Shown in pieces: positions 1 to 49,875 of a stretch of DNA of 49,875 nucleotides. This DNA comes from an uncultured Treponema sp. (GTDB lineage Bacteria > Spirochaetota > Spirochaetia > Treponematales > Treponemataceae). Under the pieces are notes generated by a model, which saw only the letters and a program-made list of their open reading frames with translations, was not told the DNA's origin and did no database searches. The position numbers and the translations under genes were made by a program. The stretch lies in NCBI GenBank assembly GCA_947174385.1, contig CAMWIU010000002.1, positions 1-49,875 on the forward strand. Reading direction: 5' to 3'. Each line of letters begins with the position of its first letter. Positions within the stretch are counted from its first letter, which is position 1.

Positions 1-15
1 TTTCAAAAAATCCAC

Positions 16-47
16 TTGACCTACCCCCCCCCATTATACGGTATAAT
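16..47 (+). promoter_or_regulatory. Promoter with a nine-C tract in its spacer
   Basis: TTGACC at 16-21 and a perfect TATAAT at 42-47 are separated by 20 bp, longer than the usual 17. The spacer holds a run of nine C at 24-32. Slippage in this run would change the spacing directly, so expression of the lipoprotein at 84 may be tunable. The boxes and tract are seen; the switching is inferred from homopolymer-controlled promoters known in T. pallidum tpr genes. Confidence 0.6.
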
Positions 48-83
48 GGCACATCATTTTTATTTTCAATAAGGAGACAAATC

Positions 84-563
84 ATGAAAAAGATTTGCAA
101 AAGTGTGGCGGTTTTCGCCACTGTGTTGGGACTCGCTTGCATGACTTCATGCGTAAGCGTTGGAGACCTTGTCGGCTCGATGTTTGGCGGCGGCGGAAGC
201 GGCAATCGAGTCGCAATACTTGACGGTCGCAACAATGGTGCACCATATAGTAATATAGATCTTAGTTCTAATGGCAAACTGGTAGCGCAAAAACCTAACA
301 GTGTCAATGAAATCAAAGGAAAATGGGAAACCAGCGGAAACAAGGATTCTTTGAATAATGGCGACACGATAACGGTAACGATTGAGGAAACGACTGGAAA
401 GGGAACAGTGCGTCAAATAAGCAGCAAATTTGTTCCGGGAGATCCCAGCACTTCCAACAGCGACAAGCCCGTAACAGATCATACCGTCATAACATATTCG
501 GTAAATTTGGGCACATTAGGCACTTATACCTATGTAGTGAAAAAATACGAGTCCAACAAATAA
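84..563 (+). CDS. Small putative lipoprotein, unknown function
   Basis: A 159-residue protein with a basic N-terminus, a hydrophobic stretch (about residues 7-19) and a relaxed spirochaetal lipobox, M-T-S-Cys23, so it is probably exported and lipid-anchored. A Gly-rich linker (about 34-40) follows. The rest is polar and beta-rich with the motif I-K-G-x-W near residue 78, which recalls lipocalin-like folds but is not diagnostic. A good Shine-Dalgarno (AAGGAG, 71-76) supports the ATG. It stands alone, with its own promoter and a terminator just downstream. I do not recognise a specific family. The C-terminus (YTYVVKK) and the IKGxW motif resemble parts of the phase-variable lipoprotein at 42841-44170. 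Confidence 0.75.
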   Translation: MKKICKSVAVFATVLGLACMTSCVSVGDLVGSMFGGGGSGNRVAILDGRNNGAPYSNIDLSSNGKLVAQKPNSVNEIKGKWETSGNKDSLNNGDTITVTIEETTGKGTVRQISSKFVPGDPSTSNSDKPVTDHTVITYSVNLGTLGTYTYVVKKYESNK

Positions 564-591
564 TACAAGTTTGCAACGCAAACTGTAGACT

Positions 592-624
592 AAAACCGAA
601 TGCACTATTTGTGCATTCGGTTTT
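592..624. terminator. Bidirectional terminator hairpin
   Basis: A perfect 14-bp stem (592-605 with 611-624) closes a 5-nt loop, with A4 on one side and T4 on the other. It sits between the convergent lipoprotein and cysE genes and overlaps the cysE stop codon at 623-625, so it can serve both strands. Confidence 0.85.
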
Positions 625-1510
625 AACTGTTCTCATAATACGTGCCGGGGGGAATTGACTTTACAATCCACGTATTTCCGCCGATTGTGCAGCCTTTGCC
701 GATTATAGTTTTGCCGCCCAAAATCGTCGCGCCGGAATAAATTGTCACGTCGTCTTGAATTGTGGGATGGCGTTTTTTGTTTTGCAAATCTTTTTTCAGG
801 CAAAGCGCGCCGAGCGTTACGCCTTGGTAGATGCGAACATTTTTTCCGATTACGGCAGTCTCGCCGATTACAATTCCAGTTCCGTGGTCGATGAAAAAAC
901 TTTCGCCGATTTCGGCTCCCGGATGAATGTCGATTCCAGTTTTGCCGTGAGCATGTTCGGTCATTATTCGCGGAATGAGCGGAATTCCATTTTTGTAAAG
1001 AAAGTGCGCGATTCGATAAATCAAAATTGCTTCAAGCCCCGGGTACGACAAAATCACTTCGCCGAGCGAACGCGCCGCAGGATCGCCTTGGACAATTGCG
1101 TTTGCGTCCATTTGTATTTTTTTGCGAAGCGCGGGAATTTCCGCGATCAAAGTTTCCACGGCTTTTTGCGCCAATTTGAAGCAATGCGAATTTTTGAATT
1201 GCCTTTCGTGCAGTTCGCTGTCCGAATTTTCATTTTGACGAGCGACAATCACCACGCGCAAAAGTGCCTTTTGGATTTCCGTCGTAAGAATCGAAATTAT
1301 TCTATTGATGTGCCGCCCGGTGATGTAGCGCAAATTTTCTTCGGTGATTTGCTCTTCGTATTTGAAGCCCGGAAAAATCAAAGCCTGCAAGTCGCTGAGC
1401 GCGGCCACAACATTCGCGCGGTTCGGCAAATTTTCCGCACCCGCACGATTCACGCCGCCATTTTCCTTGTAGGAATCCATTATGTTTTGCACGAGAAATT
1501 CGAAATCCAT
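623..1510 (-). CDS. cysE: Serine O-acetyltransferase
   Basis: Acetylates L-serine from acetyl-CoA to O-acetylserine, the committed step of cysteine synthesis in the cytoplasm. At 295 residues it has the helical N-terminal SATase domain (about 1-165) followed by a left-handed beta-helix of hexapeptide repeats, seen in D-I-H-P-G-A, D-H-G-T-G-I-V-I-G-E-T and T-L-G-A. The His of the DIHPGA and DHGTG motifs are present. No cysK lies nearby. No Shine-Dalgarno precedes the ATG; instead a TATACT box ends six bases before it, suggesting a leaderless mRNA. It converges on the lipoprotein at 84 and diverges from the beta operon. Confidence 0.9.
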   Translation of the reverse strand: MDFEFLVQNIMDSYKENGGVNRAGAENLPNRANVVAALSDLQALIFPGFKYEEQITEENLRYITGRHINRIISILTTEIQKALLRVVIVARQNENSDSELHERQFKNSHCFKLAQKAVETLIAEIPALRKKIQMDANAIVQGDPAARSLGEVILSYPGLEAILIYRIAHFLYKNGIPLIPRIMTEHAHGKTGIDIHPGAEIGESFFIDHGTGIVIGETAVIGKNVRIYQGVTLGALCLKKDLQNKKRHPTIQDDVTIYSGATILGGKTIIGKGCTIGGNTWIVKSIPPGTYYENS

Positions 1511-1516
1511 AAAAAA

Positions 1517-1522
1517 AGTATA
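1517..1522 (-). promoter_or_regulatory. -10 box of cysE (probable leaderless start)
   Basis: On the minus strand TATACT (1522 to 1517) is followed by exactly six T and then the ATG at 1510. The -35 is weak (TTTCAT at 17 bp). With normal +1 placement, transcription would begin at the A of the start codon. Confidence 0.5.
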
Positions 1523-1647
1523 TCAGATTTTCGCAAGAAATGAAAGTTCGAGTGCGAGATTTTTTACGTTGCGAAATTCAACTCAAAAATCGCGATTTCA
1601 TTCTTAAATTTTAGTGAAAAAATCTGCTTAAAAACAAAAAAAATCTC

Positions 1648-1676
1648 TTGACACTATTGCGGATTTTCTGTAAAAT
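1648..1676 (+). promoter_or_regulatory. Sigma-70 promoter of the beta (rif) operon
   Basis: TTGACA (1648-1653), a 17-bp spacer and TAAAAT (1671-1676): five or six of six consensus matches per box. The predicted start near 1683 lies about 45 bp before tRNA-Thr, so the tRNAs and rpmG-secE-nusG-rplKAJL-rpoBC can be one transcript. Confidence 0.85.
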
Positions 1677-1728
1677 CATAAAACACTCAAAATCGGCGCA
1701 GAATCGCGTCGTTTTGCTTTGCGTTTTC

Positions 1729-1801
1729 GCCCTTGTAGCTCAGCCGGTAGAGCGCAGCCATGGTAAGGCTGAGGTCTGCGGTTCGATCCCGCACGGGGGC
1801 T
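1729..1801 (+). tRNA. tRNA-Thr (anticodon GGT)
   Basis: A full cloverleaf can be folded: 7-bp acceptor (1729-1735 with 1794-1800, two G-U pairs), D arm GCTC/GAGC, anticodon stem CAGCC/GGCTG around loop ATGGTAA, five-base variable loop, and T arm TGCGG/CCGCA with loop TTCGATC. Discriminator T1801. No CCA is encoded. It reads ACC/ACU threonine codons. Confidence 0.95.
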
Positions 1802-1826
1802 TTAAAATTTGTTATAGGAGTTTTTT

Positions 1827-2003
1827 ATGGCAAGCAAGAAAAAGGGAGCGGTGGAAATCATCGCGTTGCAGTGCACTGAGTGCAAGCGCAGAAATTATAC
1901 GACTTACAAAAATCGCAAGAATATCCAGGGCAAATTGGAATTGAACAAATATTGCCCGTTCGATCGCAAGCACACGCTCCACAAGGAAACAAAAGTAAAA
2001 TAA
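1827..2003 (+). CDS. rpmG: 50S ribosomal protein bL33
   Basis: A 58-residue large-subunit protein near the E site, starting [10 protein letters not shown] and ending LHKETKVK. Shine-Dalgarno ATAGGAG at 1814-1820. It keeps C16-x2-C19 and C43 of the zinc-binding form, but the fourth ligand position is Asp46, so zinc binding is probably impaired or uses a different ligand. It is placed between two tRNA genes in the beta operon. Confidence 0.93.
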
Positions 2004-2057
2004 TTTTGTTTCGAGAACATTTTTAGGATTTTCTCCGTGAAAGCGGTAGAAATATTT

Positions 2058-2130
2058 AGGGCGGTAGTTCAGTTGGTAGAGCACCGGTCTCCAAAACCGG
2101 CTGTCGCGGGTTCAAGTCCTGCCCGCCCTG
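2058..2130 (+). tRNA. tRNA-Trp (anticodon CCA)
   Basis: Cloverleaf: acceptor AGGGCGG (2058-2064) pairs perfectly with CCGCCCT (2123-2129), D arm GTTC/GAGC, anticodon stem CCGGT/ACCGG with loop CTCCAAA, T arm GCGGG/CCTGC with loop TTCAAGT, discriminator G2130. No encoded CCA. It ends 15 bp before the secE ATG. Confidence 0.96.
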
Positions 2131-2145
2131 TTTTTTGAGGAATTT

Positions 2146-2328
2146 ATGGCAAAAGTTTTTGGTTTTTTCAAAGATTGCGTCCGCGAACTTAAGTTGGTGT
2201 CATGGCCGACGCGGGACTATGTTTTGTCCAGCGTCAGAGTCGTGCTGATTTCCACTATTATAGTCGCTGTGATTTTGGGCGCGTTGGATCTTGGCTTTAC
2301 CGAGCTTTTCCGTCTTTTGATGAAATAA
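2146..2328 (+). CDS. secE: Preprotein translocase subunit SecE
   Basis: A 60-residue single-span SecE: an amphipathic N-terminal helix carrying the conserved E-L-x-x-V-x-W-P-T motif (about 14-22), then one transmembrane helix (about 30-53). It clamps SecY in the SecYEG channel; secY lies at 25774 in this window. This is the short form typical of most bacteria rather than the three-span E. coli form. It lies just after tRNA-Trp and 9 bp before nusG. Confidence 0.95.
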   Translation: MAKVFGFFKDCVRELKLVSWPTRDYVLSSVRVVLISTIIVAVILGALDLGFTELFRLLMK

Positions 2329-2337
2329 GGAAAGATT

Positions 2338-2901
2338 ATGGCGAGTGCTTGGTACATTCTTCAAACATACGCGGCTTATGAGGCGAAAATTTCGCGCACG
2401 ATTCAGCATATGTTGGAAACTGGCGATCTTGATTCCAATGTCGTAAAAAGCATCAAAGTTCCCGAAGAAGAAGTCGTCGAAATCAAAGACGGCAAGAAAA
2501 AAGTCCGAAAAACGAAAATTCTTCCAAGTTATGTCATGATGGAATTGGATTTGCCGGATTTGGGCTGGAAAGACACTTGCGCGAAAATCCGCCGAATTCA
2601 GGGCGTGAATGGATTTGTCGGCACAAAGCCGAACGAGCGTCCGCGCCCGATTCCTGTCGAAGAAGCCAAGAGAATGCTAGCGCGTGCCGGCGAAATCAAG
2701 GGCGAAAAAGTCGTTCGCGTCAAGCAAAGTTATGCCGTCGGCGATGTCGTCAAAATCATGGAAGGTCCTTTCGCCACGTTTGAAGGCACTGTCGAAAAAA
2801 TCGAGGACGGCAAGGACAAACTTACCGTGAACGTGCAGATTTTCGGACGCGCCACTCCTGTGGAAGTGAGCATGACTCAGGTCGAAAAATCTGTAAAATG
2901 A
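2338..2901 (+). CDS. nusG: Transcription termination/antitermination factor NusG
   Basis: A 187-residue protein with the NGN domain at the N-terminus (starts MASAWYILQTYAAYE), a loop with extra charged residues (about 40-60), G-V-N-G-F-V-G near 90 and a C-terminal KOW domain (G-P-F-A-T-F-E-G near 142). It binds RNA polymerase and couples it to Rho or ribosomes. Its position between secE and rplK is the standard bacterial one. Confidence 0.95.
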   Translation: MASAWYILQTYAAYEAKISRTIQHMLETGDLDSNVVKSIKVPEEEVVEIKDGKKKVRKTKILPSYVMMELDLPDLGWKDTCAKIRRIQGVNGFVGTKPNERPRPIPVEEAKRMLARAGEIKGEKVVRVKQSYAVGDVVKIMEGPFATFEGTVEKIEDGKDKLTVNVQIFGRATPVEVSMTQVEKSVK

Positions 2902-3023
2902 CAAAAATTCCGCGCGTTTTGCCAAATGCGCGGTTAGGGTGGCGAAAGCCGCTCATTTTTGGGAGGAAAGCAACCGTCCGTTGGAAGAGGACTTTCCGCT
3001 AACACCAAATTTAGGAGTAAAAA
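2902..3023 (+). promoter_or_regulatory. rplK leader, candidate ribosomal-protein autoregulation site
   Basis: The 122-bp nusG-rplK spacer contains a hairpin (CCGCGC pairing with GCGCGG near 2910-2933) and further G/C-rich repeats before the Shine-Dalgarno of rplK. Leaders here bind L1 in other bacteria. I see structure but no certain L1 motif. Confidence 0.35.
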
Positions 3024-3455
3024 ATGGCAAAGAAAGAAGTAACCGCTGTCATCAAACTGCAATGCCCTGCGGGCGCGGCGACACCGGCTCCTCCGATTGG
3101 TCCTGCTCTTGGACCGCATGGCGTGAGCGCTCCGAAATTTGTGCAGGAATTCAACGACCGTACAAAAAGTATGGAAAAAGGGCTCATCATCCCTGTCGTG
3201 ATTACAGTCTACAAAGACAAATCCTACACATTCATTCTCAAAACTCCCCCGGCGGCGGTTTTGATTAAAAAAGCGCTCAAATTGGAAAAGGGTTCCGCGA
3301 ATCCGCTCCGCGACAAAGTGGGCAAACTCACTGCGGCGCAGCTTGAAGAAATCGCGAAAACAAAAATGCCCGACGTTAGCGCGAACGACCTTGAAGCCGC
3401 GAAGAAAATCGTGGCTGGAACGGCGCGAAGCATGGGCGTTGAGGTGGAGGCCTAA
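3024..3455 (+). CDS. rplK: 50S ribosomal protein uL11
   Basis: A 143-residue protein of the GTPase-associated centre that binds 23S rRNA helices 43/44. The N-terminal domain has [14 protein letters not shown] and the C-terminal RNA-binding domain has the conserved M-P-D and G-T-A-R-S-M-G-V. Shine-Dalgarno AGGAG is at 3014-3018. The stop codon abuts the rplA ATG with no gap, implying translational coupling. Confidence 0.97.
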
Positions 3456-4136
3456 ATGAAACACGGAAAAAAATACCGCGCGTCGGCGGCCAAATATGAT
3501 TTGACAAAAAAATACGATGTTCCCACAGCCTGCAAAATGGTTCAGGACATGAAGTATACGAATTTTGACGAAACTGTGGAAGCGCACGTTTTGCTCAAAT
3601 TGCCCAAAAACGCGACTGTCCGCGACACTTTGGTTTTTCCGAATCAATTCCGCGACGAAAAGAAAGTTTTGGTTTTCTGCAAAGAAGATCGCGTTCAGGA
3701 AGCGTTGGATGCAGGCGCGGCTTATGCCGGTGCTGCCGACTACATCGAAAAGGTGAAGGGCGGTTGGCTTGATTTTGACATCGCCGTCGCCACTCCCGAT
3801 ATGATGAAAGATGTCGGACGCTTGGGTATGGTTTTGGGACGCAAAGGCTTGATGCCGAATCCGAAAACTGGCACTGTTACGAACGACATCGTTGCCGCGA
3901 TTGGCGAGCTTAAAAAAGGTCGCACAGAATATCGCGCCGACAAGACGGGCATCGTTCACATTGCGGTGGGAAAAGTTTCGATGGATGCCGAAAAATTGCA
4001 GCAGAACATCGACGCTTTGATCGCCGAAATTGAGCGCAAAAAGCCTTCCGATGCTTCAGCGGATTACATCAAGACGATTTCAGTGAGTTCTTCGATGGGG
4101 CCTGGAGTTTGGGTCAAATACAAGGACGAGGAGTAG
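3456..4136 (+). CDS. rplA: 50S ribosomal protein uL1
   Basis: A 226-residue L1-stalk protein that helps move deacylated tRNA through the E site and in many bacteria represses its own operon. It has the family motif G-R-L-G-x-V-L-G-x-x-G-L-M-P-N-P-K-x-G-T-V (about 123-145). It starts immediately after the rplK stop, and rplJ begins three bases after its stop. Confidence 0.97.
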   Translation: MKHGKKYRASAAKYDLTKKYDVPTACKMVQDMKYTNFDETVEAHVLLKLPKNATVRDTLVFPNQFRDEKKVLVFCKEDRVQEALDAGAAYAGAADYIEKVKGGWLDFDIAVATPDMMKDVGRLGMVLGRKGLMPNPKTGTVTNDIVAAIGELKKGRTEYRADKTGIVHIAVGKVSMDAEKLQQNIDALIAEIERKKPSDASADYIKTISVSSSMGPGVWVKYKDEE

Positions 4137-4139
4137 AAT

Positions 4140-4775
4140 ATGGCAATGCTTGCAAAAAAAATCCAGCCGGCGAAAACCGCCGCGATTGAGGCCGCCAAAA
4201 AAACTCTCGGCGAATACAACGACTTTATCTTTACCGAATATCGCGGCATGACTGTCGAGCAAATTACGAGATTGCGCGACAAACTCCGCGAAAAAGACAG
4301 CGTTGTAAAAGTTATCAAAAATAACTTCGCGCGCATCGCTTTCGAGGGAATGGACGCTGCGAACGTGTCCGAATACCTCAAAGGACCTACTGCCATCGCG
4401 ATGGCAAAGCAGGATTCCAACGAAACGGCGAAGATTTTGTATGATTTCGCACAGGAAGTGCCCGCGCTCAAAATCAAAGGCGCGTTGGTGAACAAAGAGA
4501 TTTACGATGCGGCGAAAACCGAAGCGTATTCGAAAGTTCCTGGCAAAAATCAGCTTATCGCGATGCTTATGTCTGCGATCAATGGACCGGCGCAAAAACT
4601 CGCCGCCACGTTGCAGGCTTACGTTGAAAAGCTGGAAAAGGAAGGCGGCGCGCCTGCTCCAAAAGCGGAAGCCGCTCCTGCTGAAGCCCCAAAAACGGAG
4701 ACTGCACCTGCGGCTGATGCAAGTGCTCCCGTCGCCGCGGAAACTCCGGCTGCCGAGGCTGCGCCTCAGGCTTAA
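4140..4775 (+). CDS. rplJ: 50S ribosomal protein uL10 with long Ala/Pro tail
   Basis: Base of the L7/L12 stalk. The N-terminal rRNA-binding domain (Y-R-G-M-T-V-E-Q near 36-43) and the C-terminal helix that anchors L12 dimers are followed by about 45 residues rich in Ala, Pro and Glu, giving 211 residues against a usual 165-175. The tail has no recognisable domain. Only 3 bp separate it from rplA, so the usual L10-binding leader in front of rplJ is absent here. Confidence 0.95.
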   Translation: MAMLAKKIQPAKTAAIEAAKKTLGEYNDFIFTEYRGMTVEQITRLRDKLREKDSVVKVIKNNFARIAFEGMDAANVSEYLKGPTAIAMAKQDSNETAKILYDFAQEVPALKIKGALVNKEIYDAAKTEAYSKVPGKNQLIAMLMSAINGPAQKLAATLQAYVEKLEKEGGAPAPKAEAAPAEAPKTETAPAADASAPVAAETPAAEAAPQA

Positions 4776-4934
4776 ATTTAAAATTGAATTTTGCCTGCGT
4801 TTTGCTCGGCGAAATTCCGGGGCAACGAATTTTCGTTGTTCCAAACGCGGTCAGGCTTCGTTCGCTGCTGACTGTCCGCGTAAATATCGGGACTTGTTCC
4901 TCGCGCCGCTTGTGCGGCATGAAATTAATTTTTT

Positions 4935-5327
4935 ATGGAGAAGACAATGGCAGCATTAACAAACGAACAGATTTTGGACGCGATTGCGTCAATGACAGTT
5001 CTGGAAGCCTCAGAATTGGTAAAGGCGATGGAAGAAAAATTCGGTGTAACAGCCGCTGTTGCTGTCGCCGCCGCTCCTGGAGCCGCCGCCGCTGGCGCGC
5101 CCGCAGAAGAGCAGACCGAATTCTCAGTTTCTTTGGACAGTTTTGACGCAGCCAAGAAAATCGGAGTCATTAAAGCAGTCAAGGCTCTCACAAACCTCGG
5201 TTTGGGCGAAGCGAAGGCTTTGGTGGAAGGCGCGCCGAAAGTCATCAAGGAAGGCTTGAGCAAGGCCGATGCCGACAAGTGGATTGCCGATATCGAAGCC
5301 GCCGGCGGAAAGGCTTCCAAGAAATAA
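4935..5327 (+). CDS. rplL: 50S ribosomal protein bL12 (L7/L12)
   Basis: A 130-residue stalk protein that recruits translational GTPases. N-terminal dimerisation helices, an Ala-rich hinge (about 37-55), and the C-terminal factor-binding domain with [10 protein letters not shown] (about 92-101). Shine-Dalgarno GGAG precedes ATG 4935. The 159-bp gap from rplJ has short hairpins (CAACGA/TCGTTG near 4823-4840) that might stabilise or separately process the rplL mRNA. Confidence 0.96.
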
Positions 5328-5568
5328 TACGGTTTCAAGAAAATTCGCATTTGGCGTGGCATGATTTTTCCGCGCCGCTTGCGAATTATTGCGAAAATCG
5401 TATCGGGCTTTTCGCCTTGCGGAAGGCTCGACAATTTAAAAAAATAATTGAATTTGTTCTAAAAATTGGAACAGAACGAGCGAAGTTCGCGGCGGAATCT
5501 TTCGTGCTGTGAGGAGTTTCCTCATGTAGCGGAGATTTTGACCGCGCCACGCTTTTTTAGGGGAAAAA
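5328..5568 (+). promoter_or_regulatory. rplL-rpoB spacer with hairpins
   Basis: The 241-bp spacer has a long hairpin of ATTCGCA pairing with TGCGAAT and an inner GGCG/CGCC (near 5344-5388), then TGTTC/GAACA (near 5456-5474) and TGAGGA-GTT-TCCTCA near 5510-5524. In E. coli the same spacer holds an attenuator and an RNase III site; a similar role is inferred by position. Confidence 0.4.
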
Positions 5569-8500
5569 ATGTTCGCAAAAAGCCGGACAATCAACCGTAA
5601 ATATTACGGCAAGGACATCAAGTCTTCGATGGATGTCCCAAATCTAATCGATATTCAAACTTCATCGTATGAATATTTCCTTCAAAAAGAAAAATTGGAC
5701 AAAGGCGAGCCGCTGGAAAATCAGGGCTTGCAGGAAGCTTTTCTTTCCACTTTTCCAATTGAAAGCGCGAACGGCGATATGTCTTTGGAATTCGAATCCT
5801 ACACTTTGGATGAATCCGAAAACAAATTCTCTGAATTGGAATGCAAGCAAAAAGGCTTGACTTATTCCGTTCCGCTCAAGGCGCGAATAAATTTGAATTT
5901 CAAAGACACGGGCGCAATCTTGCAAAAAGACATTTACATGGGCGACATTCCGCTCATGACGCCGCGTGGAACTTTTGTTATAAATGGCGCGGAGCGCGTC
6001 GTCGTTTCGCAGATTCACCGTTCGCCTGGCGTAATTTTCAATCACGACAAGGGCGTTTGGGCGAGTCGCATCATTCCGTACCGAGGCTCGTGGCTGGAAT
6101 TTGAAATCGACCAAAAAAAGGAATTGATTTTCGCCAAAATCGACCGAAAGAAAAAAATTCTCGGAACGATTTTCCTGCGCGCGCTCGGATTTGAAAGCCG
6201 CGAAGAAATCATCGATGTTTTCTATGATACTGAAAAGGCTTCTGTGAAGGACAATGCCGCCACGCGCGAAGGCTTGGTGAATCGCATTTTGTCCAAGGCG
6301 GTTTTTGTCAAGGACTCGGATTCCGGCGAAGAGAAAAAACTTTTCCCGGCTGGTGCGCGGCTTCATCCGCACGACATCGACGATTTGATTGCCAACGGAA
6401 TCAAGGAAATTCAAGTAATCAAATTTGACAGCCGCAAAAATCCCGAAAACAAGGACGAAAGGAATTCTTCGCTTGATTCTGAAATCATCATAAATTGCTT
6501 TGAGCGCGAGGAAATCAAGTACGCCAAGGAAGGTTCGGAAAGCGACGAGCCGACAAAAGAAGAGGCTTTGAGCACAGTCTACAGCGTGCTTTTGCCTGGC
6601 GAGCCGATTACCGTGGAAAATGCCGAAAAGGATTTGAATTCGATGTTCTTCACGTCGCGCCGCTATGATTTGGGACGTGTGGGACGCTACAAGCTCAACA
6701 AAAAATTCGACTACAATCCGCCGAAGGACGACACAGTTCTCACGAAAGAGGACATCACGAACACGATGAAATTCCTCATCAAAGTTTACATCGGCGAAGA
6801 GGCGCGCGACGACATCGACCATTTGGGAAACCGCCGCATCCGAAGCGTCGGCGAATTGATGACGAATCAAATCAAAACTTCGTTCGCTCGAATGGAACGA
6901 ATTGCCAAAGAGCGAATGGGCGCGAAAGACAACGAAACGATAAAGCCTCAGGATTTGATTTCTTCCAAGCCGATTATCGCGGCGATAAAAGAATTTTTCG
7001 GCTCGTCTCAGCTTTCGCAATTCATGGACCAAATCAATCCGCTTGCGGAACTCACGCACAAACGCCGCTTGAACGCGCTCGGACCGGGCGGTCTTTCCCG
7101 CGACCGGGCAGGATTTGAAGTGCGCGACGTTCACTATTCGCATTACGGACGAATGTGCCCGATTGAGACACCGGAAGGCCCGAACATCGGACTTATCGTC
7201 TCGCTCGCGATTTACACGCGCGTCAACGAATACGGATTTTTGGAAGCGCCTTATCGTAAAATCGAAAAAGGCAAGGCGACGAACAAAATCGAATATCTTT
7301 CGGCGATGGACGAAGACAAATATTACATCGGCCAAGTAAGCGAAGGAATGAAAAACGACGGTTCGTTCGCCACGGATATGATTTCATGCCGAAGACGCGG
7401 CGACTATACCACTCGTTCGCCGAAAGACGTTCAATATATGGACGTTTCTCCGCGCCAAGTAATTTCTGTTTCCGCCGCGTTGATTCCGTTCCTTGAGCAC
7501 GACGACGCAAACCGCGCTTTGATGGGCTGCAACATGCAGCGTCAGGCAGTGCCGCTTTTGTTCCCCGAGCCGCCTTATGTCGGCACTGGAATGGAGCAAA
7601 AATGCGCCTACGATTCCGGCGTTTTGGTGAAAGCCGCTCGCGCGGGCGAAGTGGTCAAAGTTACGAGCGAATGTGTTTCGATAAAGCCCGAAGGCGCGAA
7701 GCGCGGCGAAATTGACGAATATCCGCTTCTCAAATATCAGCGCACGAACAACGACACTTGCAACCATCAGCGTCCGACAGTCGAAGTGGGCGAAAAAGTC
7801 GATGCTGGCGCGGTGATTGCCGACGGACCTGCGACATTTAACGGCGAACTTGCTTTGGGTCGAAACATTCTCGTTGGATTCGTTCCGTGGAACGGCTACA
7901 ATTACGAGGATGCCGTTCTCATCAGTCAGCGCATTGTAAAAGAAGATATGTATACTTCGATTCACATCAAGGAATTTTCTACGGAAATTCGTGAAACGAA
8001 GCTCGGACCTGAAAAAATCACGCGCGATGTTCCGAACACCGCCGAAAAGAATCTCGACAATTTGGATGCGGAAGGAATCATTCGCATTGGCGCGAAAGTT
8101 CGTTCTGGCGATGTTTTGGTGGGAAAAGTCACGCCAAAAAGCGAGGCCGAAACCACGCCCGAATTCAAATTGCTCAATTCAATTTTTGGCGAAAAGGCGA
8201 AAGAAGTGCGCGACACATCTTTGCGCGTTCCGCACGGCGTGGAAGGCGTTGTAATCGACATCCAGCGGCTCAAGCGCAGCGAAGGCGACGATCTCAATCC
8301 GGGCGTTGATCAGGTTGTAAAAGTGATGATTGCCAACAAGCGAAAACTTCGCGAGGGCGACAAAATGGCCGGCCGCCACGGAAACAAAGGTGTCGTTTCG
8401 CGAATCCTTCCCGAAGAGGACATGCCGTATTTGGAAGACGGAACTCCGCTTGACGTTTGCTTGAATCCGCTTGGCGTTCCTTCGCGAATGAACATCGGAC

Positions 8501-9114
8501 AGATTATGGAATCGGAATTGGGAATTGCCGGAAAATATTTGGGACAATTCTTCGAATCGCCGGTTTTCCAGTCGCCGAGCCAGGAGCAGATTGCCAAAAA
8601 GCTTGAGGAAGCGGGGCTTTCCAAGGATTGTAAGCAGGTTGTCCGCGACGGACGCACCGGCGAGCCTTTCGTAAATCCGATTTTCGTCGGCGTAATTTAC
8701 TATATGAAACTCCATCACTTGGTTGACGACAAAATGCACGCGCGTTCCACAGGACCTTATTCTTTGGTTACGCAGCAGCCGCTCGGTGGAAAGGCGCAGT
8801 TCGGCGGCCAGCGTCTCGGCGAAATGGAAGTGTGGGCGTTGGAAGCGTATGGCGCGGCGAACACGTTGCAGGAAATGATGACAATCAAATCCGACGACAT
8901 GAACGGCCGTTCCAAAGTTTACGAAGCGATCGTAAAAGGCGAGCCTTCCACGCCGGCGGGAGTTCCCGAATCATTCAACGTTTTGGTGCAGGAATTGCGC
9001 GGCTTGGCTTTGGATTTTACTATTTATGATGCAAAGGGCAAGCAAATTGCGCTCACTGAACGCGACCAAGAATTGATTGACAAGGCGGCTTCTGGATTTG
9101 ATAAGGAAGTGTAA
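5569..9114 (+). CDS. rpoB: RNA polymerase beta subunit
   Basis: An 1181-residue catalytic subunit. Landmarks include the rifampicin region [49 protein letters not shown] and [13 protein letters not shown]. At the E. coli Ser531 equivalent the residue is Asn502 (AAC at 7072-7074), the change linked to natural rifampicin resistance of spirochaetes. The start is supported by the short leader TTTTTTAGGGG and the typical N-terminus. rpoC follows after 131 bp. Confidence 0.98.
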
Positions 9115-9174
9115 AGGCACGGCTTTGTCTTTCGGAATGGCCGGATTTTAATTGTTGGATTTTCAGGATGTTTG

Positions 9175-9204
9175 AAACAAGTGGCTGAATATAGTCGCTT
9201 GTTT
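9175..9204 (+). other. Hairpin in rpoB-rpoC spacer
   Basis: A 12-bp stem (9175-9186 with 9193-9204, including G-U pairs) closes a 6-nt loop. It is not followed by a T-run, so it is more likely a processing or stability element than a terminator. Confidence 0.5.
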
Positions 9205-9245
9205 TGAACACAGTTTGCGTTGGAAATTAACGGAGGAAAATATCA

Positions 9246-12200
9246 ATGCGTGATATTCAGGATTTTGACAGCATAAAAATAAAACTCGCGTCGCCCGACG
9301 CTGTTCGCGCGTGGTCTTATGGCGAGGTGAAAAAACCCGAAACGATAAATTATCGCACATTGCGCCCCGAGCGCGAAGGACTTTTTTGCGAGCGCATTTT
9401 CGGCACTACAAAGGAATGGGAATGCTATTGCGGAAAGTTCAAGTCGATTCGGTACAAGGGCATAATCTGCGATCGCTGCGGCGTTGAAGTCACTCATTTC
9501 AAAGTGCGTCGCGAGCGCACAGGTCACATAGAATTGGCCGCGCCTGTGAGCCACATTTGGTATTACAGAAGCGTTCCAAGCCGAATGGGACTTTTGCTTG
9601 ATTTGCAAGTGGCCGCTTTGCGAAGCGTTTTGTATTATGAAAAATACATCGTCATAGATGCGGGCGACACAGATCTCAAAAAAATGGAGCTTCTCAACGA
9701 AGACGAATATCGCGAAGCGCAGGAACGCTACGGCGGCTCGTTTACGGCGGGCATGGGCGCGGAAGCGATAAAGACGCTTTTGGACGGCTTGGATTTGGAC
9801 GCGCTCGCTTCGGAACTCCGCGCTAAAATGATTGAAAAAGGCGCGAAAAGCGACAAGCGTCTTTTGAAGCGAATCGAAATCGTGGAAAATTTCCGCTCGT
9901 CAGGGAACAAGGCCTCATGGATGATTTTGGATGTCGTTCCTGTGATGCCGCCTGAATTGCGCCCGATGGTTCAGTTGGACGGCGGTCGTTTCGCGACGAG
10001 CGACTTGAACGATTTGTATCGCCGCGTAATCAACCGCAACAATCGTCTCAAAAGGCTTTTGCAGCTTTCCGCTCCCGACATCATCATTCGCAACGAAAAA
10101 CGAATGTTGCAGGAAGCCGTGGATTCTTTGTTCGACAATTCAAAGCGCAAGCGAATCGTAAAAGGCGCGTCGAATCGTCCGCTCAAATCCATCAGCGACA
10201 TGATAAGGGGAAAGCAGGGACGTTTCCGCCAAAATCTTCTCGGAAAGCGCGTCGATTATTCTGGACGTTCCGTTATCGTTGTTGGACCTGAATTGAAACT
10301 TTGGCAGTGCGGACTTCCCACGAAAATGGCGCTTGAACTTTTCAAGCCGTTCATTATGAAACGCTTGATGGACAAGGAAGTCGTTTTCAATTTGAAAAAG
10401 GCGAAACTTCTTGTGGAACAGGAAGCTCCCGAAGTTTTCAGCGTTTTGGACGAAGTTGTGAGTGAGCATCCAGTCATGCTGAACCGCGCGCCGACTTTGC
10501 ACCGCTTGGGAATCCAGGCGTTCGAGCCGGTTTTGGTGGAAGGCAAGGCAATCAAATTGCATCCGCTCGCTTGCAAAGCGTTCAACGCGGACTTTGACGG
10601 CGACCAAATGGCAATTCACGTTCCGCTCACTCAGGCAGCGCAAATGGAATGTTGGACATTGATGCTTTCGGCGCGAAACTTGCTCGACCCCGCGAACGGA
10701 AATACAATCGTTTATCCTTCTCAGGACATGGTTTTGGGAATCTACTATATGACTTCCGTCAAGCCCAACGCGCGTGGTACAGGAAAGCGATTTTCTTCCG
10801 CCGATGAAGTGCGAATGGCTGCCGAATGCGGCAACATTGAATGGCAGGCGAGCATCAAAGTTCCCGCTCCAAAAGACGCGCTTGTTGTGGATGCCGCGAA
10901 AGATCCCGACTTCAAAAAAGGCGACTTGATTGAAACTACTGCGGGAATGCTTGCTTTCAACGACGCGATGCCCGACGAAGTGAATTATGTGAACAGGCAA
11001 TATGGCGACAAAGAATTGCGCGCGATGATTGAAAAAGTCTACCATGAGAAAGGTCCGTGGCTCACGATAAAAATGCTCGACGCGATCAAAGCCGTCGGCT
11101 ATCAAAACGCCACGTTCTATGGCGCGACTCTTTCCATGGACGACATTTTGATTCCGCCCGAAAAGAAAGAAATGGTTGCCAAGGCCAATGAGCAAGTTGA
11201 AGGAATTGTGCGCCTTTATTCGGAAGGTCAGCTTACGGAAGACGAACGCTATAATCGCGTAACCGACATTTGGCAGCGCACCAACGAAAGCCTCACAAAA
11301 TTGATGATGGACAATTTGGCGAAAGACAAGGATGGATTCAACACGATCTACATGATGGCAAAATCCGGCGCGCGCGGCTCGCCGAAGCAGATTTCGCAGT
11401 TGGCGGCAATGCGCGGTTTGATGGCAAAGCCGAATGGCGACATCATTGAACTTCCTGTTCGTTCGAATTTCTACGAAGGACTTTCGGTCATCGAATTCTT
11501 CATTTCCACAAACGGTGCGCGAAAAGGTCTTTCCGATACCGCGCTTAAAACCGCCGACGCAGGTTATATGACGCGTCGCCTTGTCGATGTCGCGCAAGAT
11601 GTCGTAATCAACGAAGAAGATTGTGGCACGATAAACGGAATCGACTACGCGGCCATCAAGGACGGCGATGAAATTACCGAGCGGCTTTCCGACCGAATTG
11701 TCGGACATTTTACGATTGAGCGCGTGGTTCACCCGATTACGGGCGAAATTCTTTGCGACGTGAATCAATACATCGATGAAGAGCTTGCCAAAAAAATTGA
11801 AGAAGCCGGCGTTGAAAAAGTGAAACTCCGAACGGTGCTTACTTGCGAATCGAAGCACGGCGTTTGCGTAAAATGCTACGGAAAAAATTTGGCACGAAAC
11901 AAAATCGTCGAAATCGGCGAGGCGGTGGGAATCGTCGCCGCGCAGTCGATTGGTCAGCCTGGAACTCAGCTTACTTTGCGCACGTTCCACGCGGGTGGCG
12001 CGGCTTCGAAAGTTACTCAGGACAATAACATCGTTCTCAAATTCCCCGCGATTATCGGAAACATTGAAGGAAATTCTGTAAAGAAAGACGGAAACGCTTT
12101 GTTTACTCGCAAAGGAAAAATGATTGTTACGCGCATAATCGACCGCGCAGAAATCGAAAAAGGTGCGAAACTTTTGGTCAAAGACGATGCGCGCGTTCTC

Positions 12201-13556
12201 AAGGGAACGGAATTGATTGGCGGCAAGGATTCAAAATTCGTCGCAAAAGAAAATGGTCACATTGTCATCAAAGACAAAATGCTTTATCTTTGCGGCAGCG
12301 ATCAGGCGGTCGAAATCGCGAACGGTTCTGCGATGCAAGTTTTCACGGGACAAATTGTGGAAGCCAATGCCGTAATCGGAACGTTGCTCGATCCATATTC
12401 CGAGCCAATCATCGCGGAGCAGACAGGTTACGTTCATTTTGAAGACATCCAAGCCGGAGTTACGCTGGAAGAAGAAGTGGACCAGCAGACTGGAAACACG
12501 ACGCGAAAAATCAGCTCGCTCCACTTGGACACAAAGCAGCCTCGAGTTTACATTACGGACGAAGCCGGAAACGAATTGGGAAGCTACTTCTTGCCTGCTG
12601 GCGCGGAACTTCCGCCCGAAATTGAGGACAAGCAGCCAATCAAAGAAGGCGACATCATTGCGAAAATGCCCAAGGAAGCCGCGAAGTCCGATGACATCAC
12701 CGGCGGTTTGCCGCGCGTTTCGGAATTGTTCGAAGCCCGCAAGCCTTCTTCACCAAGCGTCTTGAGTCAGATTTCAGGCACGGTGAAATTCAAGGACATC
12801 AAAAAGGGCAAGCGCGTCATCACCGTTGAAGACAAGTATGGCCGAGTTTTCGAGCACCTTGTTCCTATGTCCAAGCGCATGCTTGTTCGCGACGGCGACA
12901 AAATCGAGGCGGGCGAGCCGCTTTGCGATGGACAGCCAAGTCCCCACGACATTCTTGCGATTTTGGGCGAAAACGCGCTTCAAAATTATTTGATGGACGA
13001 AATCCAGCAAGTTTATCGTGCGCAAGGCGTAAGCATCAATGACAAGCACATCGGAATTATCGTGCGCCAAATGTTGCGCAAAGTGGAAATTGTTGCCGTC
13101 GGCGACACGTCTTTCATCTTTGGTCAGCAGGTGAACAAATATCGATTCCACGAAGAAAATGCCCGCGTGATTGCGGATGGCGGACAGCCGGCAATCGGCC
13201 GCCCAATGTTCCAGGGAATTACGAAGGCTTCGCTCAATGTGGATTCGTTTATTTCTGCGGCTTCGTTCCAGGAAACCACGCGCGTTCTCACAAACGCCGC
13301 GATTTCCGGCTCTACGGATTCATTGCATGGAATAAAAGAAAACGTCGCGATTGGTCACATGATTCCTGCGGGAACAGGCATAAAGAATTATCGTGGCGTG
13401 AAAGTCTATGACGACAGCGACATAGATTTGGACTCGCAGATGGAAGAAATTTTGGAACAGCGTCGCATCGAAAAAGAGCTTGAAGCCAAGGAGCAGGAAG
13501 AACGCGAGCGTGAAGCTGCGGCCGCCGCTCTTGAAATGGGCGAAGAGCAAGACTGA
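9246..13556 (+). CDS. rpoC: RNA polymerase beta-prime subunit
   Basis: A 1436-residue subunit. It has the N-terminal zinc site C-Y-C-G-K ... C-D-R-C-G (about 59-80), the active-site metal loop [12 protein letters not shown], the bridge-helix and trigger-loop region, and the second zinc cluster [13 protein letters not shown] (about 868-880). The C-terminus ends in a Glu/Ala/Arg-rich charged tail. Shine-Dalgarno GGAGG is at 9231-9235. Confidence 0.98.
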
Positions 13557-13607
13557 TTCGCGCGAAGTGTTTGATATCAATTTTTTCGCTTTTGGTCGGG
13601 AATCCTC

Positions 13608-13642
13608 TTGACTAAAACGCAAAAAATTAGTTAAACTATAAT
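13608..13642 (+). promoter_or_regulatory. Candidate promoter of rpsL-rpsG
   Basis: TTGACT (13608-13613) is followed at 17 bp by TTAAAC (13631-13636) and at 23 bp by a perfect TATAAT (13637-13642). Which -10 is used is unclear. Both would give a leader of roughly 75 nt before rpsL. Confidence 0.45.
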
Positions 13643-13721
13643 GCGCTTTTTGTAAAATGCAAATTGCGCTGGGTTGAAATTCGCCGAGGTGCTGCTCGGT
13701 AAAAATAGGAGTTTTGAAAGA

Positions 13722-14096
13722 ATGCCTACAATAAACCAATTGATTAGACAGAGGCGTAAATCGGTTACGAAAAAGACCAAATCCCCCGCACTTGAGTCTT
13801 GCCCGCAAAAACGTGGCGTTTGTACGCGCGTTATGACCGTTACGCCTAAAAAGCCGAACTCGGCGATGCGAAAAGTTGCCCGTGTTCGCTTGAGCAATGG
13901 AATCGAAGTTACCGCATATATTCCGGGAATCGGACATAACTTGCAGGAACACTCGGTGGTTTTAGTTCGCGGAGGTCGTGTCAAAGACCTTCCTGGTGTG
14001 CGCTATCACATCATCCGCGGAACGAAAGATGCGCTCGGCGTAGAAGACCGAAAGCGCGGTCGTTCAAAATACGGCGCGAAAAAGCCGAAGGCATAA
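13722..14096 (+). CDS. rpsL: 30S ribosomal protein uS12
   Basis: A 124-residue decoding-centre protein. The start at 13722 (MPTINQL) is chosen because TAGGAG lies at 13706-13711 and the length matches the family; an upstream in-frame ATG at 13674 would add 16 unrelated residues. P-K-K-P-N-S-A keeps the lysine whose change gives streptomycin resistance, as does the later K-D-L-P-G-V-R-Y-H. Confidence 0.96.
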
Positions 14097-14108
14097 TGGA
14101 GGATTAAA

Positions 14109-14579
14109 ATGGGAAGACACAAGAAATCAGTCAACCGCCCGATTGTGCCGGACGCGAAATACAACAGCAAGACGGTTTCGAAATTCGTGACGAGAATGAT
14201 GCTTGACGGCAAAAAAAGCATTTGCACGACAATCATCTACGACGCGATGGATCGTCTCAAGAAAAAGACGGACAAAGATCCGCTCGAAGTTTTCTTGAAG
14301 GCCTTGGACAACGTGAAGCCGCAGGTGGAAGTAAAATCCCGCCGCGTCGGTGGCGCGACATACCAAGTTCCGGTGGAAATCCGCGATTCTCGCAAAGAAG
14401 CGTTGGCGATGCGCTGGATTATCGATGCCGCCCGCAAGCGCAACGGACACGGAATGGCCGACACGCTCAGCGCGGAATTGATGGACGCATACAACAATAC
14501 CGGCACTGCATACAAGAAAAAGGAAGACACCCACAAGATGGCCGAGGCGAACAAAGCCTTCGCGCACTATCGTTGGTAG
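14109..14579 (+). CDS. rpsG: 30S ribosomal protein uS7
   Basis: A 156-residue primary 16S rRNA-binding protein of the head, starting [15 protein letters not shown], with the family motif [18 protein letters not shown] (about 74-91). Shine-Dalgarno GGAGG at 14099-14103. A strong terminator follows, and fusA, normally next, is not present. Confidence 0.97.
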
Positions 14580-14592
14580 TCTTCAATTCACA

Positions 14593-14622
14593 AAAAAAAC
14601 CGCCGAAAGGCGGTTTTTTTTA
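14593..14622 (+). terminator. Rho-independent terminator after rpsG
   Basis: A stem of A7-CCGCC with GGCGG-T7 closes a GAAA tetraloop (14605-14608) and runs into T-rich DNA. It separates the rpsL-rpsG unit from the tuf-S10 unit. Confidence 0.9.
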
Positions 14623-14711
14623 TTTTATGAACCGCGTGACAATTCGTATAATAAGTGCGCAAACCGCGCGAAAAAAAAATCAACGAATTTCATTTTTTTT
14701 CAAATTTGCTA

Positions 14712-14740
14712 TTGACCCAATTTGCGAATTGCGCTATACT
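14712..14740 (+). promoter_or_regulatory. Sigma-70 promoter of the tuf-S10 unit
   Basis: TTGACC (14712-14717), 17-bp spacer, TATACT (14735-14740). The predicted start near 14747 gives a leader of about 430 nt before tuf. A second TATAAT at 14647-14652 lacks a usable -35. Confidence 0.8.
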
Positions 14741-14814
14741 TTTCAAACCTATCTTTGCAAGGTAGGCGGTTCTTTGAGAGTCAGGCTGAATTTTTCAGGC
14801 GGAATCGTAAAGCT

Positions 14815-14847
14815 ATTAAAAAAGTTTGCACGCAAACTTTTTTAATT
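14815..14847 (+). terminator. Terminator-like hairpin in tuf leader (possible attenuator)
   Basis: A perfect stem of at least 14 bp (14815-14828 with 14833-14846) closes CACG. The 3' arm contains T6 and is followed by AATTT. It lies about 70-100 nt into the transcript, where it could attenuate the tuf-S10 operon or end a short RNA. Confidence 0.6.
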
Positions 14848-15180
14848 TCAGATTCTCGCGGCTCAAGAATGAAATGCGTCGTTGTCAATGGCGCAAGGAA
14901 AATGCATCTTGAGTTTCTGTTGTGGCGAAATGCCATAGGCTCTTGGTGCCAAACCAGTTGTCAAGCGATGCTTTGACGGTGATGGTGGTGTCGGCCAAAT
15001 CGTTCCGAAATGATGGAGCGTTCAAACCTTTCCATTCTCACAGTCATTCACCGCAATAAAAAGATGTGTATGCGAATTCGGGCGTTTTCTTTGAAAAGGC
15101 GCGGATTCTGGCTTAAAGTGCAGCACACAAAATATTTTTTTAATGTCAGCATTTTGGATGATGCCGACAAGGAGAAAAAC

Positions 15181-16371
15181 ATGGCAAAGGAGAAGTTCGA
15201 AAGAACCAAACCTCACATGAACGTTGGTACTATTGGTCACGTAGACCATGGTAAGACAACTTTGTCAGCGGCTATCACTATGTACTGCGCAAAAAAGTAT
15301 GGTGATAAAGCTCTCAAGTACGATGAAATCGACAACGCCCCGGAGGAGAAAGAGCGCGGTATTACGATCAATACTCGCCACCTCGAGTATCAGTCTGAAA
15401 AGCGCCACTACGCGCACATCGACTGCCCCGGTCATGCCGACTACATCAAGAACATGATTACCGGCGCGGCTCAGATGGACGGCGCGATTCTCGTTATCGC
15501 GGCTACTGATGGTCCGATGGCTCAGACAAAAGAGCACCTTTTGCTTGCTCGCCAGGTTGGTGTTCCGAAGATCGTTGTTTTCCTCAACAAAGTTGACCAG
15601 CTCGATGGCGATATGGAAATGCTCGAGCTCGTCGAAAGCGACGTTCAGGATCTTTTGCAGAAGTACGGCTATCAGGCCGAAACTCCGATTATCAAGGGCT
15701 CTGCGTTCAAGGCTTTGAACGAAGACAGCGACCCTGCCAATACAAAGTGCATCGAAGAATTGCTCGTTGCTATGGACAACTGGTTCGACGATCCTGTCCG
15801 CGACGAAGCCAAGCCGTTCTTGATGCCGATCGAAGACATCTTTACGATTTCAGGACGCGGAACTGTCGTTACTGGTCGTATCGAGCGCGGCGTCGTGAAC
15901 ATGGGCGACAGCGTTGAAATCGTTGGAATCCGCCCCACGGCTAGCACAACTGTAACTGGCATCGAAATGTTCCAGAAGACTTTGGATCAGGGAATTCCTG
16001 GCGACAACGTCGGTATTCTTCTCCGCGGTATCGACAAAAAAGATGTCGTTCGTGGACAGGTTTTGGCCGCGCCGAAGTCAATCAATCCTCACACAAAGTT
16101 CGAGGCGCAGATTTACGTTCTTACCGAAGCCGAAGGCGGACGCCACAGCCCGTTCTTCACGGGATATCGCCCTCAGTTCTATTTCCGCACGACGGACATC
16201 ACCGGAACTGTTGAATTGGAAGCGGGCGTTGACATGGTAAAACCCGGCGACAACGTTAAGATTGTCGGCGAGCTTATCCACCCGATTGCTATGGACGAAG
16301 GACTTAAACTTGCTATTCGCGAAGGCGGACGCACAATCGCTTCTGGCCAGGTTGTAAAGATTATAGCTTAG
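15181..16371 (+). CDS. tuf: Elongation factor Tu
   Basis: A 396-residue GTPase that delivers aminoacyl-tRNA to the ribosome. The G motifs G-H-V-D-H-G-K-T (18-25), D-C-P-G-H and N-K-V-D are present, followed by the two beta-barrel domains. The ATG at 15181 is chosen for its AAGGAG site at 15169-15174 and the standard [12 protein letters not shown] start. Codon use shifts toward preferred C-ending codons, as expected for high expression. It heads the S10 series in place of the usual fusA-tuf pair. Confidence 0.98.
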
Positions 16372-16431
16372 GAATGATATCCGGGTCGAGGCCGTTTTCG
16401 GCTTCGGCTTGGATTGTTTTGGAGGAATTCA

Positions 16432-16740
16432 ATGGCCAACGGTAAGATTCGAGTCAAGCTTCGCGCGTTTGATGTGGAGTTGATCGATCAAAGTGCTAAA
16501 GCCATCGTGCAGACGGTGCAAAAGGCGGGAGCAAAGGTCGCAGGACCGATTCCGCTTCCTACAAGAATCAATAAGGTAACGGTGCTTCGTTCGCCACACG
16601 TCAACAAAAAGTCGCGCGAGCAATTCGAAATGCGCACGCATAAGCGTCTTATTGACATCTTGGATCCTTCTTCGGACGTAATGGATTCATTGATGAAACT
16701 TGAGCTTCCTGCCGGTGTTGATGTAGAAATTAAGCAATAA
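16432..16740 (+). CDS. rpsJ: 30S ribosomal protein uS10
   Basis: A 102-residue head protein that is also the NusE antitermination factor. It starts [14 protein letters not shown] with TTGGAGG at 16419-16425; a TTG further upstream would add six residues and is less likely. The family motif T-H-K-R-L-I-D-I-L is present. It follows tuf by 60 bp and begins the S10 operon. Confidence 0.96.
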
Positions 16741-16826
16741 TCTTCGGATTTTGCGGCGGCTTCGGCTGCGAATAATCGGGTACGGTCCCCTTGGATCTGG
16801 GATGACGGCCTAGAGGAGTTTTTCAG

Positions 16827-17447
16827 ATGAAAGGTCTGATTGGAAAAAAATTGGGCATGACCCAGGTTTTCGACGAAAGCGGCAATTTGACACCAGTTAC
16901 CGTGATCCAGGTCGAGCCTAATACGGTCGTCGCCACAAGGACAAAAGAAAACAATGGCTACGAAGCCGTTGTTTTGGGCGTGGGCGAATTGAAGCCCAAC
17001 AAAGTTACAAAGCCCTATGCCGGACAGTTTTCAGAAGGCATTACCCCGAAAAGGACTTTGAAGGAATTCCGCGATTTTGACGGCGAAGTGAAAATTGGCG
17101 ACCAGTTCGGCGTGGAACTTTTCGACAAAACACGCTTTTTGGACGTTACCGCCAATTCAAAGGGAAAGGGCTTTCAGGGCGTAATGAAAAGATGGGGCTT
17201 TCACGGAGGACGCAAGACTCACGGTTCTAAATTCCATCGCGAGCCGGGCGGCACTGGACAGTGTACCACCCCTGGACACACCTTTAAGAACACAAAGTTG
17301 CCTGGACGAATGGGCAATGTCCGTGTTACGGTGCAGAATCTTCGGATTGTGAAAATCGATCCCGAATTGAAGGTAATTCTCGTTCGCGGGGCAGTTCCCG
17401 GAACTCGCAACAGCACGCTGATCGTCAAGTCCGCGGTGAAAAAATAA
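16827..17447 (+). CDS. rplC: 50S ribosomal protein uL3
   Basis: A 206-residue early-assembly protein near the peptidyl-transferase centre. It starts [15 protein letters not shown] and has the loop [11 protein letters not shown] and the [10 protein letters not shown] segment. AGAGGAG lies at 16812-16818. The 86-bp spacer after rpsJ is G/C-rich with short repeats. Confidence 0.97.
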
Positions 17448-17462
17448 CGGCAGGAGAAGACA

Positions 17463-18149
17463 ATGGAAAAGAAAGTCTATTCAGTCGATGGAAAAGAGCT
17501 GCGTACGATCAATTTGGACGACAACGTATTCGGCCTTCCGTTGAACGAAGATGTCATTTACTATGCCATCACAAACGAATTGGCAAATAAACGTGTTGGA
17601 ACGGCTTGCACGAAAACCCGCGCGGAAGTGCACGGCTCCAACAAAAAGCCCTACAAGCAAAAGGGCACGGGAAACGCTCGCCGTGGTGACAAAAAGTCTC
17701 CGATTACGGTTGGTGGCGGTACGATTTTCGGACCGAAGCCCCGCGATTATAGCTATGCGATTCCCAAAAAGGAAAAACGCCTTGCGATGAAGACGATTTT
17801 GAGCATGCAGGCGCAGAGCGACAGGCTCGTTGTCATCGAAGATTTTACGGTGCAGAGCGGCAAAACCAAGGATTTGGTGAAAATCCTCAATAATTTTGCC
17901 AAAGACACCCGCACCGTGGTGATTTTGAACGACATCGTTGACGAAGCAAACGTCGCCGAAGCCGAAAAGGACATTCGCGCGAACAATGCTTTGCTCAGGC
18001 GGGCGGGCGGCAACATTCCGACGCTCACGTTCCTTTCGTACAAGTGTCTTCGTGCCCACGACTTGTTCTACGGACGCAAAATCATCTTGTTGGAAGGCGC
18101 GGCCAAAAATCTGAGCGGCTTTTATGCGGCTCAAAGGGGGGCTAAATAA
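17463..18149 (+). CDS. rplD: 50S ribosomal protein uL4
   Basis: A 228-residue exit-tunnel protein, with its extended loop around G-S-N-K-K-P-Y-K-Q-K-G-T-G-N-A-R-R-G-D (about 58-76). In E. coli L4 also represses the S10 operon. A G6 run (18136-18141) lies just before the stop. Its TAA overlaps the rplW ATG by one base. Confidence 0.96.
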   Translation: MEKKVYSVDGKELRTINLDDNVFGLPLNEDVIYYAITNELANKRVGTACTKTRAEVHGSNKKPYKQKGTGNARRGDKKSPITVGGGTIFGPKPRDYSYAIPKKEKRLAMKTILSMQAQSDRLVVIEDFTVQSGKTKDLVKILNNFAKDTRTVVILNDIVDEANVAEAEKDIRANNALLRRAGGNIPTLTFLSYKCLRAHDLFYGRKIILLEGAAKNLSGFYAAQRGAK

Positions 18150-18430
18150 TGATTGACTTCAACGACATTCTTATTGAGCCTGTCGTTTCTGAAAAGGCGA
18201 CGATGTTGCGCGAGCAGAACAAATATGTTTTTGTCGTGCGCCCGGATGCCACGAAAATTCAGATAAAAGAAGCGGTGAGAAAACTTTTCAATGTAAAAGT
18301 TTTGTCCTGCACGACTATGAATGTGGTCGGAAAGAAAAAGCGCGTGCGCGCCACTTCCGGAACCACTGCTGGTTACAAAAAAGCCATTGTGCGTTTGGCG
18401 CAAGGCGAAACGATAGGCTTGTTCCAATAG
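18149..18430 (+). CDS. rplW: 50S ribosomal protein uL23
   Basis: A 93-residue protein at the tunnel exit that docks trigger factor and SRP. It has I-E-P-V-V-S-E-K-A-T near the start and V-R-P-D-A-T-K-I-Q-I-K-E-A-V. The start codon overlaps the rplD stop (TAATG), so translation is probably coupled. A 103-bp spacer to rplB shows nothing certain. Confidence 0.95.
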   Translation: MIDFNDILIEPVVSEKATMLREQNKYVFVVRPDATKIQIKEAVRKLFNVKVLSCTTMNVVGKKKRVRATSGTTAGYKKAIVRLAQGETIGLFQ

Positions 18431-18533
18431 GACAAGTTACAAAGCCGAAAAAATGGCTTGAGTTTGCTTCGAAAATCGGCGTTTCGCGTCTTTTTGGCGC
18501 GCCGCCGAAAATGAAGTCTTATGGGAGAAAAAG

Positions 18534-19358
18534 ATGGCTCTAAAAGTTTTTAAGCCAATTACACCTGGTACACGCGGACGTGTTGACCTGCGCCGGGATG
18601 AACTGACATGCGACAAACCCGAAAAAAAATTGGTGTCAGGAAAAAAATCCAACGCAGGACGCGGAGCCGGCGGACGCATTGCGGTGCGTCACAAGGGCGG
18701 CGGTCACAAGCGCAGATACCGTGAGATTGATTTCAAGCGCAACAAGCACGGAATTCCTGGAACTGTTCATTCTATTGAATACGATCCGAATCGCAGTGCG
18801 AACATTGCTTTGATTTATTATGCAGATGGCGACAAACGCTACATCATCGCGCCGAAAGGTCTCACCGTCGGAATGAAAATCATGGCTGGCGAAAACGCCG
18901 CGCCGACGGTCGGAAATGCCTTGCCGCTTGCCGCGATTCCAGTCGGATTTACGGTGCACAACATTGAATTGACGATTGGCCGCGGCGGACAGCTTGCCCG
19001 CAGTGCCGGAGCGAGCGCGCTCATTTCCGCGAAAGAAGGCGATTATGTCACGATTAAGCTTCCTTCGAGCGAAATTCGCCGCGTTCATGCGAAATGCTAT
19101 GCCACAATCGGCGTGGTCGGCAACGAAGATCACATGAACGTTCAGCTTGGAAAAGCCGGCCACAAACGCTGGATGGGCATCCGTCCGACTGTTCGCGGTA
19201 TGGCGATGAACCCGGTCGATCACCCGCTTGGTGGTGGTGAAGGCGCTGGTAAGGGACGCAATCCGGTTACTCCATGGGGTCAGCCTTGTCGAGGTTACAA
19301 AACCCGCAACAAGCGCAAGACATCGAGCAGATTTATCATTTCGCGTCGAAAGAAGTAG
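18534..19358 (+). CDS. rplB: 50S ribosomal protein uL2
   Basis: A 274-residue protein essential for subunit joining and peptidyl transfer. Signatures: [20 protein letters not shown] (about 41-60) and the C-terminal [13 protein letters not shown], which contains the conserved peptidyl-transferase His. Confidence 0.98.
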
Positions 19359-19372
19359 CGTAGGAGATAATT

Positions 19373-19660
19373 GTGTCAAGATCTGTTAAAAAAGGGCCTT
19401 TCGTCGAAAAGTCGCTCTATAAAAAAGTAATTGAGTTGAATAAATCGGGAACGAACGAGAAAAAGCTCATCAAGACTTATTCTCGCTGTTCTACGATTAT
19501 TCCTGAAATGGTCGGAACGACTATTTCTGTTCACAACGGCAAGTCATGGATTCCGGTTTATGTTACGGAAAACCTTGTTGGCCACAAGTTGGGCGAATTC
19601 GCTCCCACTCGTGTGTTCCGAGGACATGGCGGCACAGACAAAACTGCTGCTAAAAAATAG
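19373..19660 (+). CDS. rpsS: 30S ribosomal protein uS19
   Basis: A 95-residue head protein, starting at GTG 19373 with TAGGAG at 19361-19366. It has [10 protein letters not shown] at the N-terminus and the signature [11 protein letters not shown] near residue 70. It lies 14 bp after rplB. Confidence 0.96.
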
Positions 19661-19669
19661 GTGGATATT

Positions 19670-20026
19670 ATGGCAGAAACAAAAGGCTATGTAGCCACTT
19701 CGAAATTCTTGATTGCGTCTCCCACAAAGGTTCGCCCGGTGGCTCATGTAATCAGCAGGAAAACTTGTTCGCAGGCAATGTCGATTCTTGAAAACATGCC
19801 GCAGAAAGGCGCGCGCCTCGTTCGCAAGACTTTGAAGTCTGCGGTGGCAAACGCTTTGTTTGCAGACGACAAGTTGGATGAGGATACACTGTATGTCAAG
19901 GAAATTCGCATTGACGAAGGTCCGAGACTCAAGCGAGTTTGGTTTCGCGCGCGCGGTCGCGCCGATCAGTTGCTCAAGCGCATGTGTCATATCACTGTTA
20001 CGGTTGCTGAAAAGGCGGGAGAATAA
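19670..20026 (+). CDS. rplV: 50S ribosomal protein uL22
   Basis: A 118-residue tunnel-wall protein starting [14 protein letters not shown]. The ATG at 19670 is preferred because TAGGTGG at 19658-19664 fits as its Shine-Dalgarno; an in-frame GTG at 19661 would lie within that site. The family motif F-R-A-R-G-R-A motif is seen near residue 90. rpsC follows after 2 bp. Confidence 0.94.
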
Positions 20027-20028
20027 AA

Positions 20029-20790
20029 ATGGGACAGAAAGTTAATCCGATTGGTTTGCGCCTTGGAATCAACAAGACTTGGCAATCGCGTTGGTATGCC
20101 GATCCTCGTGAATACGCGGATTTGGTTTTGGAAGATTTCAAAATCCGAAAATTGATTTCGGAACTTCCTGAATGCAAAGGCGCGGACATTGCCGAAGTCG
20201 AAATCGTGCGCCATCCGCAGCGAGTTACGATTGTAATTCACACGGCTCGCCCCGGTGTTATCATCGGCGTAAAAGGCGCGACAATCGAAAAAATCAGTGC
20301 CGACATTCAAAAGCAGCTGACAAAAAAAGTTCAGATTAAAATCAAGGAAATCAAACGTGCTGATTTGAACGCTTCCTTGATCGCGCAGAATATCGGCAGA
20401 CAGCTTATGGGTCGCGGCTCGTTCCGCAAGGCTTTGAAGCAGTCTACTGCGAACGCCATGCGCGCCGGCGCACAGGGAATCAAAATTCGCCTGGCCGGAC
20501 GACTTGGCGGCGCGGAAATGAAGAGGACGGAGGAACACAAGGAAGGACGAGTTCCTCTCCATACATTACGTTCGGACATTGACTATGGAACATACGAGGC
20601 GCTCACGACTTATGGCAAGATCGGCATAAAAGTTTGGGTGTTCAATGGAATGAACTATGGTCGTGAACAGAATGAAGATGCGGGTCAGATGGTGAGAAAG
20701 CCAAATCGCGACCGTCCGCAGCGTCCTTCTGATAAGTCTGCGTCTGGCGAAAGCCGGGCAAAAGATACTGTCGCAAAGGCAAGGAGTTAG
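20029..20790 (+). CDS. rpsC: 30S ribosomal protein uS3
   Basis: A 253-residue mRNA-entry protein with a KH domain (G-V-I-I-G-V-K-G-A near residue 76) and the C-terminal S3 domain. The last 30 or so residues form a basic, Ser/Arg/Lys-rich extension past the usual core. It is followed by rplP after 3 bp. Confidence 0.97.
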
Positions 20791-20793
20791 ACG

Positions 20794-21213
20794 ATGCCTC
20801 TCGCACCAAAAAGAGTAATGCACCGAAAAGTGCAGCGCGGTAGGGCACATGGTTTTGCTACGCGCGATAATCACGTTGACTTTGGCGATATAGCTCTTGT
20901 TGCGATGGAATCGACGTGGCTCAACGCTCGCGTAATCGAAGCGTGCCGCGTTGCCATCAACAGAAAGCTTGAACGCAAAGGTAAAGTTTGGATTCGAGTT
21001 TTTCCCGACAAGCCGATTTCAAAAAAGCCGGCTGAAGTTCGCATGGGAAAGGGAAAAGGCTCGCCGGAATTTTGGGCGGCCAATCTCAAGCCCGGAATGA
21101 TTTTGTTTGAAGTTGGCGGAGTTGACATCAAATTGGCGGAGCAGGCGCTTCGTCTTGCTGCCAGCAAATTGCCGGTGGTGACAAAAGTCGCATACCGCCC
21201 GACGCAGGACTAG
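20794..21213 (+). CDS. rplP: 50S ribosomal protein uL16
   Basis: A 139-residue protein of the A-site region. It has R-K-V-Q-R-G-R-A-H-G-F-A near the start and the R-M-G-K-G-K-G-S-P-E-F-W signature (about 82-93). Standard length and position between rpsC and rpmC. Confidence 0.97.
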   Translation: MPLAPKRVMHRKVQRGRAHGFATRDNHVDFGDIALVAMESTWLNARVIEACRVAINRKLERKGKVWIRVFPDKPISKKPAEVRMGKGKGSPEFWAANLKPGMILFEVGGVDIKLAEQALRLAASKLPVVTKVAYRPTQD

Positions 21214-21223
21214 GAGGAATAAG

Positions 21224-21457
21224 ATGTCAGACAAAAAGAAAAAGACAAATTATCAAGAACTGTCTTATTCCGAATTGGTTTCGCGCCGCGATGAACTCAA
21301 GAAAAAATACATGGAGTTTAGATTCAAAATGGTTCTTTCCCATGTAGACAATCCAATGGAAAAACGCGCGATGCGCAAGGAAATTGCTCGCCTGAACACG
21401 TTTATCCACCAGCGCGACCTTGCACAAAAATTCGGGGCCGTTGCGGGTAACAAGTAG
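21224..21457 (+). CDS. rpmC: 50S ribosomal protein uL29
   Basis: A 77-residue helical hairpin protein at the tunnel exit. It has S-Y-S-E-L-V-S-R-R-D-E-L, K-Y-M-E-F-R and R-K-E-I-A-R-L-N-T, the usual L29 pattern. A short Lys-rich start precedes the core. AGGAGG lies 8 bp before the ATG. Confidence 0.94.
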   Translation: MSDKKKKTNYQELSYSELVSRRDELKKKYMEFRFKMVLSHVDNPMEKRAMRKEIARLNTFIHQRDLAQKFGAVAGNK

Positions 21458-21467
21458 GAGTTGACAC

Positions 21468-21740
21468 ATGGCAGAAACACAGGAAAAGGCTAAAAGTGGC
21501 AAGCGTTCTTATGTTGGACTTGTGACGAGCGACAAAATGGACAAAACCATCGTCGTTTCAATTTCAACAAAGCGAATGGATCCGCTTTACAAAAAATATG
21601 TTTCCAGAACCAAAAAGTGCAAAGCTCACGACGAAAGGAATGAGGCGCACATTGGCGATACGGTAAAAATTGTTGAATGTCGTCCGCTTAGCAAAGACAA
21701 GTGTTGGCGTCTGGTACAAATCGTCGAACGGGCGAAGTAA
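21468..21740 (+). CDS. rpsQ: 30S ribosomal protein uS17
   Basis: A 90-residue OB-fold primary binder of 16S rRNA. It has [27 protein letters not shown] and R-P-L-S-K-D-K. A short Lys/Glu-rich N-terminal extension precedes the core. Confidence 0.96.
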
Positions 21741-21752
21741 GGAGTTTAGGTT

Positions 21753-22121
21753 ATGATTCAAATGCAAACTTGTATGACAGTAGCCGACAACTCGGGCGCC
21801 AAGATTGCCCAGTGCATCAAGGTGCTTGGCGGAACTCATCGTCGCTATGCCGGCATCGGCGACATCGTTGTGGTGGCCGTAAAGGACGCGATTCCCACTT
21901 CGACAATCAAAAAGGGCGCGATTAAAAAGGCCGTCATCGTTCGTCAGGCAAAAGAATATCGCCGCCCGGATGGAACTTACATCCGATTTGACGACAACGC
22001 TTGCGTCATCGTTGACGATTCGAAAAATCCCGTCGGCAAGCGCATTTTCGGACCCGTCGCCCGCGAGCTTCGTGAAAAAGATTTCATGAAGATTATTTCG
22101 CTTGCGCCAGAAGTTCTGTAA
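21753..22121 (+). CDS. rplN: 50S ribosomal protein uL14
   Basis: A 122-residue protein at the subunit interface, contacting 16S h14 and RsfS. It starts [16 protein letters not shown] and ends in [12 protein letters not shown], both hallmarks. It begins the spc series. Confidence 0.98.
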
Positions 22122-22132
22122 GGAGCATTGTT

Positions 22133-22471
22133 ATGGTTAAGAACGTGAACGTTGGAAAAAAGAAATACAAGATTCATAAGGGCGATACAGTTCAAGTGCT
22201 TTCCGGAAAGGACAAGGGCAAGCAGGGCGAAATCGTCCGCATGGTTACCAAAAAGGATGCGGTAATCGTGTCGGGTTTGAATCTCGTGAAAAAAGCCGTG
22301 AAGAGGCGCAGTCAGCAAGACCAAGGTGGAATCATCGAAGTCGAAGCGCCGCTTCATGTTTCAAAAGTGGGCATCGTGTGCAAAAAATGCAGCCGCCCAG
22401 TTAGAATCGGTTATAAGTTTGACGGCGACAAGAAAATTCGCGTCTGCCGCAAATGTGGAGAAGCGTTGTAA
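22133..22471 (+). CDS. rplX: 50S ribosomal protein uL24
   Basis: A 112-residue assembly-initiator protein with a KOW motif ([14 protein letters not shown]). The C-terminus carries two C-x2-C pairs (C-K-K-C and C-R-K-C), as in the zinc-bearing form found in many bacteria. Its stop overlaps the rplE start by one base. Confidence 0.96.
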
Positions 22472-23022
22472 TGGCAAATTATGTACCCCGGCTTAAGAAA
22501 GTCTACAAAGAAACTATCGCGCCCGAACTCTTCAAGGAGATGGACTACAAAACTCCCATGCAGATTCCGCAAGTGAAAAAAATTGTGGTGAGCATGGGCG
22601 TGGGCGAAGCTCTCGGAAATAAGAAACTTCTTGATGCCGCAGTTGCTGACCTGACACAAATCACGGGACAGAAAGCGGTCAAGACAAAGGCAAAGAAAAG
22701 CATTGCCAACTTTAAACTCCGAGCGGGCGCAGAAATTGGTGCGATGGTAACGTTGCGCGGAACAATTATGTACGAATTTTTGGATCGCCTTATCAACGTT
22801 GCGTTGCCGCGCGTCAAGGATTTCCGAGGAATCAAAGCCACAGGTTTTGACGGACACGGAAATTTTTCGTTGGGAATTACGGAGCAAATCATTTTTCCGG
22901 AAATCGACTTCGACAAAATTACGAAAATTTCGGGAATGAATGTTACTATCGTAACGAGCGCAAGAACGGACAGCGAGGCACGCGCCTTGCTCACCAAGTT
23001 CAATATGCCGTTCAGAAAGTAA
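22471..23022 (+). CDS. rplE: 50S ribosomal protein uL5
   Basis: A 183-residue 5S rRNA-binding protein of the central protuberance. The ATG at 22471 ([14 protein letters not shown]) overlaps the rplX stop as TAATG; an upstream in-frame start would run inside rplX. It has [10 protein letters not shown] and the R-V-K-D-F-R-G motif. Confidence 0.96.
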
Positions 23023-23032
23023 GCGAGGAGTT

Positions 23033-23218
23033 ATGGCTAAGAAATCGATGATAATCAAGGCGCAGCGCACACCGAAATACCGCACAAGGCAGTACAATAG
23101 GTGTCAGATTTGCGGTCGTCCGCGAGGCTATCTGCGCAAGTTCAAGATGTGCCGCATTTGCTTCCGCAAGTATGCGAGTGAAGGTTTGTTACCTGGCGTA
23201 ACAAAGTCAAGTTGGTAG
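23033..23218 (+). CDS. rpsZ: 30S ribosomal protein uS14, zinc type
   Basis: A 61-residue short S14 with C-Q-I-C (24-27) and C-R-I-C (40-43), the four-cysteine zinc form, ending in K-S-S-W. It lies in the spc operon between rplE and rpsH, as in most bacteria with the short form. Confidence 0.96.
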
Positions 23219-23233
23219 GGTAGGAGAAGAAGA

Positions 23234-23632
23234 ATGAGTGTTTCAGATCCCGTAGCAGATATGCTTACAAAAATCCGCAATGCGACGAGGGCACGCCACG
23301 GAAAAGTGGATATTCCTGCGTCAAAATTGAAATTGGAAATTGTAAAAATCCTGAAAACTGAAGGCTACATCAAAAATTTCAGAAAAGTTCAGGAAGAAGG
23401 AAAGAATATCATCCGCATTTTCCTCAAATATGACGATATGAATAATCCTGTGATTCACGGCTTGGAAAAAATCTCCACGCCTGGTCGCCGAATTTATTCA
23501 GGTTATAAGGATCTGCCCCGCGTCCACAATGGATACGGTTCAGTGATTGTTTCGACGTCATCCGGAGTGACCACTGGCAAAAAAGCCACGGAAAAAATGG
23601 TTGGCGGCGAATTGGTCTGCAAAGTTTGGTAA
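23234..23632 (+). CDS. rpsH: 30S ribosomal protein uS8
   Basis: A 132-residue central-domain assembly protein and, in E. coli, translational repressor of the spc operon. It starts with [13 protein letters not shown] and has the family signature V-S-T-S-S-G-V-T-T near residue 104. Shine-Dalgarno TAGGAG lies at 23221-23226. Confidence 0.97.
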
Positions 23633-23644
23633 CGGGAGGTAAAA

Positions 23645-24184
23645 ATGTCTAAAGTTGGAAAGCTTCCCGTGGCCGTTCCTGCGGGCGTGAACGTAACAAT
23701 CAACGGAAACGAAATCAGCGTTAAAGGTCCGAAAGGCGAATTGAGCCAGACTTTCAGCCCGAATGTCGAAGTGGCTTTTGAAAACGGCGAAATCATCGTC
23801 AAGACGAAAAACACAAGCCGCCAGGCCAACGCCGACCACGGTTTGTACCGCGCCCTCATCAATAATATGGTGACTGGCGTTTCCGCAGGATTTTCAAAAT
23901 CGCTCATCATAACGGGCGTTGGTTATCGCGCGGAAGTCAAGGGCGAGGAACTCGTGATGAATCTTGGATATTCCACGGATTTCATCGCGATGATTCCCAA
24001 AGGGCTTTCGGTGGCCACCGACCCGAACGGGCGCGTTACAGTGAGCGGAATCGACAAGCAGCAGGTTGGCGAATTCTGCGCGCAAATTCGGAAGTTGAGA
24101 AAACCCGAGCCGTATAAAGGCAAGGGCATTCGCTACGAAACAGAAATCATCAGACGCAAAGTCGGAAAGACTGGCGTTAAATAA
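23645..24184 (+). CDS. rplF: 50S ribosomal protein uL6
   Basis: A 179-residue protein with two related alpha/beta domains near the sarcin-ricin loop. It starts S-K-V-G-K-L-P-V-A-V-P and ends with the signature P-E-P-Y-K-G-K-G-I-R-Y (about 155-165). Confidence 0.97.
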   Translation: MSKVGKLPVAVPAGVNVTINGNEISVKGPKGELSQTFSPNVEVAFENGEIIVKTKNTSRQANADHGLYRALINNMVTGVSAGFSKSLIITGVGYRAEVKGEELVMNLGYSTDFIAMIPKGLSVATDPNGRVTVSGIDKQQVGEFCAQIRKLRKPEPYKGKGIRYETEIIRRKVGKTGVK

Positions 24185-24196
24185 GGTGGGGCGATT

Positions 24197-24559
24197 ATGT
24201 TTAAGAAACTTAACGACAAACAAAGAAAACGCCTTCACAGAAAGGTTCACATTCGCAAGACTGTCTATGGCACGGCTGAACGCCCGCGCATGACGGTTTA
24301 CCGCAGCAACAAGAATCTTTATGTTCAGGTGGTTAATGACGACGAAGGAAAAACTCTTGCCGCCATTTCAACTATGGAAAAGGATTTTGCCTCCCTCAAG
24401 CCTACGGTGGCTGATGCGGCAAAACTTGGTGAAGCGATGGGCGCGCGCCTTAAAGAAAAGAATATTACTACGATAGTATTCGACCGCAACGGTTATCTTT
24501 ATCATGGTGTTGTCAAGGCCCTTGCCGATGGCGCTCGCAAAGCGGGCATTCAGTTCTAG
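24197..24559 (+). CDS. rplR: 50S ribosomal protein uL18
   Basis: A 120-residue 5S rRNA-binding protein. It has the basic N-terminal tail, [14 protein letters not shown] and the C-terminal [13 protein letters not shown]. Nine bp precede rpsE. Confidence 0.97.
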
Positions 24560-24567
24560 GAGAAGCT

Positions 24568-25089
24568 ATGGAACGCCAGAAAAATTTTGACAAAGACAGA
24601 GAGCCAAGAGAAAAAGAGTTCGTCGAAAAGCTCGTCACTTTGAACAGGACCTCTAAAACCGTAAAAGGCGGTCGCCGAATGTCTTTTGCCGCGCTCAGCG
24701 TGGTGGGCGACAAAAAAGGTCGCGTCGGCTATGGTTTTGGCAAGGCGAACGATGTTACGGAAGCCATCAAAAAAAGCATCGACAAGGCGAAGAAAAGTCT
24801 CGTGAAGATGCCGATTAAAAATGGCACGATTCCGCACGACATCATCGGAAAATTCAAGAGTTCCGAAGTTTTGCTCAAGCCGGCTCGTGCTGGTACTGGA
24901 ATCATCGCGGGCGGACCTGTTCGCGCGATTATGGATGCGGCCGGTGCTACGGACATAATTTCAAAGTCGCTCGGCTCAAGTGCCTCGGTGAATGTCGTGC
25001 GCGCGACGTTCGATGCGATCGAGCATTTGCTTGATGCCAGCGTTGTCGCCAAAAACAGAGGCAAGTCTCTGAACGAGATGTGGGGGTAA
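24568..25089 (+). CDS. rpsE: 30S ribosomal protein uS5
   Basis: A 173-residue decoding-fidelity and helicase-associated protein. The N-terminal dsRBD-like domain has [12 protein letters not shown], then G-Y-G-F-G-K-A-N, and the C-terminal domain [11 protein letters not shown]. Usual length. Confidence 0.97.
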
Positions 25090-25092
25090 TCG

Positions 25093-25275
25093 ATGGCAAA
25101 ACTCAAGATTACACTTGTAAGAAGCACAATCGGACAAAAGCCCGCAAAACGTGCCACCGTGCGAAGTTTGGGCTTGCGAAGAATCAGTTCTTCTGTCGTG
25201 CAGGAGGACAATCCTTCTGTTCGCGGAATGGTTGCGTCTGTGGCGCATCTTGTAAAAGTTGAGGAGATTCAGTAA
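25093..25275 (+). CDS. rpmD: 50S ribosomal protein uL30
   Basis: A 60-residue L30 starting MAKLKITLVRSTIGQKP, with L-G-L-R-R-I and the C-terminal hydrophobic strand V-A-S-V-A-H-L-V-K-V. The stop overlaps the rplO ATG (TAATG). Confidence 0.96.
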   Translation: MAKLKITLVRSTIGQKPAKRATVRSLGLRRISSSVVQEDNPSVRGMVASVAHLVKVEEIQ

Positions 25276-25763
25276 TGGCAGAAGAATACAATCCAATTTT
25301 GCACGCGCCCCGCGGAGCAAACAAAAAGCCAAAGCGCGTTGGACGCGGTTCGTCTTCAGGACTGGGAACGACGGCTGGACGCGGAAACAAAGGTCAGCAG
25401 TCGCGCTCGGGAAAAAGATTGCCGTATGTAGGATTTGAAGGCGGCCAGATGCCGCTTTTCCGCCGCATCGCGCAAAGAGGTTTTTCGAACTATCCGTTTA
25501 AGGAGGAATTCGCCATCGTGAATCTTTCCGACATCGAAAAGAAATTTGCGGACGGTGAAACTGTTGACAAAAAGAGCCTCAAGGAAAAGGGCTTGGCGAA
25601 ATCAAAGTCGCTTCCCATCAAAATTCTCGGCAATGGCGAAATCACAAAAAAAGTGACCGTCGTTGCGGACAAAATTTCTGAGTCGGCGAAAGCGAAAATC
25701 GAAAAGTCCGGCGGCTCTGTAACTTTGGTCGAAAAAACCAAAAAAGCGCAGAAAAAAGACTAA
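25275..25763 (+). CDS. rplO: 50S ribosomal protein uL15
   Basis: A 162-residue late-assembly protein with the Gly/Arg-rich extension K-R-V-G-R-G-S-S-S-G and G-F-E-G-G-Q-M-P-L, then a globular C-terminal domain. It is coupled to rpmD and 10 bp from secY. Confidence 0.96.
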   Translation: MAEEYNPILHAPRGANKKPKRVGRGSSSGLGTTAGRGNKGQQSRSGKRLPYVGFEGGQMPLFRRIAQRGFSNYPFKEEFAIVNLSDIEKKFADGETVDKKSLKEKGLAKSKSLPIKILGNGEITKKVTVVADKISESAKAKIEKSGGSVTLVEKTKKAQKKD

Positions 25764-25773
25764 GGCGGATTAA

Positions 25774-27099
25774 ATGAGTACAATCGGCAACATTTTCAAA
25801 GTTGGAGAACTCCGCAGCCGCATTTTGTTCACTTTCGCTGTGCTGGCACTCTACAGGCTTGGATGCGTTCTTACAATTCCAGGCGTGGATGCCGTCGCGT
25901 TGTTCGAATATTTCAACACGCTTTCGCAGCAGAATAACAACGCCTTCGCAAGTTATATGGACTTTTTCGTTGGCGGCGCGTTCTCGAATTTTTCCGTGTT
26001 CATGCTCGGAGTGATGCCTTACATTTCCACGCAAATCATCATGCAACTCGTCCTCATCATTTTTCCTTTATTAAAAAGGATGGTGATGGAAGAGGGCGGC
26101 CAGCAGAAAATGCAAATGTGGACAAGGGTGGGCACGATTTTCGTGTGCATCATTCAGTCGTTCGCCGTGACGTTCTACGCCAAAAACATCGGCGTGATTT
26201 CGCTCAACAATGAAATCGCGTTCAAAGCCTTGGCGATTCTTACGGTTACGACTGGCTCGATGATAACAGTTTGGCTTGGCGACCAAATTACCGCGCGAGG
26301 AATCGGAAACGGAATTTCGATTATGATTTTTGCGGGAATCGTGGCGCGAATGCCAAGCGCGGTGGTCGAACTTGCCGAAAGCGTTCGTGCCGGCGAATTG
26401 AACATCGTATTCGTCATTGTGGCGTTGCTCCTTTTTGTGGGAATCGTTGCCGTTGTCGTCTACGAAGAATCCGGCGAGCGAAAAATTCCTGTCCATTATG
26501 CGAAGCGCGTTGTGGGCAGAAAAATGTACGGCGGACAGAACACTTACATTCCCTTTAAAGTGAATCCGTCGAACGTGATTCCTTTGATTTTTGCATCATC
26601 GTTTTTGACACTTCCCTTGCAGCTCATTTCTTCCGTGGCGAGCAACTCCGGCGCTGCACGATGGGTTCAGAAATTGGCTGTGTTTTTGAATCCGATGGGA
26701 ATTTGGTACAATATTTTGTTGGTTGTCCTTATAATTTTCTTTGCATACTTCTACACTCAGGTAACACTGAACCCCACGGAAATCGCAAAGCAAATTCGCG
26801 AAAATGGCGGCTCCATTCCCGGCGTAAGGACGGACAAGACCGAAGAATATCTGCAAAGGATATTGAATCGGCTTGTATTGCCAGGCTCGTTGTTCTTGGC
26901 GGCAATCGCTGTGTTGCCGACACTCATCCAAAAGATCTTCGGTTTCCCGCAGTCGGTGGCAATGCTGATGGGCGGAACTTCGCTGATAATTATGGTTGGC
27001 GTTGACCTTGACACGATGAGCCAAATCGAAGCCCTTTTGAGGATGCACAAGCAGGACGGACTTATGAAAAAGGGCAGGATTCGTTCCAGAAATCTTTAG
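25774..27099 (+). CDS. secY: Preprotein translocase channel SecY
   Basis: A 441-residue inner-membrane channel protein with about ten hydrophobic spans. It has [14 protein letters not shown] in TM2, a G-N-G-I-S-I-M-I-F motif, and the cytosolic loop [13 protein letters not shown] that contacts SecA and ribosomes. It pairs with SecE at 2146. adk and map, often next, are missing. Confidence 0.98.
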
Positions 27100-27117
27100 A
27101 AATTTGGTGCGAAGGTC

Positions 27118-27147
27118 TAGACTAAAATTGGACAAATGTGGTATAAT
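27118..27147 (+). promoter_or_regulatory. Candidate promoter of the alpha series
   Basis: TAGACT (27118-27123), 18-bp spacer, TATAAT (27142-27147) in the 85-bp secY-rpmJ spacer. It would give rpmJ-rpsMKD-rpoA-rplQ an independent start near 27154. Confidence 0.6.
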
Positions 27148-27184
27148 ACGGCTTCGATTTATACCGCATCACAGGGGGACTTTT

Positions 27185-27298
27185 ATGAAAGTACGAACCA
27201 GCGTAAAGCCTATCTGCGACAAGTGCAAGGTCATTAAGCGCAACGGCATTGTCCGCATAATTTGCGTGAATCCGAAGCACAAGCAGAAGCAAGGTTAA
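27185..27298 (+). CDS. rpmJ: 50S ribosomal protein bL36
   Basis: A 37-residue zinc protein starting [14 protein letters not shown], with ligands C11, C14, C27 and H32, so the zinc form is intact. The ATG at 27185 follows GGGGGA at 27175-27180. An in-frame start at 27104 would cross the promoter and is rejected. Confidence 0.96.
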
Positions 27299-27311
27299 TA
27301 AGGAGTAATAG

Positions 27312-27680
27312 ATGGCTCGAATTGCGGGAGTTGACATCCCTAACAAACATGTTAATATCGCTTTGACGTATATTTACGGAATAGGACGTTCTTCGGCGAT
27401 GAAAATTTGCAAGGAAGCGAATGTTAATCCGGACACTCCGATTAATGATTTGCCTTCCGAAGAGCTCAACCGCCTTCGCGAAATCATCGACAAAGAATAC
27501 AAGGTGGAAGGTCGTCTTCGTTCGGAAATCGGCTTGAACATCAAGCGTCTTATCGACATCGGCAGTTACCGAGGCCTGCGCCACCGCAAGGGACTTCCAG
27601 TTCGCGGTCAGCGTACTCGCACGAATTCCAGAACTCGCAAAGGTAAGAAGAAGACCGTTGCGAACAAGAAGAAAGCATAA
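27312..27680 (+). CDS. rpsM: 30S ribosomal protein uS13
   Basis: A 122-residue head protein that contacts P-site tRNA and the large subunit. It has [19 protein letters not shown] and the basic C-terminal [14 protein letters not shown]. Confidence 0.98.
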
Positions 27681-27696
27681 GGCGGAGGTAATCTAA

Positions 27697-28083
27697 GTGG
27701 CTACGGTAAAGAAAACGAAGAAAAAGGAAAAGAAGAGCGTATACGAAGGAAACGTGTACATTCAGGCTTCTTTCAACAACACTATTGTTACTGTTACGGA
27801 TTTGAACGGCAATGCGCTTTCTTGGGCTTCGAGCGGCGGCTTGGGCTTTAGAGGCGCGAAAAAATCGACTCCTTTCGCGGCGCAGACAGTCGCGGAAAGC
27901 GCGGTTCAAAAAGCCGTTTCCTATGGCTTGCGCGAAGTTCACGTTTTTGTGAAAGGCCCTGGAATGGGACGCGAAAACGCCGTTCGCGCGATTGGAAACG
28001 CAGGACTTAAAGTCAAGTCGATTTCCGACGTAACTCCGATTCCGCACAACGGATGTCGCCCGCGCAAAACGCGCCGTATGTAA
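27697..28083 (+). CDS. rpsK: 30S ribosomal protein uS11
   Basis: A 128-residue platform protein that lines the mRNA exit. Start GTG at 27697 behind GGCGGAGG. It has [22 protein letters not shown] and the C-terminal H-N-G-C-R-P. Confidence 0.97.
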
Positions 28084-28096
28084 CAAGGAGATATAA

Positions 28097-28690
28097 ATGG
28101 CAAAAACACAAGAGCCTTTGTTAAAAAGATGTCGCGCCTTGGGCATAAACCCGCTCGTAATGGGATATGGCAAGGTGAGCAAGCGAACGAAAAAGGAAAC
28201 TCGCAAAAAACGTTCCGAATATTCTCTGCAATTGATGGAAAAGCAAAAGCTCCGCTTTATTTATGGAGTGCTTGAGCGTCAATTCAGGCTTTATTATGAA
28301 AAGGCGGCGCGAAAATCCGGCGTTACTGGCGAAGTTCTTTTGCAGATGTTGGAATTGAGGTTGGACAATGTTGTCTTTAGGCTTGGTTTTGCGAAAACTC
28401 GCGATGAGGCCAAACAGCTTGTCAGCCATGGACACATTACCGTAAACGGCAAAAAGGTAGGCATTTCGTCTTACCAAGTGAAAGTTGGCGACGTAATTTC
28501 GTTCAAGGAAAAAAGCAAGACTTCTTCCGCCATAAAAAAATTGGTGGCCAGAATCGAGGAACGCAGAGTTCCGGCTTGGCTTGAATGCGACAAAGATAAT
28601 TTGTCGGGCAAGGTTATCACGTTGCCTGCCAGAAGCGACATCGACTTCGATGTTAAAGAGCAGCTCGTGGTTGAATTCTATTCTAAATAA
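28097..28690 (+). CDS. rpsD: 30S ribosomal protein uS4
   Basis: A 197-residue primary 16S binder and fidelity protein. The N-terminal region lacks the four-Cys zinc site of some S4 proteins. The S4 RNA-binding domain is clear: [15 protein letters not shown] and [10 protein letters not shown]. In E. coli S4 represses the alpha operon. Confidence 0.97.
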
Positions 28691-28704
28691 TTAAAGGAGT
28701 TCAA

Positions 28705-29766
28705 ATGGCTCGTAAAAATCTGCTCAAGGGCTTTCAAAGACCTAAAGAGAGACTGGCAGTTGAGCATCTCGAAACGGAGAGCGGCGAGTATGGAAAATTT
28801 TCTGCGGCTCCTTTTGAGACAGGATTCGGCACAACGGTTGGAAATACTCTGCGTCGCGTCCTGCTTTCCTCGATTCAGGGCTATGCCGTAACTTCTGTGC
28901 GCATCACTTCCTATGATGCCGACGATGTTCCGCATGTGATTTCCAGTGAATTCGAGGCGATTCCCAATGTTTCCGAAGATACTTTGGAAATTTTGAACAC
29001 GCTCAAAATGCTTCGGCTCAAACTTAGCGATGACGTCGAGCAGGATACGCTTTTTTACGAATTTCGCGGGCCGGGCAAAGTTACCAGCAACGACCTTGAA
29101 AAAGTAGGTCAGCTTGAAGTCATGTCGCGCGACGTGCTTTTGTTCACGATGATGGAAGGCGCGAAGTTGGACATGGAAATTCAAGTTGATTTGGGTCGCG
29201 GTTATGTTCCTGCGGAAACGAATGACAAATATATCGAAGTTGTGGGCACGATTCCGATGGACGCGATTTTCAACCCGGTAAAAAAGGTGAAATATTACAT
29301 TGAGCCTTGCCGTGTTGGTCAGCGAAACGACTATGACAAGCTTTTCTTGGAAATTTGGACCGATGGTTCGATTGCTCCTGTTGACGCTTTGGCCGAAGCG
29401 GGAAAAATCGCCAAAGAGCATTTTGCAATGTTCATCAATTTTGATGACAACGGTTCTTTGGACGATGACGACATGAACGAGGAAGACGAAAACATTCGCC
29501 GTTTCTTGAACAGGTCGGTGGAAGAATTGGATTTGTCGGTGCGTTCTTCGAATTGCTTGAAAAATGCGAACATTCGTACAATTGGTGAATTGACGAAAAA
29601 AACGGAAGACGACATTGCCAAAACCCGAAATTTCGGCAAAAAGAGTCTCACCGAAATCAAAGAAAAGCTCCTTGAACTGGGGCTTACTTTGGGTATGACG
29701 GACTACAGTTATCTCAAAGATACTGTTAATTTAGCAAACAAAAAGGAAGAATACGATGAATCATAA
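28705..29766 (+). CDS. rpoA: RNA polymerase alpha subunit
   Basis: A 353-residue protein with an N-terminal assembly domain ([14 protein letters not shown] near 46-59), an acidic linker (about 251-266) richer in Asp/Glu than usual, and the alpha-CTD with [10 protein letters not shown] and [10 protein letters not shown]. Its 3' end overlaps rplQ by 11 bp. Confidence 0.98.
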
Positions 29767-30166
29767 GTCAGGTTTTAACGCGCTTTCACGCACGCACTCT
29801 CACCGTCGCGCAATGTTGCGCAATATGGTAACTTCTCTTTTTAGATTTGAGCGCATCACTACGACCAAGGCCAAGGCCAAGGCCGCGCGAAGCAAGGCCG
29901 AAAAGCTCATCACTCGTGCCAAAGTGGACAGCGTTCACAATCGCCGCCAGGTGGCGCGATATATTTACGATGAAAGGGTTTTGAACAAGCTTTTCACCGA
30001 CATCGCTCCTCGTATGAAGGATCGTCCGGGCGGATACACTCGCATTCTCAAATTGGGATTCCGCCAAGGTGATGCGGCTGATGTCGCAATCTTGGAGCTG
30101 GTGGATTACAAGCTTGAGACCGAAGAAGAAAAGGCCGCGAAAAAAGAGAAGAAAGCCAAGGCTTAA
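29756..30166 (+). CDS. rplQ: 50S ribosomal protein bL17
   Basis: A 136-residue tunnel-exit protein. It has [14 protein letters not shown] and the C-terminal R-P-G-G-Y-T-R-I, then a Lys/Glu/Ala-rich tail of about 20 residues. It starts inside rpoA, with GGAAG as Shine-Dalgarno, indicating coupling, and is the last gene of the long ribosomal cluster. Confidence 0.97.
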
Positions 30167-30174
30167 TGCAGGAT

Positions 30175-30254
30175 GTTAAAAATTGCCGCAGAATTTTGCG
30201 TCAATTTTTAACTGATTTACGTCGTTTTCCATTTCGTTACGAAACGACTTTTTT
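30175..30254 (+). terminator. Double hairpin terminator after rplQ
   Basis: The first hairpin (30175-30212) pairs GTTAAAAATTG with CAATTTTTAAC plus an inner CGCA/TGCG. The second (30221-30248) pairs GTCGTTT with AAACGAC and runs into T6, a Rho-independent terminator for the 15-kb tuf-rplQ series. Confidence 0.75.
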
Positions 30255-30307
30255 GATGGTTCGGAATTTGCAATTTTGAGCCGTTGAAAATAAATAGAGA
30301 GGAATCT

Positions 30308-30547
30308 ATGTCTAAAGCACATCGTGGAGTTGGATTGCGAAAAACGCCCAACCACAGTCGTGGAACTTGCCCTGTTTGCAAAACCACTGGCATCAAGGTT
30401 ATATATGAGTATGAACTTGATGGTAACAAAGTGAAAATTTGCAAATTTTGCAAGGCCAAATTCAAGAACGATGCGCGCCGTGCGCCCAAGCCCGCTCCTG
30501 CGGAAACTCCAGCCGCCGAAAATGCGGCATCAGAAGCAAGCGCATAG
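30308..30547 (+). CDS. Small zinc-ribbon protein, unknown function
   Basis: A 79-residue protein with C21-x2-C24 and C45-x2-C48, a likely four-Cys zinc ribbon, and a basic N-terminus (K-A-H-R-G-V-G-L-R-K). The last 25 residues are Ala/Pro/Glu-rich, much like the tail of uL10 in this window. The ATG at 30308 follows GAGAGGA at 30297-30303; an earlier in-frame ATG lacks such a site. It sits between the ribosomal cluster's terminator and its own. Its basic charge, ribbon and position suggest a ribosome- or RNA-associated protein, but I do not recognise a named family. Confidence 0.75.
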   Translation: MSKAHRGVGLRKTPNHSRGTCPVCKTTGIKVIYEYELDGNKVKICKFCKAKFKNDARRAPKPAPAETPAAENAASEASA

Positions 30548-30555
30548 TGCATGAG

Positions 30556-30579
30556 CCGCCTCGATTGGGGCGGTTTTTT
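30556..30579 (+). terminator. Rho-independent terminator
   Basis: CCGCC (30556-30560) pairs with GGCGG (30569-30573), followed by T6. It ends the zinc-ribbon gene just upstream of the rsmI promoter. Confidence 0.8.
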
Positions 30580-30589
30580 GCTAATAGGC

Positions 30590-30618
30590 TTGCCTTTCTT
30601 GTTTGCTTGTGTTATAAT
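30590..30618 (+). promoter_or_regulatory. Promoter of rsmI, probable leaderless start
   Basis: TTGCCT (30590-30595), 17-bp spacer, perfect TATAAT (30613-30618). The GTG start lies only five bases beyond the -10, and there is no Shine-Dalgarno. Confidence 0.75.
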
Positions 30619-30623
30619 TGAAA

Positions 30624-31295
30624 GTGTCGGTTTTGTATATTGTTGGAACGCCAATCGGGAATTTGGGCGACATCACTTTTCGCGCGCTTGAAACGTTGAA
30701 AAACGCTGATGTCGTGGCGGCCGAAGACACGCGCCACACGCTCGAATTGTTGACGCATTTTGAAATTAGAAAGCCGATGATTTCGTGCCGCGCCCAAAAC
30801 GAGGATTCGGCGGCCGAAAAAATCATCGCGCTTTTGAAAGATGGAAAAAATGTGGCTTATGCGAGCGACGCAGGAATGCCCGGCATAAGCGATCCCGGCG
30901 CGATTTTGGCGAAAAAAGTGCGCGATGCGGGTTTCACCGTAACGCCGATTCCAGGACCGAGCGCGTTCGCAACTTTGGTGAGTGTGGCAGGTCCTGGCGG
31001 AAAAACGCTCGTTTTCGAAGGATTTCTTTCGCCAAGCCCCGGCAAACGCCGCAAGCGGCTTCGTGAATTGCTTGAAATGAAAAAAGCGTTCGTTTTGTAC
31101 GAATCGCCGTTCAGAATTGTAAAGTTGCTTTCGGACATTGCCGATATTGAAAGCGAACGGAGAATTGTTGTCGGGCGTGAATTGACGAAAATTCACGAGG
31201 AAATTACGGACGGCACGGCCGTTCAAGTTCGCGACGATTACGCGCAGAGGCAGTCCATCAAGGGCGAAATCGCGGTTTTTGTGGCGGGATTTTAG
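30624..31295 (+). CDS. rsmI: 16S rRNA (cytidine-1402-2'-O)-methyltransferase
   Basis: A SAM-dependent tetrapyrrole-methylase-fold enzyme that 2'-O-methylates C1402 in the P site. The GTG at 30624 gives 223 residues starting (V/M)SVLYIVGTPIGNLGD, matching the family start; a TTG at 30618 would overlap the -10 box. Further motifs: A-E-D-T-R-H-T, S-D-A-G-M-P-G-I-S-D-P-G and P-G-P-S-A. It lacks the C-terminal HTH-like domain of the 286-residue E. coli protein. Confidence 0.92.
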   Translation: MSVLYIVGTPIGNLGDITFRALETLKNADVVAAEDTRHTLELLTHFEIRKPMISCRAQNEDSAAEKIIALLKDGKNVAYASDAGMPGISDPGAILAKKVRDAGFTVTPIPGPSAFATLVSVAGPGGKTLVFEGFLSPSPGKRRKRLRELLEMKKAFVLYESPFRIVKLLSDIADIESERRIVVGRELTKIHEEITDGTAVQVRDDYAQRQSIKGEIAVFVAGF

Positions 31296-31336
31296 CGGAT
31301 TTTGTCATGTTTTTGGCAAAATTTCCGCAAAATCAT

Positions 31337-31364
31337 TAAACTTGTGTGCAATGTGTGCCGATAA
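31337..31364 (+). promoter_or_regulatory. Sigma-28 (FliA-type) flagellar promoter of flgM
   Basis: TAAACTTG (31337-31344), 12 bp, and a perfect GCCGATAA (31357-31364). The -10 matches the sigma-28 consensus exactly; the spacing of TAAA to GCCG is 16 bp against a usual 15. It lies 21 bp before flgM. Confidence 0.8.
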
Positions 31365-31385
31365 TATAAGAAAGGCAGGTGTGAT

Positions 31386-31673
31386 ATGAGAATAGATCAA
31401 ATTGGCGGAGTGAATCCGCTCAACAATGTGCAAAATACAAAACGCGCTCAAAATGCCGGAAACGTAAAAGGTTCACCCGATTCGATTTCTGTTTCGGCGG
31501 AAGCCCGAGAAATGGCGGAAGCATATTATCTCAAAGGAATTGCCGATGAAACTCCCGACGTGCGCACGGATTTGGTGGCTCAGATAAAGGAAAAAATCAA
31601 AAATCCTGATTATTTGAATGCCCAGACAATCAGCGCCACGGCTGAAAAAATTATGCAGGCTTACGGCATATAA
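31386..31673 (+). CDS. flgM: Anti-sigma-28 factor FlgM
   Basis: A 95-residue protein that holds the flagellar sigma factor inactive until the hook is complete. It has the FlgM layout: M-R-I-D-Q-I start, an unstructured Asn/Gln-rich N-terminal half, S-I-S-V-S-A-E-A-R-E-M-A, and the C-terminal sigma-binding helices with P-D-V-R-T-D-L-V-A-Q-I-K-E-K-I. AGGCAGG precedes the ATG. Expression from a sigma-28 promoter fits its usual feedback role. A terminator follows. Confidence 0.88.
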   Translation: MRIDQIGGVNPLNNVQNTKRAQNAGNVKGSPDSISVSAEAREMAEAYYLKGIADETPDVRTDLVAQIKEKIKNPDYLNAQTISATAEKIMQAYGI

Positions 31674-31700
31674 TTTCGAAAAAAATATTGATAGGCAAAG

Positions 31701-31727
31701 GGCGGAATTTCTTTTCCGCCTTTTTTT
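31701..31727 (+). terminator. Rho-independent terminator after flgM
   Basis: GGCGGAA (31701-31707) pairs with TTCCGCC (31714-31720), followed by T7. It ends only 20 bp before the next ATG (31748), leaving no room for a separate promoter, so the next gene probably depends on read-through. Confidence 0.88.
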
Positions 31728-31747
31728 GTTTTTTACGTTGAGGAAAT

Positions 31748-32896
31748 ATGGCGGACTTCTTTTTCAGGGTTTCTCCGAACATCGTTTTAGGCTCTTACAC
31801 TGTGAGCCGTTTGGGATATTATGCGAGCGAAATGGGCACGAAATTTATGGTTGTGCTCGATCCGATTTTGCGCGACGTTGGTTTGGCCGAAAAAGTTATC
31901 AAGTCGCTTGACGATCACAAAGTAGAATTTTTTACGTTCGAGGCGGTGAACGGCGCGGCTACTACTGAATTGTTGGGGCAGGCCTTGACGCTTGCTCGCG
32001 ATGCGCATGTGCACGGCGTGATTGGCGTGGGCGGAACTCAGGTTTTGAATCTTGCAAAAATCGTCTGCGAAATTTTCCACGAAACTCATTACATTTATGA
32101 TTTTGTGGAAGGCGCAGTGCCGTCCGTGGCTCCGCTTCCGCTGATTTGCGTTCCGACAACTATTCGAAATCCTTACATTTTTTCCAATATTACTTCGATT
32201 GTTGATTCGCGCTCGAATTCCACGAAAATCATCAAAAACAAAAACGCGATTTGCAAGTTGGCTTTGTTCGATCCGAACTTGACGGTTTCGTTGAGCGAAA
32301 ATCAGCTTTCTTCGATGAGCCTTGAAGTTTTGTGTTTGGCGACCGAAGCATATCTTTCGCCGAAGGCTTCGTTTTTTTCCGACATGGTTGCGGAAAAGGC
32401 GATCGAACTTACGGGCTACGCGCTTGACGGTGCGCCCTCGCTCATGGTGACAACGCCGAGCGAAATTTTGCTTTCGCAGGGCGGATGCATGGCAGGGCTT
32501 GCGTCTTCGACAAGTTCGCAGGGCGCGGCGACGCTTTTGGCTTTGAGCACATACACGAAATATGGAATTTCGCAATCGCTTGTAACGTCGATTTTGTTTC
32601 CGTATATTATTGAAGACCATGCGAAATTCAAGGGCGAGCGGATCGCACGTTTGGCGAAAATTCTCCGCGTTGCGCAAGAAGACATGAGCGTTGAAGAAGC
32701 GTGCGCCGCATACGCCAACAACATCAGGCAAAGAATCGCCAAGGGAAATCTGCCGGCGCGTTTGAAAGATTTGCAGGTTTCTATCGAGCAGCTTTCTCTT
32801 GCCGCCGAAGATGCGGGGCAGCTCGAAATGATAAATTTTCTCCCGCGAAGCATGACAAGCGACGATTTGTTTAATTTGATAAAATTGGCATATTGA
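31748..32896 (+). CDS. Iron-alcohol-dehydrogenase/glycerol-dehydrogenase fold protein lacking metal ligands
   Basis: A 382-residue protein with the length and layout of Fe-ADH/dehydroquinate-synthase-like enzymes: an N-terminal nucleotide-binding half (G-V-G-G-T-Q-V-L-N-L-A-K at 93-104, where active members have GGGSxxDxAK), V-P-T-T near 135, and a helical half with E-A-Y-L-S-P-K-A. The residues aligned with the metal ligands are E193, L197, Q276 and Y286 instead of Asp, His, His, His, so ordinary metal-dependent dehydrogenase activity is unlikely. The frame is intact, so it is a diverged protein and not a pseudogene. GAGGA precedes the ATG. It directly follows flgM. Confidence 0.7.
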   Translation: MADFFFRVSPNIVLGSYTVSRLGYYASEMGTKFMVVLDPILRDVGLAEKVIKSLDDHKVEFFTFEAVNGAATTELLGQALTLARDAHVHGVIGVGGTQVLNLAKIVCEIFHETHYIYDFVEGAVPSVAPLPLICVPTTIRNPYIFSNITSIVDSRSNSTKIIKNKNAICKLALFDPNLTVSLSENQLSSMSLEVLCLATEAYLSPKASFFSDMVAEKAIELTGYALDGAPSLMVTTPSEILLSQGGCMAGLASSTSSQGAATLLALSTYTKYGISQSLVTSILFPYIIEDHAKFKGERIARLAKILRVAQEDMSVEEACAAYANNIRQRIAKGNLPARLKDLQVSIEQLSLAAEDAGQLEMINFLPRSMTSDDLFNLIKLAY

Positions 32897-32898
32897 AA

Positions 32899-33024
32899 GG
32901 CACATTCGAAAAACTTGCATTTGGCAATTTTTTCGAATGTGCCGACGAGTTCTTCGTCGCTATAATAGCGCGACGAAGAACATCGCATTTTCAAAGTTAC
33001 CTCTAAAAACTGAAGTTTTTAGAG
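32899..33024. repeat. Three consecutive perfect inverted repeats
   Basis: First, a 15-bp stem (32899-32913 with 32929-32943). Second, a 12-bp stem (32949-32960 with 32970-32981) whose 9-nt loop contains TATAAT. Third, an 11-bp stem (33001-33011 with 33014-33024) with a minimal loop. They fill nearly the whole spacer between the Fe-ADH-like gene and the next methyltransferase. The first may act as a terminator; the second may place a -10 box in a cruciform. Confidence 0.8.
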
Positions 33025-33037
33025 ATTTCCTAAATCG

Positions 33038-33928
33038 ATGATTGATCCGAACAAACTTTTCCAACTTTCGCCGGGACAAAAAAGACGGAAACTCGCTTTG
33101 AGTTTTGGCGCGCTTGAACGCGACATCGCGGGCATTGCCGAAGCCGGCGCGGAATACAATTTTTCTTCGATGAGCCGCGCCGAATACGAAAAGGCTCTTT
33201 GCGAAATTCTTCTGAAAGATTCCAAACTTAATCCTGCCTCGGCGCAAAAAATTCGCGAACTGCTTTCGCAAAATCCTTTGGACGAACGCAGGCTTTGCAA
33301 CGTCGCGCGGAACGCGCTGCTTGAAATTTTGGGAACTTTTCCTGCCGAATGGGATTTGGTGATTGCGCCGCATGCAACGCAAATTCAAAGCGAAGAGAGA
33401 ACCTGCGAATGTGCGCCGCTTGTGCAAAAGCGGAACTTTTTTCCGGGCGTTTGCGTTTATGCCGAAGACATTCGTTCGCCGTTCAACTTGGGTTCGATTT
33501 TTCGCACGGCCGAAGGAATGGGCGCGGAAAAAATTTTTCTTTCGCCTTTGTGCGCCGAAGCGACGCATCCTCGCGCAATTCGAAGCGCGATGGGCTGCAT
33601 CGAAACTTTGGGCTTTGAGCGCGTTTCGCTCGACGAACTTCCTGCGGACGAAAATGTTTTTGTTTTGGAAACGGGCGGCACTCCCATCGAACAATTCGAA
33701 TTTCCTGCGCACGGAATCTGCATCATCGGCTCGGAAGAATTGGGCGCGAGCCCTGAAGCATTGAAACGCGCGACTTATGGCCGAGTGACAATTCCGATGG
33801 TTGGCTTGAAAGCCTCGCTGAACGTGGGCGTGGCTTTCGGAATCCTGATGCAAAAATGGGCGGAAGCCTTGCGGTGCAAAAATCGCGTGAAACTAACTCC
33901 TTGCTTTTCTGCCTTGAATTCGTTATAA
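33038..33928 (+). CDS. TrmH/SpoU-family RNA methyltransferase
   Basis: A 296-residue SPOUT enzyme that probably 2'-O-methylates rRNA or tRNA with SAM. The C-terminal half has the trefoil-knot motifs: E-D-I-R-S-P-F-N-L-G-S-I-F-R-T-A-E (motif 1), G-S-E-E-L-G-A-S-P (motif 2) and I-P-M-V-G-L-K-A-S-L-N-V-G-V-A (motif 3). The N-terminal ~130 residues are helical and do not match the L30e-like substrate domain I would expect in RlmB, so the target is uncertain. No convincing Shine-Dalgarno precedes ATG 33038. Confidence 0.85.
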   Translation: MIDPNKLFQLSPGQKRRKLALSFGALERDIAGIAEAGAEYNFSSMSRAEYEKALCEILLKDSKLNPASAQKIRELLSQNPLDERRLCNVARNALLEILGTFPAEWDLVIAPHATQIQSEERTCECAPLVQKRNFFPGVCVYAEDIRSPFNLGSIFRTAEGMGAEKIFLSPLCAEATHPRAIRSAMGCIETLGFERVSLDELPADENVFVLETGGTPIEQFEFPAHGICIIGSEELGASPEALKRATYGRVTIPMVGLKASLNVGVAFGILMQKWAEALRCKNRVKLTPCFSALNSL

Positions 33929-33929
33929 T
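33901..33929 (+). promoter_or_regulatory. Promoter of gpmI
   Basis: TTGCTT (33901-33906), 17-bp spacer, TATAAT (33924-33929), overlapping the 3' end of the methyltransferase gene. It gives a leader of about 45 nt with a GGAGG site. Confidence 0.7.
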
Positions 33930-33981
33930 TACTTTAAATCATTTCAATCAATTTTGAGCATACATTCTATTGGAGGAAAAC

Positions 33982-35643
33982 ATGGTAGCAGAATCATTGG
34001 GAAAAAATCCTAATTGGAAAGGCAGGCGCGGGCCAGTCGTGCTTGTCATCATGGATGGCGTGGGCTACGGTAAATACGAGGAAGGCGACGCGGTGAAAGC
34101 GAGCCGAATGAAATACCTCGACTGGTTCAAGGCGAATTGCCCGAACACGAAGCTCAAGGCGCACGGAACAGCAGTAGGCCTGCCGAGCGACGACGACATG
34201 GGAAACAGCGAAGTGGGGCACAACGCGATGGGCTGCGGACGAGTATTCGCACAAGGCGCGAAACTTGTATCCAACGCGATTTCCTCGGGCGCAATGTTCG
34301 AAGCCGAAACATGGAAAAAGCTCGTCGCGAACGTAAACAAAAACGGCACTACATTGCACTTCATCGGTCTCGTGTCCGACGGCAACGTGCACTCCCACAT
34401 CGACCACCTGAAGGCAATGGTTGAGCGAGCGGCGGCGGACGGGGTAAAGAAAATCCGCGTGCACGCATTGCTTGACGGCCGCGACGTAGACCCGACATCC
34501 GCGCTGAACTACATCACGCCCCTCGAGGAATTCCTTGCAGGATTCGCGGGATGCGACTACAAAATCGCTTCCGGCGGCGGACGAATGTTCATGACGATGG
34601 ACCGCTATAATGCGGACTGGAGCATGGTGGAACGCGGCTGGAAAGCGCATGTACTAGGTGAAGGCCGCCAGTTCGAAAGCGCGACCAAGGCTATCGAGAC
34701 ATACCGCGCAGAAAATGCAGGCATACTCGATCAGGACATGCACGAGTTCGTGATCGCTGCGGATGGAAAGCCCGTCGGAACAATCGAAGACGGAGACAGC
34801 GTGATTTACTTTAACTTCCGAGGCGACCGCGCTTTGGAAATGACTGCGGCATTCGAAAACGATGACGCGAACTTCGGACACTTCGACCGGAAACGCCGCC
34901 CTGCCGTAGAATACGCCGGAATGATGGAATACGACGGTGACCTGCACATTCCACATCAGTTCCTCGTAAGTCCTCCGAGCATCGACCGCACGATGGGAGA
35001 ATACCTCACCAAAAGCGGCGTAAGGCTGATGGCAATCAGCGAGACACAAAAGTACGGCCACGTTACCTACTTCTTCAACGGCAATAAACTTGGAAAGTTC
35101 GACGAGGATCTAGAAGAATACATCGAAGTGAAGAGCGACGTCGTTCCGTTTGAACAGCGACCCTGGATGAAATGCGCGGAAATCACGGACAAAGTTGTAG
35201 AAGCCATCAAGAGCGGCAAGTACGACCACATCCGCCTGAACTTCCCCAATGGCGACATGGTCGGACATACTGGAGTGTTCAACGCCGTAGTCTGTTCAAT
35301 GGAAGGAATGGATTTGCAACTCGGACGAATCAAGGCTGCCATAGAAGAAGCGGGCGGAATTCTCTGCATTACCGCCGACCATGGAAACAGCGACGACATG
35401 TACGAGCACGATAAAAAGACTGGCGGCGTTAAGATGGACGCGAACGGCGAGCCAAAGGCAAAGACAAGCCACAGCCTTAACCCCGTGCCGGGCATCATCT
35501 ACGACCCCGAGTACAAGGGCGAGTACGACAATTCAAAATTGAACGAAGGTCTTGGCATCTCCAGCTGGCCTGCAACGCTCATGCAGCTTATGGGCTTCGT
35601 GCCGCCTGCGGACTATGACAAGAGCATGCTGATTTTGAAGTAA
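33982..35643 (+). CDS. gpmI: 2,3-bisphosphoglycerate-independent phosphoglycerate mutase
   Basis: Interconverts 3- and 2-phosphoglycerate in glycolysis, using two Mn ions and a phospho-Ser intermediate. 553 residues, close to the long plant/nematode-like form and longer than the ~510 of E. coli. Motifs: M-D-G-V-G-Y-G (metal), D-D-M-G-N-S-E-V-G-H-N-A (catalytic Ser), A-D-H-G-N-S-D-D-M and H-S-L-N-P-V-P-G. ATG 33982 is chosen for GGAGG at 33972-33976. Codon use differs visibly from neighbours (more CTC/CTG, ATC, AAC, TAC), suggesting high expression or foreign origin. A perfect terminator follows. Confidence 0.95.
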   Translation: MVAESLGKNPNWKGRRGPVVLVIMDGVGYGKYEEGDAVKASRMKYLDWFKANCPNTKLKAHGTAVGLPSDDDMGNSEVGHNAMGCGRVFAQGAKLVSNAISSGAMFEAETWKKLVANVNKNGTTLHFIGLVSDGNVHSHIDHLKAMVERAAADGVKKIRVHALLDGRDVDPTSALNYITPLEEFLAGFAGCDYKIASGGGRMFMTMDRYNADWSMVERGWKAHVLGEGRQFESATKAIETYRAENAGILDQDMHEFVIAADGKPVGTIEDGDSVIYFNFRGDRALEMTAAFENDDANFGHFDRKRRPAVEYAGMMEYDGDLHIPHQFLVSPPSIDRTMGEYLTKSGVRLMAISETQKYGHVTYFFNGNKLGKFDEDLEEYIEVKSDVVPFEQRPWMKCAEITDKVVEAIKSGKYDHIRLNFPNGDMVGHTGVFNAVVCSMEGMDLQLGRIKAAIEEAGGILCITADHGNSDDMYEHDKKTGGVKMDANGEPKAKTSHSLNPVPGIIYDPEYKGEYDNSKLNEGLGISSWPATLMQLMGFVPPADYDKSMLILK

Positions 35644-35662
35644 GGCAAAAACTGTGTGAAAG

Positions 35663-35701
35663 AAAAGGTCTGCGACATCTTCCGATGTCGCAGACCTTTT
35701 T
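35663..35701 (+). terminator. Rho-independent terminator after gpmI
   Basis: A perfect 17-bp stem (35663-35679 with 35684-35700), TTCC loop, ending in T5. Confidence 0.92.
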
Positions 35702-35796
35702 GCTTTTATGGAATGTTGCACCCGAGATGGCGGTATTATTGCGTGCTTCGGTGCAAATGCATTCGCATCTTCTTCCCCGATTCCCTTTTTCCGCTC

Positions 35797-35825
35797 TTCC
35801 CAAAATCCCGAAAATTTGATACGCT
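35797..35825 (+). promoter_or_regulatory. Candidate promoter of the lipid kinase, leaderless geometry
   Basis: TTCCCA (35797-35802), 17-bp spacer, TACGCT (35820-35825), then six bases to the ATG at 35832. The -10 is weak (three matches), but the geometry equals that of other genes here and no Shine-Dalgarno is present. Confidence 0.45.
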
Positions 35826-35831
35826 GATTGT

Positions 35832-36707
35832 ATGTATAGTATCATCGCGAATTTAGGAAGCGGAAAGGGCGCGGGCAAAAGGTGTCTCGACGCTGTCGAA
35901 AAGGTGTTTCAGGAAAAGAACATCGAGTACAGGATATTTTGCACCAGCGAACGCGGTTCGGGGAAAGTGATTGCCGAGCGGCTTTGCAAGGAAGGCGTTT
36001 CTACGGTGATAGCGATTGGCGGAGACGGCACGTTCCACGAGGTCTTGAACGGAATGGACTTTACAAGTGCTCGGCTCGCGCTTGTTCCGGCGGGGAGGGG
36101 AAACGATTACGCGGCGGGCGCGGGAATAAGTTTTAATCCCAAGGAAGCGATTCAAAGCGTGATTCGAGGTGCGGTGGAAGATCGTGATTACATTCAGCTT
36201 TCGCCGAATTCTCCAAACGAAAAGATCGGCAAACGCTGCTTGAATGTTTGCGGCACCGGGCTTGATGTTGAAGTTCTAAAACTCACCGAACAAAAGCAAG
36301 GAACATACATTGCCTCGCTCGCGAAATTGCTTTTGAATTACAAGCCTTATACTGTGCAAGTCGAGAGAGATGGAGTTGTGAAAGAATATAAATGTATAAT
36401 GGCGGCGTTTTGCAATGGAAGTCAATTTGGCGGCGGAATAAAAATTTGTCCTCCCGCAAAAAATGCGGACGGGAAAATGGACTTGATGATTATAAAGCAG
36501 CCGAATGTTCCTACGATTGCCGTGATGCCGACTTTCGTTGCGGGCAGACACATCGGGCGCGATTGGGTGGAACATATCGTTTGCGAAAGGGCGAAAATAA
36601 TCGCACTTGATGCGAACAATATCGAAATTGCCGGCGAGATTTACGCGGATAAGATTTTGGATGCGCAAATTGTAAAGGGCGGATTCAAGACGTTCGCGGT
36701 AAATTGA
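35832..36707 (+). CDS. Diacylglycerol/lipid kinase (YegS/DagK family)
   Basis: A 291-residue cytoplasmic or membrane-associated kinase that phosphorylates diacylglycerol or a related lipid with ATP. It has the nucleotide motif G-G-D-G-T (63-67), the substrate-side N-P/N-L-G-S-G-K-G near the start, P-A-G-R-G-N-D-Y and a C-terminal beta-sandwich ending in the usual D-G/A-E-I. The lipid substrate cannot be told from the sequence. It stands alone. Confidence 0.88.
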   Translation: MYSIIANLGSGKGAGKRCLDAVEKVFQEKNIEYRIFCTSERGSGKVIAERLCKEGVSTVIAIGGDGTFHEVLNGMDFTSARLALVPAGRGNDYAAGAGISFNPKEAIQSVIRGAVEDRDYIQLSPNSPNEKIGKRCLNVCGTGLDVEVLKLTEQKQGTYIASLAKLLLNYKPYTVQVERDGVVKEYKCIMAAFCNGSQFGGGIKICPPAKNADGKMDLMIIKQPNVPTIAVMPTFVAGRHIGRDWVEHIVCERAKIIALDANNIEIAGEIYADKILDAQIVKGGFKTFAVN

Positions 36708-36792
36708 AACGGAAGAATCGCGCTCGGGACACATCCGAAAAAACGAAATTTAAAACGGCGCGAATCACTGCTTCATTTCTTTGGCGAAGTGG

Positions 36793-36821
36793 TTGACACG
36801 ATTTTGCTTTTTTGCTAGAAT
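36793..36821 (+). promoter_or_regulatory. Sigma-70 promoter of asnB
   Basis: TTGACA (36793-36798), 17-bp spacer, TAGAAT (36816-36821). The ~90-nt leader has a hairpin (36841-36851 with 36857-36867) followed by GGCGTC and T8, which may attenuate. Confidence 0.82.
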
Positions 36822-36918
36822 AATTTCAACAAAGGCGTTTGATTTAAGGAATCATTTTCTTTAAATCGGCGTCTTTTTTTTGTGGCGATTTTGCCAATGC
36901 CTTTTTAATGGAGTTTTT

Positions 36919-38700
36919 ATGTGCGGTTTTGTCGGTGCGTTTGATTTGGAAAGCGGTTCTGTTCCTTTGGCGGATGGTTTGCGCGAAGAACTTCGTTCGC
37001 AAGTTTTGGAAATGTCTCGGAAGATTCGGCATCGAGGCCCGGACTGGAGCGGCGTTTACACTGGCGACAACGCGATTTTGAGCCACGAGCGTTTGGCGAT
37101 TGTCGATCCGCTTTCTGGAAAGCAGCCGCTTGTGAGCGACGGCGGAACGATCATTCTCGCGGTGAACGGCGAAATCTACAATCAAAAAGAAATCCGCGCG
37201 CGTTTTTCCGGCAAGTACAATTTTAAAACTCAAAGCGATTGCGAAGTGATAATTCCGCTTTACAAGGAAGCGATTGAAAGTTTCGGCGAAGGCGTTCCGC
37301 AGGATTTTGAAAAGCGCATTTCGGATTTTATCGAAAGCCTGAGCGGAATTTTTGCGTTCGCGCTTTACGATTCCACGCGCGATTTGTATTTGGTTTCGCG
37401 CGACGAAATCGGCGTGATTCCGCTTTATCAAGGTTGGGATTCCGACGGGCGATATTATGTCGCTTCCGAACTCAAGGCTTTGGAAGGCAATTGCGTTTCG
37501 GTGGAAGAATTTCCGAATGGCTCGTTTTATTTGGGCGGAAAGGGCGCGCAGAAATTCTTCGCTTTGAATGGAGGGGGAAAGCCGATTCGCTGGTATTCGC
37601 GTTCTTGGGAGAAATTCGAAAATGTCAAGGACAACAAAAGCAGCGTGGACGAACTTCGCGCCGCGCTTGAAACTTCGGTGAAAAAGCAGCTTATGAGCGA
37701 CGTGCCTTATGGCGTTCTTTTGAGCGGCGGCTTGGATTCTTCAATAATCGCGGCAATCACGAAAAAATTCGCGGCGAGGCGAATTGAAAGCGGCGACACT
37801 CAAGCCGCTTGGTGGCCGACGCTTCACAGTTTTGCGATTGGCTTGGAAGGCTCGCCGGATTTGGCCGCCGCGAAAAAGGCCGCCGACTTTTTGGGCACGG
37901 TTCACCATGAAGTTCACTTTACGGTGCAGGAAGCTTTGGACGCTTTGCCCGACGTGATTTATCATTTGGAAACTTACGACATCACGACGGTGCGCGCTTC
38001 CACTCCGATGTATTTGCTTGCTCGCGTGATAAAATCGATGGGAATAAAAATGGTTTTGAGCGGCGAGGGCAGCGACGAACTCTTTGGCGGATATTTGTAT
38101 TTCCACAAAGCGCCGAACGCGCAGGAATTTCACGAGGAACTTGTGCGTAAAATGAGCAAGCTTCATTTGTACGATTGCTTGCGCGCGAACAAGTCGCTGA
38201 TGGCTTGGGGCGTGGAAGGCCGCGTTCCTTTTTTGGACAAGGAATTCATCGATATCGCAATGAACATAAATCCGTCCGACAAAATGTGTCCGAAAAATCC
38301 CGACGGAAGCGAGCGGATTGAAAAATGGATTTTGCGGAAGGCGTTCGAAGATTATCTTCCGCCCGAAATCGCTTGGCGGCAAAAGGAACAATTTTCCGAT
38401 GGCGTTGGCTACAATTGGATTGACACGCTCAAAAAATTCACCGAAGAAAAAATCAGCGACGCGCAATTTGCCGCGCGTGAAAAACGCTTCCCTGTGAACA
38501 CGCCCGCCACAAAGGAAGAATATTTTTACCGCCAGATTTTCGCGGAATTCTTTCCGTCGGAAGCGGCCGCAAAAACCGTTCCGCACGAGGCGAGCGTGGC
38601 CTGCTCCACGGCGAAGGCTTTGGAATGGGACGCGGCATGGAAATTGCAAAACGAGCCGAGCGGCCGCGCAATTGCGGGAGTGCACGAAAAGGCTTATTGA
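36919..38700 (+). CDS. asnB: Asparagine synthetase (glutamine-hydrolysing)
   Basis: Makes asparagine from aspartate, ATP and glutamine. 593 residues from ATG 36919, so that Cys2 becomes the N-terminal nucleophile of the class II amidotransferase domain (M-C-G-F-V-G, R-G-P-D, N-G-E-I-Y-N). The synthetase domain has the PP-loop S-G-G-L-D-S-S from residue 269 and S-G-E-G-S-D-E-L-F-G-G-Y. An upstream in-frame start would bury the Cys and is rejected. ATGGAG at 36908-36913 serves as Shine-Dalgarno. Confidence 0.95.
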   Translation: MCGFVGAFDLESGSVPLADGLREELRSQVLEMSRKIRHRGPDWSGVYTGDNAILSHERLAIVDPLSGKQPLVSDGGTIILAVNGEIYNQKEIRARFSGKYNFKTQSDCEVIIPLYKEAIESFGEGVPQDFEKRISDFIESLSGIFAFALYDSTRDLYLVSRDEIGVIPLYQGWDSDGRYYVASELKALEGNCVSVEEFPNGSFYLGGKGAQKFFALNGGGKPIRWYSRSWEKFENVKDNKSSVDELRAALETSVKKQLMSDVPYGVLLSGGLDSSIIAAITKKFAARRIESGDTQAAWWPTLHSFAIGLEGSPDLAAAKKAADFLGTVHHEVHFTVQEALDALPDVIYHLETYDITTVRASTPMYLLARVIKSMGIKMVLSGEGSDELFGGYLYFHKAPNAQEFHEELVRKMSKLHLYDCLRANKSLMAWGVEGRVPFLDKEFIDIAMNINPSDKMCPKNPDGSERIEKWILRKAFEDYLPPEIAWRQKEQFSDGVGYNWIDTLKKFTEEKISDAQFAAREKRFPVNTPATKEEYFYRQIFAEFFPSEAAAKTVPHEASVACSTAKALEWDAAWKLQNEPSGRAIAGVHEKAY

Positions 38701-38774
38701 GTCGCAAGAAAACGCCGCGCGTTTTGGAATGCGGAATTTTCATTACAGTGCGGATGCTGAATTTTTCGCTTCCA

Positions 38775-38797
38775 TAAGCAAGCCGAAGGCTTGCGAC
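38775..38797. repeat. Short palindromic repeat, copy 1
   Basis: TAAGCAAGCCG then AAGGCTTGCGAC (23 bp), containing the hairpin GCAAGCC/GGCTTGC. It recurs with one added base at 41223-41246. It lies in the 294-bp asnB-RRM spacer, which otherwise holds only the RRM promoter. Confidence 0.7.
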
Positions 38798-38890
38798 GCT
38801 AGCCTCTGCACCGTTTTGCTTCCGTAAGGGGCTTCAACAAAATTGGAGAAATTTTACCTCATTTTCACCCCTCGCCTTTTTCGCTTCCCA

Positions 38891-38919
38891 CTTGACAATT
38901 TTTCGCCGCAGTGCTAGAA
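38891..38919 (+). promoter_or_regulatory. Sigma-70 promoter of the RRM gene
   Basis: TTGACA (38891-38896), 17-bp spacer, TAGAAT (38914-38919). The ~70-nt leader can pair TAGGATT near 38927 with AATCCTA next to the Shine-Dalgarno, with an inner GGGAA/TTCCC, so it may control translation by temperature or protein binding. Confidence 0.82.
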
Positions 38920-38994
38920 TGAAAAATAGGATTGCAAGGGAAGCGCGAGTTTCCCAAAGTTTCACGACTTAAAAATCAAATCCTAAGGAATTAA

Positions 38995-39294
38995 ATGGCT
39001 AAAAAGCTTTATGTAGGAAACTTGAGTTATTCTACGACAGAGGAATCGCTGGGCGGTTTGTTCGCGCAGTTTGGAGAAATTGTTTCAACAACGGTTATCA
39101 AGGACAGGGCTACCGGTCAGTCCAAGGGTTTTGGTTTTGTTGAATTGGCAGACGAAGCGGCGGCGGAAAAAGCCATCACGGATTTGAACGGCAAGGAATT
39201 CGAAGGTCGCAGGATTCGCGTGAATGTTGCGGAAGAAAAAAAGCCGCGCCCGCGTTTTGGCGAAGGCGGCTTCGATCGCGGAGGGCGATATTGA
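38995..39294 (+). CDS. RRM-type RNA-binding protein
   Basis: A 99-residue single RNA recognition motif protein: RNP2 K-L-Y-V-G-N-L (4-10) and RNP1 K-G-F-G-F-V-E-L (44-51), then a short Arg/Gly-rich tail. Such proteins in cyanobacteria and spirochaetes bind single-stranded RNA and are often cold-induced. AAGGA precedes ATG 38995. Its structured leader fits post-transcriptional control. A terminator at 39382 follows. Confidence 0.92.
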   Translation: MAKKLYVGNLSYSTTEESLGGLFAQFGEIVSTTVIKDRATGQSKGFGFVELADEAAAEKAITDLNGKEFEGRRIRVNVAEEKKPRPRFGEGGFDRGGRY

Positions 39295-39381
39295 TGAAAA
39301 ATTTTGCAGGATTGTTGCTTCTATCGGAGTTTCTCAAAAAACGCCAAAGTTGACGGTTCTGTAAAATCATTTTGCAAATGC

Positions 39382-39410
39382 AGACTGTCGCTTGGGCGGC
39401 AGTCTTTTTT
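39382..39410 (+). terminator. Rho-independent terminator between RRM gene and leuA
   Basis: AGACTGTCG (39382-39390) pairs with CGGCAGTCT (39397-39405, two G-U-type pairs) and runs into T6. Confidence 0.85.
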
Positions 39411-39428
39411 ATTCGTGCGGAGGGTCTA

Positions 39429-39453
39429 ATACCCCGACGCTCTGCGTCGGGTA
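39429..39453 (+). other. Hairpin in leuA leader
   Basis: ACCCCGACGC and GCGTCGGGT pair around TCT with one bulged C, ending about 10 bp before the leuA Shine-Dalgarno. I see no leucine-rich leader peptide and no T-box, so its role is open. Confidence 0.5.
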
Positions 39454-39472
39454 TGTTGATTTTGGAGGAAAT

Positions 39473-41146
39473 ATGAATTCAAACGGAAAATATGTTCCAT
39501 ATCCGAAGGTGAACATTCAAAACAGAAAGTGGCCGGACGCGCAAATCACGCGCGCGCCGATTTGGTGTTCCGTGGATTTGCGAGACGGAAATCAGGCCTT
39601 GGTAAATCCAATGGGCATCGAGCAAAAGCTCGCGTTTTTCAACTTGCTTGTGAAAATCGGATTCAAGGAAATCGAAGTCGGCTTTCCGAGTTCTTCCGAA
39701 ACTGAATTCAATTTTATGCGCCGCCTCATCGAAGACAATCGGATTCCCGACGACGTTACGATTCAAGTTCTGTGCCAGGCGCGCGAGCATTTGGTAAAGC
39801 GCACGTTCGAGGCGATTCGCGGTTTGCCGAGGGCGATTTTCCACATTTACAATTCGACTTCGCCCGCCCAGCGAAAATACACGTTCGGAAAAACGAAAGA
39901 GGAAATCAAGCAAATCGCGGTGGACGGCGTGAGGTGCGTCAAGGAATGCGTGGAGCGCGAAAAGGAAACGAAAATCCAGCTCGAATATTCGCCCGAAAGT
40001 TTTTCCAACACCGAAATCGAATACGCGGTGGAAATTTGCGAGGCGGTGAAAAACGAATGGAAGCCCACGGCGCAAAATAAAATCATTTTGAATTTGCCAA
40101 CGACAGTGGAAGTGGCGATGCCGAATACTTTCGCCGACCAAATCGAATATTTTTGCACGCACATTTCGGATCGCGAAAATGTGATCGTGAGCCTTCATCC
40201 GCACAACGATCGCGGCGAAGGAGTCGCCACTTGCGAAATGGGATTGCTTGCCGGCGCGGACCGCGTGGAAGGAAGCCTTTTCGGAAACGGCGAGCGCACG
40301 GGAAATCTCGACGTTGTTACGGTCGCGCTCAATATGTTCAGCCACGGAATCGATCCCGAATTGAATTTTTCCAACTTGCCCGAAATCGCGGAAGAATATC
40401 AGCGTCTCACCGAAATGTCGATTCATCCGCGAACGCCTTATGTGGGCGATTTGGTTTACACCGCGTTTTCCGGCTCGCATCAAGACGCGATTCGAAAAGG
40501 AATGGCTGCGCGCGTGAACATGCCAGAAAATGCCGTTTGGGACGTTCCGTATTTGGCGATCGATCCGCACGACATCGGAAGGCAGTACGAAGGAATCATC
40601 AGGATAAATTCGCAAAGCGGCAAGGGAGGGGCTGCGTATATTTTGGAAAACAGTTTCGGAATCATTCCACCAAAGGGAATGCATCCCGACATTGGAGCCG
40701 TGATAAAAGAATTCGCGGACAAGGCGCAGCGCGAATTGCGCCCCGATGAAATTTACGACATTTTCACAAAGCATTGGATTGGACTTACCGAGCCGCTTAA
40801 AATCGTGGAACTTGTGGAAACGCACTTGGAAGGCGCGACTGGCGCGGATGCGGAAGAGCGAGTTTTGTGCAACGCCGATGTCGTCTACAAAGGAACGCCG
40901 TATAAAATTTCCGCGCAGGGAAACGGCCCGCTCGACGCTTTCGCGAACGCGATGAAGCAAACTCCCGCGCCGCGATTCAACATCGTTTCTTTTCATGAGC
41001 ATTCGATTGGAACGGGAAACGACACTCGCGCGATGGGTTACGTTCAGCTCACGATGGAAGACGGCCGCCAAATTTGGGGCGTAGGACGTTCGAGCAACGT
41101 CGGACGCGCAGGAATTGCGGCAATCGTCAGCGCGTTGAATCAGTAA
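39473..41146 (+). CDS. leuA: 2-isopropylmalate synthase, LeuA type 2
   Basis: Condenses acetyl-CoA with 2-ketoisovalerate, the first step of leucine synthesis. 557 residues from ATG 39473 (TTGGAGG at 39462-39468). The TIM-barrel has S-V-D-L-R-D-G-N-Q-A-L, H-P-H-N-D-R-G-E-G-V-A and G-N-G-E-R-T-G-N, and a C-terminal LeuA allosteric domain follows. The start (K-Y-V-P-Y-P) and length match the fungal/actinobacterial type. leuBCD are not in the window. Confidence 0.94.
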   Translation: MNSNGKYVPYPKVNIQNRKWPDAQITRAPIWCSVDLRDGNQALVNPMGIEQKLAFFNLLVKIGFKEIEVGFPSSSETEFNFMRRLIEDNRIPDDVTIQVLCQAREHLVKRTFEAIRGLPRAIFHIYNSTSPAQRKYTFGKTKEEIKQIAVDGVRCVKECVEREKETKIQLEYSPESFSNTEIEYAVEICEAVKNEWKPTAQNKIILNLPTTVEVAMPNTFADQIEYFCTHISDRENVIVSLHPHNDRGEGVATCEMGLLAGADRVEGSLFGNGERTGNLDVVTVALNMFSHGIDPELNFSNLPEIAEEYQRLTEMSIHPRTPYVGDLVYTAFSGSHQDAIRKGMAARVNMPENAVWDVPYLAIDPHDIGRQYEGIIRINSQSGKGGAAYILENSFGIIPPKGMHPDIGAVIKEFADKAQRELRPDEIYDIFTKHWIGLTEPLKIVELVETHLEGATGADAEERVLCNADVVYKGTPYKISAQGNGPLDAFANAMKQTPAPRFNIVSFHEHSIGTGNDTRAMGYVQLTMEDGRQIWGVGRSSNVGRAGIAAIVSALNQ

Positions 41147-41222
41147 AGTGACTTCGAGTTTTCACGTTTTTTGTTCGCGAAGTGAACAAAAATGCGAGCC
41201 TTGCGAGCAAGTGGAAACTCGG

Positions 41223-41246
41223 TAAGCAAGCCGCAAGGCTTGCGAC
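41223..41246. repeat. Short palindromic repeat, copy 2
   Basis: TAAGCAAGCCGC then AAGGCTTGCGAC, 23 of 24 positions shared with 38775-38797. It is one of several inverted repeats between leuA and the M16-like gene. Confidence 0.7.
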
Positions 41247-41248
41247 AC

Positions 41249-41280
41249 AAAAAGGGCTTCCGTTCGACGAACGGAAGCCC
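41249..41280 (-). terminator. Strong terminator on the minus strand, no matching gene
   Basis: A perfect 13-bp stem (41254-41266 with 41268-41280) with a one-base centre. On the minus strand it is followed by T5 (41253-41249); on the plus strand by A7, so it can only act leftward. No minus-strand protein gene lies to its right. Confidence 0.6.
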
Positions 41281-41350
41281 AAAAAAAGGAGAGGAGGATG
41301 CAGCTGTATGCTGCGGACTGCCGTATCGGTCAGTCATAAATTAAACCGCA
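41281..41350 (-). ncRNA. Candidate small RNA ending at the 41249 terminator
   Basis: On the minus strand, upstream of the terminator, lie CCTCCTCTCC (41297-41288, complementary to Shine-Dalgarno sites), the hairpin GCAGC/GCTGC (41300-41314) and CCG-ATA-CGG. This resembles C-rich anti-Shine-Dalgarno sRNAs. No convincing minus-strand promoter was found. On the plus strand the same DNA reads as a strong Shine-Dalgarno before a 13-codon ORF (41298-41339). Confidence 0.25.
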
Positions 41351-41374
41351 TGGCAAAAAAATAGTTACAAAAAT

Positions 41375-41403
41375 TTGCAATTTTTTTGATTTTTTGCTAC
41401 AAT
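41375..41403 (+). promoter_or_regulatory. Promoter of the M16-like gene, leaderless geometry
   Basis: TTGCAA (41375-41380), 17-bp spacer, TACAAT (41398-41403), then exactly six bases to GTG 41410. No Shine-Dalgarno. Confidence 0.65.
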
Positions 41404-41409
41404 TTGTTT

Positions 41410-42762
41410 GTGAAGATTTTTTTCGGCGCGACATTAATTTTCCTTTCTCTGACTTTTTTTTCTTGCGCTTCGAACCGTGGACGCAACGCGGCGGATTTTT
41501 ACGAAGAAAACATCGCATTGTTCGCGGAATTTTCGCTTTCGAACGGAATTCCAGTCGTCCTGAAAAATGTTCCTTCCGAAAAAAACATCGAAGTGCGCCT
41601 GCTTTTTGAAGGCGGCGCGTCAACCTGCCCGCGCGGAAAATCCGGCCTTGATTTTCTTACGTTCGAAGTGCTTTCGCAAAGCCCAGCGGTAAAGGAACTT
41701 TCTTCGCACGGAAAATATTTTAGCGTGGCTCTTTGCGCAAACGATTTTTCGACTTACGGTTTTTCTTCCGCCGTCGCAGATTTTGACGAAGCGTTCGCGG
41801 CTTTTGCGAAATCGATTTTGCAGCCGGATTTTTCCCATGAAGATTATTTGGAAAAGGAATCCGAGGCGGAAAATGCCGCGCTCGACCGAAGCGAGAATTT
41901 GCACTTCGCGCTTTTGGATGCAATCGCGGAAAATCTTTTGCGTTCGCATCCATATTATGACGGAATTTTTTACAAGAGCACGAGCCGCGTAAGCGAATAT
42001 GACATCGAAGAAAATTTGAAAAATCTTTTGGACGCGCGCAGAATCAAAATTGTCGCCGCAGGAAATTTTTCCGCCTTGCAATACGGCGAAAAAAAATCGA
42101 AGGTTTCGCAAGAAGATTCGTTTTCGAAAAATGCCGCGCGAATTGGCGAAATGCTCGAAGAATTTTTTGGCGCGATTTTGCCTGGCGAATTTTCTGCGCC
42201 GCAAATTCCTGCGATAAATTTTGCGAACAAAAAAGACGAAAAAAAAGAATTTGAATTCGCGGGAAATTATTATTGCGCGGCGTTGTGCCAAAATGCGCCC
42301 GAGCGCGGCGCGGACGACTACGAGGCTTTCGCGCTCGCATCGCTCGCAGCGGATTATATTTTGCGCCGAGAGCTCGTGCAAAAAAACGCTGCCACTTCTT
42401 GCGGCACGGCGGTTTTGAACGGCAAGCAAAGCGTCGCACTGATTGTCGCGAACGGCATAAACGAAGACCACGATATAAAAGAAATCATTGCGAGCGCGTT
42501 GGAAAAAAATTTGAGCGCGGAAGAATTCGCGCCGCTTTTGAATGCGTTCAAAAATATTTACGCTTCCAAAATTTACGCGAGCGAAAAAAATTGCTTTGCC
42601 ACGCTCGAGCAAATCGCGTCGTCAATTTTTTATGAAGGAAACGCGAGCGAATATTTGAATCGAATCGAAAAGATTGAAAAGCTCACCGTGGAAGAAGTCC
42701 GCGCGGCGTATGAAAAATATTTTTTGGGCGAGGGGAAATTTTTTGTGGAAGTGAAAAAATGA
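41410..42762 (+). CDS. M16-family (insulinase-like) lipoprotein without zinc motif
   Basis: 450 residues. A signal peptide with lipobox F-F-S-Cys19 predicts a lipid-anchored periplasmic or surface protein. The sequence then follows the M16 peptidase pattern: F-S-L-S-N-G-I-P-V-V-L-K at 41-52, L-L-F-E-G-G-A-S, and the C-terminal L-T-V-E-E-V-R-A-A-Y-E-K-Y-F. Where active members have HxxEH this protein has F82-L-T-F-E86, so it is unlikely to cut peptides by the usual mechanism. M16 enzymes often pair an active with an inactive half, but no partner is adjacent. GTG 41410 is chosen because it is the predicted +1 and begins the signal peptide. Confidence 0.7.
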   Translation: MKIFFGATLIFLSLTFFSCASNRGRNAADFYEENIALFAEFSLSNGIPVVLKNVPSEKNIEVRLLFEGGASTCPRGKSGLDFLTFEVLSQSPAVKELSSHGKYFSVALCANDFSTYGFSSAVADFDEAFAAFAKSILQPDFSHEDYLEKESEAENAALDRSENLHFALLDAIAENLLRSHPYYDGIFYKSTSRVSEYDIEENLKNLLDARRIKIVAAGNFSALQYGEKKSKVSQEDSFSKNAARIGEMLEEFFGAILPGEFSAPQIPAINFANKKDEKKEFEFAGNYYCAALCQNAPERGADDYEAFALASLAADYILRRELVQKNAATSCGTAVLNGKQSVALIVANGINEDHDIKEIIASALEKNLSAEEFAPLLNAFKNIYASKIYASEKNCFATLEQIASSIFYEGNASEYLNRIEKIEKLTVEEVRAAYEKYFLGEGKFFVEVKK

Positions 42763-42800
42763 TTTTGCGATGAGGGTTGAGGTGATTCAAAAAAAACGAC

Positions 42801-42835
42801 GAACGCCCGACAATTTATCAGGCGTTCATATTTTT
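42801..42835. terminator. Bidirectional terminator
   Basis: GAACGCC (42801-42807) pairs with GGCGTTC (42821-42827). T-rich DNA follows on the plus side (42829-42835) and A8 precedes it (T8 on the minus strand). It serves the convergent M16-like gene and the lipoprotein gene. Confidence 0.75.
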
Positions 42836-42840
42836 ACAGG

Positions 42841-44170
42841 CTATTGTTTTTTGTAGATATAGGTATAATACTCTTCTTCTTTGTTAGACCACTCTGATGA
42901 CTGCAGTTCGCTTCCGTCTTTAGAAAGTTTCAATTTGCAATCTTCAAAATATTCTGAAAGCGCAGTGTTTTCGGTAATTTTTCCAATTACCGTGTAATTA
43001 GAAACTTCTATCGTATCTCTAAGCTCCTTATATATGTAATTTTCCCAATATCCTTTCTCTTCTTCTGTAAATGTACTGCCATCTATTTTTGTGTATATCT
43101 CGATAAATTCGTCATGAAGACTTTGGGCGTTAATAGTAACAATTTCAGTACATTCACATTTTAAAGGTATTCTATGATTGTCATCGACATTGAAATTTTC
43201 TTCCCAGTAATCCGAGATTTTCCACGTTCCTTTGATTTTCGCAACATCTGTAGGATTGTTTATATCGATAGTTGTCCATAGAAGAGCCTCGTCGCCCAGA
43301 TATGGAGTTTCGTAGCAAAAGTTTTCCCATTGGTAGTTATAAGTTTTGCCATTGTAGTTGTATTCCAAACATGGGCGTATGCAAAGAAAATCGATTTTTA
43401 TCAAATCGCTGTCTTTCCAACCTTTCGTGCTGGCATCGGTGTAGAGATTGCACCATTCTGTAAGAGATGCTCTAGGAATAGGGAATTGGGCGCGCCACTT
43501 TGTTTTGCGAGCCTCTCCGTGCTCCCATGAAATGCCTTCCACCAGTCCGATGTTTTCTTTCCAGTCATAGTCCTTACCATCGTAGTCTTTGCCTGTGAGT
43601 GCCGACTCGCCGTAAAATTCCGGTTTCTTTGTAAATCTGAAATCACCATTGCTTTTAACTTCTATAGCTCCTTTGTATTTCAGACGCACTTCGCCTTTGC
43701 TATTCGCTCCTGCCGTCACTTTTGTTTCAAACCAGTTAATAACATCGCCTGAGGATATGACGAAATCTCCATTCAGTATCTCAGTTTCTTCAAATACTAT
43801 GCGGATTGTATATGTTTTATTTGGCTCAAGGAAAGGATAAAAGAAACTGCCTTTGTCTTTGCTTTCCTTATGAAATTCTTCGGCAACTTGTCCTATTCCA
43901 TCAATTTGTACCCAAGCCCTATTTCCACCAAAAGTATTTGCAGGAACATCAAATGTAAGGAAGATGCCAGCAGGTTCTTGTTCAACTTTAAAATCGTAAA
44001 TTCTTTTGCTTTCATCAGGTGGGTCGCCGAGCGAATAGTTTATGCTCGATTGGCTATCTTGCGGGTTTCCTCCCGAGCCTGCGCTGTTAGCGCATGAAAT
44101 GAATGATAGGGCAACTACAAAAACAAGAGTTGTAAATACCCCCCCCCATACAGGTGAATTGGTTTTTCAT
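42841..44170 (-). pseudogene. Phase-variable lipoprotein gene, out of frame at a G9 tract
   Basis: A gene starting at ATG 44170 behind GGAGG reads eight codons (M-K-N-Q-F-T-C-M) into nine G (44147-44139) and stops after 27 codons at 44087. The adjacent frame is open from there to 42841 without any ATG, GTG or TTG before 43719. With 8 or 11 G the frames join into a 442-residue protein with a hydrophobic segment and lipobox F-I-S-Cys26, followed by a Ser/Gly linker. The mature part is acidic and rich in aromatic residues, with I-K-G-T-W like a lipocalin strand. No family is recognised. The DNA is more A+T rich than neighbours. I call it an OFF-phase gene, not a dead one, because the rest of the frame is intact. 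Confidence 0.85.
44139..44147 (-). repeat. Homopolymeric G9 tract (contingency locus)
   Basis: Nine C on the plus strand, G on the coding strand, inside the signal-peptide codons. Length 8 or 11 restores the reading frame; the length here (9) does not. Confidence 0.85.
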
Positions 44171-44211
44171 TTTTTCCTCCAATGAAAAATTTTTCAAAAA
44201 TTATATTTAAG

Positions 44212-44238
44212 TTTATAGCAGAAGTTTGTGCGTGTCAA
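44212..44238 (-). promoter_or_regulatory. Candidate promoter of the phase-variable lipoprotein
   Basis: On the minus strand TTGACA (44238-44233) is followed by TATAAA at 15 bp or TAAACT at 17 bp. The start would fall about 35-40 bp before the ATG. Confidence 0.5.
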
Positions 44239-44333
44239 GCGTTCGGTAAAAAAAACGCGCCAACGGAATGCGCGGCTTTTGACAATGGGAACGCAATCTC
44301 TGTAAACAAAATTCTTCGCTGCGCTCGTTTTCT

Positions 44334-45275
44334 TTATACCAGCTCAATTCCCGCTTCGCGCAACGCCGCGTCGCATTTTCGGAAATGCTTGTAATATAAA
44401 AATCGCTCCAAGCCTTTTAGATTTTCGCCGAAATACGGAAATTCGATTTTTTCATCGGCGGCGGCTTTTTGGATTTGGTAGCTGCCGTTGATTCGCCAGC
44501 CGTTCAGCGGGCCGAGGCTTATCGCGTCTTTCGGGCAATTGAACGAGCATGCCACGCAAAGCGCGCAGTCCGCGCCGAAAATGTATTTTTGTTTTTTTTC
44601 GTCAAAGCGGATATTTCGCTGCGGACAATTTTTCACGCACGCGCCGCATTGCACGCATTTTTTTTTGTTCACCTTCAAAATGAATTTTCCTTGGAATTTC
44701 GCGTAAGGCCAAACCATGCGCACAATCGGCACGAACCAATATCGTAGCGGAAAATATTTTACTTTTTTGTGAACGCCGTTTTGAATTTCGCGGACGCAAA
44801 GTTTTGCCATCGCGTCGGCGTAAATGAATTCGCTTTTTACCATTTGCGGGCTGTGCCGAAAAATCATATTGTACGGCATCACATAAAGTTGGTCGCACAA
44901 AATGTCGTAGCCTTTTTTTTGCAAAAGCGAAATGATTTTCTGCGAGGCGTAATTGTTGAAGCTCGTGCCTTCGCCGCCCGTGCGAAAAATGAAGGCGCGT
45001 TTTTTTTCTTTTGGATTTTGTGAATCTTGCGAAATTTTCGGAAGCATCTTCGCGAATTTGTAGACAGGCTCGGGCGAATTGAATCCGTAAATTGGAAACG
45101 CGATTCCAATCAAATCAAAATCATTCGGGCATGGAATTTTTTCGTTTTCTTCAAGCCGATGGATTTTGTAAAGTTCCACGGAATTTTCGCCGAGATTTTC
45201 GAAATGCTTTTTGTAAAGTTCCGCGACAAGTTTTGTGTTGCCCGTGCCGCTAAAATAATAAACGATAATTTTCAT
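44334..45275 (-). CDS. EFR1-type flavodoxin-ferredoxin protein
   Basis: 313 residues. The N-terminal flavodoxin-like domain begins K-I-I-V-Y-Y-F-S-G-T-G-N-T-K (FMN phosphate loop). A basic, aromatic linker (about 170-200) follows, then two 4Fe-4S motifs: C207-x2-C-x2-C-x3-C217-P and C237-x2-C-x2-C-x3-C247-P. It is probably a cytoplasmic electron carrier moving electrons between clusters and flavin. Its ATG overlaps the stop of the upstream SDR gene (TAATG), so the two proteins are made together and may act on one substrate. Confidence 0.88.
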   Translation of the reverse strand: MKIIVYYFSGTGNTKLVAELYKKHFENLGENSVELYKIHRLEENEKIPCPNDFDLIGIAFPIYGFNSPEPVYKFAKMLPKISQDSQNPKEKKRAFIFRTGGEGTSFNNYASQKIISLLQKKGYDILCDQLYVMPYNMIFRHSPQMVKSEFIYADAMAKLCVREIQNGVHKKVKYFPLRYWFVPIVRMVWPYAKFQGKFILKVNKKKCVQCGACVKNCPQRNIRFDEKKQKYIFGADCALCVACSFNCPKDAISLGPLNGWRINGSYQIQKAAADEKIEFPYFGENLKGLERFLYYKHFRKCDAALREAGIELV

Positions 45276-46867
45276 TACAATTTTTCCACCGGCAAAGTCA
45301 TATCGTCGTCTTCGTTTTCGCTGTACGGATAAACGTTGTCAATCTCGTCCTTGCGATGCGTGTCGTACCAAACTTGCGCGAAGAACGGAATTTTCGCCGC
45401 CAATTTGTCGAACTGCCAATTCGGAATTCCTTGGCAACATTCGGGACACCAATGTCCGGCTTTTAAAATCGTGAACGGCGACGATTCGAAAACGTGCCCG
45501 TTGTGGCATTGCCATTTTAGCTTTGTGCGCAAGTCGCCTTTTTGCATTTCGCTCGAAAGAATTTTTCCGCCGCGGAATTCTGCCGCCTGCCTCATTTGTT
45601 CCAAATCCAATTCCGAATCTTGAAGAGATTCATCGTAGCCGTGATTCAATTTGAAACGCTCGGCTTTGGATTCGTCTTTTAAATCCGCGAAATCGATTTC
45701 GCCGGAAAAAGATTTTCCTTTTGATAGAATCGGAAATTCATTCCAAGTTTTTGGAAGCGCGTCGTAAGATTCTTGTCCGCCAAAGAAAGCGTCGATTCTG
45801 CCTTTTTTGCCAAGCCGAATCCAATTTTGCGGCGCGTTGGAATTTTTCAAAAGGCGTTCGATTGCGAGCTTGCGAATCAATTTGGAAGGAACGAGCCTTC
45901 CGAGTTTGTAATACCAAAGCACGCGCGCCATTCGCTTCCAATAATCCGCGCTTGATTCGCGGCGATAGTCCAGCCATTCGTTCAGCAAATGCGAATCCGT
46001 GTACCAAACGCCGTGGAAATTTCGCGGAATGTTCCAATGCGGTTCGAAAAATTTTTCCGCGCTCGCGCCCATCAAGCCGAATCCTTCGTTGAAAACTTGG
46101 TAGCCGATTTCGCGGCAAGAATCGCCACCGCCGATATTGTAATTGTTCTTCCAAAATCCGTCCAATTTTCCGTCGAGATCGCGCTCAACCAAATGTTGGA
46201 TGCACAAGCCTGAATCGCGGTCGGTGATCCATTCGAGCGGAGCGTTCCAAGAAGTGTGGAACATAAGTCCATCGAACAAATTGTTTATCAAAAAATATTT
46301 GTGATAGACGGCGGTTTGTCGCAGCACCACCCAATTCGGCAAGTCGGCTTCCAAGACGTAGCGTTCCGCCGCGAGTTTCGATGTGGAATAATAATCATAA
46401 GCGGAAGGCAAAAGCGGATCGCCCATTCTGCACCAAATGTGATGATGATCGCGGTTGCCGTAAAGCGCGACTGTGGAAATGTGAACCAATTTTATTTTTT
46501 GCGCACGGCCGCTTTTTTGAATCGCATCGACAATATTTTTTGTGCCGATGAAATTCGTGTTGTAAGTATTTTGCGCGTTGTGATCAGATTTGGGCGGAAT
46601 GACCGCGCCGCAATGCACGACATAATCCGCGCCATCAATAAGTTTCGCAACATCATCGTAATTTTTCAAGTCGCCTTTTATTACTGTGATTCTGCCGCGA
46701 CCTTTGCGAAGCAATTTTCTGAAAAAAGCGCGATAGCGTTTTTCCTGCGCATAGACAAAAATTTTCAAATCGAATTTTTTTTCCGAATCCAATAAATGCG
46801 CGACAACTTCTCCGCCCATCGCTCCAGTAGAGCCAGTGACGGCAACCGTAATTTTTTCTTCAACCAT
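45275..46867 (-). CDS. Extended SDR (NAD-dependent epimerase-like) fused to a C-terminal zinc-ribbon domain
   Basis: 530 residues from ATG 46867. The Rossmann domain has T-G-S-T-G-A-M-G (11-18) and the catalytic set S131/T132, Y160-x3-K164, so it is a plausible active epimerase, dehydratase or reductase. The middle (about 300-440) is helical and unassigned. Near the C-terminus there is C454-H-N-G-H458, then W-C474-P-E-C477, resembling the treble-clef zinc ribbons usually seen in DNA-associated proteins. It ends in an acidic tail. The upstream in-frame GTG at 46918 would start before the promoter, so 46867 is preferred. Cotranslated with the EFR1 gene. Substrate unknown. Confidence 0.8.
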   Translation of the reverse strand: MVEEKITVAVTGSTGAMGGEVVAHLLDSEKKFDLKIFVYAQEKRYRAFFRKLLRKGRGRITVIKGDLKNYDDVAKLIDGADYVVHCGAVIPPKSDHNAQNTYNTNFIGTKNIVDAIQKSGRAQKIKLVHISTVALYGNRDHHHIWCRMGDPLLPSAYDYYSTSKLAAERYVLEADLPNWVVLRQTAVYHKYFLINNLFDGLMFHTSWNAPLEWITDRDSGLCIQHLVERDLDGKLDGFWKNNYNIGGGDSCREIGYQVFNEGFGLMGASAEKFFEPHWNIPRNFHGVWYTDSHLLNEWLDYRRESSADYWKRMARVLWYYKLGRLVPSKLIRKLAIERLLKNSNAPQNWIRLGKKGRIDAFFGGQESYDALPKTWNEFPILSKGKSFSGEIDFADLKDESKAERFKLNHGYDESLQDSELDLEQMRQAAEFRGGKILSSEMQKGDLRTKLKWQCHNGHVFESSPFTILKAGHWCPECCQGIPNWQFDKLAAKIPFFAQVWYDTHRKDEIDNVYPYSENEDDDMTLPVEKL

Positions 46868-46873
46868 AAAGTA

Positions 46874-46902
46874 ATTATATAGAAAAATCTTGCGCGTGGC
46901 AA
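46874..46902 (-). promoter_or_regulatory. Promoter of SDR-EFR1 operon, leaderless geometry
   Basis: On the minus strand TTGCCA (46902-46897), 17-bp spacer, perfect TATAAT (46879-46874), six bases, then ATG 46867. The inverted repeat CTTGCGCG/CGCGCAAG (46889-46896 with 46912-46919) brackets the -35 and could bind a regulator. Confidence 0.8.
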
Positions 46903-46980
46903 GCGTAGCCGCGCGCAAGGTCTGAAAGTTCAGTTTTGAAAATTTATGTCAACCTGAATCGAATCAATCTTCCATCGATT

Positions 46981-47262
46981 TTACGATTTCTGCCAAAGTT
47001 GATTTTTCATCAGATTGCCATAAATGCAAAAACTCTTTGCATTTTCATTTCCAACAGGTTCGACTTTTTTTGAGTGCCGTATGAGTGTCGCGATTTTTGC
47101 GTGATATTGATTTATATTGGAATCTTGTGAATATCCTTTCATGTATGCGAGACGATATTCAGAATTTGCCAACAAAATATTTATCACTGTATGGCTGTCA
47201 AAGTAATCGCCTTTTTCGAATGAATCCAATATTTGCAAAACCGCTTCTTCCAGCGTCATCAT
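46981..47262 (-). CDS. Small hypothetical protein, second gene of XRE module
   Basis: 93 residues, mixed helical, starting MMTLEEAVLQILDSFEKGD, with a pattern (Y-F-D-S-H-T-V-I-N-I-L and Y-H-A-K-I-A-T-L-I) that looks like a small winged-helix-type fold but that I cannot assign. AAGGAG precedes the ATG, which overlaps the stop of the upstream membrane protein gene by 4 bp (ATGA), so they are coupled. Lower G+C than the flanks suggests acquisition. Confidence 0.65.
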   Translation of the reverse strand: MMTLEEAVLQILDSFEKGDYFDSHTVINILLANSEYRLAYMKGYSQDSNINQYHAKIATLIRHSKKVEPVGNENAKSFCIYGNLMKNQLWQKS

Positions 47263-47618
47263 AATTCTCCTTTAATCGTAAGGTACAGGCAATAAAGTGC
47301 GAATGGAAACAGAAAGCAACCCAAAGCTGGATAAATAATATATCTGAACGTAAGAAGCGTAAGCGGATTCATTCTAGTAAAAAATACAAAATGTGAATAA
47401 AGCCAATTTTGCCATAATTTCACCAAAATATAACCAAATGCTCCGACAATACCAGGAATTATAGCAAAAGCGCACAAGACGAAAACAGGACGCCCAAAAT
47501 TACCTCCATGCTTGTCATAAAAGATGATAAGTGCTACCCACACAACATACGAAAAAATCATTCCGCCAATAAAATTCTTAAAAAACCAACCATGTGGCTT
47601 TTTTTCCTTTTCAGACAT
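47259..47618 (-). CDS. Small membrane protein, first gene of XRE module
   Basis: 119 residues with three clear hydrophobic spans (about 17-33, 46-67 and 93-113) and a charged Lys-rich N-terminus, so probably an inner-membrane protein. No family recognised. AGGAGG lies 5 bp before ATG 47618. A consensus promoter and a palindromic operator-like site precede it, and an XRE regulator is transcribed divergently. Confidence 0.65.
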   Translation of the reverse strand: MSEKEKKPHGWFFKNFIGGMIFSYVVWVALIIFYDKHGGNFGRPVFVLCAFAIIPGIVGAFGYILVKLWQNWLYSHFVFFTRMNPLTLLTFRYIIYPALGCFLFPFALYCLYLTIKGEL

Positions 47619-47633
47619 AATGTCCTCCTAAAT

Positions 47634-47647
47634 AATGAAATTTCATT
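47634..47647. promoter_or_regulatory. Operator-like palindrome AATGAAATTTCATT
   Basis: A perfect 14-bp palindrome overlapping the predicted start of the minus-strand promoter. The half-site ATGAAA recurs at 47658-47663 and 47702-47707. It is the obvious candidate target for the XRE protein at 47709. Confidence 0.65.
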
Positions 47648-47651
47648 TATT

Positions 47652-47680
47652 ATTATAATGAAAAATCGTGTTGTTGTCAA
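47652..47680 (-). promoter_or_regulatory. Consensus sigma-70 promoter of the membrane-protein operon
   Basis: On the minus strand TTGACA (47680-47675), 17-bp spacer and TATAAT (47657-47652), a perfect match in both boxes. Such strength next to a repressor gene implies that it is normally held off. Confidence 0.85.
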
Positions 47681-47708
47681 CGGAATTTCGTGTAAAATGT
47701 AATGAAAA

Positions 47709-47996
47709 ATGATTGAAAAGCAATATAAAAAGCAAATTGATTTTGTCATTTCACGAATCCGAGAAGAACGAGAAAAAGCAAGGCTTTCTCAAATAGACCT
47801 CGCTTTCGCCGCTGGACTTTCTCAAAACCAAGTAAATTGCATTGAAACTGGGCGAAGCATTCCGAACCTATATTCGCTTGTAAAAATCGCGGTCGCTTTA
47901 AATATTCCGATAGAGTCTCTGTTTATAGCACCGTCAAGCGAACGCAAAAAAGACGCGGAAAAAATAATCCGACTTATAAAAAAATATATGAATTAA
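47709..47996 (+). CDS. XRE/Cro-family transcriptional regulator
   Basis: 95 residues with an HTH_3 domain (about 14-68: R-I-R-E-E-R-E-K-A-R-L-S-Q, G-L-S-Q-N-Q-V-N-C-I-E-T-G-R, P-N-L-Y-S-L-V-K-I-A). Divergent from the membrane-protein operon, with a palindromic site between. Probable local repressor. No Shine-Dalgarno; a TAAAAT box (47693-47698) ends 10 bp before the ATG. Confidence 0.85.
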   Translation: MIEKQYKKQIDFVISRIREEREKARLSQIDLAFAAGLSQNQVNCIETGRSIPNLYSLVKIAVALNIPIESLFIAPSSERKKDAEKIIRLIKKYMN

Positions 47997-48042
47997 ATCA
48001 TAGACTTCAAATTTTTTCAAGAAATTCACAAGAAAAAAATCA

Positions 48043-48071
48043 ATGACAAAATCGGTATTTCGTGCTAAAAT
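48043..48071 (+). promoter_or_regulatory. Promoter of the DUF362 gene, leaderless geometry
   Basis: ATGACA (48043-48048), 17-bp spacer, TAAAAT (48066-48071), six bases, then ATG 48078. No Shine-Dalgarno. Confidence 0.75.
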
Positions 48072-48077
48072 AAATTT

Positions 48078-49196
48078 ATGACAAAAAATGTTGCGTTGCA
48101 AAAATGCGTTTCGTACAATTTTGACGAAGTTTTCTCTGCGATAAAAAAAATGTTGCAGGATGTTCCGCCGCCGGACGTTCGCGGAAAAACGGTTTTGATA
48201 AAGCCGAACATTCTTTATCCCAAAAAAGTGGAAGCGTGCGTTTGCACAAATCCTGTCGTCACGGGCGCATTGGTGAAAGCGTTTGTGGAATTAGGCGCGA
48301 AAAAAGTTTTGGCTGGAGAATCGCCCGCCGTCGCCAATTCGACGAGCGCGGCAAAATCTACAGGAACTTTCGAGCAAGTTGTTTCAAATGGCGGAGAATG
48401 GATTGATTTTCATGGAAAAGTTTTTGTGGAAAATCCTGAAGGCGCGCTTGCGAAAAAATTTGAATTTGCCGAAGCGTTCGCCGAAGCCGATGTGATTGTT
48501 TCCGCCGCGAAATTGAAAAGTCATCAGCTTATGAAATATACTGGCGCGATGAAAAATTTGTTCGGGCTGATGGTCGGGTTGGAAAAAGCGCAGTGCCATT
48601 ACCGTTTTTCAAATCCTGATGATTTCGGAAAATTTTTGGTTGATTTGAATTTGGCGGCGAAGCCTCAATACGCCGTGATGGATGCTGTGATGGGAATGGA
48701 CGGCCCGGGAGGTCCGGGAAGCGGCGATCCGATTCAATTAAATTTTTTAGCGGCCTCTGACAACATTCTCGCGCTGGATTGGATTTGTTCAAGTTTGGTT
48801 GGCTACAATCCGCGCGAAATAAATTATTTGCAGGATGCCTTGCAGCGAAAAATTTGGCTTGATTCCGCCGAAGAAATCCAGACGATTGGAACTGTTTCAA
48901 GCGAGCTTGCTTGCGATAAATTTCGCATCGTAAAAAGCAACGGAATTTTTGGCTCTATGCTTCCCGCGCCGCTAAAGCCGCTCGCGAAATTTTTTCTTAC
49001 GAGAAATCCGCATTTTAAAAACGAAAAATGCGTCAAATGCGCGCGTTGTGAAAAAATTTGTCCCGCAAAAATAATCGCGATGCAAGGCAAAAACGGAACG
49101 GCGAAAATGATGGAGCGCGCAAAATGTTTGCATTGTTTTTGCTGCCATGAAATTTGTCCTGAAGGCGCGATTTCTTTGCGGAGGTTCATTTGGTAA
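48078..49196 (+). CDS. DUF362 domain protein with two C-terminal 4Fe-4S clusters
   Basis: 372 residues. The DUF362 core has K-T-V-L-I-K-P-N-I-L near 37-46, A-K-L-K-S-H and D-A-V-M-G-M-D-G-P-G-G-P-G-S-G-D-P, then a ferredoxin domain with C318-x2-C-x2-C-x3-C328-P and C350-x2-C-x2-C-x3-C360-P. The family is iron-sulfur-linked and of uncertain function. The LysE-type exporter ATG is 2 bp after the stop, so they form an operon. Confidence 0.88.
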   Translation: MTKNVALQKCVSYNFDEVFSAIKKMLQDVPPPDVRGKTVLIKPNILYPKKVEACVCTNPVVTGALVKAFVELGAKKVLAGESPAVANSTSAAKSTGTFEQVVSNGGEWIDFHGKVFVENPEGALAKKFEFAEAFAEADVIVSAAKLKSHQLMKYTGAMKNLFGLMVGLEKAQCHYRFSNPDDFGKFLVDLNLAAKPQYAVMDAVMGMDGPGGPGSGDPIQLNFLAASDNILALDWICSSLVGYNPREINYLQDALQRKIWLDSAEEIQTIGTVSSELACDKFRIVKSNGIFGSMLPAPLKPLAKFFLTRNPHFKNEKCVKCARCEKICPAKIIAMQGKNGTAKMMERAKCLHCFCCHEICPEGAISLRRFIW

Positions 49197-49197
49197 A

Positions 49198-49797
49198 ATG
49201 ATTGTTCCGATTCAGATTCTTCCGGGTTTTTTGTTCTATTGCTATGTTTCGGGAATTACGCCCGGCCCTGCCAATTTGTGCTCGCTTTCTGCGGCGATGC
49301 AATTTGGTCGGCGAAATGCGCTAAAACAATGGCTCGGGCTTTTCACGGGATTTTTTATCGACGCGATGGCGGCTGTTTTTATGACGTTTTTTTTGGGAAC
49401 AATTTTAAATAGTTATGTAAAATTTTTGGCATATATCGGCGCGGCATATTTGGTTTTTCTCGCAATAAAAATGCTCAGGCAAAATTATTCTTTGGAAAAC
49501 GAGCCGCAAAAAATCCCTGGCTTTTTTACGGGGCTTTTCGTGAATCTGACCAACGCAAAAGTGATTTTGTTTTGCATTAGCGCGCTCACTTCTTTTGTCT
49601 TGCCATATAATCAAAGTTTCGGGGCGGTTTTCCTTGTGGGAATTTTTCTGCTTTTTACAGGTCCTGTTTGCAATTTGGTTTGGCTTTTCGCAGGAGGCTT
49701 TCTGCGACAAATTTTTGTGGGACACACGAAAATTGTGAACATTGTGATGGCAGTCTCTTTGTTGATTTGCGCCGCGAGCATTGCGGGATTTTTTTGA
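49198..49797 (+). CDS. LysE-family amino-acid exporter
   Basis: 199 residues with five or six hydrophobic spans and the family signature G-I-T-P-G-P-A-N-L near the N-terminus, then R-R-N-A-L-K-Q-W-L-G. Probably exports an amino acid or related small molecule across the inner membrane. ATG 49198 is preferred; an upstream in-frame ATG at 49147 lies inside the ferredoxin codons. GGAGG at 49180 is somewhat distant (13 bp). Confidence 0.85.
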   Translation: MIVPIQILPGFLFYCYVSGITPGPANLCSLSAAMQFGRRNALKQWLGLFTGFFIDAMAAVFMTFFLGTILNSYVKFLAYIGAAYLVFLAIKMLRQNYSLENEPQKIPGFFTGLFVNLTNAKVILFCISALTSFVLPYNQSFGAVFLVGIFLLFTGPVCNLVWLFAGGFLRQIFVGHTKIVNIVMAVSLLICAASIAGFF

Positions 49798-49837
49798 GCG
49801 TTTAGGGCGCGTCAAAAAAATTCTCGTTAAAACTTCC

Positions 49838-49868
49838 TAAGAAATTTTCTCATTCCTGCCGATAGAAT
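49838..49868 (+). promoter_or_regulatory. Second sigma-28-like promoter at the right edge
   Basis: TAAGAAAT (49838-49845) and GCCGATAG (49858-49865) have the same offset (20 bp) as in the flgM promoter. A TAGAAT also overlaps (49863-49868). An ATG at 49873-49875 is the last codon of the window. Confidence 0.4.
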
Positions 49869-49875
49869 AATTATG

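What the first reader, a model, noticed from the sequence alone, without database searches (positions are those of the whole stretch)
42841..44170. Phase-variable lipoprotein switched OFF by a nine-G tract
The coding strand has ATG 44170, GGAGG, eight codons, then nine G. In this sequence the frame stops at 44087, but the adjacent frame is open to 42841 with no start codon until 43719. Eight or eleven G would join a complete signal peptide (lipobox Cys26) to a 416-residue mature part. This is the layout of a slipped-strand contingency locus for a surface-exposed lipoprotein, unassigned to any family I know.
Basis: partly seen in the sequence, partly recalled or inferred. Interest (0 to 1): 0.85.

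Follow-up and report, generated by a model that had tools for sequence, protein, structure and literature searches.

The report
Gut Treponema lipoprotein with poly-G switch
A run of nine G's near the start of a surface-lipoprotein gene in a gut Treponema throws the gene out of frame, most likely as a reversible on/off switch, and the same kind of nine-G run, nearly always followed by a pyrimidine and a purine, recurs at over 40 other places in this genome.

Summary
Observation confirmed: 44170-42841 (-) has SD + ATG, a 9-G tract (44147-44139), a stop at 44087, and a 432-codon open frame in another register with no start before 43719. A syntenic ortholog in another Treponema MAG (G098) carries 10 G and one unbroken lipoprotein frame. 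Four paralogs carry nine G at the same place and are frame-broken. The window's frame is under purifying selection (dN/dS 0.26), so it is not a decayed pseudogene. The protein matches no Pfam family; its model is two Fn3-like sandwiches plus a lipocalin-like barrel. The locus is one of about 45 G8-10 tracts in this genome, lying in lipoproteins, BspA-LRR proteins, glycosyltransferases, DNA-methylation genes and promoter spacers: a poly-G phasome like that of Campylobacter. New and unexplained: in this clade G-runs almost vanish at 7 and spike at exactly 9, and the tract is followed by pyrimidine-purine (189/190 in four genomes; mostly TA), against 14/30 in other families and about 40% for short G-runs. 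Length switching itself was not observed (no reads). Locus: new member of a known kind; the G9-YR rule may be a new variant.

The parts
44233..44238 (-). candidate -35 (TTGACA); a TATAAA lies at 44217-44212 (15-nt spacer)
   Evidence: sequence; not tested, low confidence
44176..44180 (-). Shine-Dalgarno GGAGG, 5 nt before the ATG
44148..44170 (-). start codon and first 23 nt (MKNQFTC + AT): n-region of the signal peptide
44139..44147 (-). nine-G tract, 3' neighbour TA (pyrimidine-purine)
44087..44170 (-). register read at nine G: ends at a stop (44089-44087), product 27 aa = OFF
42841..44139 (-). downstream open register: rest of signal peptide (VFTTLVFVVALSFISC, lipobox FISC) and mature lipoprotein, TAG at 42843-42841
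43291..44007 (-). two Fn3-like beta-sandwich domains (P0001 residues about 45-145 and 152-283)
   Evidence: AlphaFold2 model pLDDT 79.9, VIA-align Z 6-7 to Fn3 domains
42844..43278 (-). C-terminal lipocalin-like beta-barrel domain
   Evidence: model pLDDT 89.7, best Z 5-7.7, mostly lipocalin/FABP-type barrels
42801..42827 (-). inverted repeat GAACGCC...GGGCGTTC followed by a T run: likely terminator
   Evidence: sequence
24..32 (-). second tract of the same kind in the window (C9 on + strand) between TTGACC (16-21) and TATAAT (42-47), 20-nt spacer, upstream of lipoprotein gene 84..563(+)

Best explanation
The locus is a translational phase-variation switch. Slipped-strand mispairing during replication changes the length of the G tract in the signal-peptide region of a lipoprotein gene. 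When the length puts the ATG in register with the 432-codon frame, a full signal peptide with lipobox is made and the lipoprotein is exported and lipidated. At nine G, the state in this assembly, translation stops after 27 residues and the gene is OFF. The protein is a modular lipoprotein (two Fn3-like domains and a lipocalin-like barrel), probably surface-exposed and involved in host, mucus or phage interaction. It is one of about 45 poly-G contingency loci in this Treponema. Shown: tract, broken register, intact ortholog with a different tract length, paralogs with the same tract, selection on the frame, genome-wide repertoire. Inferred: replication slippage as the cause, reversibility, surface exposure, function.
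For: Ortholog L052/L057 (G098:C18, JAAVAP010000018.1, 85% aa identity, same upstream flavodoxin/ferredoxin-type gene) has 10 G and a single frame from ATG to stop. Paralogs L051 (G000:C1, 956-codon frame with three repeats) and L054, L055, L056 (G098) have nine G at the same point of the signal peptide and are out of register. Another lipoprotein pair in G098, L069 (9 G, OFF) and L080 (10 G, ON), shows the same alternation. dN/dS 0.26 over 422 codons with no internal stop, against 0.055 for the neighbouring gene. The G-run spectrum spikes at 9. Tract-bearing genes include glycosyltransferases, an MmeI-type methyltransferase, an HsdS-type gene, BspA-LRR proteins and lipoproteins, in both ON and OFF registers. 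Literature: T. pallidum poly-G tracts vary in vivo, nine G being commonest at tprL (PMC7864442); Campylobacter poly-G/C tracts peak at 9 (53%) (PMC6321876).
Against: No read data or second strain of the same species, so length polymorphism within a population was not seen. Most orthologous tracts keep exactly nine G between the two species. MutS and MutL are present, so there is no mismatch-repair defect to raise slippage. Consensus MAG sequence reports only the majority length.
Confidence: 0.88

Rival explanations
1. The gene is a decaying pseudogene: a chance frameshift has inactivated it for good.
For: The frame is broken as read, and dN/dS is higher than for the neighbour (0.26 against 0.055). 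One paralog (L055) also has an internal stop.
Against: 432 codons without a stop; dN/dS 0.26; ortholog intact; the frameshift sits exactly in a homopolymer shared by five homologs.
Confidence: 0.05
2. The nine-G call is an assembly or sequencing error and the gene is constitutively ON.
For: Draft MAG-like assembly; homopolymers are error-prone; two contig ends in this genome (C103, C143) carry obvious poly-G artefacts.
Against: Nine is the modal length at about 40 internal tracts in G000 and 57 in G098, many at syntenic positions. Errors would not produce a pyrimidine-purine 3' flank in nearly every case.
Confidence: 0.04
3. The tract is a programmed transcriptional or ribosomal frameshift site that always yields some full-length product from the nine-G allele, without genetic switching.
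For: Exact nine is strongly conserved across species, as a slippery signal might be.
Against: The same tracts sit in promoter spacers and on either strand relative to genes, where mRNA slippage cannot matter. Some homologs are already in frame (L052, L080).
Confidence: 0.04
4. G9-YR is primarily a DNA-binding or recombination motif and frame breaking is a side effect.
For: Sharp length peak and nearly invariant pyrimidine-purine 3' flank in promoters, signal peptides and mid-gene alike; rule absent in other families.
Against: Tract positions and gene classes are those of contingency loci; lengths 8 and 10 also occur with the same flank; a mere binding site inside reading frames should stay in frame.
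Confidence: 0.07

Closest known systems
Poly-G/C phase-variable ORFs of Campylobacter (the Campylobacter phasome; PMC6321876)
   Same: Intragenic G tracts, modal length 9, tens of loci per genome, ON/OFF by frame.
   Different: Peak much sharper here (57 of 78 runs of G7-10 are 9 in G098, against 53% of tracts of 7 or more). Several tracts lie in promoter spacers. A strict pyrimidine-purine 3' flank is seen here and was not tested in Campylobacter. MutS and MutL are present here.
Treponema pallidum poly-G tracts (tprE/G/J, tprL, tp0126; PMC7864442)
   Same: Same phylum; poly-G of 7-11 with nine commonest at tprL; the tp0126 tract lies between -35 and -10, as do several tracts here including window 24-32.
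   Different: The studied pallidum cases act on transcription; this locus acts on translation inside a signal peptide. No sequence family shared.
Neisseria poly-G/C switches (porA and opc promoters; hmbR reading frame)
   Same: Homopolymeric tract in promoter or frame of surface proteins (discussed in PMC7864442; PMC3786947 abstract).
   Different: Unrelated genes and organism.

Membership tests
Poly-G (SSR) translational phase-variable locus | Homopolymeric tract of 7 or more G between start codon and the bulk of the ORF | tested here: met
   Nine G, 23 nt from the start of the ATG
Poly-G (SSR) translational phase-variable locus | Tract length decides reading frame; both ON and OFF registers occur among homologs | tested here: met
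   G9 OFF in window, G10 ON in ortholog L052; L069/L080 pair
Poly-G (SSR) translational phase-variable locus | Downstream frame maintained by selection | tested here: met
   dN/dS 0.26
Poly-G (SSR) translational phase-variable locus | Tract length varies at high frequency within a population | not testable with these tools
   No reads or same-species genomes available
Bacterial lipoprotein (signal peptidase II substrate) | n-region, hydrophobic h-region and lipobox Cys within about 30 residues | tested here: met
   MKNQFTC...VFTTLVFVVALSFISC, Cys26; relaxed spirochaetal lipobox FISC (by inspection)
Known protein family (Pfam, NCBIfam, PDB) | Significant profile or sequence match | tested here: not met
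   No Pfam hit up to E=1, none for homologs, no PDB sequence hit; NCBIfam only TIGR01671 at 16.9 bits, far below its cut-off of 41.3
Fn3 / lipocalin-like folds | Structural match well above background | tested here: inconclusive
   Z 5-7.7, within the range of common arrangements

The most novel reading that the evidence does not exclude
In this Treponema clade poly-G contingency tracts are created and held by a sequence-directed process: a G-run grows only next to a pyrimidine-purine step on its 3' side and is locked at nine. A specific protein or polymerase context would set both the position and the length of tens of genetic switches per genome. Cases where a relative lacks the tract show a short G-run already followed by the same YR (GGCGAG, GGGGCAAA, GGGGGGTAAA), which fits growth next to a pre-existing YR.
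Probability: 0.35. Interest if true: 0.8.

Novelty: new member of a known kind. Interest (0 to 1): 0.55.

Why it matters
Poly-G phase variation in treponemes is known mainly from T. pallidum. A phasome of about 45-65 loci in gut treponemes shows that commensal relatives use it heavily, for surface proteins, glycans, DNA methylation and possibly even a Cas12a promoter. The clade-specific rule, nine G followed by pyrimidine-purine (189/190 against 14/30 in other families), is a simple statistical handle on an open question: what makes a homopolymer a stable contingency tract. It can be tested directly with reporters in a laboratory E. coli strain.

Tried and rejected
Family identification of the lipoprotein: Pfam, NCBIfam and PDB sequence searches gave nothing; Foldseek gave no E of 0.001 or less for the whole model or the C-terminal domain. 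Loss of mismatch repair as cause: rejected, MutS and MutL are present in tract-rich and tract-free genomes. Shared longer motif or mobile element around the tracts: rejected for the set as a whole, since information beyond the tract and YR is weak and comes from mixing promoter and signal-peptide classes; one multicopy family (L025/L036/L037/L049) does share flanks. Target-site duplication (TAT...TAT) around the tract: seen at some loci only, not general. Literature search in the held library found no report of a phasome in gut Treponema or of a YR rule; subscription papers are not held.

Full report
WHAT IS THERE. The minus strand from 44180 reads GGAGG-AAAAA-ATG; the tract of nine G (44147-44139) begins 23 nt after the A of the ATG and is followed by TATTTACAACTC. 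From the ATG the frame gives 27 residues and stops at 44087. The register beginning with GTA at 44139 is open for 432 codons to a TAG at 42841 and has no start codon before 43719.

THE ORTHOLOG AND PARALOGS. The downstream frame was searched in 200 genomes of the genus. One other genome, G098 (JAAVAP010000018.1, 'Treponema sp. isolate Mgla_MAG_20-bin_15'), has an ortholog at 85% identity next to the same upstream gene, and its tract is ten G. There the ATG and the long frame are one, giving MKNKFMYGGGVLATLFLATLICFASC... So an intact copy exists, with a different tract length. A paralog in the window's own genome (G000:C1, three repeats) and three in G098 have nine G at the corresponding point of the signal peptide and all are out of register. 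A second lipoprotein pair in G098, L069 and L080, differs by nine against ten G and by OFF against ON.

NOT A PSEUDOGENE. Between the window (OFF) and G098 (ON) dN/dS is 0.26 over 422 codons; the neighbouring gene has 0.055. The gene evolves faster than its neighbour but under clear constraint.

THE PROTEIN. No Pfam, NCBIfam (above cut-off) or PDB sequence relative. The AlphaFold2 model (pLDDT 79.9) shows two beta-sandwich domains that resemble Fn3 (Z about 6-7) and a C-terminal barrel (pLDDT 89.7) that resembles lipocalin/FABP-type barrels (Z up to 7.7). These Z values are in the range of common arrangements, so the folds are suggestions. Export as a lipoprotein follows from the signal peptide and lipobox; surface exposure and binding function are inference.

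ONE OF MANY. The genome holds about 45 internal tracts of 8-10 G. G098 has 66 in the loci examined. Around those of G000 lie, by Pfam or NCBIfam: two glycosyltransferases, a formyltransferase, a methyltransferase, an N6/N4 DNA methylase, an HsdS-type specificity domain, an MmeI-type enzyme split by its tract, BspA-LRR and Fn3 proteins, a trypsin-like protease split by its tract, LuxR-type 7TMR-DISM regulators, FtsW/RodA, FeoB and a TetR-type regulator, plus many lipoproteins. Where the tract lies in a reading frame both ON and OFF registers occur. Where it lies in a promoter it separates TTGACA from a TATAAT-like box with spacers of 15-20 nt, rarely 17; in T. pallidum tp0126 a 17-nt spacing is optimal (PMC7864442). 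The window's own second tract (24-32) is of this promoter kind, with a 20-nt spacer.

THE LENGTH AND FLANK RULE. In 2.06 Mb of G098 the numbers of G-runs of length 5 to 10 are 357, 40, 3, 11, 57, 7, with none of 11 or 12; the G000 sample behaves alike. A continued geometric decline would give well under one run of nine. The two bases 3' of the tract (8-10 G) are pyrimidine then purine in all 48 G000 tracts and in 64 or 65 of 66 in G098 (one base is N). In exact-nine tracts of four tract-rich genomes the count is 189 of 190 (G098 56/57, G097 41/41, G099 48/48, G221 44/44), mostly TA. Controls: short G-runs (G3-G6) in the same genomes are 34-49% YR and 1.5-9% TA; exact-nine tracts in other families of the order are 14 of 30 YR and 2 of 30 TA; base +1 is A in 50 of 150 listed tracts there (my count) and in none of 117 listed here. 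The rule is weaker in some members of the genus (G121 23/43, G179 14/25). It holds for promoter, signal-peptide and mid-gene tracts, so it acts on DNA, not on mRNA or protein. Three tract-free counterparts show a short G-run already followed by the same YR (L114, L146, L185), which suggests that tracts grow next to a pre-existing YR.

HOW IT MOST LIKELY WORKS. Slippage of DNA polymerase in the G tract adds or removes bases; nine is the favoured length, and a consensus assembly reports that favoured length at nearly every locus. At this locus nine is OFF, so most cells of the sampled population probably lacked the protein while a minority made it. In G098 the population majority was ON. Slippage, reversibility and rate are inferred from known systems (Campylobacter tracts peak at nine, PMC6321876; T. 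pallidum tprL mostly nine with 7-11 in vivo, PMC7864442). Mismatch repair genes are present, so a repair defect is not the cause.

WHAT IS KNOWN AND WHAT IS NEW. The switch belongs to the known kind of poly-G contingency locus; the gene family is undescribed in the libraries used. The strict G9-YR rule was not found in the papers searched, but other poly-G organisms were not tested here, so whether it is new remains open.

Noticed in passing
window 24-32: A C9 tract sits between TTGACC and TATAAT (20-nt spacer) of the lipoprotein gene 84..563, a second, promoter-type switch in the same window; a homologous arrangement exists in G098 (L110) and at G000 L017.
   Followed up: partly
L020 1501-1509 (G000:C39:5639-5647) and L082: A G9 tract lies between TTGACA and TATAAT about 115 nt upstream of a Cas12a gene (TIGR04330, 313.8 bits over the N-terminal part held), 97% identical in two species: possibly a phase-variable CRISPR effector.
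   Followed up: partly
L132 13240-13247 (G000:C4): An eight-G tract splits an MmeI-type restriction-methylation gene into two registers: possible phasevarion. Tracts also lie in an N6/N4 methylase (L016) and an HsdS-type gene (L019).
   Followed up: partly
L025, L036, L037, L049; L058, L094, L095, L102, L112: A multicopy family with conserved flanks CCTCCTATACGTAT-G9-TATAACGACCTAGG; on the C strand the tract lies just upstream of a Shine-Dalgarno-like AGGAGG. Gene family not identified.
   Followed up: no
L042 2082-2134 (G000:C103 end), L050 (C143 end): Runs of 53 G and messy G-rich sequence at contig ends look like two-colour sequencing artefacts; they were left out of the counts.
   Followed up: yes
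G121 (genus relative): This genome has 74 exact eight-G runs, mostly followed by A (often CGGGGGGGGA), a different repeat that does not follow the YR rule.
   Followed up: no
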